Positions 1 to 64,000 of a DNA stretch of 64,000 nucleotides are shown piece after piece (positions within the stretch are counted from its first letter, which is position 1; every line of letters starts with the position of its first letter). A program made the translations under genes and the position numbers. This DNA comes from Dyadobacter luteus. Its GTDB lineage: Bacteria > Bacteroidota > Bacteroidia > Cytophagales > Spirosomataceae. The notes under the pieces were generated by a model. It worked only from the letters and a program-made list of their open reading frames with translations, had not been told where the DNA came from and made no database searches. The stretch is taken from positions 124,001-188,000 of the forward strand of contig NZ_QNUL01000011.1 of assembly GCF_003383615.1 (NCBI RefSeq), given 5' to 3'.

Positions 1-1601
1 CTGTTTATGATGCCATTTATGATTATCAGGAACAGGTGAATCATATTCTGGTACGTCATGAGCAAGGCGCCGCACACGCTGCCGAAGGCTTTGCCCGTAT
101 CAGTGGTAAAGTTGGCGTTTGTTTGGCGACATCAGGACCTGGTGCCACCAACCTTGTCACAGGAATTGCAGATGCTATCATCGACTCAACACCGATGGTA
201 TGTATTGTCGGCCAGGTTGGATCACATTTATTGGGTACGGATGCATTCCAGGAAACGGATATTATTGGTGTTACGATTCCTATTACAAAGTGGAACTACC
301 AGATCACCAATCCTGACGAAATTCCGGAAATTATAGCAAAGGCATTTTATATAGCTAAATCTGGCCGTCCGGGACCGGTACTGATCGACATTACAAAAGA
401 CGCGCAGCAAAAACTGATGTCTAAGCCATTCTTGCATAAGAAATGTGAGAAGTTACTCAGCTATCGTCCGCGCCTTGCACCAAAGGAGGATCAGGTTGCT
501 GCAGCTGCAAAGCTGATCAATGAAGCTAAAAAGCCATTCATACTTGTGGGGCATGGCGTACAAATCGCCGGCGCGGAACAAGAGCTACTTCAGTTGATTG
601 AAAAAGCAGATATTCCGGCAGCCTCTACGCTACTTGGTCTTTCATCCATTTCGGTTGACCACCCTAACTATGTAGGTTGGCTGGGAATGCATGGCAATTA
701 TGGAACCAATGTGCTTACCAACCAGTGCGATGTACTTATCGCCATTGGCATGCGTTTCGACGACCGCGTAACGGGTGATGTAAGTCGCTATGCCAAACAG
801 GCAAAAGTGGTCCATATTGAAATTGACCCGGCAGAAATTGATAAGATCATCAAAGCAAACGCCCCTGTTGTGGGTGATGCAAAAAAAGCCCTCGAAATGC
901 TGATTCCTTTATTGAAGGAAAATAAGCACGAAGCATGGAGAGCTGAATTTAAGAAATTCGATGCCATTGAGGATGAGAAAATCACTCAACCGGAACTTGC
1001 GCCTACGACAGAAAAAATCAAAATGGCGGAAGTGATTCGTACGCTTTCAGACAAAACAGAAGGACAGGCTGTAATCGTGGCAGATGTTGGTCAGCACCAG
1101 ATGATGACAGCCCGTTACTATCAGTTCAAAAAACCGAACTCTTTCATCACTTCAGGCGGATTAGGAACAATGGGTTATGCCCTGCCTGCAGCCTTTGGAG
1201 CGAAAGTAGGTGCTCCGGATCGCGAAGTTGTAACGATTATCGGTGACGGCTGCTTCCAGATGACCATTCAGGAATTGGGAACTATAGCACAAAGCGGACT
1301 TCCGGTAAAAATCATTATCCTGAATAATAACTTCCTGGGAATGGTTCGCCAGTGGCAACAGCTTTTCCACCAGAAACGCTATTCATTTGTAGAACTTCAA
1401 AATCCTGATTTCATCACAATTGCAAAAGGATTTGGAATTGACGGACATACGTGCGGAGCCAGGGAAGACTTGAATGATTCTCTTGACAAAATGCTGGCTT
1501 CTGACAAACCATATTTGTTGGAAGTATTGGTAGAAAAAGAGGAAAACGTGTTCCCGATGGTACCAACAGGAGCTTGTGTTGCCGATATAAGACTTGAATA
1601 A
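1..1601 (+). CDS. ilvB: acetolactate synthase large subunit, 5' end cut by window edge
   Basis: Catalytic subunit of acetohydroxyacid synthase, the ThDP- and FAD-dependent enzyme that makes acetolactate or acetohydroxybutyrate in valine, leucine and isoleucine synthesis. The frame is open from base 3 (VYDAIYDYQEQVNHILVRHEQG), so the GTG at 36 is internal and the true start lies left of the window. An N-terminal HEQGAAHAAEGFAR pyrimidine-binding block with the ThDP-activating glutamate is visible. The ThDP/Mg motif IIGDGCFQ...NNN lies near positions 1240-1330. About 533 residues are present against a usual 570-590. It is followed 50 nt later by ilvN, so the two subunits are probably co-transcribed. 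Identification is very secure. Confidence 0.97.
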   Translation, partial: VYDAIYDYQEQVNHILVRHEQGAAHAAEGFARISGKVGVCLATSGPGATNLVTGIADAIIDSTPMVCIVGQVGSHLLGTDAFQETDIIGVTIPITKWNYQITNPDEIPEIIAKAFYIAKSGRPGPVLIDITKDAQQKLMSKPFLHKKCEKLLSYRPRLAPKEDQVAAAAKLINEAKKPFILVGHGVQIAGAEQELLQLIEKADIPAASTLLGLSSISVDHPNYVGWLGMHGNYGTNVLTNQCDVLIAIGMRFDDRVTGDVSRYAKQAKVVHIEIDPAEIDKIIKANAPVVGDAKKALEMLIPLLKENKHEAWRAEFKKFDAIEDEKITQPELAPTTEKIKMAEVIRTLSDKTEGQAVIVADVGQHQMMTARYYQFKKPNSFITSGGLGTMGYALPAAFGAKVGAPDREVVTIIGDGCFQMTIQELGTIAQSGLPVKIIILNNNFLGMVRQWQQLFHQKRYSFVELQNPDFITIAKGFGIDGHTCGAREDLNDSLDKMLASDKPYLLEVLVEKEENVFPMVPTGACVADIRLE

Positions 1602-1651
1602 TGTATTGAACATTAAAGTGCATTTACATTTTCACAAGAATTTAAAAAACT

Positions 1652-2185
1652 ATGACAGCGTACACCATTTGTGTCTTTACTGAAAATACGATCGGTATTC
1701 TCAATAAGATCACAACCATATTTACCAGGCGCAGGATTAATATCGACAGCCTGACTGTATCCGAAACGGAACGTAAGGGTATTTCCCGCTTCACTATCGT
1801 CATTCATCATGAATCACGCGAGGCAGTTGAAAAACTGGTACGTCAGATCCGCAAGGTGATTGAAGTTCTGGCAGTATTCGGCTATTTGAATGAGGATATC
1901 GCCTATAATGAAATTGCCATGTTCAAGATCCCGACACCTATCGGTGCAAAACCTCTTGATATCGAAACGATTAACAAAGTACATAAGGCATGGGTGGTAT
2001 ACTGGCACCTAACTTACGTAATCATTCAGAAGACAGGTACAGAAGAAGAAATTTTCGAATTCTTCGACTATATCAAACCACACGGCATTCTTGAATTTGT
2101 AAGATCCGGACGTGTGGCAGTAAGCAAATCTCCTCAAACACTGGTAGATTATCTACCTGAAGCTGAATGGGAGTATTACCAATAG
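1652..2185 (+). CDS. ilvN: acetolactate synthase small (regulatory) subunit
   Basis: Regulatory partner of IlvB. It normally raises catalytic activity and confers feedback inhibition by branched-chain amino acids. The 177-residue protein begins with an ACT domain (about residues 4-75; YTICVFTENTIGILNKIT and the RRRINIDSLTV strand) and ends with the ALS_ss C-terminal domain (EFVRSGRVAVSKS). The length fits the long form of the subunit. The ATG at 1652 directly begins the conserved ACT strand, so this start is favoured. It lies between ilvB and ilvC, as is usual for an ilv operon. Confidence 0.96.
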   Translation: MTAYTICVFTENTIGILNKITTIFTRRRINIDSLTVSETERKGISRFTIVIHHESREAVEKLVRQIRKVIEVLAVFGYLNEDIAYNEIAMFKIPTPIGAKPLDIETINKVHKAWVVYWHLTYVIIQKTGTEEEIFEFFDYIKPHGILEFVRSGRVAVSKSPQTLVDYLPEAEWEYYQ

Positions 2186-2247
2186 GCTTTTCATTTTTAG
2201 TAATATTGTTTTTAAATCGAGTAATTAATTAATCCAATCAATAATCA

Positions 2248-3294
2248 ATGGCAAAATTAAATTTCGGCGGGGTCGAAGAAGAAGTAGTAACCCGTGAAGA
2301 ATTTCCACTTGAAAAAGCGCGTGAAGTACTTTCTACTGAAACTATCGCTGTAATCGGTTACGGTGTACAGGGTCCTGGTCAAAGCCTTAACATGCGTGAC
2401 AACGGATTCAATGTAATCGTTGGACAACGTAAAGGTGGAAAATCATGGGATAAAGCAGTTGCAGACGGATGGGTTCCTGGTGAAACTCTTTTCGAACTTG
2501 AAGAAGCTTTGGCAAAAGGAACAATTATTTGCTACCTTCTTTCTGATGCAGCTCAAATCGAACTTTGGCCTACCGTTAAAGCAAATCTTACTGCCGGAAA
2601 ATCACTTTATTTCTCACACGGTTTCGGTGTAACTTATAAAGATCAGACTGGTATTGTTCCTCCTGCTGACGTAGATGTATATCTTGTAGCTCCAAAAGGA
2701 TCAGGAACTTCACTTCGTCGTTTGTTCGTAGAAGGAAAAGGATTGAACTCATCTTTCGCTGTGTTCCAGGATGCAACTGGTAAAGCACGCGAAAAATGTA
2801 TCGCAATGGGTATCGGTGTTGGTTCAGGATATTTGTTCGAAACTGATTTCTACCGTGAAGTAACTTCTGACCTTACAGGTGAGCGTGGTACTTTGATGGG
2901 TGCTATCCAGGGTATCTTCGCTGCTCAGTATGAAGTACTTCGTTCAAACGGACACTCTCCATCTGAAGCTTTCAACGAAACAGTTGAAGAATTGACTCAG
3001 TCGTTGATGCCACTTGTTGCTGAAAACGGTATGGACTGGATGTACGCAAACTGCTCTACTACAGCGCAGCGTGGTGCTCTTGACTGGTGGAAACCTTTCC
3101 GTGACGCTACTAAGCCAGTTTTCGAACAACTTTACAACTCTGTAAAATCAGGCGAGCAAGCTAACATCTCAATCACTCGTAACTCGCAATCTGACTACCG
3201 TGTGAAATTGGAAGAAGAATTAGCTGAACTTCGCGAATCAGAAATGTGGAGAGCTGGTCAGACTGTACGTAGCCTACGTCCGGAAAATAGCTAG
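2248..3294 (+). CDS. ilvC: ketol-acid reductoisomerase
   Basis: Converts acetolactate to 2,3-dihydroxyisovalerate with NADPH and Mg2+, the step after IlvBN. The 348-residue protein has an N-terminal Rossmann fold with GYGVQGPGQ (about residues 37-45), a coenzyme-specificity loop near GQRKGGKSW, and a C-terminal metal-binding helical domain (FETDFYREVTSDLTGERG). The codon choice looks strongly biased toward codons such as GAA, CGT, CTT and GCT, which would fit high expression. A TAATATTG hexamer-like motif at 2201-2208 could be a private -7 promoter element, but this is weak. A clear terminator follows at 3318. Confidence 0.97.
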   Translation: MAKLNFGGVEEEVVTREEFPLEKAREVLSTETIAVIGYGVQGPGQSLNMRDNGFNVIVGQRKGGKSWDKAVADGWVPGETLFELEEALAKGTIICYLLSDAAQIELWPTVKANLTAGKSLYFSHGFGVTYKDQTGIVPPADVDVYLVAPKGSGTSLRRLFVEGKGLNSSFAVFQDATGKAREKCIAMGIGVGSGYLFETDFYREVTSDLTGERGTLMGAIQGIFAAQYEVLRSNGHSPSEAFNETVEELTQSLMPLVAENGMDWMYANCSTTAQRGALDWWKPFRDATKPVFEQLYNSVKSGEQANISITRNSQSDYRVKLEEELAELRESEMWRAGQTVRSLRPENS

Positions 3295-3317
3295 TTTTTC
3301 ATAATCTCAATATACAT

Positions 3318-3353
3318 GTACCCCTGAGCTTCTGGTTTAGGGGTACTTTTGTT
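3318..3353 (+). terminator. Rho-independent terminator after ilvC
   Basis: A perfect 8-bp stem, GTACCCCT (3318-3325) with AGGGGTAC (3339-3346), has a 13-nt loop and is followed by TTTTGTTATTT. It separates the ilvBNC unit from the small accessory genes downstream. Confidence 0.8.
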
Positions 3354-3361
3354 ATTTGCTC

Positions 3362-3799
3362 ATGAAGTTTGACAACAATGGATACATATTTCCATACAAA
3401 CCACACAAACTAAAGATCGATGAGTTTGAATTGATTTTTGGATCCGATGAACATCGCAAATTCCTACTTTCAAAGCTATTTCAGTTCATGGTCGAACTCA
3501 AACAGATAACTACAGATGATGTCGTGTTTTGGATTGATGGCAGTTTTGTAACTCAGAAGACCAAACCTAATGACATAGATGTTGTCGTTTTTGTTAATTT
3601 TCAATACTTTAAATCGAAACAGAATCAACTAAGCGCTTTAAAAGAGAGTCAGGAATTTGTAGATTTGTATTATGTGAAAGTCTTTCCGGAAGATCATCCA
3701 AATTTTCACTTGACAAAACTTGATAAGTTAGACTGGCTTCATTTTTTCACGACCGACAGAAAGAATAAAAGGAAAGGATTCATTGAACTAACAATTTGA
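3362..3799 (+). CDS. nucleotidyltransferase-like protein (DUF6932-type)
   Basis: A 145-residue protein when started at ATG 3362; an in-frame TTG lies two codons upstream. The segment WIDGSFVTQKTKPNDIDVVV fits the nucleotidyltransferase signature G-S, a spacer, then D-x-D. This fold occurs in MNT antitoxins, and proteins of this size are often labelled DUF6932. No other catalytic domain is seen. The stop codon is separated by only two bases from the ATG of the next small gene, so the two are probably translated together. The pair sits between ilvC and ilvA with no metabolic link. A role as a toxin-antitoxin-like module is inference only. Confidence 0.6.
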   Translation: MKFDNNGYIFPYKPHKLKIDEFELIFGSDEHRKFLLSKLFQFMVELKQITTDDVVFWIDGSFVTQKTKPNDIDVVVFVNFQYFKSKQNQLSALKESQEFVDLYYVKVFPEDHPNFHLTKLDKLDWLHFFTTDRKNKRKGFIELTI

Positions 3800-3801
3800 T
3801 C

Positions 3802-4008
3802 ATGGAAATTTACGATGAACTTGAAATAGAAATTTTTCATACCCTTGAAAAAATCCGTCGTGTAGAAAGCATGATTAACAGGCATGTGGACTCTGGATCA
3901 GAAGATTTAATTATTAATCAGTACATTTCCCTTAAAAAAGAATTGTCGCAACAATTAGCAGATTTACTATCTCAAGCAACCAACGCTAAGGTTCAGATTG
4001 CTGCATAA
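3802..4008 (+). CDS. small helical hypothetical protein
   Basis: A 68-residue acidic protein beginning at ATG 3802, two bases after the preceding stop. It is almost entirely predicted helix with heptad-like spacing (LEIEIFHTLEKIRRVESMI and YISLKKELSQQLADLL), so it may form a helical hairpin or coiled coil. No family is recognised. Tight coupling to the nucleotidyltransferase-like gene suggests a partner protein. It ends 17 nt before ilvA. Confidence 0.5.
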   Translation: MEIYDELEIEIFHTLEKIRRVESMINRHVDSGSEDLIINQYISLKKELSQQLADLLSQATNAKVQIAA

Positions 4009-4025
4009 AGAACCTTTTATTTTAT

Positions 4026-5267
4026 ATGTCTCCCACTCTCGACAATATTTTCCTCGCTGCAGAACGGCTTCGCGGCGTAATTAACCACACTCCGTTACTT
4101 TACAACGCGCACCTATCAGAACAGTACGAAGCAAATATTTACCTCAAAAGGGAAGACTTGCAAACCGTTCGATCTTACAAAATAAGAGGTGCCTACAACA
4201 AAATGGCCAGTTTGAGTGCAGAAGCCCTTGCCGGAGGAGTTGTGTGCGCGAGTGCAGGAAATCATGCTCAGGGTGTTGCTTACGCCTGTCGGAAAATGCA
4301 AGTTAAAGGGGCCATTTTTATGCCCACCACAACTCCCGCTCAAAAGATAAAGCAAGTACGTCTTTTTGGGAAAGAATGGGTGGATGTACTGCTTGTAGGT
4401 GATACTTACGATGACGCCTATCACGCATCAGTTGTTTATCAAAAAGCCAACAATGCTACTTTTGTCCATCCTTTTGACGATCTTCAGGTGATAGAAGGAC
4501 AGGGAACTGTAGGATTGGAAATTTTCAAAGACGCTGATTTCAAAATCGATTTCATGCTTATGGCCATAGGCGGTGGCGGACTGGCATCCGGTATCTCAAC
4601 TGTTTTCAAACAGCTTTCCCCAAAAACAAAACTCATCGGCGTTGAACCTGCAGGCTCTCCTACCATGCAAGCTTCTATGGCAAACGGTGGAGTGATTACG
4701 CTGGATCATATTGACAAATTTGTGGATGGCGCCGCTGTTCGCAGAGCCGGAGATATCACTTTCGACATTTGCAGTAAAAGTCTGGATGATGTTGTGCTGA
4801 TTCCGGAAGGAAAAGTATGCTCGACCATACTTCAACTTTACAACGAAGAAGCCATTGTTGCCGAACCAGCAGGAGCGTTGACAGTTGCTGCATTAGATTT
4901 TGTCAAAGAAGAAATTAAAGGAAAAAATGTAGTCGCACTCATCAGCGGCGGAAACAACGACATTACCCGGACGGAAGAAATAAAAGAGCGATCATTACTT
5001 TATGAAGGGCTGAAACATTATTTCATCATCCGTTTTCCGCAGCGCGCCGGAGCATTCAGAGAATTTTTAAATGTACTGGGGCCCAATGATGACATTGCAC
5101 GTTTCGAATACATCAAAAAAACGAACAAAGAGCAAGGTCCTGCTCTTATTGGAATTGAGTTAAAAAGCCGGGAAGACTTTGAACCGCTTATGTCCCGCAT
5201 GGAAGAGCATAGGGTTGTGTACGAATACCTGAACGACCAGCCGGATCTGTTTCAGTTTTTGGTGTAG
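4026..5267 (+). CDS. ilvA: threonine dehydratase (biosynthetic-type)
   Basis: PLP enzyme converting threonine to 2-oxobutyrate, the entry step to isoleucine. The 413-residue protein has the PLP lysine in SYKIRGAYNK (K52), the phosphate-binding loop GGGGLASG, and a single C-terminal ACT-like domain (about residues 325-413; HYFIIRFPQRAGAFREFLN). That architecture is the short, one-regulatory-domain form common in Bacteroidota and Gram-positives, and it suggests allosteric control. The location after ilvBNC supports a biosynthetic role. The ATG at 4026 begins directly in the conserved N-terminal helix. Confidence 0.95.
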   Translation: MSPTLDNIFLAAERLRGVINHTPLLYNAHLSEQYEANIYLKREDLQTVRSYKIRGAYNKMASLSAEALAGGVVCASAGNHAQGVAYACRKMQVKGAIFMPTTTPAQKIKQVRLFGKEWVDVLLVGDTYDDAYHASVVYQKANNATFVHPFDDLQVIEGQGTVGLEIFKDADFKIDFMLMAIGGGGLASGISTVFKQLSPKTKLIGVEPAGSPTMQASMANGGVITLDHIDKFVDGAAVRRAGDITFDICSKSLDDVVLIPEGKVCSTILQLYNEEAIVAEPAGALTVAALDFVKEEIKGKNVVALISGGNNDITRTEEIKERSLLYEGLKHYFIIRFPQRAGAFREFLNVLGPNDDIARFEYIKKTNKEQGPALIGIELKSREDFEPLMSRMEEHRVVYEYLNDQPDLFQFLV

Positions 5268-5320
5268 GAACATCGCAATACCTTTAGGCATGCAACCCAA
5301 ATATTTACACAATTTACCAC

Positions 5321-6169
5321 TTGCTACGCGTCCCGTCACATATCAGCTCATCCGAATTTGAATCCCTGAAGATTCAGGATATGACTTTTGTGGCGTATCG
5401 TAATGAAATTTACCCTTCAAAGTATGAGGTTTTTTTTGAAGAGCATGCTGTAATTGTGGTGCTGGAAGGAGAAAAGAAGTTCAGCAGCCCCACACAGGAG
5501 GTATATGTCGAAAAAGGAGACATTCTATTCGTTCAGCGTGGTTTTTATCTGATGTCTGAGTCCATCAACGAATCGTATAAAAGTCTGGTTTTCTTTTTTG
5601 ATGAGAAGTTACTGAAGGAGTTCGTGAACCTTCATCCGGAGCTATTTAATCCCGAAGAAGCGTTAACTGTTCTCGAAAACCCTATTCTACCTTTAAAATC
5701 GGATGAAAACTTTGAGAAATTCATTCAATCTGTTTTTCCCTATTTCCGCTCCAGAACGGAACTGAAGAATCATTTTCTACGTCTGAAGTTTCAGGAATTG
5801 CTTCTTCATTTACTGGAATTAGACGTTTCCAAAAGACTACGTGCCAATTTGTACAGTTTGTATATCGGGGAAAAGGTAGACCTTTCATTCCTGATGAACA
5901 GCTACTACCTGAAACCGCTTACGCTGAATGAGCTTGCCCGGTTATCCGGCCGTAGCCTGTCCGCCTTTAAACGTGATTTTCAGGAAGAATTCAAAACTTC
6001 ACCTGCTCTTTGGCTTAAAAACAAGCGCCTTGACTACGCTGATTTTCTTTTAAGAAACAATTCCAAAAATGTGAGTGAGATCAGTACGGAGATTGGTTAC
6101 GAAAGCGTTTCTCATTTTATAAAGACGTACAAGGAGAAATTTGGCGTAACGCCGAAGAGGCATGGATAA
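5321..6169 (+). CDS. AraC-family transcriptional regulator
   Basis: A DNA-binding regulator of up to 282 residues. The N-terminal half looks like a cupin-type sensing domain (AVIVVLEGEKKF...VEKGDILFVQRG). The C-terminal half (about residues 180-282) carries the double helix-turn-helix, including LNELARLSGRSLSAFKRDF and VSEISTEIGYESVSHFIKTYKEKFG. The start is uncertain: TTG 5321 is the longest sensible start, and the first in-frame ATG is at 5381. A TACCTTTA motif at 5279-5286 resembles a -7 element. It stands between ilvA and leuC, but nothing shows that it controls the amino-acid genes. Confidence 0.85.
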   Translation: MLRVPSHISSSEFESLKIQDMTFVAYRNEIYPSKYEVFFEEHAVIVVLEGEKKFSSPTQEVYVEKGDILFVQRGFYLMSESINESYKSLVFFFDEKLLKEFVNLHPELFNPEEALTVLENPILPLKSDENFEKFIQSVFPYFRSRTELKNHFLRLKFQELLLHLLELDVSKRLRANLYSLYIGEKVDLSFLMNSYYLKPLTLNELARLSGRSLSAFKRDFQEEFKTSPALWLKNKRLDYADFLLRNNSKNVSEISTEIGYESVSHFIKTYKEKFGVTPKRHG

Positions 6170-6205
6170 GGACTCGTGCCTATATTTATCCTGAGTTCAA
6201 ATGCG

Positions 6206-6213
6206 TATATTTG
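6206..6213 (+). promoter_or_regulatory. -7 promoter element for toxin-antitoxin pair
   Basis: TATATTTG matches the Bacteroidota TAnnTTTG -7 consensus, 37 nt before the antitoxin ATG at 6250. No clear -33 TTTG is seen. Confidence 0.45.
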
Positions 6214-6249
6214 TAGAAGCTGGTTCCACTGATTACCAATTATTTGATT

Positions 6250-6462
6250 ATGGAAACAATTATCGTACATCCTTCTAAATCTCAGGAAAAGGCTGTCATC
6301 GCTTTTTTAGAAGCTCTCAAAGTTCCTTTCGAGAAGAAGGAGGAACAATTGCCACCACATGTCCTGGAAGGAATCAAAAGAGGACAAGAAGATTTCCGGG
6401 CAGGCCGTACAGTCACTTTGGATGAGTTCAAACAAATAAGGACGATTGGAAAAAATATTTGA
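6250..6462 (+). CDS. putative antitoxin of a ParE/RelE-type module
   Basis: A 70-residue protein starting at ATG 6250; a TTG two codons upstream is less likely. It begins METIIVHPSKSQEKAVIAFL, a short strand-helix typical of small Bacteroidota antitoxins, and ends with a helix containing RGQEDFRAGRTVTLDEFK. It overlaps the following toxin frame by 17 nt, which implies translational coupling. By family knowledge such proteins bind the toxin and repress their own promoter. The assignment depends mainly on the toxin next door. Confidence 0.7.
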   Translation: METIIVHPSKSQEKAVIAFLEALKVPFEKKEEQLPPHVLEGIKRGQEDFRAGRTVTLDEFKQIRTIGKNI

Positions 6463-6745
6463 AGTCATACTTTCAAGTACTGCTATTGACTCCTATGAAG
6501 CTATTGTTGAACAAATACATGCGCGCTGGGGAGAAAAGGTAGCCAATAAATTCGAGCTGAAAGCTTTCAAGACTTTGGAGATTCTTAAAGACAAACCATT
6601 TGTCTTCAAAGAAATTGATAATTATCCAAATTTGAGAAAAGGACTAGTAAATAAGAACTGCTCTTTTTTCTATGAAGTCTCATCTTCTCAGGTACAAATA
6701 CTCTTCTTCTGGGATAACAGACAAGAGCCTCTTTTCAATGAATAG
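6446..6745 (+). CDS. ParE/RelE-family toxin
   Basis: A 99-residue protein of the RelE/ParE fold. Seen features are the N-terminal strand-helix (FEVILSSTAIDSYEAIVEQIHARWGEKVANKFELKA), the central DNYPNLRKGLVNKNCSFFYEV segment, and a final strand VQILFFWDNRQEP. The reading frame begins at TTG 6446 inside the antitoxin gene; no ATG is available near this point. ParE-type members attack gyrase and RelE-type members cleave mRNA, and the sequence alone does not decide between them. The module separates the AraC gene from leuC. Confidence 0.75.
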   Translation: MEKIFEVILSSTAIDSYEAIVEQIHARWGEKVANKFELKAFKTLEILKDKPFVFKEIDNYPNLRKGLVNKNCSFFYEVSSSQVQILFFWDNRQEPLFNE

Positions 6746-6999
6746 CAAGTAATCTGACATAGCACTATACCTTTCTCCATTAATAAAATTCCCAGAACTA
6801 GATAAAGATTTTCGTTCAAACTCTTCATTCAAACCAAAATCACTACTTTTTGAACGTTTCTCGTTATGCTTATCCGAAGTATTCTGGTGAAATTTGTTTC
6901 CCTGATTGATTAGTAGCTCTGCTCCACTATGTTTGGATATCTATTTAGCTCAAAATCAGAAAAGTATAATATTAGTTACATATTCACCATAAATTGAGA

Positions 7000-8403
7000 A
7001 TGAGTAATCAAGCAAGTACACTGTTCGACAAAGTGTGGGATGCACACGTTGTCCGCAAAATTGAAGATGGCCCGGATGTTTTTTTTATCGACCGCCACTT
7101 TATCCACGAAGTAACAAGTCCGGTTGCTTTCCTTGGCCTGGAAACAAGAAATATTGGTGTTATGTATGCTGAGCGTACTTTCGCAACAGCTGACCACAAT
7201 ACGCCTACTATCAACCAGCACCTTCCGGTTCAGGATCCTCTTTCTGCTAATCAGCTTAAAGCGTTGGAAACCAACTCTGCGAAGTATGGTATTTCCCACT
7301 GGGGATTGGGCAATGCAAGAAATGGTATCGTTCACGTTGTAGGTCCTGAAAATGGAATTACACTTCCCGGAATGACCATCGTTTGCGGTGATTCTCACAC
7401 TTCTACACACGGTGCTTTTGGTGCGATTGCTTTTGGTATCGGAACTTCGGAAGTAGAGATGGTACTTTCTTCGCAATGTATCATGCAGCCTAAGCCTAAA
7501 AAAATGCGTGTAAACGTAAATGGTAAATTAGGCAAAGCAGTAACTCCAAAAGATGTTACGCTATACATCATTTCCAAACTGACTACTGCGGGCGCAACAG
7601 GTTATTTTGTTGAGTACGCAGGTGATGTATTCCGTAATATGACCATGGAAGGCCGTATGACGGTTTGTAACATGAGTATTGAAATGGGTGCACGTGGCGG
7701 TATGATCGCCCCTGACCAAACTACTTTCGACTATATCGAAGGCCGTGAACAAGCTCCCAAAGGTGAGAAATGGGATGAAGCCCTTGCATATTGGAAGACG
7801 CTCGTTACCGACGAAGACGCAACTTTCGACAAAGAATATACTTTCGATGCTGCTGATATTGAGCCAATGATTACTTATGGTACTAACCCTGGAATGGGAC
7901 AAGGTATCACTTTCAATATCCCTTCAGCAGACCAGGTAGAAGGCGGCAAAGCTACTTATGACAAATCGTTGAACTACATGGGCTTCCATGAAAACGAATC
8001 CATGCTTGGCAAAAAAATAGACTACGTATTCATCGGTAGCTGTACCAATGGTCGTATCGAAGACTTCCGAGCATTTGCTTCTATCGTAAAAGGTCGCAAG
8101 AAGGCAGACAACGTTACTGCATGGATCGTTCCGGGATCTCACATCGTAGAGGCTCAAATCAAAGAAGAAGGAATTCTTGACATCTTAACTGATGCAGGTT
8201 TTGAACTTCGTCAGCCAGGCTGCTCTGCATGTCTTGCAATGAATGATGATAAGATTCCAGCTGGCAAATATGCAGTAAGTACCTCAAACAGAAACTTCGA
8301 AGGTCGCCAAGGCCCCGGCGCAAGAACGCTTTTGGCGAGCCCATTAGTAGCAGCTGCAGCAGCGGTGACGGGAGTAGTGACAGATCCGAGAGAATTACTT
8401 TGA
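7000..8403 (+). CDS. leuC: 3-isopropylmalate dehydratase large subunit
   Basis: Large subunit of isopropylmalate isomerase, an aconitase-fold [4Fe-4S] enzyme of leucine synthesis that works with LeuD. The 467-residue protein has the cluster cysteines in FIGSCTNGR (C348) and [10 protein letters not shown] (C408, C411), plus the conserved [22 protein letters not shown] block. Start ATG 7000 is chosen because it gives the usual [17 protein letters not shown] terminus; a TTG two codons upstream adds nothing. The 254 nt upstream hold no gene I can defend and no clear promoter. The gene is separated from leuD by the four-helix-bundle insertion. Confidence 0.97.
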
Positions 8404-8410
8404 GTGACTT

Positions 8411-8876
8411 CGGCAGTCGGCTATCGGCTGTCAAACCTTTGCAAATAACACACTATTTCGATAATGAGAGATTTTAGAAAATATGCTGTTTGGGAGCAAA
8501 GTCATAAGCTTGTGCTTGAACTTTACAGATTGACTAAAAACTTCCCTCAGGAAGAAAAATTTGGGTTAACTTCTCAAATAAGAAGGGCAGGCATTTCGAT
8601 ATCTGCCAATATTTCAGAAGGATGTGGAAAACTAAGCGAAAGAGACTTTGCCCGGTTTCTAGGAATCTCTTTTGGATCTTGTCAGGAAGTTGAATACCTC
8701 ACACTTTTGGCAAAAGATTTGGATTACTTGGACGAACAAAGCTATGAGCCTCTTTCTATTGAAATAGTGTCTATTAAAAAGCAATTATATCACCTAATTA
8801 AAAAATTAAACGCCGGAAGTTAACGATGTCCCACTCGGTTACAGCCCGACCGCCGACAGCCGAAAGCCGAAAGCCC
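8411..8876. repeat. imperfect inverted repeats flanking the four-helix-bundle gene
   Basis: The segment CGGCAGTCGGCTATCGGCTG begins at 8411, just after leuC. An inverted, similar copy (GACAGCCGAAAGCCGAAAGC) ends near 8874, just before leuD. The reverse complement of the left copy aligns with the right copy at about 18 of 23 positions. The only gene between them is the S23-type gene at 8464-8823. The arrangement looks like a small insertion unit with terminal inverted repeats, but no target duplication was found. The right end runs into the leuD start region. Confidence 0.55.
8464..8823 (+). CDS. four helix bundle protein (S23 / 23S rRNA intervening-sequence family)
   Basis: A 119-residue member of the four-helix-bundle family that includes proteins encoded in 23S rRNA intervening sequences and the Avd accessory proteins of diversity-generating retroelements. 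Diagnostic segments are FRKYAVWEQSHKLVLELYRL, FPQEEKFGLTSQIRRAGISI and ANISEGCGK. No reverse transcriptase, rRNA or variable repeat lies nearby, so it is a solitary copy. It has no metabolic tie to leuC and leuD, which it separates, and is bounded by inverted repeats. The cellular role of solitary members is unknown to me. Confidence 0.88.
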   Translation: MRDFRKYAVWEQSHKLVLELYRLTKNFPQEEKFGLTSQIRRAGISISANISEGCGKLSERDFARFLGISFGSCQEVEYLTLLAKDLDYLDEQSYEPLSIEIVSIKKQLYHLIKKLNAGS

Positions 8877-8883
8877 CATACAA

Positions 8884-9480
8884 ATGGCATACGATAAATT
8901 CACCATATTAAAGAGCACGGCAGTTCCTTTGCCGATTGAAAACGTGGATACGGATCAGATTATCCCTGCACGTTTCCTTAAAGCGACTAAACGCGAAGGA
9001 TTTGGCGACAACCTATTCAGAGACTGGCGCTATAACGGTGACGATACACCGAAAGCTGATTTCGTTTTAAATAACCCAATCTATTCAGGCAAAATCCTGG
9101 TTGGAGGCCATAACTTCGGTAGCGGTTCAAGCCGTGAGCACGCAGCGTGGGCGATCTATGACTACGGTTTCCGTTGTGTCGTTTCCAGCTTTTTTGCAGA
9201 TATCTTCAAAGGTAACTCTCTGAACATCGGAATTTTACCTGTACAAGTCAGTCCTGAATTTTTGGATAAAATATTCCAGGCTATCGAAGCAGATCCTAAT
9301 GCTGAACTGGAAGTGAATCTGCCCGAACAAACTATCACACTGGTTGCTACAGGTGAGCAGGAATCTTTCGCGATCAATGGCTATAAAAAGCATAACATGA
9401 TCAATGGCTATGATGATATTGATTATCTGCAAGCCATGAAGGGCGAAATCCAGGAGTTTGAAACAACGAGAATTTACTAG
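8884..9480 (+). CDS. leuD: 3-isopropylmalate dehydratase small subunit
   Basis: Small subunit of isopropylmalate isomerase; it completes the LeuC active site. The 198-residue protein shows the swivelling-domain motifs [17 protein letters not shown] near the N terminus and [17 protein letters not shown] (about residues 78-94), with [19 protein letters not shown] following. The length matches the bacterial type-1 subunit. The ATG at 8884 lies just after an AAAGCCCCATACAA repeat end and has no purine-rich ribosome site. It is followed by another copy of the repeat and the synthase paralogue. Confidence 0.97.
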
Positions 9481-9558
9481 ATGGCTATCAGCCATCAGCT
9501 GTCAGCTATCGGCTTGTGCGGATATAGTTTGATAGCCAAAGGCTGACTGCCGAAAGCC
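9481..9558. repeat. palindromic GGCTATCAGCC/GACTGCCGAAAGCC repeat
   Basis: The left half (from 9483, with GTCAGCTATCGGCTTG at about 9501-9516) resembles the left flank of the S23 unit. The right half (9530-9558, ending in GACTGCCGAAAGCCCC) resembles its right flank. GGCTATC (9483-9489) is the inverse of GATAGCC (9531-9537). It therefore looks like the same repeat pair without a gene inside. The right end directly touches the next ATG at 9561. Confidence 0.6.
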
Positions 9559-9560
9559 CC

Positions 9561-11102
9561 ATGAACAGACGCTATATTGAAATAATGGACACGACACTCC
9601 GTGATGGTGAACAAACCAGCGGAGTGTCGTTTTCAGCATCGGAAAAATTAACCATCGCTCAGCTTCTTTTACAAGAGGTGAAGGTGGATCGTATAGAAAT
9701 TGCCTCCGCACGTGTTTCGGAAGGAGAATTTCAGGCTGTAAAACAAATTACCAAGTGGGCTGAAGCGAATGGTTACCTTGATAAAATTGAGGTACTTACA
9801 TTTGTTGATGGAGACGCTTCCATCAATTGGATGAAAGAAGCCGGTGCGCGTGTGATGAATTTGCTTACCAAAGGTTCATTAAATCACCTTCAGCATCAGC
9901 TCAAAAAAACGCCAGCCGAACATTTTGCTGATATTCAAAAAGTGATTGAACTGGCGGTAGCATCCGGAATTAATTGCAATGTATACTTAGAAGACTGGAG
10001 CAATGGCATGCGAAATTCGAGAGAATACGTATTTCAGGCACTAGATTTTCTTTGTGAATTACCGGTTAAAAGAATTTTGCTCCCAGATACCCTGGGCATT
10101 CTTACACCTTCGGAATCCTATGATTTCGTCAAATCCATTGTAGACAAGTATCCCACATGTCGTTTTGAGTTCCATGCACATAACGATTACGATCTGAGTG
10201 TAGCCAATGTAATGGAAGCACTCAGAGCCGGAGTACACGGATTACACCTCACTGTCAACGGTATGGGTGAAAGAACGGGAAATGCCCCGCTTGCAAGCAC
10301 AATTGCAGTCATTGATGATTTCATGCCCGAACTTGAAACATCAGTGAATGAAAAATCCTTGTATTCGGTAAGCAAACTGGTTGAAACATTTTCAGGAATC
10401 CGAATTCCTTCCAATAAACCTATCGTTGGAGAGAGTGTTTTTACTCAAACGGCTGGTATACATGCAGATGGTGATAAGAAAAACAATCTGTATTTCAGCA
10501 AACTGATGCCCGAGCGTTTCGGACGGCTACGTTCTTATGCACTGGGAAAAACGTCAGGAAAAGCCAATATTGAAAATAATCTCAGAGATTTGGGGATTAC
10601 TCTGGCCGACGCTGATCTTAAAAAGGTGACACAAAGGATTATTGAGCTCGGCGACCGTAAGGAAGCTGTGACCCCCGATGATCTTCCTTACATCATTTCC
10701 GATGTACTGGATAGTAATACAATTGAAGAAAAGGTTTCCATTCTCAATTACGTGCTTACCCACTCTAAGAACCTCAAACCATCTGCCACATTACAAATAC
10801 GTTTTGGAAATGAAATTTTTGAAGAGAATGCGCAGGGCGACGGGCAGTATGATGCATTTATGAATGCACTGAAAAAAATCTATGCTCTGAAAGGGATCAA
10901 TCTTCCGATGCTGACTGATTACACCGTTCGTATACCTCCCGGAGGAAAAACAGATGCCCTTTGTGAAACTATCATAACATGGGAGATCAATGGCAAAGAT
11001 GTTAAAACAAGAGGACTGGATTCGGATCAAACTGTATCGGCCATTATGGCGACGCAGAAAATGCTGAATTTGACGGGGGTGTCTGATGATTCAAAACCTT
11101 AG
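9561..11102 (+). CDS. alpha-isopropylmalate/(R)-citramalate synthase-like protein with regulatory domain
   Basis: A DRE-TIM metallolyase condensing acetyl-CoA with a 2-oxo acid. The 513-residue protein has an N-terminal HMGL-like barrel ([20 protein letters not shown]; metal ligands in HAHNDYDLSVANV) and a C-terminal LeuA dimer/regulatory domain (about residues 390-505, PGGKTDALCETIITWEI). It differs from the second synthase at 13112, which lacks the regulatory domain. Similar paralogues next to leuCD are known in Bacteroides, where the annotation varies between isopropylmalate and citramalate synthase. The substrate cannot be decided here. Its ATG abuts the upstream repeat. Confidence 0.88.
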   Translation: MNRRYIEIMDTTLRDGEQTSGVSFSASEKLTIAQLLLQEVKVDRIEIASARVSEGEFQAVKQITKWAEANGYLDKIEVLTFVDGDASINWMKEAGARVMNLLTKGSLNHLQHQLKKTPAEHFADIQKVIELAVASGINCNVYLEDWSNGMRNSREYVFQALDFLCELPVKRILLPDTLGILTPSESYDFVKSIVDKYPTCRFEFHAHNDYDLSVANVMEALRAGVHGLHLTVNGMGERTGNAPLASTIAVIDDFMPELETSVNEKSLYSVSKLVETFSGIRIPSNKPIVGESVFTQTAGIHADGDKKNNLYFSKLMPERFGRLRSYALGKTSGKANIENNLRDLGITLADADLKKVTQRIIELGDRKEAVTPDDLPYIISDVLDSNTIEEKVSILNYVLTHSKNLKPSATLQIRFGNEIFEENAQGDGQYDAFMNALKKIYALKGINLPMLTDYTVRIPPGGKTDALCETIITWEINGKDVKTRGLDSDQTVSAIMATQKMLNLTGVSDDSKP

Positions 11103-11131
11103 TTAATGCCATGCCTTATAATCAAATAGGA

Positions 11132-11139
11132 TATATTTG
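11132..11139 (+). promoter_or_regulatory. -7 promoter element for the MntA/HepT pair
   Basis: TATATTTG fits the TAnnTTTG consensus and lies 24 nt before the ATG at 11163. The same motif precedes the other toxin-antitoxin pair at 6206. No convincing -33 element is seen. Confidence 0.4.
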
Positions 11140-11162
11140 TATTAGGTCAACATGTTGAGAAT

Positions 11163-11441
11163 ATGGAAAAGCAACAACTTTATCAAAGCCTTAAAAGTCA
11201 TCTCTTGAAAAATAATGTTACAAGAGCTGCCATTTTTGGATCTTTTGCCCGTAATGAAGAGACAGACAAAAGCGATATAGATGTACTTATTGAAGTAAAT
11301 AACATGACCATGTTCGATATTCTCCGACTTGAAGATGAGCTTCAGAAAATCTGCCAGAGAAAAATAGATCTCGTAGAATACAAAGCAGTGAAGTCATCCA
11401 TTCAAAAATATGTCTTTTCTGATCTTGTTGAATTGATATGA
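11163..11441 (+). CDS. mntA: MntA-type nucleotidyltransferase antitoxin
   Basis: A 92-residue minimal nucleotidyltransferase with the signature GSFARNEETDKSDID (G26, S27, D38, D40). In characterised HEPN/MNT systems this protein adds AMP groups to the HepT toxin and neutralises it. The gene ends in an ATGA overlap with the HEPN gene (start 11438, stop 11439-11441), so the pair is translationally coupled. It is inserted between the synthase paralogue and leuB. Confidence 0.88.
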   Translation: MEKQQLYQSLKSHLLKNNVTRAAIFGSFARNEETDKSDIDVLIEVNNMTMFDILRLEDELQKICQRKIDLVEYKAVKSSIQKYVFSDLVELI

Positions 11442-11764
11442 AACGAGACGATCTTGTATATGTTCAGGACGTCATTGATTCCATTGAAATCATAATTGGC
11501 TATACGAAGGAACAGTCAGAATCTGACTTTGAAAGCAATATCATGTTGCAGGATGCTGTTTATCGCAGACTGGAAATAATCGGCGAAGCAGCCACAAAAA
11601 TTTCAGAGACCTTCAAGGATCAGCATCCGGAAATTGAATGGAAACTCATGAAACTGATGCGAAATAAACTGATACATGAATACTTTGGTATTTCGTCAAC
11701 TACAGTTTACGCCACTATTACCGAGGATATTCCGACACTACTTTTTAAATTAAAATCAATATAA
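11438..11764 (+). CDS. hepT: HepT-type HEPN toxin
   Basis: A 108-residue HEPN-domain protein. The catalytic RX4HXY motif is present as R75-NKLI-H80-E81-Y82, and the helical core (AVYRRLEIIGEAATKIS) is typical. HEPN toxins of this class are RNases; AMPylation of the motif tyrosine by MntA is the known inactivation route. All motif residues are intact, so the toxin should be functional. The leuB ATG follows only 7 nt after its stop, which suggests that leuB is transcribed through the toxin-antitoxin pair. Confidence 0.88.
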   Translation: MKRDDLVYVQDVIDSIEIIIGYTKEQSESDFESNIMLQDAVYRRLEIIGEAATKISETFKDQHPEIEWKLMKLMRNKLIHEYFGISSTTVYATITEDIPTLLFKLKSI

Positions 11765-11771
11765 TTCATTA

Positions 11772-12842
11772 ATGAAAAAGCATATTCTAATTGTTCCAGG
11801 TGATGGTATAGGCCAGGAAGTTACAGAAGTTGGAAAAAAAGTTCTGGAAAAAATTGCTGCAAAATTCGGCCATGAGTTCACTTACGACGAAGCTCTTATA
11901 GGTCACGTTGCCATCGAAGCAACAGGAAATCCACTTCCTGACGAAACCCTGGAAAAGATGCGTGCATCTGACGCGGTTCTTTTCGGAGCCGTTGGACACC
12001 CTAAATATGATAACGACCCAAGCGCAAAAGTTCGTCCTGAACAAGGACTACTGAAAATGCGTAAAGAGCTGGGATTGTATGCAAACCTGCGTCCTATCAA
12101 ACTTTTTGACGAACTGCTTGGCGCATCTTCTATCAAGCCTGAAATTCTGAGAGGTTCAGACATTCTCTTCTTCCGTGAATTGACTGGTGATATTTACTTC
12201 GGAGAAAAAGGACGTAAAAACGAAGGCGATACTGCTTATGATATCGCTGAATACAGCCGCTACGAAGTGGAACGCATCGCACGTAAAGCATTCGATGCTG
12301 CACGTACGCGTCGCAAAAAACTTTGCTCTGTTGACAAAGCGAATGTGTTGGAAACAAGCCGCTTGTGGAGAGAAGTGGTTCAGAAATTAGCTCCTGAGTA
12401 TCCTGACGTTGAAGTTGAACACCAATTCGTTGATTCAGCTGCCATGATGTTGATCAAAGATCCTAAGCGTTTTGATGTTGTCGTAACTGCGAACCTATTT
12501 GGTGACATCCTTACTGACGAAGCGAGCCAGATTGCAGGCTCTATGGGTATGTTGGCCTCTGCTTCTGTAGGCGACAGTACAGGTGTATACGAGCCTATCC
12601 ATGGCTCTGCTCACGATATCACTGGTAAGGGAATCGCTAACCCATTGGCGTCTGTGCTTTCAGCTGCCCTTTTGCTTGATATTTCTTTCGGATTGAAAGC
12701 TGAATCTGACGCAATTATCGCTGCAGTTGACAAGCTTTTGAAAGATGGATTCAGAACTAAAGATATCGCCGACGAGACCACTCCTGCGGATAAGATTCTG
12801 AACACGCAAGCAGCTGGTGAAGAACTATTAAAGAGAATTTGA
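11772..12842 (+). CDS. leuB: 3-isopropylmalate dehydrogenase
   Basis: NAD-dependent oxidative decarboxylase that makes 2-oxoisocaproate in leucine synthesis. The 356-residue protein carries the beta-decarboxylating dehydrogenase features: the GDGIG N-terminal motif, the substrate loop LRKELGLYANLRP-like segment (KMRKELGLYANLRPIK), the Mg-binding NLFGDILTDEASQIAGSMGM and the nucleotide-binding EPIHGSAHDITGKGIANP. The length is normal. It follows HepT by 7 nt and is followed by the leuA leader region. Confidence 0.97.
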   Translation: MKKHILIVPGDGIGQEVTEVGKKVLEKIAAKFGHEFTYDEALIGHVAIEATGNPLPDETLEKMRASDAVLFGAVGHPKYDNDPSAKVRPEQGLLKMRKELGLYANLRPIKLFDELLGASSIKPEILRGSDILFFRELTGDIYFGEKGRKNEGDTAYDIAEYSRYEVERIARKAFDAARTRRKKLCSVDKANVLETSRLWREVVQKLAPEYPDVEVEHQFVDSAAMMLIKDPKRFDVVVTANLFGDILTDEASQIAGSMGMLASASVGDSTGVYEPIHGSAHDITGKGIANPLASVLSAALLLDISFGLKAESDAIIAAVDKLLKDGFRTKDIADETTPADKILNTQAAGEELLKRI

Positions 12843-12869
12843 TTTTTTATAAGTTTTTGCCAAATAATA

Positions 12870-12900
12870 TTTGTTTAAGACAAAACTTGTACTTTCTTTG
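12870..12900 (+). promoter_or_regulatory. promoter candidate of the leuA leader
   Basis: TTTG (12870-12873) and TTTCTTTG (12893-12900) are separated by 19 nt. This fits the Bacteroidota -33/-7 pattern (TTTG, 17-23 nt, TAnnTTTG) with one mismatch in the -7 box. Transcription would begin near 12906, about 40 nt before the leader peptide ATG. Confidence 0.45.
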
Positions 12901-12946
12901 CAGAAGAAAATCGCAGTCAGCGAAATTTCGCCAACCAGAATAGGTC

Positions 12947-12994
12947 ATGACACACGATCAAAATAAAAATTGGCTTCTGCTTAGTATTCCTTAA
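12947..12994 (+). CDS. leucine-rich leader peptide of leuA
   Basis: A 15-codon frame, MTHDQNKNWLLLSIP, starts at ATG 12947 and ends at TAA 12992-12994. It holds three consecutive leucine codons (CTT CTG CTT, 12974-12982) and an isoleucine codon. The stop codon overlaps the first arm of a small hairpin and lies 30 nt upstream of an intrinsic terminator, itself upstream of leuA. This is the classical arrangement of leucine-operon attenuation. No ribosome-binding sequence beyond a weak AATAGG is seen, which is normal in this phylum. The call rests on composition and position, not on homology. Confidence 0.72.
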   Translation: MTHDQNKNWLLLSIP

Positions 12995-13035
12995 AAAAGA
13001 GGAAGGTTTTGTTTTGAGTCGCCCAAAACCCTTTC
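12987..13035 (+). promoter_or_regulatory. antiterminator/pause structures of the leuA attenuator
   Basis: Arm 1 TTCCTT (12987-12992) can pair with arm 2 GAGGAA (12999-13004). Arm 2 extended, GGAAGGTTTTG (13001-13011), can instead pair with arm 3 CAAAACCCTTTC (13024-13035), with one bulge. Arm 3 is the 5' side of the terminator. A ribosome stalled at the leucine codons would cover arm 1 and favour 2:3, allowing read-through. A ribosome at the stop codon would cover arm 2 and favour termination. Confidence 0.62.
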
Positions 13036-13055
13036 TCTCAACGGGAAAGGGTTTT
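13025..13055 (+). terminator. attenuator terminator upstream of leuA
   Basis: A perfect 11-bp stem, AAAACCCTTTC (13025-13035) with GAAAGGGTTTT (13045-13055), has a 9-nt loop. The U residues form the 3' end of the stem and are followed by ATATT, so the run is short. It lies 57 nt before the leuA ATG, within the leader, and not after a gene. Confidence 0.7.
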
Positions 13056-13111
13056 ATATTGGTCAAAAATTATTAAATTCGTAATTCAAATAATAAAAAA
13101 TACCCATTCAA

Positions 13112-14266
13112 ATGAGTAATCGAGTTCAGATCTTCGACACCACCTTAAGGGACGGCGAACAGGTTCCAGGCAGCCAATTAACAACGGAGGAAAAGATAAT
13201 TGTTGCCAAACAACTCGAAAAACTCGGCGTTGATGTGATCGAAGCTGGATTTCCGGTGTCAAGTCCTGGCGACTTCCGCTCTGTAGTGGAAATATCCAAA
13301 GTTGTTCGTGAACCTATCATCTGTGCGCTTTCAAGAGCTGTAATTGGTGATATTGATGCAGCTGCGGACGCACTCCAATATGCAAAACGTGGTCGGATAC
13401 ACACCGGTATTGGCTCATCTGACATCCACATTCAGCATAAATTTAACACCACAAGGGAAAAAATCATTGAAAGAGCAATTTCTGCCACCAAATATGCAAA
13501 AGGTAAGGTAGAAGATGTAGAATTCTATTGTGAAGATGCCGGTAGAGCAGACCTTGTATTCCTTGCGCAGCTTGTAGAAGCTGTAATCGGAGCTGGTGCT
13601 ACTGTTGTAAATATTCCTGACACTACCGGATACTGCCTTCCGGAAGAATATGGTAACAAGATTAAGTACATTTTCGAGAATGTAAAAAATATACACAAGG
13701 CAACAATCTCTATCCATTGCCATAACGACCTCGGCCTTGCCACCGCAAATTCAATTGCAGGTATCAGCCAGGGAGCGCGCCAGGTGGAGGTAACCATCAA
13801 TGGTATCGGCGAAAGAGCTGGAAATACTTCCCTTGAAGAAGTAGTGATGGCGCTGAATGTTCATAAGGAACTTGGTCTGGAAACTGGCGTAAACACACAG
13901 TTTATTTATCCAACAAGTCAGCTCGTTTCAAAAATGATGCGTATGCCTGTACAAGCCAATAAAGCGATTGTAGGCAGAAATGCGTTTGCACACAGCTCAG
14001 GCATTCACCAGGATGGACACCTGAAAAATACGCTGAATTACGAAATTATGAATCCACAGGATGTGGGCGTAGACAAGTCGGATATCGTGCTTACAGCGCG
14101 TAGCGGCCGTCATGCACTAAAACATCGTTTAGAGCTCTTGGGCTTCTCTTTCGACAAACCAACACTGGACGAATTGTATACCAGATTCCTGGAAGTAGCA
14201 GACGTTAAGAAGGAAGTGAATGATGCAGATCTTGTAGATTTGGCACGCACTGCGATTCCGGCATAA
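13112..14266 (+). CDS. leuA: 2-isopropylmalate synthase, short form without regulatory domain
   Basis: Condenses acetyl-CoA with 2-oxoisovalerate, the committed step of leucine synthesis. The 384-residue protein has the DRE-TIM barrel ([21 protein letters not shown]), metal ligands in [15 protein letters not shown] and the subdomain I/II segment ([19 protein letters not shown]). It stops where the LeuA dimer/regulatory domain would begin in 500-residue enzymes, so direct leucine feedback inhibition is not expected. Control may rest on the leader attenuator immediately upstream. No frameshift is visible after the stop, and a terminator follows about 100 nt later, so this looks like a natural short form. 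Confidence 0.92.
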
Positions 14267-14364
14267 TTAGAATCCTATTAGAAATGCTAATAGCCTGAAA
14301 ATGAATTTGATGTTTTGAAGATTTTTTTGTAATGTTACGTATTCAATAACATCCATCAGATTAC

Positions 14365-14402
14365 AAAAAGCCCTCGGTGATTCTGACTAAGGGCTTTTTT
14401 TT
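14365..14402. terminator. bidirectional terminator between leuA and purU
   Basis: AAAAAGCCCT (14365-14374) pairs with AGGGCTTTTT (14390-14399) and is followed by further T residues. The A-rich 5' side serves as a U tract for the convergent purU transcript. A separate 7-bp hairpin (CTATTAG, 5-nt loop, CTAATAG, 14275-14293) lies between leuA and this terminator. Confidence 0.85.
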
Positions 14403-14405
14403 ATT

Positions 14406-15239
14406 TTACAGGATGATGGTTCTGTTATTATGAATGAAAACTCTGTCATTGAAAACCAGTTTCAAAGCTTTTGACAGAACTGCCTTCTCTGTATCCTTTC
14501 CGATTGTAGACATATCCAAAGCTGTTTGCCGGTGATCCACTGACTTAACGTCCTGAGCAATTATAGGCCCCTCATCCAGATCATTATTCACGAAATGCGC
14601 CGTGGCTCCTATAATCTTTACCCCCCTTTCATAAGCTTGTCGGTAAGGATTTGCGCCTATAAACGCAGGTAAGAATGAATGGTGAATATTGATGATCCTG
14701 TCGGGGAAGTGATTTACGAATTCAGGGGTAATGATCCGCATATATTTGGCCAGAACCAGATACTCCGGTCGGTATACGTCTAATGTTCTCAGAATTGCCT
14801 CCTCGTGCTCCTCCCGACTCTTATTTTCATGAGAAATAAAATGGAATGGTATACCGAATTTGCTTACCAGCGGCTGTAAAGTATTATAGTTACTAACAAC
14901 CGCCAAAATGGTTGCATCAAGTTCATCAAAAGCATAACGGATCAACAACTCTCCCAAACAGTGGTGTTCCTTTGTCACCAACACCACCACATCTTTTTTC
15001 TTTTTAGGATTTACTCTCAGGTTGATTCCTTCCGGAAGCTCTCTTTGTAACACTTCCAGTAACTCACTGGCATCAGTTTCCCCTTCAAATTCAGTCCGCA
15101 TGAAAAAATACTTCGACGGGCTTACATATTCATCATTTCTGATGATGTTCTGATTATGCTCAAAAAGAATGCGTGTTACCTTATAAATAAGCCCTTTATG
15201 ATCAGGGCCATCCATCAATAAAATATGGCGTTGGGTCAT
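14406..15239 (-). CDS. purU: formyltetrahydrofolate deformylase
   Basis: Hydrolyses 10-formyl-THF to formate and THF, balancing one-carbon pools. The 277-residue protein has an N-terminal ACT domain (about residues 5-80, ILLMDGPDHKGLIYKVT) and a formyltransferase domain with NIHHSFLPAF and the catalytic-aspartate region TAHFVNNDLDEGPII. This is the full length for PurU; GART-type formyltransferases lack the ACT domain. It faces leuA and shares a terminator with it. It is divergent from the methionine sulfoxide reductase gene. Confidence 0.95.
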   Translation of the reverse strand: MTQRHILLMDGPDHKGLIYKVTRILFEHNQNIIRNDEYVSPSKYFFMRTEFEGETDASELLEVLQRELPEGINLRVNPKKKKDVVVLVTKEHHCLGELLIRYAFDELDATILAVVSNYNTLQPLVSKFGIPFHFISHENKSREEHEEAILRTLDVYRPEYLVLAKYMRIITPEFVNHFPDRIINIHHSFLPAFIGANPYRQAYERGVKIIGATAHFVNNDLDEGPIIAQDVKSVDHRQTALDMSTIGKDTEKAVLSKALKLVFNDRVFIHNNRTIIL

Positions 15240-15396
15240 TATTAAGTCTTAAAAAATATTCTGAAGTACTAAATAAGGCATTTTAACCAAAATACTGAAA
15301 GATAACCGATTAAAACAACTTATTTGATTTTAGAAAGTTCAATGTAACTTATCGTCCCAAAAACACGTTTCACAATTAACAATTTTTATAAATAGA

Positions 15397-15882
15397 ATGG
15401 CTGAAGAATTATTAATCCCCAAAACCACCGACAGAGCTGAAATTTACAATGCATTGCTTCCTCAGATCACTGCACTAACAGAGACAGAAAGTGATTTGAT
15501 TGCGAATCTGGCGAACATAGCTGCTGTTCTTAAAGAAGCGTTCGGATTCTTTTGGGTTGGATTTTACATTGCCAAAGAAGGTCAGCTTGTTCTTGGACCT
15601 TTCCAGGGACCTCTGGCATGTACCCGCATCCCTTTCCACAAAGGAGTTTGTGGTGCCAGCTTCACCAGAAAGGAAACTATTATTGTTCCTGATGTAGAAG
15701 CTTTCCCCGGCCATATTGCTTGTAGTTCCGCATCAAAATCTGAGATCGTGCTTCCTGTTTTTCACAGAAACGGTTCGGTGGCTATGGTTTTGGATGTCGA
15801 CAGCGATGAGTTAAATGATTTCAGCGAAGTAGATAAACAAGGATTATTAGCGATTTTAAGATTGATTGAAAAGAAGCTTTAA
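15397..15882 (+). CDS. msrC: free methionine-(R)-sulfoxide reductase (GAF domain)
   Basis: A single GAF-domain protein of 161 residues that reduces free methionine-R-sulfoxide. The three cysteines of the family are present as C75 (LACTRI), C85 (GVCGASF) and C109 (HIACSSASKSEIVLPV); their spacing of 10 and 24 residues equals that in E. coli YebR/MsrC. It ends 3 nt before the convergent sugar-isomerase-like gene, so no room exists for a separate terminator. The ATG at 15397 gives a normal N terminus. Confidence 0.93.
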   Translation: MAEELLIPKTTDRAEIYNALLPQITALTETESDLIANLANIAAVLKEAFGFFWVGFYIAKEGQLVLGPFQGPLACTRIPFHKGVCGASFTRKETIIVPDVEAFPGHIACSSASKSEIVLPVFHRNGSVAMVLDVDSDELNDFSEVDKQGLLAILRLIEKKL

Positions 15883-15885
15883 GGA

Positions 15886-16809
15886 TTATGCTAAGTACCT
15901 TTCCCGAAACAGCTTCATCATATACACATTAATCGCCCATTGATCCGCCAAAGGCTGATTAGTATAGGGTACGGTTGGTAAATAATGAGGAGGACCAAAC
16001 TCTGTCAGTACGGTAAGTACCTCACCGCTTTTAACCTTGTATTCTACCACTTTATCCCACCAGGCCAGATGTGCTTTCACAGCTGCAGCCCATTCAGGAG
16101 CTCTTGGATCGTTCACTTGCGGCCCTTCTTCGTGGCCTATACGGGTATGAATATGCCCTACCCTGGTCAAAGCTAATTGTACAGTTTCTTCCTGATTAGC
16201 CAAAAGGCTCTCATGCACATTGCACCAGTGCGATATATCCAGGGTCAGTTTTAAATCCGGATTTTTTTCAATAAAATTTCTGGTGATATGTGCTGCAAAA
16301 AGCATTCTGCCCCGATGTGTTTCATGATAGATAGGAATGCTTGTCTGTTTTGAAACTGCAGTTGTATGATCAATAAAAGCTTTGTTTTGCTCGTAGGTAA
16401 AAAAATCACGACCGCTGTGACAATTGATATACAGTGGTTTTTTCCCAAATTGACTTGAAGCAGCATTAATCTGATTTTTGAACGCTTCCAGGCTTTTAAC
16501 AGGATTGTCATCCTGGGACCCACATAAGAAACCTATTTCCAGATCATATTTATTCAAGGCAGTAAGCAACTCTGCCTGTCTTTCTTTTGAGCCTGGCCAC
16601 CACATTTCTGTTCCATCATAACCTTCCTTTTTTATTGCCGCACAGAATTCCTCTGTGGTTCCTTTAAAACCCCAGTTCGTCCCAAATACTTTCAATGACA
16701 ACTTGTTAGCAAACTGAAAAGGTGCAGCATTTTCTCTAGCAACAGCATCTATTCCTACCAATGCTCCTGCCCCGGCAAGTGATGTACTCATAAAATTTCG
16801 GCGGTTCAT
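15886..16809 (-). CDS. exported sugar phosphate isomerase/epimerase-like protein
   Basis: A TIM-barrel (AP endonuclease 2 family) protein of 307 residues. The N terminus MNRRNFMSTSLAGAGALVG is a twin-arginine signal, so it is probably exported folded with its metal. Barrel motifs include GYDGTEMWWPG, CHSGRDFF, YHETHRGR and LTLDISHWCNVHES, the last three with likely metal ligands. It is the last gene of a minus-strand cluster with cytochrome and DUF1501 proteins, 27 nt after the preceding gene. A role in carbohydrate or inositol-like catabolism is suggested by the family; the substrate is unknown. Confidence 0.85.
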   Translation of the reverse strand: MNRRNFMSTSLAGAGALVGIDAVARENAAPFQFANKLSLKVFGTNWGFKGTTEEFCAAIKKEGYDGTEMWWPGSKERQAELLTALNKYDLEIGFLCGSQDDNPVKSLEAFKNQINAASSQFGKKPLYINCHSGRDFFTYEQNKAFIDHTTAVSKQTSIPIYHETHRGRMLFAAHITRNFIEKNPDLKLTLDISHWCNVHESLLANQEETVQLALTRVGHIHTRIGHEEGPQVNDPRAPEWAAAVKAHLAWWDKVVEYKVKSGEVLTVLTEFGPPHYLPTVPYTNQPLADQWAINVYMMKLFRERYLA

Positions 16810-16836
16810 ATCTTAAAAATTAATTTCCCTATTATC

Positions 16837-18312
16837 TCACAATGCAACTGCTGTGCTATCCGGCTTCCTTTTAAAGCGCGATAGCACCGTTGAATCAGGG
16901 CCGGCTACTATCGTCAGCCCGGGATTTGCCTTCCTTACACCGATAATCCCGCTATCACTCGCCTCAGTTTTCCATACATAAAGGGATCTCAGACTTTTCA
17001 TCGCAGCTATATCATTCAATCCTTTGTCAGTCACCTTTGCTCCTATCAGATTGAGATACTCAAGATACGGCAACCCTTTAAGCATTTTTAGACCTTCATC
17101 GGACACAGCCGTATATTCAATATGTAATCTATTGAGATTTTTCAATGTGCTGATCTGCTCCATACCCGCATCCGTTACTTTTGTTTTACCGAGTTTGAGC
17201 CAGACAATCTGATCGGATAACGGAGTAAGTAAGGTTAAGTTTGCGTCTGAGAAGTTACCGACATTTATTGCACTTACTTCGATAAAATTCTGATCCTGAG
17301 CTACAGGATTTACCACCAATCCAATTTTCCGCAAAGCAGCAATAGCTTCCTCATTCGCCGGCTCCACCTTTTCAGAAAACACCGTTTTCCTATTCGGCTC
17401 CCGCTGCACAGATCCATTTCCAAGTGCAGCCAATGCTGGTTTGATCTCTTCTGAAACTTTAAGTTCCGACACTTTTTTATCCGTCGGTGCCCCATTATCG
17501 ATCCACCACGATAAAAGTGTTATCTGATTATCCGTAAGTTGAGGTTTACCTTTAGGAGGCATTCTGTCATCATCATTTTCTGGTAAGAGACATCGCTTGA
17601 TCAGCTCACTTTCCGCACTTTTTCCAGCAACAAAAGCAGGGCCGTCTTTTCCTCCTTTTAGCATAAATGCCACCTGATCAAGCCTCAAATCTCCTTTTTG
17701 TTTACTCGCATTATGACACTGCGTACACCTGGCCTCTAGTATCGGGCGCACGATATCGCCATACACCAAAGCCTGGTTCACATTTGCAATCGGTTTGATT
17801 TCGGTAGTTTGCTCCTCTATAGCAGCCATTCCGGTCATGCTCCTGAAAGGTTCGGGTGTATACTGCGTCAGAAAACCCTCCCCGTGCGTCAATGAACCAC
17901 CGTCATGACCGGCAGTCATTGTCAGTACTGTAGCTATACCAAAAGCCGGTAAATAAAACAGAGGAGCGATTGTTATTTTTTCTCCCAAAAGGTCTGATTT
18001 AACAACCCAGGCGACCCAGGCAAAAGCTGCCACACCTATTCCCTGCCATTGATGCCGCATCAATAATTCATTATCATATCCACCACTCAGAGACAAAAGA
18101 TAACCGGCAACACATGCGAATGTTGCACCTACGGCCGACCAGAATAAAACGAAGGAAATAGCAGATTCAGAAACGTTTATTTTTCCTGTCCTTCTGCCTA
18201 TTTCAAGCAATAGTGCTACAAAAAGAAAACCGATAGGTAAATGAACCAGAACCGGATGGAACCTGCCAATAAAAAGGGGCCAGTAAGACGCTTGTAATAG
18301 GGGGTAAAGCAT
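16837..18312 (-). CDS. DUF2231 membrane - planctomycete-type cytochrome c - leucine-rich repeat fusion
   Basis: A 491-residue membrane protein in three parts. Residues 10-140 form a DUF2231-like helical region (FHPVLVHLPIGFLFVALLLEI). A PSCyt1-type domain follows with one heme c motif, CTQCH (C196-H200), and the typical DDDRMPPKGKPQLTDNQITLL block. The C-terminal part (about 320-480) has leucine-rich repeats (LTLLTPLSDQIVWLKLGKTKVTDAGM). Such fusions accompany DUF1501 and DUF1553 proteins in Planctomycetes and Cytophagales. The exact function is unknown. It lies 29 nt after the DUF1501 gene and 27 nt before the isomerase-like gene, so the three are probably one operon. Confidence 0.85.
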   Translation of the reverse strand: MLYPLLQASYWPLFIGRFHPVLVHLPIGFLFVALLLEIGRRTGKINVSESAISFVLFWSAVGATFACVAGYLLSLSGGYDNELLMRHQWQGIGVAAFAWVAWVVKSDLLGEKITIAPLFYLPAFGIATVLTMTAGHDGGSLTHGEGFLTQYTPEPFRSMTGMAAIEEQTTEIKPIANVNQALVYGDIVRPILEARCTQCHNASKQKGDLRLDQVAFMLKGGKDGPAFVAGKSAESELIKRCLLPENDDDRMPPKGKPQLTDNQITLLSWWIDNGAPTDKKVSELKVSEEIKPALAALGNGSVQREPNRKTVFSEKVEPANEEAIAALRKIGLVVNPVAQDQNFIEVSAINVGNFSDANLTLLTPLSDQIVWLKLGKTKVTDAGMEQISTLKNLNRLHIEYTAVSDEGLKMLKGLPYLEYLNLIGAKVTDKGLNDIAAMKSLRSLYVWKTEASDSGIIGVRKANPGLTIVAGPDSTVLSRFKRKPDSTAVAL

Positions 18313-18341
18313 TATTTACAAATTACAATATCAAAAATGCA

Positions 18342-19817
18342 TCAGGCCAAAACCTGTTTTACGACTTTACCTTCGGTATCGGTAAGCCTGAAATTCCTGC
18401 CCTGAAAAGGATAAGTAAATTTCTCATGGTCAAAACCCATCAGCTTCAGGATTGTTGCCTGCAAGTCGTGTACATGAACCCGGTCCTTCACACCATAATA
18501 ACCCAACTCATCTGTCTCTCCATGAGAATATCCTTGTTTGACACCTCCCCCAGCCATCCACATCGTAAAAGCATCCAAATGGTGATCCCGTCCCATAAAT
18601 GGCATCACAAGCCCATTTCTGTTCTCCTGCATAGGAGTCCTCCCGAATTCTGCACCCCAGATGACCAGCGTTTCTTCCAGTAATCCGCGCATTTTTAGAT
18701 CCTGAATTAATGCAGCAACAGGTCGGTCCGATTCCAGACATTTTTGTCTAAGTCCTCCTTCCACATTGTGATCCTTTGAGGTACCATGGCCGTCCCACCC
18801 CCAGTCAAAAAGCTGTACAAAACGAACGTCATTCTCTACTAATTTACGCGCCAGAAGGCAGTTCATCGCAAAAGTTCCTTCACCCGGCTTTACACCATAC
18901 ATATCCAATACAAACTGAGGTTCTTTGGAAACATCCATCACTTCCGGAACCGACATCTGCATTCTGAAAGCCATCTCATATTGACTAATCCTTGTCAGAA
19001 TTTCAGGATCCTGTACATCCTCATAAGTCTGGCGGTTTATTTCATTGATGGCTTCAATCGTTTGTTTGCGCATGTCCCGGTTCATTCCACTAGGATCACT
19101 TACATATAAAACCGGATCTCCACCCGTACGACATTGAACTCCCTGATACACCGATGGCAAAAATCCACTTCCATATACACTTTTACCCGCATCCGGCTGT
19201 TGACCGCCGGATGCCAATACAATAAAGCCGGGCAAATTCTGATTCTCTGAACCTAATCCATAGGTTGCCCATGCTCCCAGGCTCGGACGGCCCAGACGCG
19301 CACTCCCTGTATGCATGAGTAACTGAGCAGGTGCATGATTGAACTGATCCGTATGCATCGCTTTCAGGAAAGTAATTTCGTCCGCTACAGTTTGTAAATA
19401 AGGAACATAATCAGACATCCAAGCTCCTGATTGTCCATATTGTTTAAAATTCCCTTGTGGTCCCAACATTTTGGGAACCCCTTGAATAAATGCAAACTTC
19501 TTGCCTTCCAGAAATTCAGCAGGACAATCTTTACCGTGGTATTTTAACAGTTCAGGCTTATAGTCAAATAATTCCAACTGAGACGGGGCACCCGCCATAT
19601 GGATATAGATAACCCGTTTAGCCTTAGGGGCGAACTGCGGAATTTTGGCCATAAACCCCTCTTCTGAAACAGACTTTCCCGCTGAAGACGTTCCGCACGA
19701 ACTCAGCAAAGATCCCAGCCCCAATGCTCCCAGTCCAAACCCGCAGGATTGCAGAAAGTGCCGCCTTGTCTGGCGCTGTAAGTCTGCGTGTTGAAGTTCC
19801 TTTAATAGCTTTTCCAT
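18342..19817 (-). CDS. DUF1501 family exported protein
   Basis: A 491-residue protein of the alkaline-phosphatase/sulfatase superfamily-like DUF1501 family. The N terminus has RRHFLQSCGFGLGALGLGSL followed by LSSCG, which resembles a twin-arginine signal combined with a lipobox, so it may be a Tat-exported lipoprotein. Conserved features include IYIHMAGAPSQLELFDYKP, FDWGWDGHGTS, and VIWGAEFGRTPMQENRNG followed by GRDHH, which carry candidate metal ligands. Members are nearly always paired with DUF1549/DUF1553 cytochromes, as here. Enzyme activity is not established. The upstream gap contains a three-hairpin repeat. Confidence 0.88.
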   Translation of the reverse strand: MEKLLKELQHADLQRQTRRHFLQSCGFGLGALGLGSLLSSCGTSSAGKSVSEEGFMAKIPQFAPKAKRVIYIHMAGAPSQLELFDYKPELLKYHGKDCPAEFLEGKKFAFIQGVPKMLGPQGNFKQYGQSGAWMSDYVPYLQTVADEITFLKAMHTDQFNHAPAQLLMHTGSARLGRPSLGAWATYGLGSENQNLPGFIVLASGGQQPDAGKSVYGSGFLPSVYQGVQCRTGGDPVLYVSDPSGMNRDMRKQTIEAINEINRQTYEDVQDPEILTRISQYEMAFRMQMSVPEVMDVSKEPQFVLDMYGVKPGEGTFAMNCLLARKLVENDVRFVQLFDWGWDGHGTSKDHNVEGGLRQKCLESDRPVAALIQDLKMRGLLEETLVIWGAEFGRTPMQENRNGLVMPFMGRDHHLDAFTMWMAGGGVKQGYSHGETDELGYYGVKDRVHVHDLQATILKLMGFDHEKFTYPFQGRNFRLTDTEGKVVKQVLA

Positions 19818-19825
19818 ATGACATT

Positions 19826-19916
19826 GAACCCCCTACAGGGTTCCCTTTGAATGCTAATGATCTGTTCAAACCCTCGGGGCTGCGCCCCGGGTTAATATAT
19901 AGAAGCCTTTCAGGCT
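19826..19916. repeat. three-hairpin intergenic repeat cassette
   Basis: Three small hairpins follow one another: GAACCC/GGGTTC (19826-19843), CGGGGC-TGC-GCCCCG (19875-19889, with AACC/GGTT flanks) and AGCCT-TTC-AGGCT (19904-19916). Similar strings of hairpins are, as I recall, common between genes in Bacteroidota genomes. It lies in the 135-nt gap between the DUF1553 and DUF1501 genes, which would otherwise be read as one operon. It could modulate read-through or mRNA stability. Confidence 0.6.
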
Positions 19917-19952
19917 AAAACTCCTAATTTCTTATGCCCCTTACCCTAAGCC

Positions 19953-22703
19953 CTACTCCTTCGTAACCACATTATCCAGATTCAGCATCACGTTCGCAGA
20001 AATAGTCAAAGCAGCCAGTTCCGGAGAACGTTCTGTTCCGTAGACAAGAATGCTGTCTACATCAACCGGCTTATTTTTATAAGTTGAAAGTGCTTGATTA
20101 TATACTTTCACCAACACATTCAGATTCTTTTTTTCGATAGGCTGGAATGTCAGCATCCGGTATCCTTCTGTCAACTGCTGTTCGGGTGTTTTACCACGTT
20201 TTAGCATATTGCTTGCCAACTTTTCCGCAGCTTCCAGATATACAGGGTCATTTAATGTAACAAGCGCTTGTAGAGGCGTATTTGTTAAAATCCTTCTTGA
20301 TTGACAGAATTCACGGCTTGGCGCATCGAATGTCACCATAGAAGGATACGGAGCAGTTCGTTTCCAATAGGTGTATACTCCTCTTCTGTACCGATCTTCA
20401 CCTTCGCTAAGCGTCCACTTTTCTCCACTATAGGGGGACTGCCATATCTTATCAGGCTGTGCAGGCATAACGCCAGGACCATACATTTTTTTGGAAATCA
20501 GCCCTGCACAGGCGAGCGCCTGATCTCTGACCTGTTCCGCACTTAATCTTACACGTGGTCCCCGGGAAATCCAGATATTATATGGATCTTTCTCCAGTTT
20601 GTCCTTGTCAGTTTTGGAACTTTGCCTGTATGTAGCGGACATGACAATTGTTTTCAGAAGCTTTTTAACGCTCCAGTGATCCTCTTCTATGAACTTCACA
20701 GCAAGCCAATCCAGCAATTCGCGGTGTGTAGGTTCACTTCCCTGTGATCCAAAGTCTTCCACTGTTTCCACTATTCCTCTACCAAAAAGCTGCTCCCAAA
20801 ACCGGTTTACAATTACGCGACCCGTTAGCGCATTTTCCCTACTTACGATCCACTTCGCAAGGCTTTGCCGATCCTTTTGCACTCCCTTAGGCATAGGAGC
20901 CAATAATCTGGGCACATCCGGCTGTACTTCAGCACCTTTCACCATCCAGTTTCCACGTACGAAAACATTCGTCTTTCGGGCAAAATCACCTTTCCCTTCC
21001 CAAACGACCGGCATACTTTCGGCAGGGCGTGTTAATACAGTGGAGTAGTCAGCTACAATCTTATCATACCCGACTTTATCACTGCCCGGCAACTCTTTTT
21101 GAAAACTCATCCATGTAATTCTCACCCATTCTTCTGGAGACTTTGGGCTTTTCAGAGACAAATAGATATCATGTTTTCCATTTGTTTTTACAATGGGTGC
21201 CACCAATACCGTATCACGAACAGGAATTTTGATTTGAGACAGAACAGGGCCATCCAGCTTATCAAGATGTAAAGTCAATACTGCATTTTCGGCCTTGGTA
21301 GAAATATTCATTACCACATTACCTGCTCCGGTCAGGTCAACCGCCGGAATTCTCGCATTGCCTTTGTCTTTTACACCATAGTATGAAATGAGAAGTACCG
21401 TTGACTGATCCCCTTTGATAAAATTATGTGCATTGATTTTCGGCTCCATCACCCGCATAAACTGCGTTACTTCTTCCGTTTGCTTAGGATTGTGTTGCGT
21501 GATCCATTGTTTCACCCGCTCCACACGAGCCGAATCTTCTCCCTTATAAAACCGAAGTTTAGGCCACTCATCCCACACATCTTCATCACGTGTGTTGTTG
21601 AAAAAGGCCATATACTTAAAATAATCCTCGTGAGGGATCGGATCATAAGGATGGCTATGGCATTGAATACAGGCGAAAGTAGTGCCTTGCCAAACTTCCC
21701 AGGTTGTATTCACACGATCAATCAAAGCAGCTGTACGAAACTCTTCGTCATCTGTTCCTCCCTCGTTATTGGTCATCGTATTTCTGTGATAACCAGTCGC
21801 AATCATATTTTCTTCTTTCGGAAAATGATCTTTCCCTTTTGGAAGTAAATCCCCGGCAAGTTGTTCTATCGTAAACTGATCAAAAGGCTTATCATCGTTA
21901 AAAGACTTCACCACATAATCCCTGTAACGCCACATAGACCGACCTCCATCACTTTCGTAGCCTTTCGTATCCGCATACCGCGCCAGATCCATCCACATAG
22001 ATGTCCACTTCTCCCCATAAGCGGGAGATTTCAGGAGGCGATCTACTACCTTTTCATACGCATTGTCTGAATGATCATTTTTGAAATCTTGCACCTCTTT
22101 TTCCGTTGGAGGAAGTCCGGTAAGATCAAGGCTCACTCTTCTTATCAAAGTAGCTTTATCGGCTTCAGGCGAAACCGAAAGCTTGTTTTCCTTTACTTTT
22201 TGCAGAACAAAATGATCGATCTCATTTTCAGGCCAGTTGCTTTCTTCCTGATTCAGTAATCCAAACAGGTTCCATATACTTTTTGAAGAAGGAACCTCAG
22301 GTTTTTCAATGCGCTTATACGACCAATGTGTTTTCCATTCTGCTCCCTGATTAATCCATTTTTTCAGCGTGGCTACATCCTCGTCGCTGAGAGGAGTTCC
22401 ATTCTTAGGCATTTTTTCATCAGGGTCATCCGTCAGAATCCTTCTGATCATTTCGCTCGCATCGGCATCACCACGCACCACAGGAATTTTCCCCGATTTA
22501 CCGGGTTCAAGCATTTCGTGTTCAAACAAAAAACTTACATCACCTGCCTTTTTTACACCTCCATGGCAACCCATACAATGCTTGTTGAGGATCGGTTTGA
22601 CCTCAGCATTATAGTCTACCTTTCCGCCAAACCAGTTTGCCCCCGTGAAATAGAAAAGCAGTACAGCCAAAGCCACGGAACCAATTATGATTCTATTTAT
22701 CAT
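19953..22703 (-). CDS. planctomycete-type cytochrome c / DUF1549 / DUF1553 protein
   Basis: A 916-residue exported or membrane-anchored protein. An N-terminal hydrophobic segment (IIIGSVALAVLLFYFTG) is followed by a PSCyt1 domain with heme motif CMGCH (C43-H47), then DUF1549 (about 150-370, LTGLPPTEKEVQDF and WMDLARYADTKGYESDGG) and DUF1553 (about 610-880, VNRFWEQLFGRGIVETVEDFG). This is the standard partner of DUF1501. It begins the four-gene minus-strand cluster. The family is widespread in polysaccharide-degrading Planctomycetes, but the reaction is unknown; an extracytoplasmic oxidation is an inference from the heme sites. Confidence 0.88.
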   Translation of the reverse strand: MINRIIIGSVALAVLLFYFTGANWFGGKVDYNAEVKPILNKHCMGCHGGVKKAGDVSFLFEHEMLEPGKSGKIPVVRGDADASEMIRRILTDDPDEKMPKNGTPLSDEDVATLKKWINQGAEWKTHWSYKRIEKPEVPSSKSIWNLFGLLNQEESNWPENEIDHFVLQKVKENKLSVSPEADKATLIRRVSLDLTGLPPTEKEVQDFKNDHSDNAYEKVVDRLLKSPAYGEKWTSMWMDLARYADTKGYESDGGRSMWRYRDYVVKSFNDDKPFDQFTIEQLAGDLLPKGKDHFPKEENMIATGYHRNTMTNNEGGTDDEEFRTAALIDRVNTTWEVWQGTTFACIQCHSHPYDPIPHEDYFKYMAFFNNTRDEDVWDEWPKLRFYKGEDSARVERVKQWITQHNPKQTEEVTQFMRVMEPKINAHNFIKGDQSTVLLISYYGVKDKGNARIPAVDLTGAGNVVMNISTKAENAVLTLHLDKLDGPVLSQIKIPVRDTVLVAPIVKTNGKHDIYLSLKSPKSPEEWVRITWMSFQKELPGSDKVGYDKIVADYSTVLTRPAESMPVVWEGKGDFARKTNVFVRGNWMVKGAEVQPDVPRLLAPMPKGVQKDRQSLAKWIVSRENALTGRVIVNRFWEQLFGRGIVETVEDFGSQGSEPTHRELLDWLAVKFIEEDHWSVKKLLKTIVMSATYRQSSKTDKDKLEKDPYNIWISRGPRVRLSAEQVRDQALACAGLISKKMYGPGVMPAQPDKIWQSPYSGEKWTLSEGEDRYRRGVYTYWKRTAPYPSMVTFDAPSREFCQSRRILTNTPLQALVTLNDPVYLEAAEKLASNMLKRGKTPEQQLTEGYRMLTFQPIEKKNLNVLVKVYNQALSTYKNKPVDVDSILVYGTERSPELAALTISANVMLNLDNVVTKE

Positions 22704-22819
22704 TATTCAGAAAATACAGCTCAAACGCAGGTGAAAATTTATTCTTTATAAGTAAAAAGTAGCCAATTCTCCTCTCCTACTTACTGGTGAATATTCTGAT
22801 AATCTTAAAATTAACTGTT

Positions 22820-23635
22820 CTAGAGTATAACCGGATTTAATTCCGAACTAACCGTACCGCCTACCGGCATACCGCATATCCATCGCTGCCGGTCTGCTTC
22901 CTGATGTTCATTCTGCGGGGCGATAATCTTTGCTCCATCTGCCACAAAAATGATTGTCATAACCTCTCTCATCACATTTTGAGAATAATTACCCGGTGCA
23001 GAGTGCAGTGTCCAGCCGTAATGCCAGGTGGCATCTCCCGCCTTCATGGTTTTTGCACGGGTGACTTCAAAGCCTTTCTCTTTGATAAAATCCTCCAAAA
23101 TCGCCTCTGACTCGTCCGATATAGCGATATTTTTAACGAAACCATTTTTATGGGAGCCGGATGCAAATGTGAGCATACCCATGTCTTCAGTAATATCAAT
23201 CAGGGGCATCCACATCGTAACAGTGTTATTGGTATCCAATGGCCAGTAATACTGATCCTGGTGCCAGGGAGTAAACCCTCCGCCGGGTTCCTTATACAGT
23301 GCCTGGTCGTGATAAATTCTCACGTTTTCCACTCCGAGCAGATCAGCTGCTATTTTTCCGAATCTTTTGGCAAGAGAAAATGTGCGCACCTCTTCATCCA
23401 CTTCCCACAAATTCATGATTTGAAGGAAAGCTTTTCCATACGTATCCCGGTCTTGCAGCTTTCTTTTTTCTGTGTTGAATCTCAAAGCAGCTTTGTTGAT
23501 GACATCCCGATAATGCGTGATTTCTTCATCATTGAGAACATTTTCAATCATGACATGCCCATTTTCTCTGAAACGGGACTTGTCATGATCGTTTATGGTA
23601 ATGTAATTTTTAAGGGTAGGAATAGTCGTATTCAT
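22820..23635 (-). CDS. phytanoyl-CoA dioxygenase family protein
   Basis: A 271-residue Fe(II)/2-oxoglutarate-dependent oxygenase. The iron triad is H125 and D127 in TPWHQDQYYWPL and H211 in GWTLHSAPGN; R223 is the likely 2-oxoglutarate ligand. Start ATG 23635 is chosen; a TTG three codons upstream is also open. It is divergent from an AraC-family gene, with only about 140 nt between them, so that protein probably regulates it. It stands upstream of the cytochrome cluster, 116 nt away, on the same strand. The substrate is unknown. Confidence 0.9.
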   Translation of the reverse strand: MNTTIPTLKNYITINDHDKSRFRENGHVMIENVLNDEEITHYRDVINKAALRFNTEKRKLQDRDTYGKAFLQIMNLWEVDEEVRTFSLAKRFGKIAADLLGVENVRIYHDQALYKEPGGGFTPWHQDQYYWPLDTNNTVTMWMPLIDITEDMGMLTFASGSHKNGFVKNIAISDESEAILEDFIKEKGFEVTRAKTMKAGDATWHYGWTLHSAPGNYSQNVMREVMTIIFVADGAKIIAPQNEHQEADRQRWICGMPVGGTVSSELNPVIL

Positions 23636-23636
23636 T

Positions 23637-23672
23637 ATATTCAAATTTTACATTGAATTTCAATATTCAAAT
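23637..23672. promoter_or_regulatory. direct-repeat operator candidate between the dioxygenase and AraC genes
   Basis: ATATTCAAAT occurs at 23637-23646 and again at 23663-23672, with an inverted half ATTGAATTT between them. Direct repeats in the shared regulatory gap are typical binding sites for AraC proteins. The assignment is by position only. Confidence 0.35.
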
Positions 23673-23772
23673 ATCACACCCTTTTATATAACCATATGGG
23701 AAAATATTAGCTACTTAGTGGCTTATTCTATCCAAACCAGATCAAACCATAAAATAAAGAGTAATATTAGCA

Positions 23773-24636
23773 ATGGTTAAAGCTCAGTTTGAAAGCATTG
23801 ATACAAATCCCGACATCTCCTTTCGGGTGAGAAGATTTCTTCTCGAACGCTTCACCGTTCCGTATCATTTCCATCCTGAATACGAACTTACGCTTATCGT
23901 TAAGGGTACTGGTAAGCGTTATGTCGGCAATAGCATGGAAGATTTCAAAGCAGGCGATCTCGTTTTCCTGGGTTCGGATCTGCCTCATTGCTGGAAGTCT
24001 GATCAATATGATGATGGCTCTGGAGTAGAATCAATCGTCATACAGTTTGAGGGTGATTTTCTGGGAAAAGACTTTTTTGAGCGCCCGGAACTACTTCCAA
24101 TAGCACATTTGCTTGTAAGGAGTGCACAGGGAATATGTTTTAATGACTCTGTATCTCTTGAAATCGCCCCCTTGATGCAACAGCTGGAGTCCGAGCCGAA
24201 CCCGTTTCAAAAATTAGCTCAACTCCTTTCGATTCTCAACCGGCTTGCGGTGAAGTCGGAGTATCAACTGCTCCATGAGGGAATTACGCCGGTTATTGCC
24301 GGACAAAGTAAAGAAAGGATTAACACTGCGTTAGGCTATATTGTTGATCATTTCCGTCAGGAGATTTTGCTGGAAGATGTGTCCTCAGCCGTAAATATGT
24401 CGCCCAATGCGTTTTGCAAATACTTCAAGAAGGCAACGAGTAAGACCTTTATAGAAATGGTGAATGAATACCGCATTAACTTTGCGGCACAACAACTACT
24501 CAACACCGATCATGCTGTATCGGAAATCTGCTATGAGAGTGGCTTTGGCGATGTTTCCTATTTTCATAAAGTTTTTAAAAAGAAAATGAAAAGTAGTCCG
24601 CTGGATTACCGAAAGCAATTTTTGAAAAGTATTTAA
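23773..24636 (+). CDS. AraC-family transcriptional regulator with cupin domain
   Basis: A 287-residue regulator. The N-terminal cupin (about 25-110) shows VPYHFHPEYELTLIVKGTG and FKAGDLVFLGSDLPHCW. The C-terminal HTH pair (about 185-285) shows LEDVSSAVNMSPNAFCKYFKKAT and VSEICYESGFGDVSYFHKVFKKK. The HxH and E in the cupin suggest a carbohydrate- or metal-linked sensor. It is transcribed away from the dioxygenase gene and is its likely local regulator. It ends 3 nt before the convergent yraN. Confidence 0.92.
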   Translation: MVKAQFESIDTNPDISFRVRRFLLERFTVPYHFHPEYELTLIVKGTGKRYVGNSMEDFKAGDLVFLGSDLPHCWKSDQYDDGSGVESIVIQFEGDFLGKDFFERPELLPIAHLLVRSAQGICFNDSVSLEIAPLMQQLESEPNPFQKLAQLLSILNRLAVKSEYQLLHEGITPVIAGQSKERINTALGYIVDHFRQEILLEDVSSAVNMSPNAFCKYFKKATSKTFIEMVNEYRINFAAQQLLNTDHAVSEICYESGFGDVSYFHKVFKKKMKSSPLDYRKQFLKSI

Positions 24637-24638
24637 CC

Positions 24639-24995
24639 TCAACAAAATGCGTCTTCAATATGTCTGATGTTTAAATCTCCGTTGGGTAAAATCAGAATAG
24701 ATACGATATCGAACCGGACATCCCTGTGCCAGTCTTTGTCGAATATATAGTGTATGGCCGCTTTCAGAATTAATCTGGATTTAGTGTAGTTCACAAACTC
24801 TTCCGGCATACCAAAACCAGTTCCACTCCGCGTTTTGACTTCGATAAAAATGAGCATGTTCTTATGTTTCGCGATCAAATCCACTTCCATGTGTTTGTGG
24901 CGGTAGTTTTTCTCCACAATCTCGTACCCTTTTTCAGTTAAATAGGTAGCGGCTTTTTCTTCGCCCCAGCTCCCGGTGTCGTTATGTGCTGCCAT
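24639..24995 (-). CDS. yraN: YraN family endonuclease-like protein (UPF0102)
   Basis: A 118-residue protein of the restriction-endonuclease-like fold. Visible motifs are GSWGEEKAATYLTEKGYEIVEKNYR, EVDLIAKHKNMLIFIEVKTRSG, with the catalytic-type D and E-x-K, and a short C-terminal strand pair. Biological function is poorly known; a role in DNA processing or recombination is often suggested. It is convergent with the AraC gene and divergent from lipB. Confidence 0.92.
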   Translation of the reverse strand: MAAHNDTGSWGEEKAATYLTEKGYEIVEKNYRHKHMEVDLIAKHKNMLIFIEVKTRSGTGFGMPEEFVNYTKSRLILKAAIHYIFDKDWHRDVRFDIVSILILPNGDLNIRHIEDAFC

Positions 24996-25128
24996 ACGAA
25001 CAATTTTGAGTTAAAAATGTGTTATTCTTGCATAAAGGGAAATCTGTATTGAGACCCTGTTTTAAAAAAAGGTTACGGGCTGTGCGCTCATTCAAATGAG
25101 AGATTTCCCGACCGTTCACCATTGACTG

Positions 25129-25851
25129 ATGAATACCCTCATAAACAAACAAGTGCAATTCCGGGATATCGGACTGATTGACTACCAGGAGGCCTGGGAT
25201 TTACAGGAGAAAATCTTTGCTGAAACAATAGCGGTCAAAACGCAAAACCGCGGATTGGAAGCGGAACAACAGCATATCACGCCAAATCATCTCCTGTTTT
25301 GTCAGCACCCGCATGTGTATACCCTAGGAAAAAGCGGTAAAGCAGACCATTTGCTGCTGCATGAGGACGAACTGGAAGCACGCGAAGCGAAATACTACAA
25401 AATCAACCGCGGTGGTGACATTACCTACCACGGTCCGGGGCAGCTCGTGGGCTACCCTATTCTGGATCTGGATAATTTTTTCACTGATATCCATAAATAC
25501 ATGCGTTTGCTGGAGGAAGCCATTATCCGGACTATTGCGGATTTTGGTTTGGATGGAGGACGTATTGACGGGCTCACGGGTGTGTGGCTGGATTATCAGG
25601 AGCAGAAAAATCCGAGGAAAATATGTGCAATGGGCGTCAAATCCAGCCGTTGGGTAACGATGCACGGTTTCGCATTAAATGTCAATACAGATTTGTCCTA
25701 TTTCGGAAGTATTGTTCCGTGTGGCATTCAGGACAAAGCGGTTACCTCTATAGCGCAGGAGACCGGAAATCCCGTTGAAATGAACGAGGTTTCAATAAAA
25801 TTAAAAAATCATCTTGCAGATTTGTTCGAAATGGAAATCCTCGAACAATAA
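25129..25851 (+). CDS. lipB: lipoyl(octanoyl) transferase
   Basis: Transfers octanoyl groups from acyl carrier protein to lipoyl domains, the first step of lipoate assembly. The 240-residue protein has RGGDITYHGPGQLVGYPI, the catalytic lysine in AMGVKSSRWVTMHG (K171) and the catalytic cysteine in IVPCGI (C198). The ATG at 25129 begins MNTLINKQVQFRDIGLIDY, a usual length. It is followed 24 nt later by a conserved hypothetical gene and then an exonuclease, probably as one unit. Confidence 0.96.
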   Translation: MNTLINKQVQFRDIGLIDYQEAWDLQEKIFAETIAVKTQNRGLEAEQQHITPNHLLFCQHPHVYTLGKSGKADHLLLHEDELEAREAKYYKINRGGDITYHGPGQLVGYPILDLDNFFTDIHKYMRLLEEAIIRTIADFGLDGGRIDGLTGVWLDYQEQKNPRKICAMGVKSSRWVTMHGFALNVNTDLSYFGSIVPCGIQDKAVTSIAQETGNPVEMNEVSIKLKNHLADLFEMEILEQ

Positions 25852-25875
25852 CTGTTCTTACCAATTGATATATTC

Positions 25876-26289
25876 ATGAAAAAAGATATTCCATTCTATC
25901 CGGTACAAGGCATTCAGGTTGCCATTGTAAGAAAAATAAACGAGGCAAATGTACCGGAATGGAGCGTAGTATTGATCAACAGAAACCCTGAGCCTATTAA
26001 TACGGTAATGGTGACTTCAAAAGGTTATGCAAGTGCAGAATCCGGAACTGATCCGGCTCAAAAAACATCTACTCTGCGTCATTTTTATCCTGAAATAGCA
26101 CCAGAAAAGCATCAGGTAGTGGAGAGTATTATGCCGGAGGTTTTCCATCTTTACAACGAATTCTGGATCAGCTACTTCCTTGAAAATCAGGTTTACGATA
26201 AAAAGTTTATATTCGTACCTGATAGCATTGTTGAAGACAATATCATTGATATCGCCCCTTTCGGACTACAAGGCGTATTACACGAATAG
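25876..26289 (+). CDS. conserved hypothetical protein
   Basis: A 137-residue soluble protein with no signal peptide or membrane segment. It begins MKKDIPFYPVQGIQVAIVRK and contains VLINRNPEPINTVMVTSKGY and KTSTLRHFYPEI. It resembles a family restricted to Cytophagales and relatives that databases sometimes label as phenylalanyl-tRNA synthetase alpha subunit; no synthetase motif is present, so I do not accept that name. Function is unknown. It lies between lipB and the exonuclease. Confidence 0.75.
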   Translation: MKKDIPFYPVQGIQVAIVRKINEANVPEWSVVLINRNPEPINTVMVTSKGYASAESGTDPAQKTSTLRHFYPEIAPEKHQVVESIMPEVFHLYNEFWISYFLENQVYDKKFIFVPDSIVEDNIIDIAPFGLQGVLHE

Positions 26290-26317
26290 GTGGCGGAGAT
26301 TATTCCAACCACACACT

Positions 26318-27052
26318 ATGACAGATGATTTCCGGAAACGCGCTAAAAATTTCCTGCTGCTAGACATCGAAACCGTGGCCTCACATGCCAGTTACGATGC
26401 CCTTTCCGAACGAATGCAGAAACTATGGGATAAAAAATCACTTGCTTTGAATAAAGGTGATGAAACTATTTCCAGTTCAGATAGCTTTATTGATAAAGGT
26501 GCCATATATAGTGAATTCGGAAAAGTAGTATGCATTGCTTTCGGAGCCTATTACTGGAATGAAAATGACCAGCTTTCCTTCAAGGTTCGCAGCTTCTCCG
26601 GCGACGACGAAGTTCAATTGCTTCTCGAATTTAAATCTCTGATAGAAAAATATCCGGCCGATCAATTGGTGTTGTGCGCACATAATGGCAAGGAATTTGA
26701 CTTCCCGTTTCTATGCCGCCGTATGCTGATACACGGAATCAGTATACCCAAAGCGCTTCAGATTTCCGGCAAAAAACCATGGGAGCTTTTGCATCAGGAT
26801 ACGATGGAATTGTGGAAATTCGGCGATTATAAAAGTTTTACTTCTCTTGACCTGCTTGCAGCAGTGTTTGATATTCCCGGTAGCAAAAATGAAATGAGTG
26901 GCGATCAGGTAACGCGGGTTTATTATACTGAGAAAGACCTTGAAAAAATTTGTCGATATTGCAGGGAGGACGTAATTGTGCTGGCACAGATCTATTTGAG
27001 ATTGAATTGTATGGAAACTGTGGCACCTGAAAATATTCATAGAATAGAGTAA
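26318..27052 (+). CDS. DEDDy 3'-5' exonuclease (PolB-like exonuclease domain)
   Basis: A 244-residue stand-alone exonuclease of the family-B polymerase proofreading type. The three motifs are Exo I FLLLDIETV (D16, E18), Exo II LCAHNGKEFDFPFL, and Exo III YCREDVIVLA, with the tyrosine of the DEDDy class. The start is ATG 26318 because the 46 codons upstream run through the end of the preceding gene and lack conservation features. No polymerase domain follows. It is 66 nt upstream of rnr, with a repeat between. Confidence 0.9.
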   Translation: MTDDFRKRAKNFLLLDIETVASHASYDALSERMQKLWDKKSLALNKGDETISSSDSFIDKGAIYSEFGKVVCIAFGAYYWNENDQLSFKVRSFSGDDEVQLLLEFKSLIEKYPADQLVLCAHNGKEFDFPFLCRRMLIHGISIPKALQISGKKPWELLHQDTMELWKFGDYKSFTSLDLLAAVFDIPGSKNEMSGDQVTRVYYTEKDLEKICRYCREDVIVLAQIYLRLNCMETVAPENIHRIE

Positions 27053-27080
27053 GGGCTAAAGAGCTAAAAATTATAAAACA

Positions 27081-27117
27081 AGTGCTGAGAGCAATAGCCT
27101 TCAGCCAAAAGCCAAAT
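27081..27117 (+). repeat. AGCC-type repeat abutting the rnr start
   Basis: The segment includes GCAATAGCCTTCAGCCAAAA followed by GCCAAAT, ending one base before the ATG of rnr at 27119. It resembles the AGCCGAAAGCC elements before leuD and the synthase paralogue, though more diverged. Confidence 0.45.
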
Positions 27118-27118
27118 A

Positions 27119-29476
27119 ATGAAAGATAAAAGACCAAGAAAAGGATCAAGAGAAAATGAAGAGGTAAAATCACCTCATCACATTGTATCCTATATAGATA
27201 ACCTGAAAGCAGATATTGCTGCTTTTTTTGACCTCAACAGCGAACATTCGTTTCGTCCGTTTGATGTGCATGACCACTTCGGAGTACAGGATAAAAAGGT
27301 GAGAAGCCTTTTTAATGAAATATTGCACGAGCTGGAAGAATCCGGAAGAATCACTTTTAATAACAATGGTACCTACACAGCTTCGCCATTGAAGAAGCAA
27401 AGTCACGGACTTACCGGTCGGGTGGATCGTGTGAATAAAGGTTTTGCCTTTGTCATTATTGAAGGTCGTGAAGATGATATATATGTTGAAGCTGATTTGC
27501 TGAGCGGAGCCTGGGATGGAGATACTGTTACAGTACAGCCACTTACTAAAAACTCACGAGGTGGCAGGTCTTCGAAAAATGATTCAGGTAAAAGCAGAAC
27601 TGAAGGACGTGTTTCCGAAATTGTAGAAAGAGCTTCCCGTGAGATTGTTGGGATTATAGAAATAAACCGCGGTTATGCTGTCGTTCAGCCTGATAACAAA
27701 AAATTGTTTGATCCGATCTTTATCGAACCGGAAGGAATTAAGGATGCACAGCACGGCGACAAAGTAATTGTAAAAGTAACTGAATGGCCAACACGCCGCA
27801 CACAGGCAGAAGGTGAATTGGTAGAGGTACTGGGAAAAGCTGGTAACAATGATGTTGAAATGCATGCCATTCTTGCTGAGTTTGGCTTGCCATATCATTT
27901 CCCTGAGCAGGTTGAAGCGGAAGCGCAGAAAATTTCTGAAAAAATACTGAAAAAGGAAATTGCGAAACGGAAGGATATCCGCGATGTACTTACTTTCACC
28001 ATTGACCCGGTGGATGCCAAAGATTTTGACGATGCACTTTCACTTCGCAATCTGGAAGAAGGTAATGTTGAAATCGGTGTTCATATCGCGGACGTTTCTC
28101 ATTACGTGCTTCCGGGAACGGAGCTGGATAAAGAGGCATTCCGCCGTGCAACTTCGGTTTATCTGGTAGACCGTACCGTACCGATGCTTCCGGAAAAGCT
28201 TTCCAATAATTTATGTTCTTTGCGTCCAAACGAAGACAGACTAGCCTTTTCCGCCATTTTTGAAATATCCCCGAACGGGAAAATTTTGAAAGAATGGTTT
28301 GGCAGAACGGTGATTCACTCCGACCGGCGATTCTCTTACGAGGAAGCGCAACAGGTATTGGATACAGGCGAGGGAGATTTTGTTGCAGAGCTGAATACGA
28401 TGAATACACTCGCTAAAATTTTCAGAAAGGAACGCTTTAAAAACGGAGCCATCAACTTTGAAACTCCTGAGGTAAGATTCCGTCTGGATGAGCATGGGAA
28501 ACCGCTTGGTGTTTATCAAAAGGAACGTCACGATTCTAATAAACTGATTGAGGAGTTTATGCTTCTTGCCAATAAACGTGTAGCAGAATTCGTCTATTCT
28601 CTTTCCGATGGCGATATCAAAAACACAATGGTTTACAGGATTCACGAAGCCCCCGATCCTGACCGCCTCAAAACCTTTGCCAGTTTCGTAGCCAAGCTTG
28701 GCCATAAACTGGAAGTTGAGGAAGAGAATAAAATTGCGAAATCCATGAATAAAATGCTTTCTCAGGTAGAAGGCAAACCAGAGCAAAATCTGATTGAATC
28801 TCTTGCTGTAAGAACAATGGCCAAAGCGCGCTATAGCGTTGAAGACCTTGGGCACTTCGGACTTGCGTTTAAGCGTTACAGCCACTTTACCTCTCCGATT
28901 CGTCGCTATCCTGATGTGATGGCGCACCGTCTGTTGCAGCATTATCTGGATGGCGGGAAGTCTGTAAATAAAGAGCAATATGAAGACGGCTCTAAGCACT
29001 CTTCGGACAGAGAACGCCTGGCTGCGGAAGCGGAACGTGCTTCTATCAAATACAAGCAGGTGGAGTTCATGAGTATGATGGACCGCGAGAAGGAATTCGA
29101 CGGCGTCATTACAGGCGTTACTGAATTCGGAATCTTTGTGGAAATCACCGAAACGGCTTCCGAGGGACTTATTCGCATGACGGATTTGGGAGACGACTAT
29201 TACGAACTTGAAAAGGAAAATTACCGGATTGTCGGGCAGCGGACAAAGAAAATATATACGTTCGGAGACCAGGTGAAAGTAAAGGTTAAAGAAACCAACC
29301 TGGCCAGAAGAAGCATGGATTTGTATCTGGCCGGATCTAAACCTTCCGCTTCCAGATCTTCACGTAGCGATAGACCATCGCGTCAGCGCACAAATGCCCC
29401 GAGAGAGGCTGTGAGTGCTCCTAAGAACAGAAAGTCTTCCAATGTAGCGCCAAGAGGTAAGCGGAAAAGAAGATAA
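27119..29476 (+). CDS. rnr: ribonuclease R
   Basis: Processive 3'-5' exoribonuclease for structured RNA. The 785-residue protein contains an N-terminal helical HTH-like region, cold-shock domains (about 90-250), the RNB catalytic domain with IDPVDAKDFDDALSL near residue 294, and an S1 domain (about 650-735, VEFMSMMDREKEFDGVITGV). The C-terminal 45 residues are very basic and low-complexity (SRSSRSDRPSRQR, PRGKRKRR), which probably aids RNA binding. The length is normal. A terminator follows at 29498. Confidence 0.96.
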   Translation: MKDKRPRKGSRENEEVKSPHHIVSYIDNLKADIAAFFDLNSEHSFRPFDVHDHFGVQDKKVRSLFNEILHELEESGRITFNNNGTYTASPLKKQSHGLTGRVDRVNKGFAFVIIEGREDDIYVEADLLSGAWDGDTVTVQPLTKNSRGGRSSKNDSGKSRTEGRVSEIVERASREIVGIIEINRGYAVVQPDNKKLFDPIFIEPEGIKDAQHGDKVIVKVTEWPTRRTQAEGELVEVLGKAGNNDVEMHAILAEFGLPYHFPEQVEAEAQKISEKILKKEIAKRKDIRDVLTFTIDPVDAKDFDDALSLRNLEEGNVEIGVHIADVSHYVLPGTELDKEAFRRATSVYLVDRTVPMLPEKLSNNLCSLRPNEDRLAFSAIFEISPNGKILKEWFGRTVIHSDRRFSYEEAQQVLDTGEGDFVAELNTMNTLAKIFRKERFKNGAINFETPEVRFRLDEHGKPLGVYQKERHDSNKLIEEFMLLANKRVAEFVYSLSDGDIKNTMVYRIHEAPDPDRLKTFASFVAKLGHKLEVEEENKIAKSMNKMLSQVEGKPEQNLIESLAVRTMAKARYSVEDLGHFGLAFKRYSHFTSPIRRYPDVMAHRLLQHYLDGGKSVNKEQYEDGSKHSSDRERLAAEAERASIKYKQVEFMSMMDREKEFDGVITGVTEFGIFVEITETASEGLIRMTDLGDDYYELEKENYRIVGQRTKKIYTFGDQVKVKVKETNLARRSMDLYLAGSKPSASRSSRSDRPSRQRTNAPREAVSAPKNRKSSNVAPRGKRKRR

Positions 29477-29497
29477 TTCCTTCATAGATTTTTAAGT

Positions 29498-29533
29498 AAT
29501 GAGTATATCCGGAAGCGGGTGTACTCATTTTTG
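29498..29533 (+). terminator. terminator after rnr
   Basis: AATGAGTA (29498-29505) pairs with TACTCATT (29522-29529), with an inner CCG/CGG step, and is followed by TTTTG. Confidence 0.75.
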
Positions 29534-29670
29534 TAGATACATAAGTGGAAGCCGTGTAAGAATGTAGCTGAAAAGCAAACCATTACAAATTAGCCGCTCC
29601 TAAGAATAGGTATCTTTTTTCAAAAGAAGTAATTTCCCCGTTCCAATACTCATCTCAAAACCTGTGTGTA

Positions 29671-30591
29671 ATGTTCTCAAAAAAAATCCAGTCTATCTTA
29701 AAAAGTAGTGCAGCGATAATAGCCCTGCTAACCATTGTCAATGTTACTACGTTTGGTCAGAAAAAAGCAGAGAAAGAAGAATGGGAATCATTGTTTAATG
29801 GAAAAGATCTGACTGGATGGGATATTAAAATCGCCGGATTTGAGTTGAACGACAATCATAAAAACACTTTCCTTGTGGAAGACAATATGATTCGTGTCAA
29901 CTACAATGAATATGATAAGTTCACTACGGAATACGGTCACATGTATTACAACAAACCCTATTCTCACTATAAAATCCGTTTGCAATACCGCTTTACAGGC
30001 AACCAGGTACCGGGCGGTGCTTCTTGGAACGTACGCAATAGCGGCATTATGTTGCATTCTCAGTCTGCTGCAAGCTTAGGGCTCGACCAGGATTTTCCCA
30101 TTTCATTGGAAATGCAATATCTGGGAGGGTTAAATGCCGGCGAAAGAACAACAGGTAACCTTTGTACGCCAGGTACCATTGTGGATATAAAAGGAAAAAC
30201 GACCGAAGAACACTGCATCAATTCCACATCCAAAACCTACAATGGCGATCAGTGGGTTTCAGCGGAAGCTATTGTATTGGGAGATTCTATTGTATATCAT
30301 CTGATTGAAGGAGATACCGTTCTTGTTTTCACCAATCCTAAAATCGGCGGCGGCTATGTTGGAAGCAATCATACCTTTAAAGACGGTAAAGTTGGAAATG
30401 AGGAAGATTGGATGAAAAAACAAAACACTGCTTTAGGTAGTGGATATATCGCGCTGCAAGCCGAAAGCCACCCTATCGACTTCCGTAATATTGAATTACT
30501 GAATCTGAAGGGTTGTATGAATAAGAAAGCACTGAACTATAAATCATATTATGTAGAGTCAGATCCGTCGTCTTGTAAATTCAAGAAATAG
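29671..30591 (+). CDS. DUF1080 (3-keto-disaccharide hydrolase-like) secreted protein
   Basis: A 306-residue protein with an N-terminal signal sequence (SAAIIALLTIVNVTTFGQ) and one DUF1080 beta-sandwich domain (about 38-280; EWESLFNGKDLTGWDIKI, RNSGIMLHSQ, PISLEMQYLGG). The family includes hydrolases acting on 3-keto sugars and lectin-like proteins. The C-terminal tail is short and cysteine-containing (GCMNKKALNYKSYYVESDPSSC). No partner dehydrogenase lies nearby. The ATG at 29671 fits the signal peptide. Confidence 0.88.
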   Translation: MFSKKIQSILKSSAAIIALLTIVNVTTFGQKKAEKEEWESLFNGKDLTGWDIKIAGFELNDNHKNTFLVEDNMIRVNYNEYDKFTTEYGHMYYNKPYSHYKIRLQYRFTGNQVPGGASWNVRNSGIMLHSQSAASLGLDQDFPISLEMQYLGGLNAGERTTGNLCTPGTIVDIKGKTTEEHCINSTSKTYNGDQWVSAEAIVLGDSIVYHLIEGDTVLVFTNPKIGGGYVGSNHTFKDGKVGNEEDWMKKQNTALGSGYIALQAESHPIDFRNIELLNLKGCMNKKALNYKSYYVESDPSSCKFKK

Positions 30592-30620
30592 CTCAGCAAT
30601 CAACTCCTGCATTCTTTTTA

Positions 30621-30628
30621 TATTTTTG
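30621..30628 (+). promoter_or_regulatory. -7 promoter element upstream of gldG
   Basis: TATTTTTG matches TAnnTTTG and lies 25 nt before the gldG ATG. No clear -33 box was found. Confidence 0.4.
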
Positions 30629-30653
30629 CAGTTTAATCAGGCGTTCTTCCTTC

Positions 30654-32309
30654 ATGAATAAAACTATTTTCCGCTTTCTGGCACTTGTGGCCGTACTGGC
30701 AGGTATCAACTGGCTGGCTTCTGTTTTCTTTTTCAGACTTGACATGACCAGCGACCAGAGATACACCATATCGGACGCTACCAAACAGATGCTGGAAAAT
30801 CTGGATAGGAATGTACAGGTTAACGTCTACTTGTCCGGCGACTTTCCCCCGGGCTTCAAGCGACTGGAGACTGCGACCCGGGAAATGCTGGATGAGTTCA
30901 AGACTTATTCCAATGGCAAACTCAGCTTTCAGTTTTCTGACCCATCTTCAGCTCCTAATGAGGAAACAAGAAACAAGCAATATCAAAATCTGATTGACAG
31001 GGGACTTACTCCGACTAACCTTCATGCAACCGATCCTGATGGAAAACGAACTGAAAAGATCATTTTCCCTGGTGCCATTGTACAGGCTGATACACTTTCT
31101 GTTCCTGTTCAATTGCTTAAAGGCAACAAAGGAAGTGGACCCGACGAACAGCTGAACCAGTCCGTAGAAGGTATAGAATTTGAATTATCGTCAGCGATCC
31201 GGTTACTGGCTAATGCAGAAAGAAAAAAAGTGGGACTTATCGTTAGTCACACGCAAGTCGCACCGGGCAGACTCAGCGATCTGATCGCCACAATTCAACA
31301 GAGTTACGATGTATTTCTGGACATGAATAATCCGGCTTCCTATGATGGTCTGGATGCAATACTTATTCTGAAGCCAGACAGCGCCTTTTCTGATGATGAA
31401 AAATATAAAATTGATCAGTATGTAGTGAATGGTGGCAGTGCGATGTTTTTCGTAGATGGCGCCAAAGTGGATAGTGTAAGTTTGGAAGGAACCTATGCGC
31501 AACCGCTGGATCTCAACCTGAATGATCTGTTCTTCAAATGGGGTGTGAGGCTCAATACCAATCTGGTGAAGGATATTAACTGTGCTCAAATCCTCCTGAA
31601 TGTAGGAACTATGGGCGACAAACCGGAAATCAAACCTTTGCCATGGAGATTTTATCCGGTTTTGAATAATCTGGGCAATCATCCGGTTACCCGGAATATC
31701 AATGCTGTCTATACACGTTTCCTAAGCTCTGTAGATACAGTAGGAGGAACTGCCGGCATCAAAAAAACACCGTTGCTGATGACTTCTGCTTATACGCAAA
31801 TTGTCACTACCCCTGCACTTGTAGGCTATAATGAAGCAAGAAAACAACCGGAACCAACGGAATATAACAATGGAATAAAGATGGCAGGGGTGTTATTAGA
31901 AGGTTCCTTTTCTTCTTTATTCCAAAACCGCATATTGCCTTCAGACCCCAGAAGTACAACGTTTAAGGCAACGGGCGAGCCGGGCAAAGTTGTCATTTTT
32001 TCTGACGGAGATATTGCTGTAAATGATGTCGATTACAAACGCGGAGCTCCACTTCCGCTCGGCTATGACAGGGTTACCGGATTGACTTTTGGTAATAAAG
32101 ATCTTATCATTAATGCTCTGGATTACCTCACAGATGCCAATGGGCTTATCAATACCCGCAACAAACAGGTAAGTATTCGTGAGCTGGATAAAATTGAGAT
32201 TCAGGAGAACAGGAAGTTCTGGCAAGGACTTAATTTACTGGCCCCACTGCTGGTAATCCTAATTTTGGGCGCGCTGCAACATTATGCCAGAAAGAGAAAA
32301 TTCGCATAA
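30654..32309 (+). CDS. gldG: gliding-motility ABC transporter substrate-binding protein GldG
   Basis: A 551-residue membrane protein with an N-terminal transmembrane helix (FLALVAVLAGINWLASVFFF), an extracytoplasmic GldG/IFT52-like domain (QRYTISDATKQMLENLDRNVQVNVYLSG; KKVGLIVSHTQVAPG) and a C-terminal transmembrane helix (LLAPLLVILILGALQHYARKRK). GldG works with the permease GldF and the ATPase GldA in gliding motility. gldF is not beside it here; a DUF1080 gene occupies that side. dnaN follows 110 nt downstream, a linkage I recall from other Bacteroidota. Confidence 0.9.
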   Translation: MNKTIFRFLALVAVLAGINWLASVFFFRLDMTSDQRYTISDATKQMLENLDRNVQVNVYLSGDFPPGFKRLETATREMLDEFKTYSNGKLSFQFSDPSSAPNEETRNKQYQNLIDRGLTPTNLHATDPDGKRTEKIIFPGAIVQADTLSVPVQLLKGNKGSGPDEQLNQSVEGIEFELSSAIRLLANAERKKVGLIVSHTQVAPGRLSDLIATIQQSYDVFLDMNNPASYDGLDAILILKPDSAFSDDEKYKIDQYVVNGGSAMFFVDGAKVDSVSLEGTYAQPLDLNLNDLFFKWGVRLNTNLVKDINCAQILLNVGTMGDKPEIKPLPWRFYPVLNNLGNHPVTRNINAVYTRFLSSVDTVGGTAGIKKTPLLMTSAYTQIVTTPALVGYNEARKQPEPTEYNNGIKMAGVLLEGSFSSLFQNRILPSDPRSTTFKATGEPGKVVIFSDGDIAVNDVDYKRGAPLPLGYDRVTGLTFGNKDLIINALDYLTDANGLINTRNKQVSIRELDKIEIQENRKFWQGLNLLAPLLVILILGALQHYARKRKFA

Positions 32310-32337
32310 ACGCCGAGGATGCGTAGTTAATTTTTTA

Positions 32338-32345
32338 TACTTTTG
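32338..32345 (+). promoter_or_regulatory. -7 promoter element upstream of dnaN
   Basis: TACTTTTG matches the TAnnTTTG consensus exactly, 74 nt before the dnaN ATG. It suggests that dnaN has its own promoter despite following gldG. Confidence 0.5.
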
Positions 32346-32419
32346 TTCCCTGCAAAACAGTTTTTTGCCGTATATTTCAAATAGAAAATCCTAATACATA
32401 AACACTTACGTCAATTATT

Positions 32420-33544
32420 ATGAAGTTTGTCGTTTCGTCATCAGTTCTCCTTAAGCAGCTGTCCGCTATCAACGGTGTCGTTTCTACGAACCCAATTGTG
32501 CCCATACTAGAGAATTTTTTACTTGCTCTTGAAGGAAATAAACTTACAGTTACCGCATCTGACCTTCAAACAGTCATGATTACGGAAGTTGAAGTGGAAT
32601 CTTCTGAAAAAGGAGCAATTGCAATTCCTGCCAAGCTTTTGCTTGATACACTGCGCGGGCTTCCTGAGCAGCCTATTACGCTACAGGTAAATGCTGAAAC
32701 TTTCGGAACAGAAATCATCTCTGACAATGGCCGCTACAAGCTGTCAGGAGAAAATCCGATTGATTTCCCTAAAACTCCATCTGTAAATCGCGGTCAATCT
32801 GTAGATCTTTCATCTTCGGCTTTGTCTGCTGCGATTTCAAATACATTATTTGCTACAAGTACTGATGATCTTCGTCCTGCTATGACGGGGGTATTTGTAC
32901 AGATGGGTGCTGAAAATGCAACTTTCGTGGCAACCGACGGTCACCGTCTGGTACGCTACCGCCGTTCAGATATCAAATCGGATGTGGATACATCTATGAT
33001 TGTACAGAGAAAAGCATTGAACCTGCTTAAATCTTGTCTACCTTCAGAAGATGTTCCGGTAAAAGCTGAGTTTACGCAATCCAATGCTTTTTTCAGCTTT
33101 GGAAATATCCGTATGATTTGCCGGTTGATTGATGAGCGTTTCCCTGATTACGAAAACGCAATTCCAACCAACAACCAGAACACCCTGACAATTAATAGAC
33201 AGGAAATTCTGAGCTCATTACGCCGTATCTCAATTTATTCGAATCGTACGACGCATCAGGTTCGTCTGAAAATGTCTCTGAACGATCTTGTGATTTCTGC
33301 GGAAGATCTGGACTATTCCAATGAAGCAAACGAGCGCCTGATGTGCGAATACAATGGCGACGATATGGAAATTGGTTTCAATGCGAAGTTTCTGATCGAA
33401 GTACTGGGTAACATGTCAAGCAAAACCATCACTTTCGAACTTTCTGCTCCTAACAGAGCTGGTCTCATTATTCCGGTAGATCAGGAGGAAAACGAGGATG
33501 TACTGATGCTCGTTATGCCTGTAATGCTCAATACCTACGTGTAG
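32420..33544 (+). CDS. dnaN: DNA polymerase III subunit beta (sliding clamp)
   Basis: Ring-shaped processivity clamp of the replicase. The 374-residue protein shows three repeated clamp domains; recognisable segments are FVVSSSVLLKQLSAINGVVS, ATDGHRLVRYRR, and the C-terminal YNGDDMEIGFNAKFLIEVLG...PVMLNTYV. The length is normal. No dnaA, recF or origin-like DnaA boxes are seen nearby, so this is not an origin-type arrangement. A terminator follows at 33570. Confidence 0.97.
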   Translation: MKFVVSSSVLLKQLSAINGVVSTNPIVPILENFLLALEGNKLTVTASDLQTVMITEVEVESSEKGAIAIPAKLLLDTLRGLPEQPITLQVNAETFGTEIISDNGRYKLSGENPIDFPKTPSVNRGQSVDLSSSALSAAISNTLFATSTDDLRPAMTGVFVQMGAENATFVATDGHRLVRYRRSDIKSDVDTSMIVQRKALNLLKSCLPSEDVPVKAEFTQSNAFFSFGNIRMICRLIDERFPDYENAIPTNNQNTLTINRQEILSSLRRISIYSNRTTHQVRLKMSLNDLVISAEDLDYSNEANERLMCEYNGDDMEIGFNAKFLIEVLGNMSSKTITFELSAPNRAGLIIPVDQEENEDVLMLVMPVMLNTYV

Positions 33545-33569
33545 TAGTTAAAGAATTTAAAATAAAGGT

Positions 33570-33610
33570 CGACTGCAGAGATTTATTCTTTGCAGTCGTT
33601 TTAGTTTTTA
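33570..33610 (+). terminator. terminator after dnaN
   Basis: CGACTGCA (33570-33577) pairs with TGCAGTCG (33591-33598), followed by TTTTAGTTTTT. Confidence 0.75.
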
Positions 33611-33670
33611 ATCGTTTGAAAATCAGACAACTGCGTTTCAATTACGAAAAGACACGTATTTAACCCTTGC

Positions 33671-33692
33671 TTCTACGATAAATTTCGTAGAA
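33671..33692. promoter_or_regulatory. palindromic operator candidate upstream of the BlaI-type gene
   Basis: TTCTACGA (33671-33678) and TCGTAGAA (33685-33692) form a perfect 8-bp inverted repeat with a 6-nt centre. It lies 28 nt before the BlaI-type start. BlaI/MecI dimers bind TACA/TGTA-like dyads, and the TAC/GTA core here is compatible. Autoregulation is inferred. Confidence 0.5.
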
Positions 33693-33720
33693 ATTTGGGA
33701 AGATTATATTTTCCTGTTGT

Positions 33721-34095
33721 ATGTATATAAAACCAACTGACTCTGAGCTGGAGATTTTGAATTTTTTATGGCTCTCAGGGCCAAGTACGGTGAAAGATGT
33801 TCACAAACATTTGGCGGAGCGGAAAGGTGTAGGTTATACTACTGCACTGAAATTGATGCAAATCATGCATGATAAGGGATTGCTATATCGTACGGAAAGA
33901 GGTCGGTCACATATATATGTAGCTCTCCTGGGAAAAGAAGAAACGCAGCAGAATCTTACAACACGCCTTATTCAAACTGCATATCAGGATTCCCCTTACC
34001 AAATGGTTCTTCAGATTCTGGAAAATCATACACTCTCAAAAGAAGAGCGCGAACAAATCCGGACCATATTAGATGAGTCGGATACAAACGCCTGA
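33721..34095 (+). CDS. BlaI/MecI/CopY family transcriptional repressor
   Basis: A 124-residue winged-helix repressor. The N-terminal wHTH (about 5-72) shows ELEILNFLWLSGPSTVKDVHKHL and YTTALKLMQIMHDKGLLYRTERGRSHIYVAL. The C-terminal helices (AYQDSPYQMVLQILENHTLSKEEREQI) mediate dimerisation. In known systems a BlaR/MecR sensor protease cleaves the repressor; no such gene is adjacent, so this is an orphan copy. It ends 7 nt before the convergent reductase gene. Confidence 0.92.
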   Translation: MYIKPTDSELEILNFLWLSGPSTVKDVHKHLAERKGVGYTTALKLMQIMHDKGLLYRTERGRSHIYVALLGKEETQQNLTTRLIQTAYQDSPYQMVLQILENHTLSKEEREQIRTILDESDTNA

Positions 34096-34102
34096 CACTC
34101 CC

Positions 34103-35167
34103 CTACTCTACCTCTATCACCACATCGTCTGTCATCGGGCGTGTCACACAGGTAAGTATAAAACCTTCATTTCGTTCAGCTTCTGAAAGTCCGTCTTCTT
34201 CATCCAAGTGGACTTTACCTGAAACACAGCGCCCAAGACATGCCGTACACATACCTGCCTGACATGAATACGGCAAATCAATATCCATATTCAGAGCCGC
34301 TTCCAGTACAGTTTCATGAGGTTTTACAGGAAGCTTATATTCTGTTCCTTCGTAAAATATGGTAATTTCTCTCGTCTTTGACGATTCATCTTCTTCCGCC
34401 ACAACTTCTCCGGGCTGAGCACTCGTAGCAGTTATAAAGCTTTCTTTTCTTACAAGCTGATCAGGAACGGCAAGAATTGACAATGCACGGTGCGCTTCTT
34501 CCATCATATCGTCGGGCCCGCAAAGGAAATATTCTGCCGTCTTTTTATTCAGAGAAGGCATCGATTCCATGATTTTCAAAATATGCGTCTTATTGAGACG
34601 CCCTGTTTCTCCATTCCATTCAAATGATGGCTGGCTCAAACTATGAACAACCTGAAGCCGTTCCTTATACTTCTGCTTCAGCGCGTCAATCTTATCTTTG
34701 AAGATGATATTTTTCTCATCCCGACTACCATAAAGAAGGAAAACTTCACTTTCAGGCTCAACCATCAGGATTGATTTCAGGATTGAAAATAAAGGTGTAA
34801 TACCGCTTCCGGCACCAATGAAAACGACTTGTCTGGTCTGGTCATCGGCTTGCTTTGGGAAGAAGTTGCCCATAGGTTCCATCGTCTCAAGTATGTCGCC
34901 TGGTTTTACTGAATCAAGCAAATGATTTGATGCAAAGCCTCCTGGCACACGCTTGATTGTAATAGCCAGAGACACATCGGTATAAGGCGAGCTTGACATG
35001 GAATAGGAGCGCCTCACCTTTTTATCACCCTGTGGCAATAATATAGTCAGAAACTGTCCTGGCCGATAGGCCACCACTTCATTTAACGGATGCCAGAAAT
35101 GAATCGTAGCAGATTCTTCCGTCTCTTTCTCTATTTCCTTTACTTTTAAATATAAATACTTGCTCAT
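34103..35167 (-). CDS. ferredoxin-NADP reductase with C-terminal 2Fe-2S domain (PaaE-like)
   Basis: A 354-residue flavoprotein electron carrier. The order is a FAD-binding barrel (RPGQFLTILL, RRSYSMSSSP), an NAD(P)-binding fold (FIGAGSGITPLFSILKS, FLCGPDDMMEEA), then a plant-type ferredoxin domain (about 265-354) with the cluster cysteines in SCQAGMCTACLGRC and a fourth in FILTC. This is the PaaE/HCP-reductase architecture. No phenylacetate genes are adjacent, so the oxygenase partner is unknown. A repeat lies directly before the ATG. Confidence 0.92.
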   Translation of the reverse strand: MSKYLYLKVKEIEKETEESATIHFWHPLNEVVAYRPGQFLTILLPQGDKKVRRSYSMSSSPYTDVSLAITIKRVPGGFASNHLLDSVKPGDILETMEPMGNFFPKQADDQTRQVVFIGAGSGITPLFSILKSILMVEPESEVFLLYGSRDEKNIIFKDKIDALKQKYKERLQVVHSLSQPSFEWNGETGRLNKTHILKIMESMPSLNKKTAEYFLCGPDDMMEEAHRALSILAVPDQLVRKESFITATSAQPGEVVAEEDESSKTREITIFYEGTEYKLPVKPHETVLEAALNMDIDLPYSCQAGMCTACLGRCVSGKVHLDEEDGLSEAERNEGFILTCVTRPMTDDVVIEVE

Positions 35168-35170
35168 TTT

Positions 35171-35203
35171 GACAGTCTGCTTTCAGCAATCGGCTGTCAG
35201 CTT
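35171..35203 (-). repeat. AGCC-type repeat directly upstream of the reductase start
   Basis: Read on the minus strand, the segment contains GCTGACAGCCGATTGCTGAA followed by AGCAGACTGTC and lies 3 bases before the ATG. Its first 12 bases match the inverse of the repeat after leuC (TGACAGCCGAT). It is the fourth case in this window of this repeat type next to a start codon. Confidence 0.5.
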
Positions 35204-35223
35204 ATTTTTTAATTCTTTATATC

Positions 35224-35264
35224 AAAACAAAAGCCCCATGGATTAATTCAACCATGAGGCTTTT
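35224..35264 (-). terminator. terminator after the aspartate aminotransferase gene
   Basis: On the minus strand, a 13-bp stem with one mismatch (35252-35264 with 35229-35241) ends in GGGGCTTTTGTTTTG. The loop is 10 nt. Confidence 0.8.
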
Positions 35265-35284
35265 AGATAATACTCTTCCGGTAA

Positions 35285-36499
35285 TTACTTCAAAGTAGCC
35301 ACCGCTCCTTTGATACGATTTACCGCTTCTTCCAGTGCTTCGTCTGCCGCGGCAGTCGAGATACGGATACAGTTTGGTGCTCCAAACCCGGATCCTGCTA
35401 CTGTAGAAACATAATATTTATTCAGGATCCAGTTTGAGAAATCGTCTGAGTCATTGATGGTAGTTTCTCCGTCCGATTTCCCGAAGTAATAGCTCACATC
35501 AGGGAATGCATAAAATGCGCCTTCCGGAATTCTCACTTTAAAACCGGGGATTTCCTGTAAAAGACCGATAACAAGGTCGCGACGACGTTTGTAAGCTGTC
35601 GCCATTTCTTTGGAAGCATCCAATGAGCCGTTAAAAGCAGCTGTTGCAGCTTTCTGAGCAATTGAATTGGTTCCGGAAGTAACTTGTCCCTGCAGTTTTT
35701 CAACACCGTCTGCGATCCATTTTGCAGCAGCTGTGAATCCGATTCTCCAGCCTGTCATAGCGTATCCTTTGGCCACACCATTTACAGTGATTACCCTTTC
35801 TTTCAATGCAGGAATAGAACCGATGCTGAAATTGCCTTCCTCTGTGAAATTGATATATTCGTAGATTTCGTCAGCCAGAACATAAACATCAGGATGCTTT
35901 TCAAGTACCGATGCGATATCTCTCAATTCTTTTTCTGAGTAAACTGCTCCTGTCGGGTTGTTAGGAGAAGCATACATCACGATTTTTGTTTTTGGTGTAA
36001 TAGCAGCTTCAAGCTGAGCAGCCGTCACTTTGAAATCATTTTCAAAAGCACCGTCAATAATCACTGATTTACCTTCAGCCAGCTTCACCATTTCGGAGTA
36101 ACTTACCCAGTAAGGCGCAAAAATAATCACCTCATCACCCGGATTGATCAAAACCTGAATGACATTAGCCAATGAATGTTTGGCACCCGTAGAAACCACG
36201 ATATTCTCAGGTTTCCAATCAATATTATTATCACGTTTTAATTTATCTGCAATAGCCTTACGTAGGTCAGGGTATCCCGCTACAGGTGAATAACCATGAA
36301 AACCATCATCAATTGCTTTCTTGGCAGCCTCGCAAATGTGTGCGGGCGTCTTAAAATCTGGCTCTCCAACGCTCAGACTAATCACTTTATGACCTTGTGC
36401 GGCCAATTCACGCGCCATTTTTGTCATCGCCAGCGTCGAAGATTCTTCGAGGGCGTTAATACGGTCGGCCAACCTGGCTTGCTCTGCTACTGCGGACAT
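35285..36499 (-). CDS. aspC: pyridoxal-phosphate aminotransferase, aspartate aminotransferase type
   Basis: A class I/II fold-type I aminotransferase of 404 residues. Visible motifs are SVGEPDFKTPAHICEAAKKA, SPNNPTGAVY, the LADEIYEYI aspartate block, the PLP lysine in NGVAKGYAMTGWRIGF (K244) and the carboxylate-binding arginine in APNCIRISTA. It belongs to subgroup I-gamma, typical of aspartate aminotransferases of Gram-positives and Bacteroidota; some members also use aromatic or prephenate substrates. A good -7 box lies upstream and a terminator downstream, so it is a single-gene unit. Confidence 0.93.
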   Translation of the reverse strand: MSAVAEQARLADRINALEESSTLAMTKMARELAAQGHKVISLSVGEPDFKTPAHICEAAKKAIDDGFHGYSPVAGYPDLRKAIADKLKRDNNIDWKPENIVVSTGAKHSLANVIQVLINPGDEVIIFAPYWVSYSEMVKLAEGKSVIIDGAFENDFKVTAAQLEAAITPKTKIVMYASPNNPTGAVYSEKELRDIASVLEKHPDVYVLADEIYEYINFTEEGNFSIGSIPALKERVITVNGVAKGYAMTGWRIGFTAAAKWIADGVEKLQGQVTSGTNSIAQKAATAAFNGSLDASKEMATAYKRRRDLVIGLLQEIPGFKVRIPEGAFYAFPDVSYYFGKSDGETTINDSDDFSNWILNKYYVSTVAGSGFGAPNCIRISTAAADEALEEAVNRIKGAVATLK

Positions 36500-36557
36500 T
36501 GCAACGAAAAATTAAGTTAAAGAAAGGATATTGCGATCTATATCAACAAATTGCCCG

Positions 36558-36565
36558 CAAAGGTA
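36558..36565 (-). promoter_or_regulatory. -7 promoter element of the aminotransferase gene
   Basis: TACCTTTG on the minus strand matches the TAnnTTTG consensus exactly and lies 58 nt before the ATG at 36499. Confidence 0.5.
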
Positions 36566-36689
36566 CGGGATTTTTAGAAGTGGAAACTTAATTTTTGCAG
36601 GAACGTTGAAGAAAAACTTTAATTTGCTACTGAAACCAGATCAAACATGTTGTGGAACCTGTTTCACGCAACTGACGTATTCCCAATTA

Positions 36690-37493
36690 ATGAATATACC
36701 TAAAACAGTTCTGTCCATAATCATTATTGCCTTTATAGGCTTTTCCTGCAAAAAACCTCAGCCTTTGGTGGAAGAAAATGTGATTCCCTGCGAAATGAGA
36801 GAATTTACAGAGTTTGGCAGAACCTATTCATTAGAATACGATGCTAATCGTTTACCGACGAAGACGTTTCTTAAAGGTGGAAGCGTTAATCCTGTTTATC
36901 AAACATTTGAATACACAAATGGAGTGCTTACGTCAATTCACAGAGTAGACCTGGAAGGTGTTAGTTATCCAGAGGCAAAATTTGAATATAAAAATGGTGT
37001 TCTTAACCTCATCCGAAAATTTGATGGCACCAGATATGACTTTACTGACCTTACATATTACATTAAGGAAATAGAACGTATTGAATTTAAGTATAGCTCA
37101 CAAAAAAGTCCTTCATCACTGATTCGCTGGTTATCTGATGAAAAAGGTGAATTTTTCAAGAGCCACGAGAGCGAATTCGAATACAGTACAGCAGGAAACC
37201 TGGTAACCGAAAAAATGCACACTTTCGCACGACAGAATGTTATCGAAGCCGATTATCTATATGAATATTTTTATGATAATAAGCCTAACACACAAAAGCA
37301 CCTGAACAGCTTGTTTCTCTCCGCTACTGACTCTCCACCGAAATTATTTTCAAGTAACAACCTCAATAGGATTAAGCTTACTTATGAAAGTAAACTCATT
37401 CGTGACGAAAAACTTAAACTGACATATGATACCGAAGGAAACGTCGTTGACGATGGATATCGATACTCCAAAATAATATGGAACTGTAAGTGA
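36690..37493 (+). CDS. hypothetical lipoprotein
   Basis: A 267-residue protein starting at ATG 36690, chosen because it directly precedes a lipoprotein signal (TVLSIIIIAFIGFSC, lipobox ending in the cysteine). The open frame extends further upstream but without signal features. The mature part is a series of short beta-strand units with YD-like repeats (YSLEYDANRLPTKTFLKGG, FEYTNGVLTSIHRVD, LTYDTEGNVVDDGYRYSKI). Such repeats are common in Bacteroidota surface lipoproteins. No function can be assigned. It converges on the BamA-like gene. Confidence 0.72.
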   Translation: MNIPKTVLSIIIIAFIGFSCKKPQPLVEENVIPCEMREFTEFGRTYSLEYDANRLPTKTFLKGGSVNPVYQTFEYTNGVLTSIHRVDLEGVSYPEAKFEYKNGVLNLIRKFDGTRYDFTDLTYYIKEIERIEFKYSSQKSPSSLIRWLSDEKGEFFKSHESEFEYSTAGNLVTEKMHTFARQNVIEADYLYEYFYDNKPNTQKHLNSLFLSATDSPPKLFSSNNLNRIKLTYESKLIRDEKLKLTYDTEGNVVDDGYRYSKIIWNCK

Positions 37494-37536
37494 CTGAGTA
37501 ATTTGAAAATAGAAGTAATTGCCAAAATTTCGCCTC

Positions 37537-38742
37537 TCAAAAAATCTCCCCCAAATTCACAAACACTCCTCTCGATCCTTTCGCTCCGAATCCATAGTCA
37601 ATACCGACATTGGTTCTGGAAGCCTTGTTTACTTTGAGCCTCAGACCAACTCCTGCGCCGGGAGCTATTGTGCTAAAACGTTTGGAAGGCCAGTTAGAGA
37701 AACTCTGTGCATTCGCAAAAACGACTCCTCCTAAAAGTCCGTTCTGAGTAAGTGCAAAGCGATATTCTGATTCTACGTAAAGCATTTGAGGGCTACGGAA
37801 GCGCCCCTGAATATAACCCCGACCCGTGTTATTGGTAACATCCCAGGCCGTACTCGGCAAATCCAGGTAAGGCGGTTTGCCACTTAACGTAAGCCAATTC
37901 AGATTCCATAAAGCGAGTGTATTTTTGCTCCCTGCAGGAAAATTAATATACTTCCGAAACTCCATAACCAGCGATTCCCAGTTGCTGTCACTTCCCAGAA
38001 ACTTCTGGTTGATCCGGTAACGGATATTTCCATAAAAGCCTCCTTCCGGATTAATGGAATTTTTCCTGTTATCAAACAAGGCACTGAGCAACAGTCCGGA
38101 TGACATGGACTTATGAGGAAGCCCGTAAGCAGCCACATCTGCATTAAATCCTTCCTCTTTTATTTTCCAGCGCTTATCAAGCATATAGCCGACACCCGCA
38201 TAAAAAGAACCGGATATTTTTTTGAGGACCAATTGATGCAGCCGGATATGCGAATAGATCAGCTTACTTGCATTTTCCTCTACACTATTTCCGCCAAGAC
38301 CGTACGTATCCTGTGGATATTTGAAATAACGCCAGTCTGTTACGATATTATAGCGATTGCCTTTTGTCCAGATATTGGTTTGTACCGGAATGGTAAGCTG
38401 ACCGTATTGCGAGTAATTAAAACTTGCACTAACGCTCGATAAGTTGGCGGTAGACTCTTCTTCACTCAGATGAAAGGCCGCGTTAGCACTGGCCAAACCA
38501 ACAAAACCTGTCGAAAGTGTGTAGCCAATGGCAGGAACTATAGAGAAATTTACCTTTCTCGGCGGAGATTCAGCTTTATTCTCTTTCCTTAAAATCCGCT
38601 TTGCAATGTCTATCAAATCGGTTTCTGCCGGATCTGATGTGGTATCTGTCAATACCACCCTTGTCTCCGGACCAGCTATCTGTGCCGAAACGGACGCTAT
38701 AGATGTAAACCCGCAGAGCAGGAAAAGTACGATTCTGTGCAA
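37537..38742 (-). CDS. BamA/TamA-type outer membrane beta-barrel protein
   Basis: A 401-residue outer-membrane protein with a signal peptide (IVLFLLCGFTSIASVSA). The region after about residue 70 consists of amphipathic strands (FSIVPAIGYTLSTGFVGLASANAAF, FNYSQYGQLTIPVQTNIW) and ends with an aromatic residue, F, as barrel proteins do. It contains the surface-antigen-like stretch SALFDNRKNSINPEGGFYGNIRY. There are no POTRA repeats, so it is not a full BamA. The function is unknown; it could be an exporter or a lipid-handling barrel. Confidence 0.82.
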   Translation of the reverse strand: MHRIVLFLLCGFTSIASVSAQIAGPETRVVLTDTTSDPAETDLIDIAKRILRKENKAESPPRKVNFSIVPAIGYTLSTGFVGLASANAAFHLSEEESTANLSSVSASFNYSQYGQLTIPVQTNIWTKGNRYNIVTDWRYFKYPQDTYGLGGNSVEENASKLIYSHIRLHQLVLKKISGSFYAGVGYMLDKRWKIKEEGFNADVAAYGLPHKSMSSGLLLSALFDNRKNSINPEGGFYGNIRYRINQKFLGSDSNWESLVMEFRKYINFPAGSKNTLALWNLNWLTLSGKPPYLDLPSTAWDVTNNTGRGYIQGRFRSPQMLYVESEYRFALTQNGLLGGVVFANAQSFSNWPSKRFSTIAPGAGVGLRLKVNKASRTNVGIDYGFGAKGSRGVFVNLGEIF

Positions 38743-38834
38743 AGTGAGTGATGTCTTAAAAGAACCAAATGTAGCTCAATTTGCAAATTTCATACCGACT
38801 CTCAACGGATTTAACAATTTTCTAATTGAAAATA

Positions 38835-38870
38835 AAAAACCGCTGACTCCATCAGAAGCCAGCGGTTTTT
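38835..38870 (-). terminator. terminator after icd
   Basis: CAGCGGTTTTT (38860-38870) and AAAAACCGCTG (38835-38845) form a perfect 11-bp stem with a 14-nt loop. On the minus strand it is followed by a T-rich run, and it lies 18 nt after the icd stop. Confidence 0.85.
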
Positions 38871-38888
38871 CAATTATTCTAAATCGGA

Positions 38889-40100
38889 CTATGCCAAAGC
38901 AGCCTGAAGGTTGGTATTGATCGCTTCAAGGAATTCTTCAGTATACAGATAGTGCTCACCATGATTCACTTTGTTACCATGGATACACACTGCCAGATCT
39001 TTCGTCATTTTACCGCTTTCTACCGTCTCGATACAAACTCTTTCAAGAGACTGGCAGAAATCGATCAATTCCTGGTTTCCGTCCAGTTTACCACGGAACT
39101 CCAATCCACGTGTCCATGCGAAGATAGATGCGATCGGGTTTGTAGAAGTTGGGCGTCCTTTCTGGTGCTCACGGTAGTGGCGCGTTACAGTTCCGTGTGC
39201 AGCTTCAGCTTCCATTGTTTTGCCATCCGGCGTTACCAACACAGAAGTCATCAAACCAAGTGAACCGAATCCTTGTGCAACGGTATCAGACTGTACGTCA
39301 CCATCGTAGTTTTTACAAGCCCATACAAAGTTACCTTCCCACTTAAGAGCAGAAGCAACCATGTCGTCGATCAGACGGTGCTCGTAATGCACTTTTCCTG
39401 CATATTCAGTATCGTATACTTCCTGGAAAATATCTTTGAAACGACCGTCATATTTCTTCAAAATTGTATTTTTTGTAGAAAGGTACAAAGGCCATCCTTT
39501 TCCAAGAGCTACATTGAAGCAAGAGCGTGCAAATCCACGAATAGATTCGTCGATGTTATACATTCCCATTGCTACACCAGCACCTTTGAACTCATATACT
39601 TCGTGCTCAATAACCTGACCGTCTTCACCTTCAAATTTGATGGTCAATTTACCTTTTCCAGGTACAACGAAATCTGTTGCTTTATATTGATCTCCGAAAG
39701 CATGACGACCAACGATGATAGGCGCGCTCCAGTTTGTTACCAAACGAGGCACATTGCTCATCACGATAGGCTCACGGAATACAGTACCATCCAGGATGTT
39801 ACGGATTGTTCCGTTAGGAGATTTCCACATTTGTTTCAGATTGAATTCCGTTACGCGGTCTTCATCCGGTGTAATGGTTGCACATTTGATACCAACTCCA
39901 TACTCTCTGATTGCATTGGCAGCATCAATTGTAACCTGGTCATTGGTTTCATCACGGTATTCAACACCTAAATCGTAATACTTAATATCTACGTCCAGAT
40001 ACGGTAAAATAAGTTTCTCCTTGATAAACTTCCAGATGATACGGGTCATCTCGTCTCCGTCAAGCTCTACTACGGGGTTTGCAACTTTAATTTTGCTCAT
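38889..40100 (-). CDS. icd: NADP-dependent isocitrate dehydrogenase (eukaryotic-type)
   Basis: Oxidatively decarboxylates isocitrate to 2-oxoglutarate in the TCA cycle. The 403-residue protein resembles the mitochondrial/cytosolic subfamily ([81 protein letters not shown]) and not the E. coli type. The dimeric NADP form is expected. It is a single-gene unit with a terminator downstream. The likely -7 box is TACTTTCA on the minus strand at 40142-40149. Confidence 0.96.
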
Positions 40101-40141
40101 GTCTTATTGCTATACTATAGTTAAAGATTTAAATGCGACCG

Positions 40142-40149
40142 TGAAAGTA
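40142..40149 (-). promoter_or_regulatory. -7 promoter element of icd
   Basis: TACTTTCA on the minus strand agrees with TAnnTTTG in six of eight positions counting the free bases and lies 41 nt before the icd ATG. TTTG copies lie close upstream. This is a weak call. Confidence 0.3.
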
Positions 40150-40205
40150 CAAACAAACATCTAAAAAGGCGAAGAAAAGGAAGAACATTGTTGGTTATCA
40201 GCCTG

Positions 40206-40292
40206 GATTATAACCTAAGAAAAGTGTTCATTCGGGCAAAGCTGTCACCTGATTCTGCCCGAATTTGCGCCCCGCATTACAGGTGTATAATC
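40206..40292 (+). ncRNA. structured RNA candidate, 6S-like rod upstream of the cyclo-ligase gene
   Basis: Three nested parts are seen. An outer stem pairs GATTATAACCT (40206-40216) with AGGTGTATAATC (40281-40292): 11 bp with one bulged G. A central bubble has 13 nt on one side (40217-40229) and 16 nt on the other (40265-40280). A perfect 9-bp apical stem, ATTCGGGCA (40230-40238) with TGCCCGAAT (40256-40264), has a 17-nt loop. A rod with an open central bubble is the layout of 6S RNA. In proteobacteria 6S RNA lies next to the 5-formyl-THF cyclo-ligase gene, which follows here at 40416. Strand is assigned from that neighbour. The RNA could also be a 5' regulatory structure of that gene. Confidence 0.4.
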
Positions 40293-40415
40293 GAAATTAT
40301 CCTTCCCGGAAAACAGAGATCAAAATCGAATCTATGCCATCCCAAGTTGGTAGTCTTGACATTATATTCAATATTGCTCCCTGGTATGTGTAGCACAGAG
40401 AACTATTACTACAGC

Positions 40416-41033
40416 ATGACGAAAGAGTTATTAAGGAAGGAATTCCTCCTCCGTAGGAGCGTATTGAAGACTGAGGAATTGCATGTTAGAAACCGTGTAA
40501 TTGCTGAGCGCGCACTGTTGCATATTTCCTCATTTTCTCCAACATCCATCCACACTTTTCTACCACAAGTGGATAAACATGAAATAAATACGATGCTGAT
40601 TATAGGAGAAATATGGAGATCACTACCAAACATACAGATTATAGCTCCGAGAGTTATTCCGGGTACTCCTACAATGGAGCATTTCGTCATTACTCCTGAA
40701 ACAATACTCGTTGAAAACAAGTGGGGAATTCCGGAACCGGAACCAATTACCTCGCAAATATCTGATATTCAAGAAATTGACATGATTTTAGTTCCTCTTC
40801 TCGCTTTTGATATAAACGGATTCAGAGTTGGCTATGGGGGAGGCTTTTATGATCGCTTTTTTCCACAATGTAAATCATCTGCTATCAAGACAGGTTTGTC
40901 CTTTTTTGACCCGGTCCAGGAAATTGAAAACTTGGACAAATTTGATGTAGCTCTGGACTATTGCATTACTCCTTACCAGACTTTCCATTGGCGCCATAGC
41001 ATTGCTTCACAACTCTCAGGAGATCAGCCTTAA
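40416..41033 (+). CDS. 5-formyltetrahydrofolate cyclo-ligase
   Basis: Converts 5-formyl-THF to 5,10-methenyl-THF with ATP. A 205-residue protein when started at ATG 40416, which gives the family N terminus MTKELLRKEFLLRRSVL; the longer frame to 40188 runs through the structured region and is not supported. Key motifs are PRVIPGTPTMEHF, WGIPEPEP, and the ATP-binding RVGYGGGFYDRFF. It is monocistronic as far as can be seen. In E. coli this gene is ygfA, and 6S RNA lies just upstream. Confidence 0.93.
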   Translation: MTKELLRKEFLLRRSVLKTEELHVRNRVIAERALLHISSFSPTSIHTFLPQVDKHEINTMLIIGEIWRSLPNIQIIAPRVIPGTPTMEHFVITPETILVENKWGIPEPEPITSQISDIQEIDMILVPLLAFDINGFRVGYGGGFYDRFFPQCKSSAIKTGLSFFDPVQEIENLDKFDVALDYCITPYQTFHWRHSIASQLSGDQP

Positions 41034-41321
41034 TCAGGTATGATTTTTTTGCTATATATCCCGGTTTCCCGCTAATCATCCGCTTAATAGTTGCTATGAC
41101 CATTCAATAAGAAAGGTTATTTATAAACAAATGGATTGACGAGCTTTGCAAAAGGGTAAACAAAGGTATAAATCTTTGAAAATGACAAGACAAACTAGGT
41201 AAAAGCACTTACGTATGTATAGCTGGGTTAAGAAAATGTAAAATTAATTTGATCCCGCTACAACCATTTACAGCTTTTGAAACTCCTTAAATTAAACTGC
41301 CCTGAAAAATTGATTATAGCT

Positions 41322-41579
41322 ATGAAGTCATATTTTACATTACTAATTGCAACTATACTGTTTGGACTATGCCTTCTGGAGAAGGACCTCAAACAACGTG
41401 CAATGAATGAACAGATTGCAGATAAAGAAGTTAAATACAGCAAGCCATCAAATCAGGCTTCAGAAGAACAGGAAGGTACACCAAATGATCTTTGGGTACA
41501 CTCCCTGCATGTTTCAGATATTTCAATAGCGGATTCTATCGCTGTCAACGACAACGGTCGTATTCAGGCGTCTTTATAA
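41322..41579 (+). CDS. small hypothetical membrane-anchored or secreted protein
   Basis: An 85-residue protein started at ATG 41322, which directly begins a hydrophobic segment (YFTLLIATILFGLCLLE) that may be a signal anchor or an uncleaved signal. The rest is hydrophilic (KDLKQRAMNEQIADKEVKYS) and ends GRIQASL. No family is recognised. A plausible -7 motif (AATCTTTG near 41173) lies far upstream. It could be a spurious frame, but the signal-like start and isolated position support a gene. Confidence 0.45.
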   Translation: MKSYFTLLIATILFGLCLLEKDLKQRAMNEQIADKEVKYSKPSNQASEEQEGTPNDLWVHSLHVSDISIADSIAVNDNGRIQASL

Positions 41580-41605
41580 TATTTCAACAGATACACACAC
41601 AAGGG

Positions 41606-41638
41606 TTCAGTTAATTGACTAATAGTCAATTAACTGAA
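41606..41638. repeat. perfect 15-bp palindrome at the SNF2 gene end
   Basis: TTCAGTTAATTGACT (41606-41620) is followed by AAT and its exact inverse AGTCAATTAACTGAA (41624-41638). The right arm overlaps the stop codon and last codons of the SNF2 gene. There is no T run on either side, so it is not an ordinary terminator. Confidence 0.7.
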
Positions 41639-44600
41639 TAGACCCATTATATCCTCCTGACTCAGTTTCTTAATAAAACCTGACTCACCACCTACAAGGT
41701 CTTCTGCCAAATCTTGCTTCCGTTGCTGAAGCAGTATGATTTTTTCCTCAATCGTATCCTTACAAATCATCTTGTAAGCAAATACTTTTCGGGTTTGCCC
41801 AATACGGTGCGTACGGTCAATTGCCTGACGCTCTACAGCAGGGTTCCACCATGGATCTACCAGGTATACGTAGTCCGCCTCTGTAAGGTTAAGACCTACC
41901 CCACCGGCTTTAAGACTCATCAGGAATACGCGGCAAGTCTGGTCATTCTGAAAACGGCTCACGCGCCCCGCACGATCCACAGTTTGTCCATCCAGATATT
42001 CATAAGGAATGTTCATCTTATCAAGATGTTGCCTGATCAAATCCAACATACCAAGGAATTGACTGAATATCAAAATCTTATGATTAGAAGCATTTTCCTC
42101 AATCTCTCTTGTGATTTCTTCCAACTTCGCCGATTCGTTTCCATAATCCTCTTCTCCTGACAAAATAGAAGGGGAATCGCAAATCTGACGAAGTTTCAGC
42201 AATGCTTCCAGAATCAGGAAGCTGCTTTTGTTAAGACCTTCGGTTGCCAGTTTTTCAGCAATTTCCTGTTTGTATTTTTCCCTGAACAAGTCATAAACCT
42301 TTCGCTGCTTTTTACCCATTTCACAGAACAGGATTGTTTCTGTCTTGTCTGGCAAGTCAGTGGCAACCTCTTCTTTGGTTCTTTTAAGCATGAACGGATA
42401 TACCAGCCTTCTCAGCTCTTCGGATTTTTCCTTGTCCTGGTATTTGTCAATAGGAGTAGCATATTCCGTACGGAAAAAGTCTGCGTGACCAAGCATTCCC
42501 GGATTCAGGAATTCAAACTGTGCGTAGAGATCAAAAGTATTGTTTTCTACAGGCGTTCCGGTCATAGTGAGCCTGTTGGTAGCTCTCAACAATCGCGACG
42601 CCTTCGAGGTGAGCGAATCCGGATTCTTGATGGCTTGTGCCTCATCCAGTATAATGTAATGAAACCCAAAATCCCTGAAGAGCTCCACATCGCTACGCAT
42701 GGTACCATATGTCGTCAGAATTACATCGTATTCTTCAAAAAACTGAATGTCCTTACGACGTGTCATTCCTCTGTGTACATACAGATTCAAGTCGGGAGTA
42801 AATTTCTCTGCCTCCGCCTGCCAGTTGAAAATCAGGGTAGTAGGAACTACGACAAGATTCGTATAATTTTTTTCTTCATTTTTCTGCTGCTGCAGGAAAG
42901 TGAGCATCTGAAGGGTTTTTCCTAAACCCATATCATCAGCGAGACAGCCCCCCCAGCCAAACTCATGCAGGAAGTTAATCCATTTATAACCCTCAGCCTG
43001 ATAATGCCTTAGCGTGGCATTGATGTTTTCGGGCAAAGGAACATTAGGAATCTGTTTAAAATTCAGCAACTTTTCCTTCTTCTCCTGCAATTCCAAAAAC
43101 ACCTCTTCATTGTCAGCCTGAGATACAAGCTCGTCAATCAATGAAAAATGGATTTTAGAAAGATGTATCTGATCTCCGTCCACTCTTCCGAATTTCAGAA
43201 GCGGATCCAGCTTTTTTATCCATTCTTCGGGCAGCATTCCCAAAGACCCGTCTTTAAGCTGAACGTAGTTTTGTTTTTTGAGTAAAGCCTTTTTAGCATC
43301 TGCCAGCGAAACTTTCTGGTCGCCAAACATGATCTCGACCTGCATGTCAAACCAGTCAATTCCGGAAGATGCGCGCACGCTGAATTGCCCCCTGTTAGGA
43401 TTGAAGCGCATTTTCTTCAAATCCTTGAACCCCAGCAGATCATATTTTCTGCTATTTACAGCCTCCACAAATTTGAACAGCCAACCGTCTTTCATCACGT
43501 GGTCAAACGGAATAAAGAAAAACGGATTCCCGGTTTGATGTTTAAAATCGGAATGTAAAGTTTCCAGCCATTGCCACACCTCCTGCTCCGTATTGACATC
43601 ACGCTCCTGCATAGTAATTTTTCCATCCTCGAAACCCGTTTTGGTTTTTCTGAGATCATGAATCATTTCTACTTCAGTGCCTTCTTCCTCACCTTCATAC
43701 ACGTACATAGGTACGATCAGCAGGTTTGCATCATCTTCTTTAAGGTAAACTCTGGTTTTCAGCAATTTCAGAGAAGTTGCTTCAATAGCATGCCTTGTCT
43801 GGAAAATTACGTCGAATTGTTCAGTTACCGGCATAATCCAGTCCTTCAGAAACCCTTCCGAAAAGTCCTTTTTGACACGCAGTTTGAAACCATTTTCACG
43901 CATATATACGGCCATTTCAGCATCACTGGTGCTGGCCCAACGGAATAATGTATCTTCCTTATACATGCCAAGCCAGAAGCTGTCAAAATCAGCTACTTTC
44001 TGCAGGTCAATCGGACTACCCTTATGTATCTCAACATATGGGTTCAATGTAACAAACTCACTGTCTTCAGTAAGCACAAAGAAGAGCTTAACCGGCTCTC
44101 TGTGTAAATTTACTTTTGTAAGCTGATTATTGGTCGTAATGTGATCGCTATCAGAAATATAAAGCCATTCTTCTTCCAGATCGTTAAATATCTGTGATAT
44201 CTGGTTGCCTATATAGTTTCTGGAATCGCGTTGCTGCAGCAAGCTGACATCGCTGAAATGCAGGTAAGAATTATACGACCATCCTTTTTTACGGGTGTGC
44301 TTTTGCAATCCATCTTCTAAATGGCGTGCAATACGTACCAAACGTGCTTCGGCCTCTGTCAGAACTGGCACCTCATCCGGAGAGTAGTATTGACTGGCTC
44401 CGCCGGCAACGTTTCTGATACTTGTTATCTTTTGTGTCTTGCTATTGTATTTGGCAGAAAATGCGCCGAAACCAAAATCAAGAAAATGGTCTTTGCCTTT
44501 TGGCCAGAAAACAAACAGAGATACACGATCTTCGTCGTCTCTTGCCGTTTCCGAAGTAGATACCTGATAGGATATTTGCTGATAGGGCAGAATACGCTCA

Positions 44601-45415
44601 CGTAGTTCGTCCCAATCCTGATGCGTTCCCACCTTCTGAATACCCGGATCAAGCTTCACAAGATGTAAGGCCCCGTCTTCATCCAGTTTGAATTCAAACT
44701 TGGCATGAAAGTCCTCTTCCAGTGTATAGCCGTATTGAGCAAGAAGGTTTGTTTTCTCTTCTGTCAGGTCCCGCATCACCTCAAACGCACGCTCTCCCAG
44801 CTCCTCACGCAGTTTCAGCAACGCAGCCAGTTTATGCTCACATATAGGCACCCACAACTTCTGTTCGCAGGAACAAGCTGTTCGTAGCTGTTTGGTATTT
44901 TTAATCCGGTTGAATTCCACAGTAAATTCTGCCTCCTTATCATGGACAACGCATATCGCGTCTCCATCCTTAGCCGACAGAATATCTATTTCAGTAATCT
45001 CATCCTTTCTTCTCCAGGTATCATCAAGTACCAGATTACGCAGTGAAAAATCTCTGATCTCACCCAGATCCACCACAGTCTCCTGCATTTCATAAAGTAC
45101 CTGCTTAATGCTGGGCATTTTATCAAGAATGTACAAGATACCCGCCACCCTGTGCTTACAGAGTGTACTTTGGCCGGGAGAGCAAGTACATGCGGTGCTG
45201 ATTTGAGGAGTGAGAAACTCCTTGATCTGGATTATATAAAATTGTGTAGAATAATCACTTTTGACTTTAAATTCTGCATTCCCTGGCCCATTGTATTCCA
45301 GCTTTGCCACTTTCAGAGCGCCGCTGCTGTAAATGGAACGTCCACGGGATAATACTTCCTTGTCAGCCCTGTTTATCAAGAAGTTTGATAACTTTTCCTT
45401 CTTTTCGTTTTCCAT
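41630..45415 (-). CDS. SNF2-family DEAD/DEAH-like helicase with SWIM zinc fingers
   Basis: A 1261-residue Swi2/Snf2 ATPase, probably a translocase on double-stranded DNA. Two SWIM-type zinc-binding segments are in the N-terminal part: CTCSPGQSTLCKH (C76, C78, C86, H88) and CSCEQKLWVPICEH near residue 182. A long DUF-type middle part follows, then SNF2_N with DDMGLGKTLQ (about residue 826) and DEAQ (about 925), and helicase C with the motif QAIDRTHRIGQ. This is the bacterial HepA/RapA-related class with SWIM. Its role in repair or transcription is not known. It has its own promoter and an unusual palindrome at each end of the gene. Confidence 0.93.
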   Translation of the reverse strand: MENEKKEKLSNFLINRADKEVLSRGRSIYSSGALKVAKLEYNGPGNAEFKVKSDYSTQFYIIQIKEFLTPQISTACTCSPGQSTLCKHRVAGILYILDKMPSIKQVLYEMQETVVDLGEIRDFSLRNLVLDDTWRRKDEITEIDILSAKDGDAICVVHDKEAEFTVEFNRIKNTKQLRTACSCEQKLWVPICEHKLAALLKLREELGERAFEVMRDLTEEKTNLLAQYGYTLEEDFHAKFEFKLDEDGALHLVKLDPGIQKVGTHQDWDELRERILPYQQISYQVSTSETARDDEDRVSLFVFWPKGKDHFLDFGFGAFSAKYNSKTQKITSIRNVAGGASQYYSPDEVPVLTEAEARLVRIARHLEDGLQKHTRKKGWSYNSYLHFSDVSLLQQRDSRNYIGNQISQIFNDLEEEWLYISDSDHITTNNQLTKVNLHREPVKLFFVLTEDSEFVTLNPYVEIHKGSPIDLQKVADFDSFWLGMYKEDTLFRWASTSDAEMAVYMRENGFKLRVKKDFSEGFLKDWIMPVTEQFDVIFQTRHAIEATSLKLLKTRVYLKEDDANLLIVPMYVYEGEEEGTEVEMIHDLRKTKTGFEDGKITMQERDVNTEQEVWQWLETLHSDFKHQTGNPFFFIPFDHVMKDGWLFKFVEAVNSRKYDLLGFKDLKKMRFNPNRGQFSVRASSGIDWFDMQVEIMFGDQKVSLADAKKALLKKQNYVQLKDGSLGMLPEEWIKKLDPLLKFGRVDGDQIHLSKIHFSLIDELVSQADNEEVFLELQEKKEKLLNFKQIPNVPLPENINATLRHYQAEGYKWINFLHEFGWGGCLADDMGLGKTLQMLTFLQQQKNEEKNYTNLVVVPTTLIFNWQAEAEKFTPDLNLYVHRGMTRRKDIQFFEEYDVILTTYGTMRSDVELFRDFGFHYIILDEAQAIKNPDSLTSKASRLLRATNRLTMTGTPVENNTFDLYAQFEFLNPGMLGHADFFRTEYATPIDKYQDKEKSEELRRLVYPFMLKRTKEEVATDLPDKTETILFCEMGKKQRKVYDLFREKYKQEIAEKLATEGLNKSSFLILEALLKLRQICDSPSILSGEEDYGNESAKLEEITREIEENASNHKILIFSQFLGMLDLIRQHLDKMNIPYEYLDGQTVDRAGRVSRFQNDQTCRVFLMSLKAGGVGLNLTEADYVYLVDPWWNPAVERQAIDRTHRIGQTRKVFAYKMICKDTIEEKIILLQQRKQDLAEDLVGGESGFIKKLSQEDIMGLFS

Positions 45416-45434
45416 TTACCCTTCTTTTAAAATG

Positions 45435-45471
45435 CAAAAGTACGGTTTGTTTCTGTTTTTGAGAAACAAAC
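45435..45471 (-). promoter_or_regulatory. SNF2 promoter with adjoining palindrome
   Basis: On the minus strand TACTTTTG (45435-45442) matches the -7 consensus and is 20 nt from the ATG. Just upstream is a perfect 10-bp inverted repeat, GTTTGTTTCT (45445-45454) with AGAAACAAAC (45462-45471). It covers the spacer between -7 and -33, a normal place for a repressor operator. It could instead be the end hairpin of the NUDIX transcript. Confidence 0.45.
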
Positions 45472-45503
45472 AACGTTACTATTCGCAAATCAAAAGCTGG
45501 TTA

Positions 45504-45944
45504 CTACTGAATATATGGTTGATCAATGACTCCAACATGAGCTGGTTCAGGCTTTCCCTGAATATAACTGAGCAGATATTTACCAACATTTGGATATAAA
45601 ATTGTGTGATTTAGTTCAGAAAATGGGAGCCAAACCATCTCTAAAGCTGTTGTTTCAGCTCCATTAAGCTCGGGGGTACCCGCAGTAATTTCTGACTCAA
45701 ATATAATATGGAGCGTCTCTTTCTTGATTTCGTCCCATATTACCTCTCCGCAAAATACCATTTTACCCGTTTTGGTGGTAATTTTTAGTTCTTCAGAAAG
45801 TTCTCTTACTAAAGCGTCGGTCAGATTTTCACCAGGATCGGGGTTTCCGCCTGGCAGGGCAAAAACATTTATGTTCCCATAATTATAGCGAAGCGTAAGA
45901 ATGGATTCACCATTCAGAATCATTGCAGATGGACGTACTTTCAT
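45504..45944 (-). CDS. NUDIX hydrolase
   Basis: A 146-residue pyrophosphohydrolase of the Nudix fold. The Nudix box GX5EX7REUXEE is present as GNPDPGENLTDALVRELSEEL (G33, E39, R47, E48, E51, E52). The usual final glycine is replaced by K54, which is tolerated in many members. Substrate is unpredictable from this. It lies 63 nt after gmhA on the same strand, with the SNF2 gene following. Confidence 0.9.
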   Translation of the reverse strand: MKVRPSAMILNGESILTLRYNYGNINVFALPGGNPDPGENLTDALVRELSEELKITTKTGKMVFCGEVIWDEIKKETLHIIFESEITAGTPELNGAETTALEMVWLPFSELNHTILYPNVGKYLLSYIQGKPEPAHVGVIDQPYIQ

Positions 45945-46007
45945 GAACCCGGTTATTTATTTACAGTGTGATCTTCAAGTTTAAATCACCGATAATTTAA
46001 TAATAAA

Positions 46008-46592
46008 TTAACCACCTATTACCATCTGCTCAATTAATAGCATAAAAATATGGATCACTTTGATATGGATTTCCTGAATACGATCGGCATAACCAAAGTG
46101 AGGAACACGTATTTCCACATCAGCTGTATCGGCCAGCTTGCCTCCGTCTTTTCCGGAAAGAATAACCACTTTCATTCCCTTTGCTTTTGCCGCTTCCACC
46201 GCTCTGATAATGTTACCGGAATTTCCGCTGGTACTTAGCGCCATTAACACATCACCTTGTTGACCAAGGCCTTCAATGTAGCGGGAAAAAACATATTCGT
46301 ACCCAAAATCGTTGCTTACGCAGCTTAGATGGCTTACATCCGATATTGCAATGGCCGGCAAAGCACGACGATTATCTCTGTACCGACCGGTAAGCTCCTC
46401 GGCAAAATGCATGGCATCACAGTGCGATCCACCATTTCCGCAGGAAATAATTTTTTTATCATTCAATATTGCATCCGACATTAAACGTGCGGCTGCCTCA
46501 ATCTTCTCTATTTGCTTCGGATCGTTCAGAAAACGGTCGAGTACCTGTTGTGCTTCCTGTAATTCGTTGCTGATGATATCTTTATAATTCAT
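46008..46592 (-). CDS. gmhA: SIS-domain phosphoheptose isomerase (GmhA-like)
   Basis: Converts sedoheptulose 7-phosphate to D-glycero-D-manno-heptose 7-phosphate for heptose-containing surface glycans. The 194-residue protein has one SIS domain with [36 protein letters not shown] and the catalytic C-terminal histidine region [19 protein letters not shown]. The length and motifs fit GmhA; the diaminopropionate-like DiaA group is an alternative. No hldE or other heptose genes are adjacent. It follows mnmD by 34 nt on the same strand. Confidence 0.9.
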
Positions 46593-46626
46593 GGATTTTC
46601 AGATGTTGCCTGGTAAGACAATCGCC

Positions 46627-47283
46627 TTACAATTTTATAGCTTTTAAAATATGGACTTTTCTTCCGGGCCCCGGATGACGCTCTACACGAAAACCAGCCG
46701 CTGCAAGCGCACGCTTTACAATTCCCTTGGATGAATACGTTACGAGAACGGCTTCGGGCTCCGAATAGCGTGCAATTTTAGTAAAAATTTCTTCTGTCCA
46801 AAGTTCCGGTTGCGCGCGTGGATCAAAGGCATCGTAGAAAACAACGTGATGTTTGTGCTCCGGTTCAAAATCCTGAAGTAAAACTTTTTCTTTCCGGAAG
46901 GTGAAATAAGGAGAAAAATGATGTGTTTCCCCCCAGGCTATCTGATGAATTTTCGACAAATAATTGGTATCCGTCAAGGATCCGTAGTTGAGCAGGGAAG
47001 CTTCTTCAGGAAGTACCGGAAACGCCTCTACCGACGTGTAATGAACCTTTTTTTTGAGTTCATCCGCAAGTTTCCATGCCAGAAGTGCATTTAAGCCGGT
47101 TCCCAGCCCCATTTCAAAAACCCGGATTTCATTAGTAGCAGATGTAAGAACAGGGCGCAACCCGAGTTCTATGTAAATATGAACCGACTCGGTGAGTGCG
47201 CCCTGTAGCGAATGGTATTGCTGGTTAAATAAATGACTGTAGAGAGAATGAGATCCGTCTTCTGTAATAATGAGGCGTTCCAA
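46627..47283 (-). CDS. mnmD: tRNA 5-methylaminomethyl-2-thiouridine methyltransferase MnmD
   Basis: SAM-dependent methyltransferase making the final methylation at U34 of certain tRNAs; in this phylum it is separate from the MnmC oxidase domain. The 218-residue protein has the N-terminal TEDGSHSLYSHLFNQQYHS, the SAM loop FEMGLGTGLNALLA and the diagnostic YDAFDPRAQPELW. The frame starts at TTG 47283; no ATG occurs in frame upstream, and the frame remains open into the previous gene, so the start is uncertain. It follows the protease gene by 32 nt. Confidence 0.92.
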   Translation of the reverse strand: MERLIITEDGSHSLYSHLFNQQYHSLQGALTESVHIYIELGLRPVLTSATNEIRVFEMGLGTGLNALLAWKLADELKKKVHYTSVEAFPVLPEEASLLNYGSLTDTNYLSKIHQIAWGETHHFSPYFTFRKEKVLLQDFEPEHKHHVVFYDAFDPRAQPELWTEEIFTKIARYSEPEAVLVTYSSKGIVKRALAAAGFRVERHPGPGRKVHILKAIKL

Positions 47284-47315
47284 AATAAACTGTAATTTGT
47301 TTGCCCCTAAAATAA

Positions 47316-48584
47316 TTAAATCATTCTTCTCAGAGTCAGTCGTGCAAAGAAAATCTGACCATCTCTTTTAACCAACAGATCGATATTTCTTCCGTCACCG
47401 CGTTGCATCATTTTATACACTTCACTCATACTCAATTCATTTGCTGAAAGATCATTAAAAAACAGAAGTTGATCTCCTTCTTTCAGTCCTGCTTTTTCGG
47501 CAGGAGAACTTTCGACAACGTGATTGATGAAGTAGCTACGCAGATTTTTAGATTCTGCGCGAATCTCCAACCCGCTCATATCATGCTCAAATTTTTCCCG
47601 CATACGGCTCTTTACCGGCTTCAATACCATATAGCCATCGTGGTAATTCATTGTAACCTTAAATCTCCTCAGCAGCTCGCAGCCAATATTTCCCTGCCTG
47701 TCTGTTCTTCCCTGCAGTTTGGCACCGAATGCAATACTGTCCGGAAAGGAGGCCACAATGTTGTCCATCTCGTACCGACCAAGTCGCAACCGGTCTATAC
47801 GCCCCAGATTTCCATTAATTACACCATTAAGACCTCTTCCCAATTGTGCTCTGATCACTTTTTCAGGCAATTGAAAACTTTCTTTTGGACCGCTATTAAG
47901 AAGTAAGGCATGTCCTGCGCCTGTGTCAATAAGCACGCGGATGGGTCGCTCCCGACCGTCTGCAAACAATGTAACAGCATCAGTAAAAGGTTTTGTATCC
48001 TGAATAATAATAGGATGTTTATCGCCTTTACTTGGTTTGTACTTGTATGAATCCTGACGCATCAATACAATCTCCTTCCTTGAAAAATCGATTGTGACTA
48101 CGAAATTATTGAATACATCATACCCAAAGATGCCATGAACCGGCACTCCGACATATTCAGACAACCGAAGAAAATCTTCATCCAACACCACCATATTCTG
48201 GTGATTTGCCCTGAGCTTACCCATTGCAAAACGATTATCAATTGCAACATGGGCTGATATGGAATTTCCCTCCCCTGCTCCGGTGAGGTTTACTTTTCTG
48301 GTAAGTCGTAATTTATCCGGCTTCAGAACCGCCGGATCAGTAATAATAATGGAACTGACACCCGTATCCAGAATGAAGCGGAGCGAATCTGTATCGTTAA
48401 TGCTTACATACAATAAAATAAGATTTGAATGTAGTTCGAAAGGTATACGTGCTGTTTTGCTGTTTTTATCCAGGAAATAGCCGTATTTCTCCTGAGAAAC
48501 ATCGTGAGTAAGATCTGTAGTTGCTTTTGACGGGGTGATAACTGATAGCATTGCTATCATGAATAACCACATAGACGTTTTCAT
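47316..48584 (-). CDS. aspartyl protease with PDZ domain
   Basis: A 422-residue exported protein. The signal peptide is MKTSMWLFMIAMLSVITPSKA. Two retropepsin-type active-site segments are seen, FILDTGVSSIIIT and LIDTGAGHALLL, each with the catalytic D-T-G, in line with a two-lobed aspartyl protease fold. A PDZ domain lies at about 330-415 (SSPAEKAGLKEGDQLLFFNDL). Proteins of this plan are common in Bacteroidota; targets are unknown. It is the first gene of a minus-strand run ending with the SNF2 gene, and divergent from tpiA. Confidence 0.88.
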   Translation of the reverse strand: MKTSMWLFMIAMLSVITPSKATTDLTHDVSQEKYGYFLDKNSKTARIPFELHSNLILLYVSINDTDSLRFILDTGVSSIIITDPAVLKPDKLRLTRKVNLTGAGEGNSISAHVAIDNRFAMGKLRANHQNMVVLDEDFLRLSEYVGVPVHGIFGYDVFNNFVVTIDFSRKEIVLMRQDSYKYKPSKGDKHPIIIQDTKPFTDAVTLFADGRERPIRVLIDTGAGHALLLNSGPKESFQLPEKVIRAQLGRGLNGVINGNLGRIDRLRLGRYEMDNIVASFPDSIAFGAKLQGRTDRQGNIGCELLRRFKVTMNYHDGYMVLKPVKSRMREKFEHDMSGLEIRAESKNLRSYFINHVVESSPAEKAGLKEGDQLLFFNDLSANELSMSEVYKMMQRGDGRNIDLLVKRDGQIFFARLTLRRMI

Positions 48585-48807
48585 CGTGGCCTCCTTTCTT
48601 TTGTGTGATTTTTAAGTTGTCATTATTTTATTCTGAAACTCTGAAGACGTCATAAAGCACGCTTCGTGAAAATTCGCTATCCACCTCAAAATTAAAATAT
48701 TATATGTAAAAATAATGCATTTAAACTATAATAAACACAAAAAAATCTTCAAATTCTGAAATTAATTTATGGGCATATATATTGTAAGGTTAGTAAGGAA
48801 ATTATGG

Positions 48808-48815
48808 TAATTTTG
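48808..48815 (+). promoter_or_regulatory. -7 promoter element of tpiA
   Basis: TAATTTTG matches TAnnTTTG and lies 38 nt before the tpiA ATG. An ATTG at 48781-48784 gives a 23-nt spacer, at the limit for a -33 box. Confidence 0.5.
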
Positions 48816-48853
48816 TTTCGTAAAATGATGGTTTCCCATAATAAATTTAACTC

Positions 48854-49615
48854 ATGCGAAAAAAAATTGTTGCTGGTAACTGGAAGATGAATAAGCTTGC
48901 AGATGAAGCGGTTGCGCTTACTTCTGAGCTTGTAAATATGGCTAATGACGAAGTGAAAGGTGATGCAAAAGTTATTCTGTGCCCACCAGCCATTTATCTG
49001 ACTACCATCAAAAAATACATAGAGAACTCACCAAACTTCTCTCTGGCTGCTCAAAACTGCTCAGATAAAGTTTCTGGTGCATTTACAGGGGAAATTTCTG
49101 CGGCAATGCTTCAGTCTATTGGTGTGGAATATGTACTTATCGGACATAGCGAGCGTCGCCAATACTTCAATGAAACCAATGCTTTGCTGGCTGAAAAAGT
49201 AAATACTGCTCTTGCAAACGGAGTATCCCCTATTTTCTGCTGCGGAGAATCTCTTGATCAGAGACAAAATGAAGATTTCATTGGTTTCGTGAAAAACCAG
49301 CTAACTGAAAGTCTATTCCACCTTTCTACAGAGCAAATTCTTTCTGTTGTAATCGCTTATGAGCCAATCTGGGCAATCGGAACAGGCTTAACTGCTACAG
49401 CTGAGCAGGCACAAGATATGCATGCTGCACTTCGCGCGCACCTTGCTGATAAATATGGTGCTGCTGTGGCTGAAGAAATTTCTATTCTTTACGGTGGAAG
49501 TGTTACGGCAGCAAGTGCTCCTGAATTGTTCGCTTCTCCTGATATCGACGGAGGCTTGGTAGGAGGTGCTTCTCTGAAATCACGTGAGTTCACTGAGATT
49601 ATCAAAGCAAGATAA
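48854..49615 (+). CDS. tpiA: triosephosphate isomerase
   Basis: Interconverts dihydroxyacetone phosphate and glyceraldehyde 3-phosphate. The 253-residue protein has all catalytic segments: AGNWKMNK with the lysine, YVLIGHSERR with the histidine, AYEPIWAIGTG with the glutamate, and the phosphate loops ILYGGSV and DGGLVGGASL. Normal length. It is a single-gene unit flanked by a promoter and a bidirectional terminator. Confidence 0.98.
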   Translation: MRKKIVAGNWKMNKLADEAVALTSELVNMANDEVKGDAKVILCPPAIYLTTIKKYIENSPNFSLAAQNCSDKVSGAFTGEISAAMLQSIGVEYVLIGHSERRQYFNETNALLAEKVNTALANGVSPIFCCGESLDQRQNEDFIGFVKNQLTESLFHLSTEQILSVVIAYEPIWAIGTGLTATAEQAQDMHAALRAHLADKYGAAVAEEISILYGGSVTAASAPELFASPDIDGGLVGGASLKSREFTEIIKAR

Positions 49616-49621
49616 ATAGCA

Positions 49622-49660
49622 AAAGCCCGGCCAGATGTAACACCTGACCGGGCTTTCTTT
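49622..49660. terminator. bidirectional terminator between tpiA and the OmpA gene
   Basis: AAAGCCCGG (49622-49630) pairs with CCGGGCTTT (49648-49656), with an inner CAG/CTG step, followed by CTTTT. The A-rich left side gives a T run for the convergent transcript. Confidence 0.85.
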
Positions 49661-49677
49661 TACTAACTATACGATAC

Positions 49678-50901
49678 CTACTGCTCAGTAATTACCATTT
49701 CTACCCTTCTGTTCTTACGGCGCTCCTGTTCGTCTGACGATTTGGTGAGCAATTTGATAGCCCCCAGCCCCTTTGCTTCAATCCGGGTTTCTGCAATTCC
49801 GTTTTGTATAAGATACTCTCTTACCGATTCTGCCCTTTTTCTGGATAGCTCAATGTTTTTGTCAGGATCACCTACATTGTCGGTATGTCCTTCAATTCTG
49901 ATCCCTACCTGCGGATTATCCTTCATCATCTGAACTATCTGATTAAGCTCTCCGGAAGATTCAGGAAGCAGCTTGAATTCTGAGGTGGCAAAGTATATAT
50001 TGGATAGCGTAATTGCCTCTCCAACTGCCAAAGGAATCAGGTATAAATCCTTAGAAAAATTCAGCTTACCCGAAGAATCTATTGCGGATACTTCCAAATT
50101 CGTTCCATAGTAGCCCGGCGCACTCACTCTGAAATTATATCTCTGTTTACCGCTGATGCCTATGCGATAGTTGCCTGACGAAGATTTAACCTGTAGCGAA
50201 TCTCCCTCTTCCTGGTAGCTGATCACGGCGGCAATAGGCTCTTTTGTTTTATTGCTGAATATAGTTCCTCTGATTACTCCAAATACCTCTTCAGGTTCTG
50301 TTGGTTTTTTCTCAGCTGTTTTTTTGGCAATTTCAGCAGGCTTTGCCGGTTTGGGAGCAACAGCCTTAGATTTTGCTGAGGCTACATTCTTTTTCAATGG
50401 ATTGGCGATATGAACACCATAAAAATTCCATGTCTGCTGTCCTCTTTCAGCCCTACCCTCATAAAAATCAAAGATTTCAATACCGGGAGGCAGTCTTTCG
50501 AAATAAGCAATGAAATCTACCCGTTCTCCTGTTTTAACCTTCTTCGTGCTTTCTGTTGGAATATTTTCAGCTTTGATCAGTTTAAATTTGACGTTTACTT
50601 CTCCCGGCTTATATAATCTGGTTTCAGGGTCCAGCCAGATTGTTGAATTATTTTGGCGAGGCATATTCCGCGGTATGATATCTCCCGAAAAGTCATCGGG
50701 CAACCGCAAACCACCCGGAGCGCCCTTCTCCTTAAACTGCAGATAAATAACTGTGTATTTGTCTGTCAATTCTACTTTCTGAATAGTAACATATTCTGCA
50801 GACTGCTCCTCTACTTTAGGATTTTCTGTAACCTGGCCAAAACTTTTGCTTAGAGAAAGGCCAATGGTAAAAAGGGTTACCAATAGCGACTTAACATTCA
50901 T
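49678..50901 (-). CDS. OmpA family outer membrane protein
   Basis: A 407-residue exported protein; start ATG 50901 is chosen because it begins the signal peptide (SLLVTLFTIGLSLSKSFG), while ten further codons upstream are untypical. The middle has a carboxypeptidase-regulatory-like beta-sandwich (about 215-285, GVIRGTIFSNKTKEPIAAVISY). The C-terminal OmpA domain (about 300-405) has the peptidoglycan-binding motif GHTDNVGDPDKNIELSRKRAESV. A lysine- and alanine-rich linker (about 175-210) joins the parts. It probably tethers the outer membrane to peptidoglycan. Confidence 0.92.
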   Translation of the reverse strand: MNVKSLLVTLFTIGLSLSKSFGQVTENPKVEEQSAEYVTIQKVELTDKYTVIYLQFKEKGAPGGLRLPDDFSGDIIPRNMPRQNNSTIWLDPETRLYKPGEVNVKFKLIKAENIPTESTKKVKTGERVDFIAYFERLPPGIEIFDFYEGRAERGQQTWNFYGVHIANPLKKNVASAKSKAVAPKPAKPAEIAKKTAEKKPTEPEEVFGVIRGTIFSNKTKEPIAAVISYQEEGDSLQVKSSSGNYRIGISGKQRYNFRVSAPGYYGTNLEVSAIDSSGKLNFSKDLYLIPLAVGEAITLSNIYFATSEFKLLPESSGELNQIVQMMKDNPQVGIRIEGHTDNVGDPDKNIELSRKRAESVREYLIQNGIAETRIEAKGLGAIKLLTKSSDEQERRKNRRVEMVITEQ

Positions 50902-50986
50902 GATGATATCTTTTTTATGAAATATCTGCAAGAACGTACTTCCCGGCGGTATAGTTTGTTAAAAAACGTTAAACCTCCGAGAACGG

Positions 50987-51769
50987 TTATTCATGAATGA
51001 ATTTTGACCAAAACTCAGGATCGTAACGTTCCCAGGCATGGCAGGCAAATGGTAGCTTATGCCCTATAAGCTCGAAAGTAGCAGCCGGACTCTTCTCAAA
51101 TGCAAATAACAAAGCTTCCCTCCATCCTGGTAAACGAAGAAATAACTTCATGGGAATAAGCCGGGTAGCTTCCTGAGAAAAGAGCATATCTTCATTTCCA
51201 ACCCAAGCCGGATAGAAGGTATTATATATTTTGAGATAACGTACGAAGGCTTTCGTTTTCCGGAGCGACAGACCTCCATTCAGTACAAAGCGGTTGCTGG
51301 ACAGGGCATTAGCATAAACTTGCTTTTCGGAAGCCTGTAAAGAATCATATTCTTCCTGATGCAACGATGGCGCGCCGATGTAGTCATAACCTTTGAAGCA
51401 CCAGGCAGGAAGTTGGTCAGTGAATACAAAAGCATCCAGCTGATAAAGCAGTATATATTCGAATTCCAGAAACGTTTTGTAAAAATCAGGCGATATCATA
51501 AGCCTGTTGTACGAATCCACACCCTTGAAGTAAGCGTCCGGAAACGGTACAAATGTGATCGAAGGATATTCTTTTGTGATGCAAGATAGATCAAGACTTT
51601 CAGGCTTGACAATTTTAACGGGATATTTCCCGAGTACCTGCATACATTGGCGCAAAGACAATCTTTCTGCCTCAGAAAGGCTTGACTGATAGACCGGGAT
51701 AACAATTGCAACAGAAGGGATGCCTGACTGATTTTTCACTTTTTTGTAATTATTCCAAAAGATCACCAA
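50987..51769 (-). CDS. DUF5672 family protein (glycosyltransferase-related)
   Basis: A 260-residue protein of the DUF5672 family. It shows VAIVIPVYQSSLSEAERLSLRQC, YILLYQLDAFVF (a D-x-x-x-F strand end), GYDYIGAPSL, NGGLSLRKTKAFVRYL and GNEDMLFSQEA. The NGGLSLR and NED segments resemble those of GT-A glycosyltransferases. It overlaps the preceding glycosyltransferase gene by 20 nt, so the two are co-translated and probably act in the same surface glycan pathway. Activity is inferred from this context. Confidence 0.82.
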   Translation of the reverse strand: MVIFWNNYKKVKNQSGIPSVAIVIPVYQSSLSEAERLSLRQCMQVLGKYPVKIVKPESLDLSCITKEYPSITFVPFPDAYFKGVDSYNRLMISPDFYKTFLEFEYILLYQLDAFVFTDQLPAWCFKGYDYIGAPSLHQEEYDSLQASEKQVYANALSSNRFVLNGGLSLRKTKAFVRYLKIYNTFYPAWVGNEDMLFSQEATRLIPMKLFLRLPGWREALLFAFEKSPAATFELIGHKLPFACHAWERYDPEFWSKFIHE

Positions 51770-52727
51770 CGGCAGGTAACCACCAATCTTTACTGCTGAA
51801 TGTATAATACCCTTTTACCACATGTTGAAAAATGGGTGAAATTCTCAGTAAGCGATTTTCCGGTAGTGATGCCCGTCTATAGAAGTGATTCTGAGCCAGG
51901 TACAATTTGATGAGCTTTTCCCTTGGGACAAAAGGCAATTCCCTCAGTAAAAGATACATGCCGTGAAGTTTATCTGCTTTTTCTTTGATCGGAATTAATT
52001 TTTCCTCTCTTGGACGGCTGAAACGGTCGTTGATACGGACATATTCCGTTTTGCTCCCAAAACCTACCTGCTGACTTTCATGTCTGCGATAAGAAATGAG
52101 GTTTTCTGCTATGAATCCGATTTTATCTTCCAGGCTCAGCACCATGGCCATCCATGCGTCATGAATCAGATCTTCAACATGTGTCGGGAATGGCATCAAG
52201 CGCGCCAGACAGGACTTTCTGACAGCCAGTGTCGCGCCTGTGACCACAAAACCATTGAAAAGAATTTCATGTGCTTTGCCGCCCAGCCACTTCTTTTGCA
52301 TAGCAGCATTGAACTCAATTTCCTCCCATATGGTACGTCCCACAGGTTTTGAATCGTTATCAATCATCATTGCATCAGAGAAAACAGCGTCTTTCTCGGG
52401 ATGTGCGTTCAAATAAGCCAATTGCTTTTCTACCTTATCCTCCCGCCATTTATCGTCCTGATCGCAAAGAAAAATAATCTCTCCCTGACAAAGATTAAGA
52501 CATTTCTCAAAGTTTTTGGTAGATCCCAGGTTTTGAATATTCGAATGAATAGCTACAGAAAATGAGCAGGAAGCCGCGAAAGACTTTATCACTTCAATGG
52601 TATTATCTGTCGACCCATCGTCACATACAACCAGCTCATCCACAGGAACCGTCTGATTAGCAATGCTCTCCAACTGCTGGGGTAAGTATTTTGCCCCGTT
52701 GTAAGTGCACATAGCCACTGAAATCAT
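51750..52727 (-). CDS. glycosyltransferase family 2 protein
   Basis: A 325-residue GT-A fold transferase. Motifs are ISVAMCTYNGAKYLPQQLESI, VVCDDGSTDNT (sugar-nucleotide binding), LCDQDDKWRE (the DxD-like metal site) and VVTGATLAVRKSCL. The class uses nucleotide sugars to build polysaccharides such as rhamnan O-antigen. No transmembrane helix is evident. The DUF5672 gene overlaps its 3' end. There is a gap of about 290 nt upstream with no gene found. Confidence 0.93.
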   Translation of the reverse strand: MISVAMCTYNGAKYLPQQLESIANQTVPVDELVVCDDGSTDNTIEVIKSFAASCSFSVAIHSNIQNLGSTKNFEKCLNLCQGEIIFLCDQDDKWREDKVEKQLAYLNAHPEKDAVFSDAMMIDNDSKPVGRTIWEEIEFNAAMQKKWLGGKAHEILFNGFVVTGATLAVRKSCLARLMPFPTHVEDLIHDAWMAMVLSLEDKIGFIAENLISYRRHESQQVGFGSKTEYVRINDRFSRPREEKLIPIKEKADKLHGMYLLLRELPFVPREKLIKLYLAQNHFYRRASLPENRLLRISPIFQHVVKGYYTFSSKDWWLPAVGDLLE

Positions 52728-53017
52728 AATGTGTATATAGAATTTTAATTTGCCAAAAACACGTGCAAGTTAACAGGTGAGAGGGCGATTGCACAAATAT
52801 TGAGCATCCTTTTATTAACTGGTTCCACAACTTCCACGGTATACATACGACGATTTGTGCCGAAAAATATAAACCAAGCACAATTTTTATGAAAGATCCA
52901 CCACAAACAATACACCTGATTAGCCAATCACGAAGGATTTATCAGGATAACTGAATACTTTTACCTGAAACAATATGCTGTACCAGCATCTTCTGAAACA
53001 AACCCATTTACCTGATT

Positions 53018-53566
53018 ATGGCTTTACCCGATCAGCTTAAAAAGGCAATTATTCAAATGCCTGCTAAAGAGAAAGACAAACTGTTGATCCGGCTTATTAC
53101 CAAGGATAAAACACTTACAGACCGGCTTCATTTTGAATTGTTGGAGAATTCGGCGACCATACCTGAGCGAAGAGAAGAAATAACCAACCGGATTACCAGG
53201 ACTTCAAAATTTAATCAGAATACCCCCGGCTGGGTATTGATGGATATGCGGGAGCTGAGCGGAGAAATCAGTTACCATGTCAAGGTAACAAAGGATAAAG
53301 TTGGCGCTATAGAACTGAATCTGTTTTTAATGAATACTTTTTTAGAATCTTATCAGAGTGTTCTGAAAACCTATTCTTCAAAGGCAGATACTTGTGCACT
53401 GTATCTGGCAAAAAAAGCACAAACGATCCTCAACGGACTAAATAAACTGGACGAAGATTATAAATTCGACTACATGAAGGACACCAATAAAATGCTGGGT
53501 TATATACACCAGCTATGCTCCAAAATGTATGCACGTCAGATGGAAATTCCTGAAACCTGGGAATAA
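53018..53566 (+). CDS. conserved hypothetical protein
   Basis: A 182-residue soluble, helix-rich protein starting at ATG 53018 (MALPDQLKKAIIQMPAKEKDKLLIRLITKDKTL). Its middle has ERREEITNRITRTSKF and the C-terminal half is largely helical. I recognise no family and assign no function. A TACTTTTA motif at 52956-52963 is a possible -7 box. The nicotinamidase gene follows 28 nt after its stop, so the two may be co-transcribed. Confidence 0.68.
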   Translation: MALPDQLKKAIIQMPAKEKDKLLIRLITKDKTLTDRLHFELLENSATIPERREEITNRITRTSKFNQNTPGWVLMDMRELSGEISYHVKVTKDKVGAIELNLFLMNTFLESYQSVLKTYSSKADTCALYLAKKAQTILNGLNKLDEDYKFDYMKDTNKMLGYIHQLCSKMYARQMEIPETWE

Positions 53567-53594
53567 ATAAAATTAGACAGCTAAAACCTATACA

Positions 53595-54392
53595 ATGACC
53601 GGAACAGCACTATTAATCATTGATGCGCAGTATGACTTCTGTAATCCCGAAGGAGCTTTGTTTGTTCCCGGAGCTGAGAAAGATGTTGAAAATATAGCAC
53701 GGCTGATCGCCATTGAGGGGGAAAAACTGGATGCTATTTTCGTTACGCTGGACACGCATCATGCGATTGACATTGCACATCCGCTCTTTTGGGAAGATCA
53801 GAATGGAAATACAATCGCTCCGTTTACACTCATTTCCGGCAAAGCGGTGGAAGAAGGCCGCTGGATTCCGCGTTATGACAAGGAATACGTTCTTGCTTAT
53901 CTTAAAACACTGGAAAAAGAAGGCGAATTCCAGCACTTTATATGGCCTGAACATTGCCTGATCGGATCGAAAGGCGCCGCTTTGGATGATACAATTCTGG
54001 ATGCATTGCTTGCCTGGACGCATCGCACAAGAAGAGATTATACTGCTATATCCAAAGGCATCAATCCGCTTACCGAACATTTTGGTGTTTTTAAAGCACA
54101 GGTTCCTATAGAAGCTGCGCCGGAAACACAGGTGAATACCTCTTTTTTATCTGAGCTGGAAAATTTCGATCATGTTCTTGTCGCGGGAGAAGCCCGCTCG
54201 CATTGTGTGGCGACCAGTATCCGGCAAATTGTAGACCTCGCTCCGGCTCTGGTTTCAAAAGTAACAGTGCTAACAGACTGTATATCGGATGTCACAAACT
54301 GGGGTCACCTGGCAGATCCGATTTTTGAAAATGCGGCACAGAAAGGCATGTCATTTAAAACTTCTGTGGAGGTGATTCGTACGGGAATATAA
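53595..54392 (+). CDS. cysteine hydrolase, nicotinamidase-like
   Basis: An isochorismatase-fold amidase of 265 residues, longer than typical nicotinamidases (about 200-215). The catalytic aspartate D10 is in LLIIDAQYDF, the metal-binding stretch is TLDTHHAIDIAHPLFW, WPEHCLIGSKGAAL has the nicotinamidase-type glycine-alanine end, and the catalytic cysteine is C204 in GEARSHCVATS. It would convert nicotinamide to nicotinate for NAD salvage. Related cysteine hydrolases have the same core, so the substrate is likely but not proven. Confidence 0.85.
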   Translation: MTGTALLIIDAQYDFCNPEGALFVPGAEKDVENIARLIAIEGEKLDAIFVTLDTHHAIDIAHPLFWEDQNGNTIAPFTLISGKAVEEGRWIPRYDKEYVLAYLKTLEKEGEFQHFIWPEHCLIGSKGAALDDTILDALLAWTHRTRRDYTAISKGINPLTEHFGVFKAQVPIEAAPETQVNTSFLSELENFDHVLVAGEARSHCVATSIRQIVDLAPALVSKVTVLTDCISDVTNWGHLADPIFENAAQKGMSFKTSVEVIRTGI

Positions 54393-54406
54393 AAGTAAGA
54401 CTGTAT

Positions 54407-55005
54407 TTAAAATTTGTATTTTAAAACAAGCTTTCCCTGTAAATAATCGAAGGACTCACCTCCGCCAGCTCCTGGCTGATAGTTCTTTCCCTTTCGTCCT
54501 ATGTAGTCGTCCTTTCTGTTTACAAATGCTTTTTGAACTCCCCAGTCCAAAATCAAATACTGTGACAAACGATGACTGAATCCGAACGATAACGCAGGAA
54601 AAAGCACCACGCCATCTGAACGAACAGGCTCCAGAGGCCTGAGCATAAAGTCATTCGTTAATTCTCTTTTAAGAGCGGTTTGGTTGTATTGAGATAAAAC
54701 CAGGGACATTCCTGTAAAAAAATTCATATGTCTGTGGCGACCACCCAGAGAAAACGGATATACCCTGCCTCCGGCTTTTGCGAAAAACCCGGAAGTACTC
54801 CTTTCCCGAACACCATCATCTACGTCTGTTGTGACAATTCCTATAATGTTAGTCCATAACCGGGATGTGTGGTAAATTCTGATGCTACCTCCACAGATTT
54901 GGCAACCAACGGAATTACATTAAGCCCTACCTGTTTTTCCCACTGAGCCGAACAACACACAGGAATCAGTAAGATCATGCTAAAAATGGGAAGAAATCTT
55001 TTCAT
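54407..55005 (-). pseudogene. outer membrane beta-barrel protein gene with a frameshift
   Basis: The minus-strand ATG at 55005 begins a clear signal peptide (MKRFLPIFSMILLIPVCCSA) and a mature start QWEKQVGLNVIPLV. That frame ends at a TAG at 54841-54843 after GYGLTL. A second frame, one base shifted, continues as NIIGIVTTDVDDGV and then KAGGRVYPFSL and MNFFTGMSLVLSQYN to the stop at 54407, ending LVLKYKF, a typical barrel end. Insertion of one base near 54850 would join the two into about 198 residues. This is either a genuine broken gene or a sequencing error. Confidence 0.75.
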
Positions 55006-55275
55006 GACAGAGAAGGTTGAGTAAATCCTTTTTTTGCTGGTATTAAATTTTAATCAAAATTAACCTGGCTTTGCGACTGGCAAATTTGACTATTTGAAAG
55101 TATAAGCACCTTTGTAAGTGCAATTTACTTATGTAAAAATAGATTTACTAACAGAGATCTTTACGTATAACTCTCAAAAGAAGCCGGTTTGCAAAGCAAA
55201 ACTAAAAACACGAATTTTAGGTTTAAACTTTGGTCGGGACTATATATTAACACCACCCGCTTATAATAGATTTTT

Positions 55276-58137
55276 ATGATCCAATTACCAGTGCCGCGGA
55301 TTGAAGCTGCTCAGTTTGATGACCTTGACCCAAGACAATACATTCTTATCAAAGGAGCCAGGGTAAATAATCTTAAAAGTGTTGATGTTGCAATTCCCAG
55401 AAACAAGCTGGTAGTAATTACCGGTCTTTCAGGTTCGGGCAAGTCTTCTCTTGCTTTCGATACACTTTTTGCTGAAGGGCAAAGAATGTACGTGGAGAGT
55501 TTGAGCAGCTATGCGCGCCAATTTTTGGGACGTATGGAAAAACCCGAGGTAGAATATATCAAAGGTATTTCTCCTGCCATCGCAATTGAGCAGAAAGTAA
55601 ACACACGCAACCCGCGCTCTACTGTAGGTACTTCAACGGAAATCTATGACTATCTGAAACTTCTTTTTGCACGTATTGGCCATACCTATTCACCTGTATC
55701 CGGCGAACTGGTCCGTAAAGATTCCGTTACAGACGTTGTTAATTTTATACTGTCCCATGAGGAAGGGCAACGTGTCCTCATACTGGCTCCGCTTCTGATT
55801 CGTGAAGGTCGTACCCAAAAAGAAGAATTATCTATTCTTTTGTCAAAAGGCTATAACCGTATCATGATCAATGAGGAAGTAGCTAATATTGAAGACGTTA
55901 TTGAGCATGATGAATCGTACAGTCAGGCGGGAAATCAGATCTTTATTGTTATAGACCGTGCAGCTGTAAAACATGAAGATGAGGATACGCAGTACAGACT
56001 TTCTGATTCGGTACAAACTTCCTTTTTTGAAGGAGAAGGTGTTTGTATTGTGCAGGTTGTAAATGGCGAAACAAGAACATTTTCTGACAAATTCGAGCTG
56101 GATGGTATTACTTTCGAAGAGCCTACAGTCAATTTGTTCAGTTTTAATAATCCTTATGGCGCTTGTAAGCGCTGCGAAGGTTTTGGGAAAATTCTCGGAA
56201 TTGATCCCGATTTGGTGATTCCTGATAAAAACCTGTCGGTATACGATGGTGCAATTGCCCCATGGCGTACTGAAAAAATGAGTGAATGGCAGGTTCCACT
56301 GATCCGGAACGCTTCCAAATTTGACTTTCCGATACACCGTCCTTTTAAAGATCTTTCCAAAGAACAGAAAGAACTGCTCTGGAATGGTAACCAATATTTT
56401 GAGGGTATCAACAGCTTCATTCATGAGCTGGAATCTCAAACCCATAAAATTCAATACAGGGTCATGCTGTCCCGTTTCAGAGGACGTACCACCTGCCCCG
56501 ACTGCCGCGGTTCTCGCCTTCGGAAGGATGCCTCTTTTGTTAAAATAGGTGGGGCTTCCATCACCGATCTTGTACTGATGCCTATTCAGGATGTACTTCA
56601 ATTTTTTGGAGCATTGGATATCAGCGAGCACGACAGAGTTATTGCACGACGCATTCTTACTGAAATTGAAACCCGTCTGGATTATATGAACAGAGTGGGG
56701 CTGGGTTATCTGACACTCAACAGACTTACAAGTACGCTATCCGGTGGAGAATTCCAACGTATTAAATTGGCGACGTCACTTGGAAGCGCACTTGTCGGAT
56801 CTATGTACATCCTCGACGAACCAAGTATCGGTCTGCATCCGCGCGATACACAAAGACTGGTAGGCGTTTTGGAGTCGCTCAGAGATTTGGGAAATACAGT
56901 CATTGTTGTAGAGCATGAGGAAGAGGTCATGCATGCTGCAGATCAGATCATTGATATTGGTCCCGAAGCCGGGACTGGTGGAGGTCATGTGGTGTTCCAG
57001 GGCAACTGGGATGATATTCGTAATCTTAAAAACGATTCTTTTTCTGCTAAAGACCAGGAAACACCGTCCCATACACTTCATTTTTTACTGGGAGAAGATA
57101 TCATTCCTGTACCGACTGTTCGCAGAAAGGCACTTCATTTTCTGGATATCAAAGGGGCACGAGAAAATAATTTGAAAGATGTTGATGCAAGGATTCCGCT
57201 AAATACGCTTACAGTGGTGACAGGTGTGAGCGGTTCCGGAAAATCAACACTGATCAGGAAAATTCTCTATCCGGCCCTCATGCGCCTGAAAGGTGAGTTT
57301 AGCGAGGATGTGGGACGTTTTGATGAGCTCTCCGGAAGTACAGATCGTATTCTTGCCATTGAGATGATCGATCAGAATCCGATTGGAAAATCTTCAAGAT
57401 CGAATCCGGTAACTTATATCAAAGCTTACGATCATATCAGACAGATGATGTCCGAACTGCCTCTTTCAAAATCCCGAGGCTACAAACCTTCCCATTTTTC
57501 CTTCAATGTCGATGGCGGTCGATGCGAAATTTGTCAGGGAGAGGGGCAGGTGAAGGTAGAAATGCAATTTATGGCAGACATATATCTCACCTGTGAAGGA
57601 TGTAATGGAAAGCGTTTCAAACAGGAAATTCAGGAAGTTCAGTACAAAGGGAAAGACGTATCTGAAATTCTGGACATGACCGTGGACGAGGCCATTGCCT
57701 TTTTCCGTGATTCAGAACCAAAACTGGCGGATAAACTTCTTCCTCTTCAGGAGGTAGGTTTGGGTTATGTAGGGCTGGGACAATCGTCCAATACTTTATC
57801 TGGCGGAGAAGCACAAAGGGTGAAACTCGCTTCTTTTCTGGGGAAAGGCTCCGCTAACAAGGGAAAAACACTCTTTATTTTCGATGAACCGACTACAGGT
57901 CTGCACTTTCATGATATCAAAAAACTACTTAAGGCGATTAATGCACTGGTAGACCAGGGCGACAGCGTGATCATCATTGAGCACAACATGGAAGTTATCA
58001 AATGTGCTGACTGGATTCTTGATCTGGGCCCCGAGGGTGGAGAAGCTGGTGGCTATCTGACTTTTTCAGGAACGCCTGAAGAGATGGCCAAGCTGGAAGG
58101 TAATTACACAGCTGATTTCTTAAAAGAAAAATTGTAG
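55276..58137 (+). CDS. uvrA: excinuclease ABC subunit A
   Basis: DNA damage sensor of nucleotide excision repair. The 953-residue protein has two ABC ATPase units with Walker A motifs GLSGSGKSS (about residue 50) and GVSGSGKST (about residue 651), two signature motifs ([13 protein letters not shown] and [13 protein letters not shown]), and zinc-binding cysteine pairs ([38 protein letters not shown] in outline). The length is normal for UvrA. No partner uvr gene is adjacent. An AT-rich hairpin follows. Confidence 0.97.
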
Positions 58138-58169
58138 GTATATAGCTTTTGCCGGCGATGAGATAGTCT

Positions 58170-58200
58170 TACTTATGGAATAGCGTGTATTCCATAAGTA
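58170..58200. repeat. 13-bp hairpin after uvrA
   Basis: TACTTATGGAATA (58170-58182) and TATTCCATAAGTA (58188-58200) form a perfect 13-bp stem with a 5-nt loop, 33 nt after the uvrA stop. It has no T run, so it may be a processing or protein-binding site and not an intrinsic terminator. Confidence 0.6.
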
Positions 58201-58272
58201 TAGCACGATATTTTCAGACTTATCTGACAAAACAGAAAGCTTCACTGGCAACCGTAATAAACCTCATTTTCT

Positions 58273-59109
58273 ATGAAATTATTCAAAACCGAGCATGGTA
58301 TCATATTAGAAAAAGGCGACGTTTTCTATCGTCTGCATCAAACAGACTGGGACGAAGCGGTAAACCGCGATGATTTGTATGAATGGCTTGAACTACAGAT
58401 AGAAAGTCTTCTCCCCGTTACATTTTCAGAAGATCAGGCATTTCCTACCATCCTGGCACCTATCGGTTCACAGGAAGTGTGGGCATCAGGCGTAACCTAT
58501 TTCCGGAGCAGAACGGCACGTATGGAAGAATCTGAAAAAGCCGGAGGAGGAAGTTTTTATGACCGGGTATACGATGCTGAGCGCCCGGAGTTATTTTTCA
58601 AATCTGCGGCATGGCGTGTAGTTGGTAATCATGGAAATGTACGCATTCGCAAGGACTCGCAATGGGATGTACCCGAGCCCGAACTTACACTGTTTGCTAC
58701 TTCATCAGGAACGCTCGTAGGTTACACGATCGGAAATGACATGAGCTCCCGCAGTATCGAAGGTGAAAATCCTCTTTACTTACCACAGGCTAAGTCTTAC
58801 ACTGGAAGCGCCGCGCTTGGTCCATGCCTTTATATACCGGAAGAACCACTTCCCGGGGATACAGTGATAGATATTGCCATTGTACGGGAAGGTCTGGAAG
58901 TTTTCAATGGAGAAGTTACTCTTTCACAAATGAAACGAACTCCTGATGAACTCCTTGGGTATCTGTACAGAGAAATGGATTTTCCAACGGGAGCCTATCT
59001 CATGACAGGAACCGGTATTATACCGCCATCCGAATTTACATTGCAAAAAGGTGATGTGATCCATATCAGCATTGAGCCTATCGGTACACTCACAAATACT
59101 GTTGGTTGA
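58273..59109 (+). CDS. fumarylacetoacetate hydrolase family protein
   Basis: A 278-residue protein with the FAH fold. The metal-binding and catalytic region includes [28 protein letters not shown], and [20 protein letters not shown]. The sequence [10 protein letters not shown] resembles 2-keto-3-deoxy-D-arabinonate dehydratases of this superfamily, so a pentonate pathway step is the favoured guess. No sugar-acid dehydratase gene is nearby to support it. The ATG at 58273 is good and a terminator follows. Confidence 0.85.
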
Positions 59110-59134
59110 TAAGATCCGTATTTCAAAATTACAG

Positions 59135-59166
59135 ATGTGGTGGGCGTTTTGCTCACCACATTTTTT
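59135..59166 (+). terminator. terminator after the FAH-family gene
   Basis: ATGTGGTGGGC (59135-59145) pairs with GCTCACCACAT (59151-59161) in 11 pairs including one G-U, with a 5-nt loop, followed by a T run to 59166. Confidence 0.85.
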
Positions 59167-59179
59167 ATGCCGTTATTAG

Positions 59180-60331
59180 ATGACTGAATGTCAAGCACAC
59201 ATACGTTTAATGCAATCTGAAAAACCACTATCCAGATCCTCCAAAATCCAGAGTATACAGATTCTCAGGGGTGTTGCGGCAATTGTTGTTGCCATTTACC
59301 ATGTAAAAGAACTCACCAATCCGGAAGAACCTTTCAAAGCAGTTCTGAGCTTTTTGTTCAATAATGGGCCTGCCGGTGTCAGTCTGTTTTTTGTAATCAG
59401 TGGTTTTATCATGGTATATATAACCGATAACCGAAAGTATTCCCTCAGGGATATCGGACTTTTCTTTTTTCACCGGTTTATTAGAGTCTGGCCAGCGTAC
59501 GCAGTTATTACACTTGCCTTTGCCTTTATAGTATTCAGATTCCACATTGGCTGGGAAAGTACCAATATTATAAAAAGTCTTTTGTTTATTCCTCTTACCA
59601 ATGACGATCCCCCTTACTTCGGCTACTCGACTTTACCTGTAGGCTGGAGCTTAAATTACGAGATATACTTTTACTTCCTGGTAGGTCTGTCATTGTTTTT
59701 CAAGAAGTACAAGTGGACTGTATTCTTTCTTCTGATACTGGTTACCCTGGTAATTATTCCGGTATCTACGGGCCATTTTACGCTTGATCCAAACAAAACG
59801 TATAACTACGGAAACGGTTATCTCAATATGATGACTAATCCTGTAATCTGGAATTTTGTATACGGCATCCTGATCGGACTAAGTTTCACCCATGACACAA
59901 CTTACAGCAAACTCACAAAGGTTTTTTCATCCAAATATATTGTGAGTACCATTGTCATTCTTTCGGTGTGGCAATATCTTTCAGGTTTTTTCGGAGGACT
60001 TGGACCATTGAAATGGGGATTAAGTATGGCTAGCCTTTTCATTGCATTTATCTATTATACTGATGCAAGAAATAGTCAATTTCCCAAGTGGCTGGAAGCA
60101 ATTGGCGACATGTCTTTTTCAATTTATTTGCTTCACCTTCCTGTAAGGGTTTTTCTTGAAGAGGTATTCCGGAAATTAGGTTATCCGTTGTATAGCCAGG
60201 GAACGGCTATGTTTTTATTAACAATGGCTATGACAATCCTTTTATCGGCTCTTTCCTATAGGTATCTGGAGCTGCGATTATCGCGCTTTCTGAGGGATTT
60301 GATACAACCATCAAAGCGTAAGGTTCTGTAG
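59180..60331 (+). CDS. acyltransferase family 3 membrane protein
   Basis: A 383-residue integral membrane protein with about ten predicted transmembrane helices. The N-terminal signature is IQILRGVAAIVVAIYHVKEL, with the conserved R and H of the family; another is GPAGVSLFFVISGFIMVYI. These enzymes O-acylate polysaccharides or lipids at the membrane. It lies close to the glycan-type genes only in a broad sense; no operon partner is adjacent, and the gene converges on the esterase-like gene 9 nt away. The start ATG 59180 is chosen; a later in-frame ATG at 59210 is possible. Confidence 0.9.
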   Translation: MTECQAHIRLMQSEKPLSRSSKIQSIQILRGVAAIVVAIYHVKELTNPEEPFKAVLSFLFNNGPAGVSLFFVISGFIMVYITDNRKYSLRDIGLFFFHRFIRVWPAYAVITLAFAFIVFRFHIGWESTNIIKSLLFIPLTNDDPPYFGYSTLPVGWSLNYEIYFYFLVGLSLFFKKYKWTVFFLLILVTLVIIPVSTGHFTLDPNKTYNYGNGYLNMMTNPVIWNFVYGILIGLSFTHDTTYSKLTKVFSSKYIVSTIVILSVWQYLSGFFGGLGPLKWGLSMASLFIAFIYYTDARNSQFPKWLEAIGDMSFSIYLLHLPVRVFLEEVFRKLGYPLYSQGTAMFLLTMAMTILLSALSYRYLELRLSRFLRDLIQPSKRKVL

Positions 60332-60339
60332 AAAAGCCA

Positions 60340-61464
60340 TTACAACTTCACGTTTTCTTTTGTTGTATAATTTTCGTTCACAATTTGCCTTCTATCGCCT
60401 CCCCATAGGCGTTTTACAAATTTGGCGTAGTTATTGGTCATATATTCATCGGAATAGTTAAGCTGATGCCCATCTAATGGTTCATAGTTGACTTCGAACG
60501 GTACCCTAAGCTGTCTCAGCTTGTCAGACATATTTTTGGCTCCCTCAGTGTAAAAATATTCCGGACAGGAATATAGCCGTCCCCGCTCATAAGCAAGAAT
60601 ATTGTCACCCGTACGTTGGAAGAAAAGCCCTGGTTTCGCATTAGCTGGTGTAATATAGCTGCTTTGAACTATGGCGTGACCTAAGTTGGTCAGGATCGCT
60701 TTAATCCTGAACGGACTACGCTCTTCAAATGGATCCTGTTTCCCCAATATATTCACGATTCCTGATCTTAGTTTGTTAAAATCTGCCTCGGTCATATACT
60801 GCCGGGCCGTTATCGCCATTCCGCCGGCACTGGTTCCGCTAAGGATTACATTTCTCGAATCGATTCCCAACCTTTCTGCCTGATCCATGAAGTAATGTAA
60901 TGCTACATTTACATCCTGCGTACTTCGGTAAAGAGCTTGGTATACCTCCATATTATTTCCGCCACATGGATTGTTTTCTGCTCCTCCGTTAAATCCCAGC
61001 CTGTAATCTATCGTAGCTGTCGCATAGCCTTTCTGGCTTAGCAGTATTGCTTTCTCATCTTCATTCTGCCTTTCTCCGTAAATAAATGCACCAGAATGAA
61101 GAAGCACGATCAAAGGCCGGTATTTCATTGTATCGTTGGCGGGAGCTCTGAAAGTATACTTTAAATGAATAGCCCTTCCTATGAAATCATTCGCCGTCCA
61201 GTAGGTTCCTTCTTCCGATTCCAGCTCAGATCGGGTAAAAATGTTCTTCTCTCCAAATCTATCTGAAGCAAAAAGGGATGAGTCAGAATTTCTGATAGTA
61301 GTAGTATCCCTTCTCACATAATTAGTATCAGGAAAAGGATTGACAATGGTAGAATCCTCCGTGATAATTTCTGTTACCTTCGGGCGAACCCCTGGTTTAC
61401 AGCATATTCCATACACAGAGATGTACAGAAAAAGTATCCGGATAAATAAATTTATTTTTTTCAT
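60340..61464 (-). CDS. alpha/beta-hydrolase lipoprotein (carboxylesterase-like)
   Basis: A 374-residue protein with an N-terminal hydrophobic segment ending in ISVYGICC, a possible lipobox, so it is probably membrane anchored. The start is ATG 61464; eight further codons upstream are open. The hydrolase core shows LIVLLHSGAFIYGERQNEDEK (oxyanion-type H-S-G), the nucleophile elbow LSGTSAGGMAI (serine near residue 211) and a late histidine in DGHQLNYSDE. The substrate is unknown. The next upstream gene is terminated by its own hairpin. Confidence 0.86.
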   Translation of the reverse strand: MKKINLFIRILFLYISVYGICCKPGVRPKVTEIITEDSTIVNPFPDTNYVRRDTTTIRNSDSSLFASDRFGEKNIFTRSELESEEGTYWTANDFIGRAIHLKYTFRAPANDTMKYRPLIVLLHSGAFIYGERQNEDEKAILLSQKGYATATIDYRLGFNGGAENNPCGGNNMEVYQALYRSTQDVNVALHYFMDQAERLGIDSRNVILSGTSAGGMAITARQYMTEADFNKLRSGIVNILGKQDPFEERSPFRIKAILTNLGHAIVQSSYITPANAKPGLFFQRTGDNILAYERGRLYSCPEYFYTEGAKNMSDKLRQLRVPFEVNYEPLDGHQLNYSDEYMTNNYAKFVKRLWGGDRRQIVNENYTTKENVKL

Positions 61465-61502
61465 CAAACACTCACACCTTAAAATCACTCAGGCATTATA
61501 TA

Positions 61503-61531
61503 CGCAAAAAGCAGAACCTGAGTTCTGCTTT
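61503..61531 (-). terminator. terminator after the small secreted-protein gene
   Basis: AAAGCAGAAC (61508-61517) and GTTCTGCTTT (61522-61531) form a perfect 10-bp stem with a 4-nt loop. On the minus strand it is followed by TTTTTG. Confidence 0.85.
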
Positions 61532-61563
61532 AAAGTTATTATGAAAATATGGGATAACCAGCC

Positions 61564-61959
61564 TTAGTTAAAAGAGATAGAGCTGAGGAAGGAAAATACT
61601 GCTCCTTTAACCAGCCCTATGAGTTTCGAAACAATAGAGCTTTGTGTTTCTTCCTCTTCATCAGATGCGAACAATGCAGAAGGTCCCTGCTCAACCACTC
61701 TTTGGTTCAGCGTTACCATACCTGACAGTTTATTTCCTATCTGCTGAGTAAACGATACTTCTTTCTTTGCTTTAACAGCCGCTTTTGTATGCACCACAGC
61801 CTTTTCCGGCTTGCTGGCTTGTACCTGATCACAAACAATGTTTTTCTCTTTCCCTGCCTGTAGTTTTTTATGTGCTACAAACATATTGTGTGAAAATCCT
61901 GTGGCTCCAGCCTGCAGACTGAACAAAATTAAGAGTGTGAAGAGTTTGATGGTTCTCAT
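61564..61959 (-). CDS. hypothetical exported protein
   Basis: A 131-residue protein with an N-terminal signal peptide (IKLFTLLILFSLQAGATG). The mature part is lysine- and alanine-rich at first (KPEKAVVHTKAAVKAKKEV) and ends with a hydrophobic segment (IVSKLIGLVKGAVFSFLSSISF) that could be amphipathic or membrane-associated. No family is recognised. It is monocistronic, with a strong terminator downstream. Confidence 0.6.
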   Translation of the reverse strand: MRTIKLFTLLILFSLQAGATGFSHNMFVAHKKLQAGKEKNIVCDQVQASKPEKAVVHTKAAVKAKKEVSFTQQIGNKLSGMVTLNQRVVEQGPSALFASDEEEETQSSIVSKLIGLVKGAVFSFLSSISFN

Positions 61960-62220
61960 GGCTGGTTTTTTTATGTCTTTTAGAAAATTTCCCTATTCGA
62001 AGTCGATGTAACTAATTAACAATACAAATATATATGTTTTATCTGGTATCTTGCAATACATAGTACCTTGTTTTTAACAAAATTTATGTTTTTTCTTAAA
62101 ATACCTGCCTGTATTACGATTTGCTTAACAGATGGAAAATTAGTGGCTTAGGTTGCATCAAAAAAATAATTTATACCAAAAGCTCCATATCGGCGGATGA
62201 ACAGGACTAAAATCATGACC
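61960..62220. other. intergenic stretch without recognised gene
   Basis: About 260 nt of AT-rich sequence between the small secreted-protein gene and der. I see no reading frame with start and length support, no convincing -7 box and no hairpin apart from the der terminator at its right end. Confidence 0.6.
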
Positions 62221-62255
62221 AAACAAAAAAGCACTGGCTGAAAAACAACCAGTGC
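62221..62255 (-). terminator. terminator after der
   Basis: On the minus strand, GCACTGG pairs with CCAGTGC (62249-62255 with 62231-62237), followed by TTTTTTGTTT. The loop is 11 nt. Confidence 0.85.
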
Positions 62256-62276
62256 ATGCACTAAAAATTTTCTATT

Positions 62277-63587
62277 TTATTTCTCCCTGAAGAAGATTGT
62301 AATCGGTACACCCGAAAAATCGAAGTTTTCCCGCATCCTGTTTTCCAGATATCTTAAATAGGGATCCTTCACATTCTTAGGATTACTACTAAAAAACACG
62401 AACGTTGGCGAAGGAGTAGGCAGCTGTATCATATACTTGATATTGATATACTTACCGCGATCAGCCGGAGGAGGATATTTTTCAATCTCCTTCTGCATAA
62501 TATCATTCAATTTCGAAGTAGAAATTTTCTTGGTCTTATTCTTATATACTTCCATTGCCTTTTCCATCACCTGGTGTATCCGCTGTTTCTCAACAACCGA
62601 AGCGAAGATGATTGGCATATAGTTCATAGGAGCTAATCTCTCCAGCAGTTGCTTCTTAAAGGTGTCTGCCGTCTTGCTATCCTTTTCTATCAAATCCCAC
62701 TTATTCACCATGATTACGATACCTTTTTTCGCTTTATCTGCAAGTCCGATAATCGTCAAATCCTGTCCTTCCAGTCCTAATGTTGCATCCAATAATACAA
62801 TACATACATCCGACTCTTCCATGGCTTTGATAGAACGTAATGTGGAATAATATTCAACATCTTCGTTCACTCTCGATTTTCTGCGCAATCCCGCTGTGTC
62901 AGTCAGAATAAATTCCATTCCGAAAGCATTATAATGCGTATGGATAGCATCCCTTGTAGTTCCCGCGATGTTCGTTACGATACTACGGTCTGTACCAGTC
63001 AGTACATTCAGAAACGATGACTTGCCAACGTTAGGACGTCCCATAATCGCAATACGGGGTATTCCTGCTTCGGGATCTTCAATACCGGCAGTTTCAAAAT
63101 GCGTAATGACTGCATCCAATAAATCACCTGTTCCAAAACCAGTCTGAGCTGATATTGCGTATATTTCATCACCCAGTCCCAATTCATAAAATTCGGCAGC
63201 TGACTGATATCTGTCTGTTGTCTCTGCTTTGTTAGCTACGAGATAAACAGGCTTGTTAAACCGTCGTAATACATTGGCAAAATCCTTATCCAGGTCGGTC
63301 AAACCGGTCATCGTGTCAACCATGAAAAGAACGACTGTAGACTCCTCAATCGCCAATTCTACCTGATCTCTGATAGCTCCTTCAAAAATATCCTCAGAGC
63401 CTACTACATAACCACCTGTATCAATCACTGTGAAGTATTGATCCGTCCATTCACCATATCCATAATGACGATCTCTGGTTACACCGCTTTGGTTATCCAT
63501 GATCGCCTTTCTGCTTTCTGTAAGTCTGTTAAAAAGTGTAGATTTTCCAACATTGGGACGACCTACAATCGAAATAATATTCGCCAT
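62277..63587 (-). CDS. der: ribosome biogenesis GTPase Der (EngA)
   Basis: A 436-residue protein with two GTPase domains in tandem and a C-terminal KH-like domain, required for 50S assembly. G1 motifs are GRPNVGKSTLF (about residue 8) and GRPNVGKSSFL (about residue 183); G3 motifs are DTGG and DTAG; G4 motifs are NKAE and NKWD. The C-terminal part has KYINIKYMIQLPTPSPTFVFF. The length is normal. It lies 63 nt after era on the minus strand, a common pairing in Bacteroidota. Confidence 0.97.
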   Translation of the reverse strand: MANIISIVGRPNVGKSTLFNRLTESRKAIMDNQSGVTRDRHYGYGEWTDQYFTVIDTGGYVVGSEDIFEGAIRDQVELAIEESTVVLFMVDTMTGLTDLDKDFANVLRRFNKPVYLVANKAETTDRYQSAAEFYELGLGDEIYAISAQTGFGTGDLLDAVITHFETAGIEDPEAGIPRIAIMGRPNVGKSSFLNVLTGTDRSIVTNIAGTTRDAIHTHYNAFGMEFILTDTAGLRRKSRVNEDVEYYSTLRSIKAMEESDVCIVLLDATLGLEGQDLTIIGLADKAKKGIVIMVNKWDLIEKDSKTADTFKKQLLERLAPMNYMPIIFASVVEKQRIHQVMEKAMEVYKNKTKKISTSKLNDIMQKEIEKYPPPADRGKYINIKYMIQLPTPSPTFVFFSSNPKNVKDPYLRYLENRMRENFDFSGVPITIFFREK

Positions 63588-63650
63588 TTATATAGCCATT
63601 AAATTTGATCCGGAAAAGAAATAGTCTTTTCCTCCATTCCTGTATTTATT

Positions 63651-64000
63651 TTACTCTTCATATCCGAACTGGCGAAGCTTTCTCTCATTGCTTCTCCATT
63701 CGGGTTCAACTTTTACGTATTGCTCCAGGAAAACCTTTTTCCCAAAGAAAGCTTCCATATCCTCACGTGCCTGAGTACCTATTTTTTTAAGCATCTCGCC
63801 CTTCTCACCTATAATGATTCCTTTCTGACTTTTCCGCTCTACCAATATCTCCGCCCGAATGACAATCATATCATCACGCTCTTTAAACTCCGAAATTACA
63901 ACCTCGGTACTGTAAGGAATCTCCTGGCGATAATTCAGGAATATTTTTTCCCTCACGATCTCAGATGCGAAAAAACGTTCCGGTTTGTCTGTAAGTTCGT
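63651..64000 (-). CDS. era: GTPase Era, 5' part beyond window edge
   Basis: The C-terminal KH-domain part of Era, a 16S rRNA-binding GTPase needed for 30S maturation. The frame is open to the right edge (ELTDKPERFFASEIVREKIF), so the ORF start at 63956 is internal. The visible 116 residues contain the KH motif GIIIGEKGEMLKKIGTQARED and the late segment FLEQYVKVEPEWRS. The GTPase domain lies outside the window. It is followed by der on the same strand. Confidence 0.93.
   Translation of the reverse strand, partial: ELTDKPERFFASEIVREKIFLNYRQEIPYSTEVVISEFKERDDMIVIRAEILVERKSQKGIIIGEKGEMLKKIGTQAREDMEAFFGKKVFLEQYVKVEPEWRSNERKLRQFGYEE

Follow-up and report, generated by a model that had tools for sequence, protein, structure and literature searches.

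A very probable leucine attenuator between leuB and leuA of Dyadobacter luteus, with a promoter-proximal palindrome shared by related loci

The leuA gene of Dyadobacter luteus closes a locus for branched-chain amino acid (BCAA) synthesis with the order ilvD-ilvB-ilvN-ilvC ... ilvA ... leuC-leuD-cimA-leuB-leader-leuA, which raises the question of how this last gene is controlled behind a leader of its own, and whether that leader stands in for a feedback domain that its product lacks. The window, i.e., the whole stretch of 64,000 nucleotides that was analyzed, corresponds to G000:C3:124001-188000 of a 6.95-Mb genome whose nearest named relative is D. psychrotolerans (LeuA 98%). On the forward strand, leuA (13112-14266) encodes a 2-isopropylmalate synthase of 384 aa (NCBIfam NF002086, above cut-off), and the 5' neighbour of the leader is leuB (11772-12842, TIGR00169, above cut-off). 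Pfam assigned only the HMGL-like and HCS_D2 domains to LeuA, in agreement with the earlier remark that the feedback domain (LeuA_dimer) is missing, while LeuA_dimer was present on the CimA-like protein of the same locus. A nucleotidyltransferase/HepT-like pair (11163-11764) sits between cimA and leuB and looks inserted, as most relatives have a cimA-leuB gap of ~95 nt. Likewise, leuC and leuD are separated by a small extra ORF (8464-8823).

Direct reading of the sequence confirmed a Bacteroidota-type promoter, TTTG-N19-TTTCTTTG, on the forward strand upstream of the leader ORF (12870-12900; TTTG at 12870-12873 as the -33 element and TTTCTTTG at 12893-12900 as the -7 element), which has TTTC where the consensus TTTG-N19-TAnnTTTG has TAnn. 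A palindrome, GCGAAATTTCGC (12920-12931), starts exactly 19 nt downstream of the TTTG of the -7 element; the same spacing was found at ilvD and in 47 related leuA upstream regions, and a further TTTG recurs 46 nt before the palindrome in 44 of the related regions. Further downstream, on the same strand, follows the leader ORF MTHDQNKNWLLLSIP (15 codons plus stop, 12947-12994), which is conserved in relatives; its three consecutive leucine codons, CTT CTG CTT at 12974-12982, would be the regulatory ones, and its stop codon is at 12992, so that the frame and codons given in the preliminary description proved exact. The leader of the window differs from those of two related loci (L003 and L005) by 5 synonymous and 2 non-synonymous codons each, and these two differ from one another by 3 synonymous and no non-synonymous changes, from which we infer that the ORF is translated. 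One leucine codon was lost in the window leader (TTG to TGG). Compared with the BCAA genes of the window, leader leucine codons are more often CTC (36% vs. 9%) and CTA (15% vs. 5%), a preference that base pairing may explain in part.

Three hairpins were recovered by folding on the forward strand. The 1:2 hairpin was found where it had been described (12987-13004; 12987-12992 paired with 12999-13004, 6 bp, -5.4 kcal/mol), and in an arm-swap test it reached -7.1 against -6.5 for swapped arms, with 242 of 20000 permutations as good, a weaker outcome than in the tests of the other stems; it is also weak in some relatives, with only 2-3 bp in the Dyadobacter loci L022-L028. The pairing of the 2:3 antiterminator, previously placed at 13001-13035, does exist but extends further, to 12998-13038, where 13024-13038 is the partner of 12998-13006 and 13011-13016 (15 bp, interrupted by a 4-nt bulge; -14.1 kcal/mol, z -3.1). 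The position of the 3:4 intrinsic terminator (13025-13055) likewise stood, with 13 bp instead of the 11 bp first counted (13025-13037 with 13043-13055, -17.4 kcal/mol, z -4.9), and a U-rich tail takes the feature to 13059. In an alignment of 34 sequences, 84.5% of the cells were paired in the 2:3 helix and 92.1% in the 3:4 helix. The covariation of the 2:3 helix was 0.210 vs. 0.154 in shuffled alignments (0 of 500 as high; slid controls at most 0.132) and that of the 3:4 helix was 0.177 vs. 0.153 (2 of 500; slid controls 0.126), where these shuffle counts are not probabilities because the related sequences are not independent. The number of 2:3 pairs changed on both sides did not exceed that of the shuffles in this alignment. 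The 2:3 and 3:4 stems are mutually exclusive.

The best account of this evidence is that the leuA leader is very probably a leucine-specific, ribosome-mediated transcription attenuator, as had been proposed, and the Leu-rich leader, the two alternative stems and the ribosome geometry conserved in relatives all support it. The promoter between leuB and leuA would give rise to a leader RNA, and with ample Leu-tRNA the ribosome would reach the stop codon (12992) and cover the 5' part of segment 2; 2:3 could therefore not form, 3:4 would form instead, and RNA polymerase would terminate near 13055-13060. With scarce Leu-tRNA, the ribosome would stall at 12974-12982 and leave segment 2 free, 2:3 would form and leuA would be transcribed, and without translation the 1:2 hairpin would form and permit termination. 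The transcription start, the termination efficiency and the response to leucine are predicted parts of this scheme. What the sequence itself shows is the ORF with its conserved leucine content, the two exclusive and covarying stems and the ribosome geometry. For the geometry, 12 nt from the A-site codon were counted as occluded: the antiterminator had a median of ~-11.4 kcal/mol with the ribosome at the second-last leucine codon and -3.1 with the ribosome at the stop codon, and a ribosome at the stop codon weakened it in 50 of 50 leaders, which matches the classical model but is partly built into the test, as pairing can only become weaker the more RNA is covered. The terminator tail, TTTTATATTG, is U-rich but interrupted, which counts against an attenuator, as do the short 1:2 hairpin of L022-L028 and the loss of the leader start in D. 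arcticus; read-through from the upstream operon into leuA might do so too.

A comparison with relatives, proposed in the preliminary description, yielded a Leu-rich leader in 50 of the 54 closest leuA loci, besides the covariation of the 2:3 and 3:4 stems. At these 50 loci an ATG-initiated leader, 12-19 codons long, begins within 3-22 nt of the palindrome and ends ~105-131 nt before leuA. The exceptions are D. arcticus L013, L049 (palindrome only) and the two Fibrisoma loci L050 and L051, in which leuA abuts leuB; at L047 the terminator scan did not detect the hairpin. In D. arcticus L013 a deletion runs from the -7 region into the leucine codons and keeps the hairpins, a natural loss of the palindrome and the leader start. 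Leader peptides diverge in sequence and remain rich in leucine (26.6% of residues in 51 leaders). A detector that required an ATG ORF of 10-30 codons with ≥ 18% leucine and a terminator of ≥ 9 bp within 60 nt was positive for 18 of 20 representative leuA upstream regions, 0 of 500 dinucleotide shuffles and 1 of 115 other genes of the same contigs. Throughout the family, leaders were found directly upstream of leuA in many genera, including several without the palindrome (genus g21).

Other readings of the locus were weighed against the same observations. Lying between leuB and leuA and well formed as an intrinsic terminator, the hairpin could simply end the upstream leu operon, with an ordinary, constitutive leuA promoter and an accidental run of leucine codons; however, the terminator is preceded by both the promoter and the leader ORF, the Leu-rich ORF and the antiterminator are conserved, and the leader is retained without a neighbouring leuB in Runella, SCN 52-12 and Persicitalea (no leuB within the flank examined), which leaves this explanation very unlikely. 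Still less credible is an action in trans, in which the terminated leader would work as a small RNA, or its peptide as a small protein, instead of a cis switch: a discrete terminated RNA of ~150 nt is indeed expected, but beyond close relatives the peptide keeps its leucine content and not its sequence, and the element keeps its place directly upstream of leuA.

More weight, although it too seems improbable, can be given to a main control at initiation via the palindrome, with the attenuator as a minor device or relic. The palindrome is conserved at a fixed spacing from the promoter and is present without a leader at leuA of L049 and G007, whereas loci of genus g21 (L248, L260-L262) keep their leaders without it, and compensatory changes indicate that the stems are still under selection. 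The leucine attenuator remains the preferred reading for the leader.

Analogous leaders at ilvD and trpE of the same genome support it. An attenuator-like ilvD leader lies just outside the window (G000:C3:121907-122077; L085:11908-12077), where the palindrome GCGAAATTTCGC, 170 nt upstream of ilvD, is followed by the leader peptide MKSIILIPGLPVVTRFA and alternative hairpins; the ilvD leaders of relatives are likewise rich in Ile, Leu and Val. The trpE leader MNFTFNTIGWWRGRLNRMDR (G000:C37 near 11960-12150; L276:1281-1420) contains a pair of neighbouring Trp codons, is followed by a terminator hairpin and is likely a Trp attenuator. No obvious leaders were seen at hisG and thrA of this genome.

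The suggestion that attenuation may replace allosteric control at leuA did not hold up. In Bacteroidales, leuA genes for a full-length product (about 498-512 aa) also have Leu/Ile leaders with a similar terminator in front of them, and in a class-wide sample five genomes had a Leu/Ile leader and a GCCTTTCTCAC terminator before leuA, all with a full-length LeuA (~502-512 aa); the loss of the feedback domain therefore does not explain the attenuator. Conversely, a short LeuA without a directly upstream leader is common, and in the class-wide sample no short LeuA gene from outside the family had a leader directly upstream, a count that would miss leaders at operon heads elsewhere. On these two grounds, the replacement of the feedback domain by a leader was rejected as a rule. 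Prevotella-type loci follow the same leader plan. In their leaders (L065-L067, L070, L075, L078, L079) the stretch ATTATTATTCGACTGCG is nearly identical across species, beyond the needs of the peptide, and may have a further role in the RNA.

The palindrome itself probably serves as operator for a ScfR/RamB-like regulator, which the ilvD and leuA leaders would have in common. Its only two copies in the genome, GCGAAATTTCGC at these leaders, led us to reject a general repeat. An RNA hairpin is not favoured either, as other genera carry the palindrome in intergenic regions, at varied distances from unrelated and often divergent genes, with half-sites 18 nt away. In 121 family genomes the pattern AGCGAAWWTTCGC occurred 404 times vs. 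65 for a reversed control (6.2x; both strands counted), and in other genera the palindrome GCGAAWWTTCGC was located at ilvD, leuA, aceB/ScfR, pckA/ScfR, pckA, near fbp, POT transporters and gltB (loci in relatives: L117, L118, L119, L121, L123, L125, L127, L128, L133-L135, L281, L282, L303), in some cases preceded by a GCGAAA half-site at a distance of 18 nt. The best candidate for binding it is a predicted RamB-like (ScfR) regulator. The motif was present in 102 of 105 genomes with this regulator vs. 5 of 16 without it (Fisher 1.1e-9, confounded by phylogeny), and the regulator's own promoter carries the site in genera g2, g6, g19 and g36, while the Dyadobacter ScfR homologue (G000:C28:3039-4514; 51% identical) lacks the site at its own gene. 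Like ScfR, RamB and PrpR (PMC10370305, PMC6765138, PMC4448153), the candidate from Bacteroidota combines an HTH, an IrrE-like domain and the CX2CX4C motif, although it scores far below the cut-off of the RamB equivalog (53 vs. 700 bits). The PrpR/RamB recognition box, TTTGC(A/G)AA (PMC6765138), resembles GCGAAATTTCGCAA of many leuA loci; paired boxes with an 18-bp spacer are known for these regulators (PMC10370305, PMC6765138, PMC4448153), and the Bacteroidota half-sites are 18 nt apart from start to start. Tentatively, and with slightly less than even confidence, we propose that BCAA synthesis in Spirosomaceae-type bacteria is under two stacked controls. One layer would be the two separate attenuators, of the Ile/Leu/Val type at ilvD and of the Leu type at leuA. 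The other would be a ScfR/RamB-like regulator of global reach that presumably senses acyl-CoA; it would bind GCGAAWWTTCGC immediately past the ilvD and leuA promoters and, in other genera, in front of genes for the glyoxylate cycle, gluconeogenesis, peptide uptake and glutamate synthase.

The mechanism is a textbook one. In enterobacteria, leuL encodes a 28-aa peptide with a run of leucine codons, is followed by an alternative antiterminator and terminator, and heads leuABCD. The Dyadobacter leader shares the plan of a Leu-codon leader with alternative hairpins before a leucine synthesis gene, but its peptide is shorter (15 vs. 28 aa) and it would control leuA alone, after leuB. A study by Lopatovskaya et al. 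from 2010, reportedly a comparative one on attenuation, may already list Bacteroidota cases. The leuA leader had no match to the Rfam model Leu_leader (RF00512) at the gathering score or at E ≤ 10, and is therefore not detectably homologous to it; T-box leaders (RF00230) gave no match under the same thresholds, nor did the Bacteroid-trp motif (RF01692), a cis-regulatory RNA of Bacteroidetes linked to trp by its name (PMC2864571), and at neither threshold did any other Rfam family fit. The preliminary description knew of no described leucine attenuator in this group, yet for Flavobacterium psychrophilum, of the same phylum, a paper whose main text names no leucine leader and gives no structure had already inferred this kind of mechanism, attenuation by leader peptides, upstream of amino-acid operons (PMC9723704). 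Our literature search found no paper on a Dyadobacter attenuator, and as far as the literature searched shows, the putative leuA leader itself is new.

The locus offers a concrete, testable leucine attenuator together with its natural variants, in a phylum in which the control of amino-acid synthesis is poorly known and for which Rfam holds no leucine model that fits the Dyadobacter leuA leader. The conserved palindrome suggests a regulon that has so far gone unrecognised and may link BCAA synthesis to central carbon metabolism.
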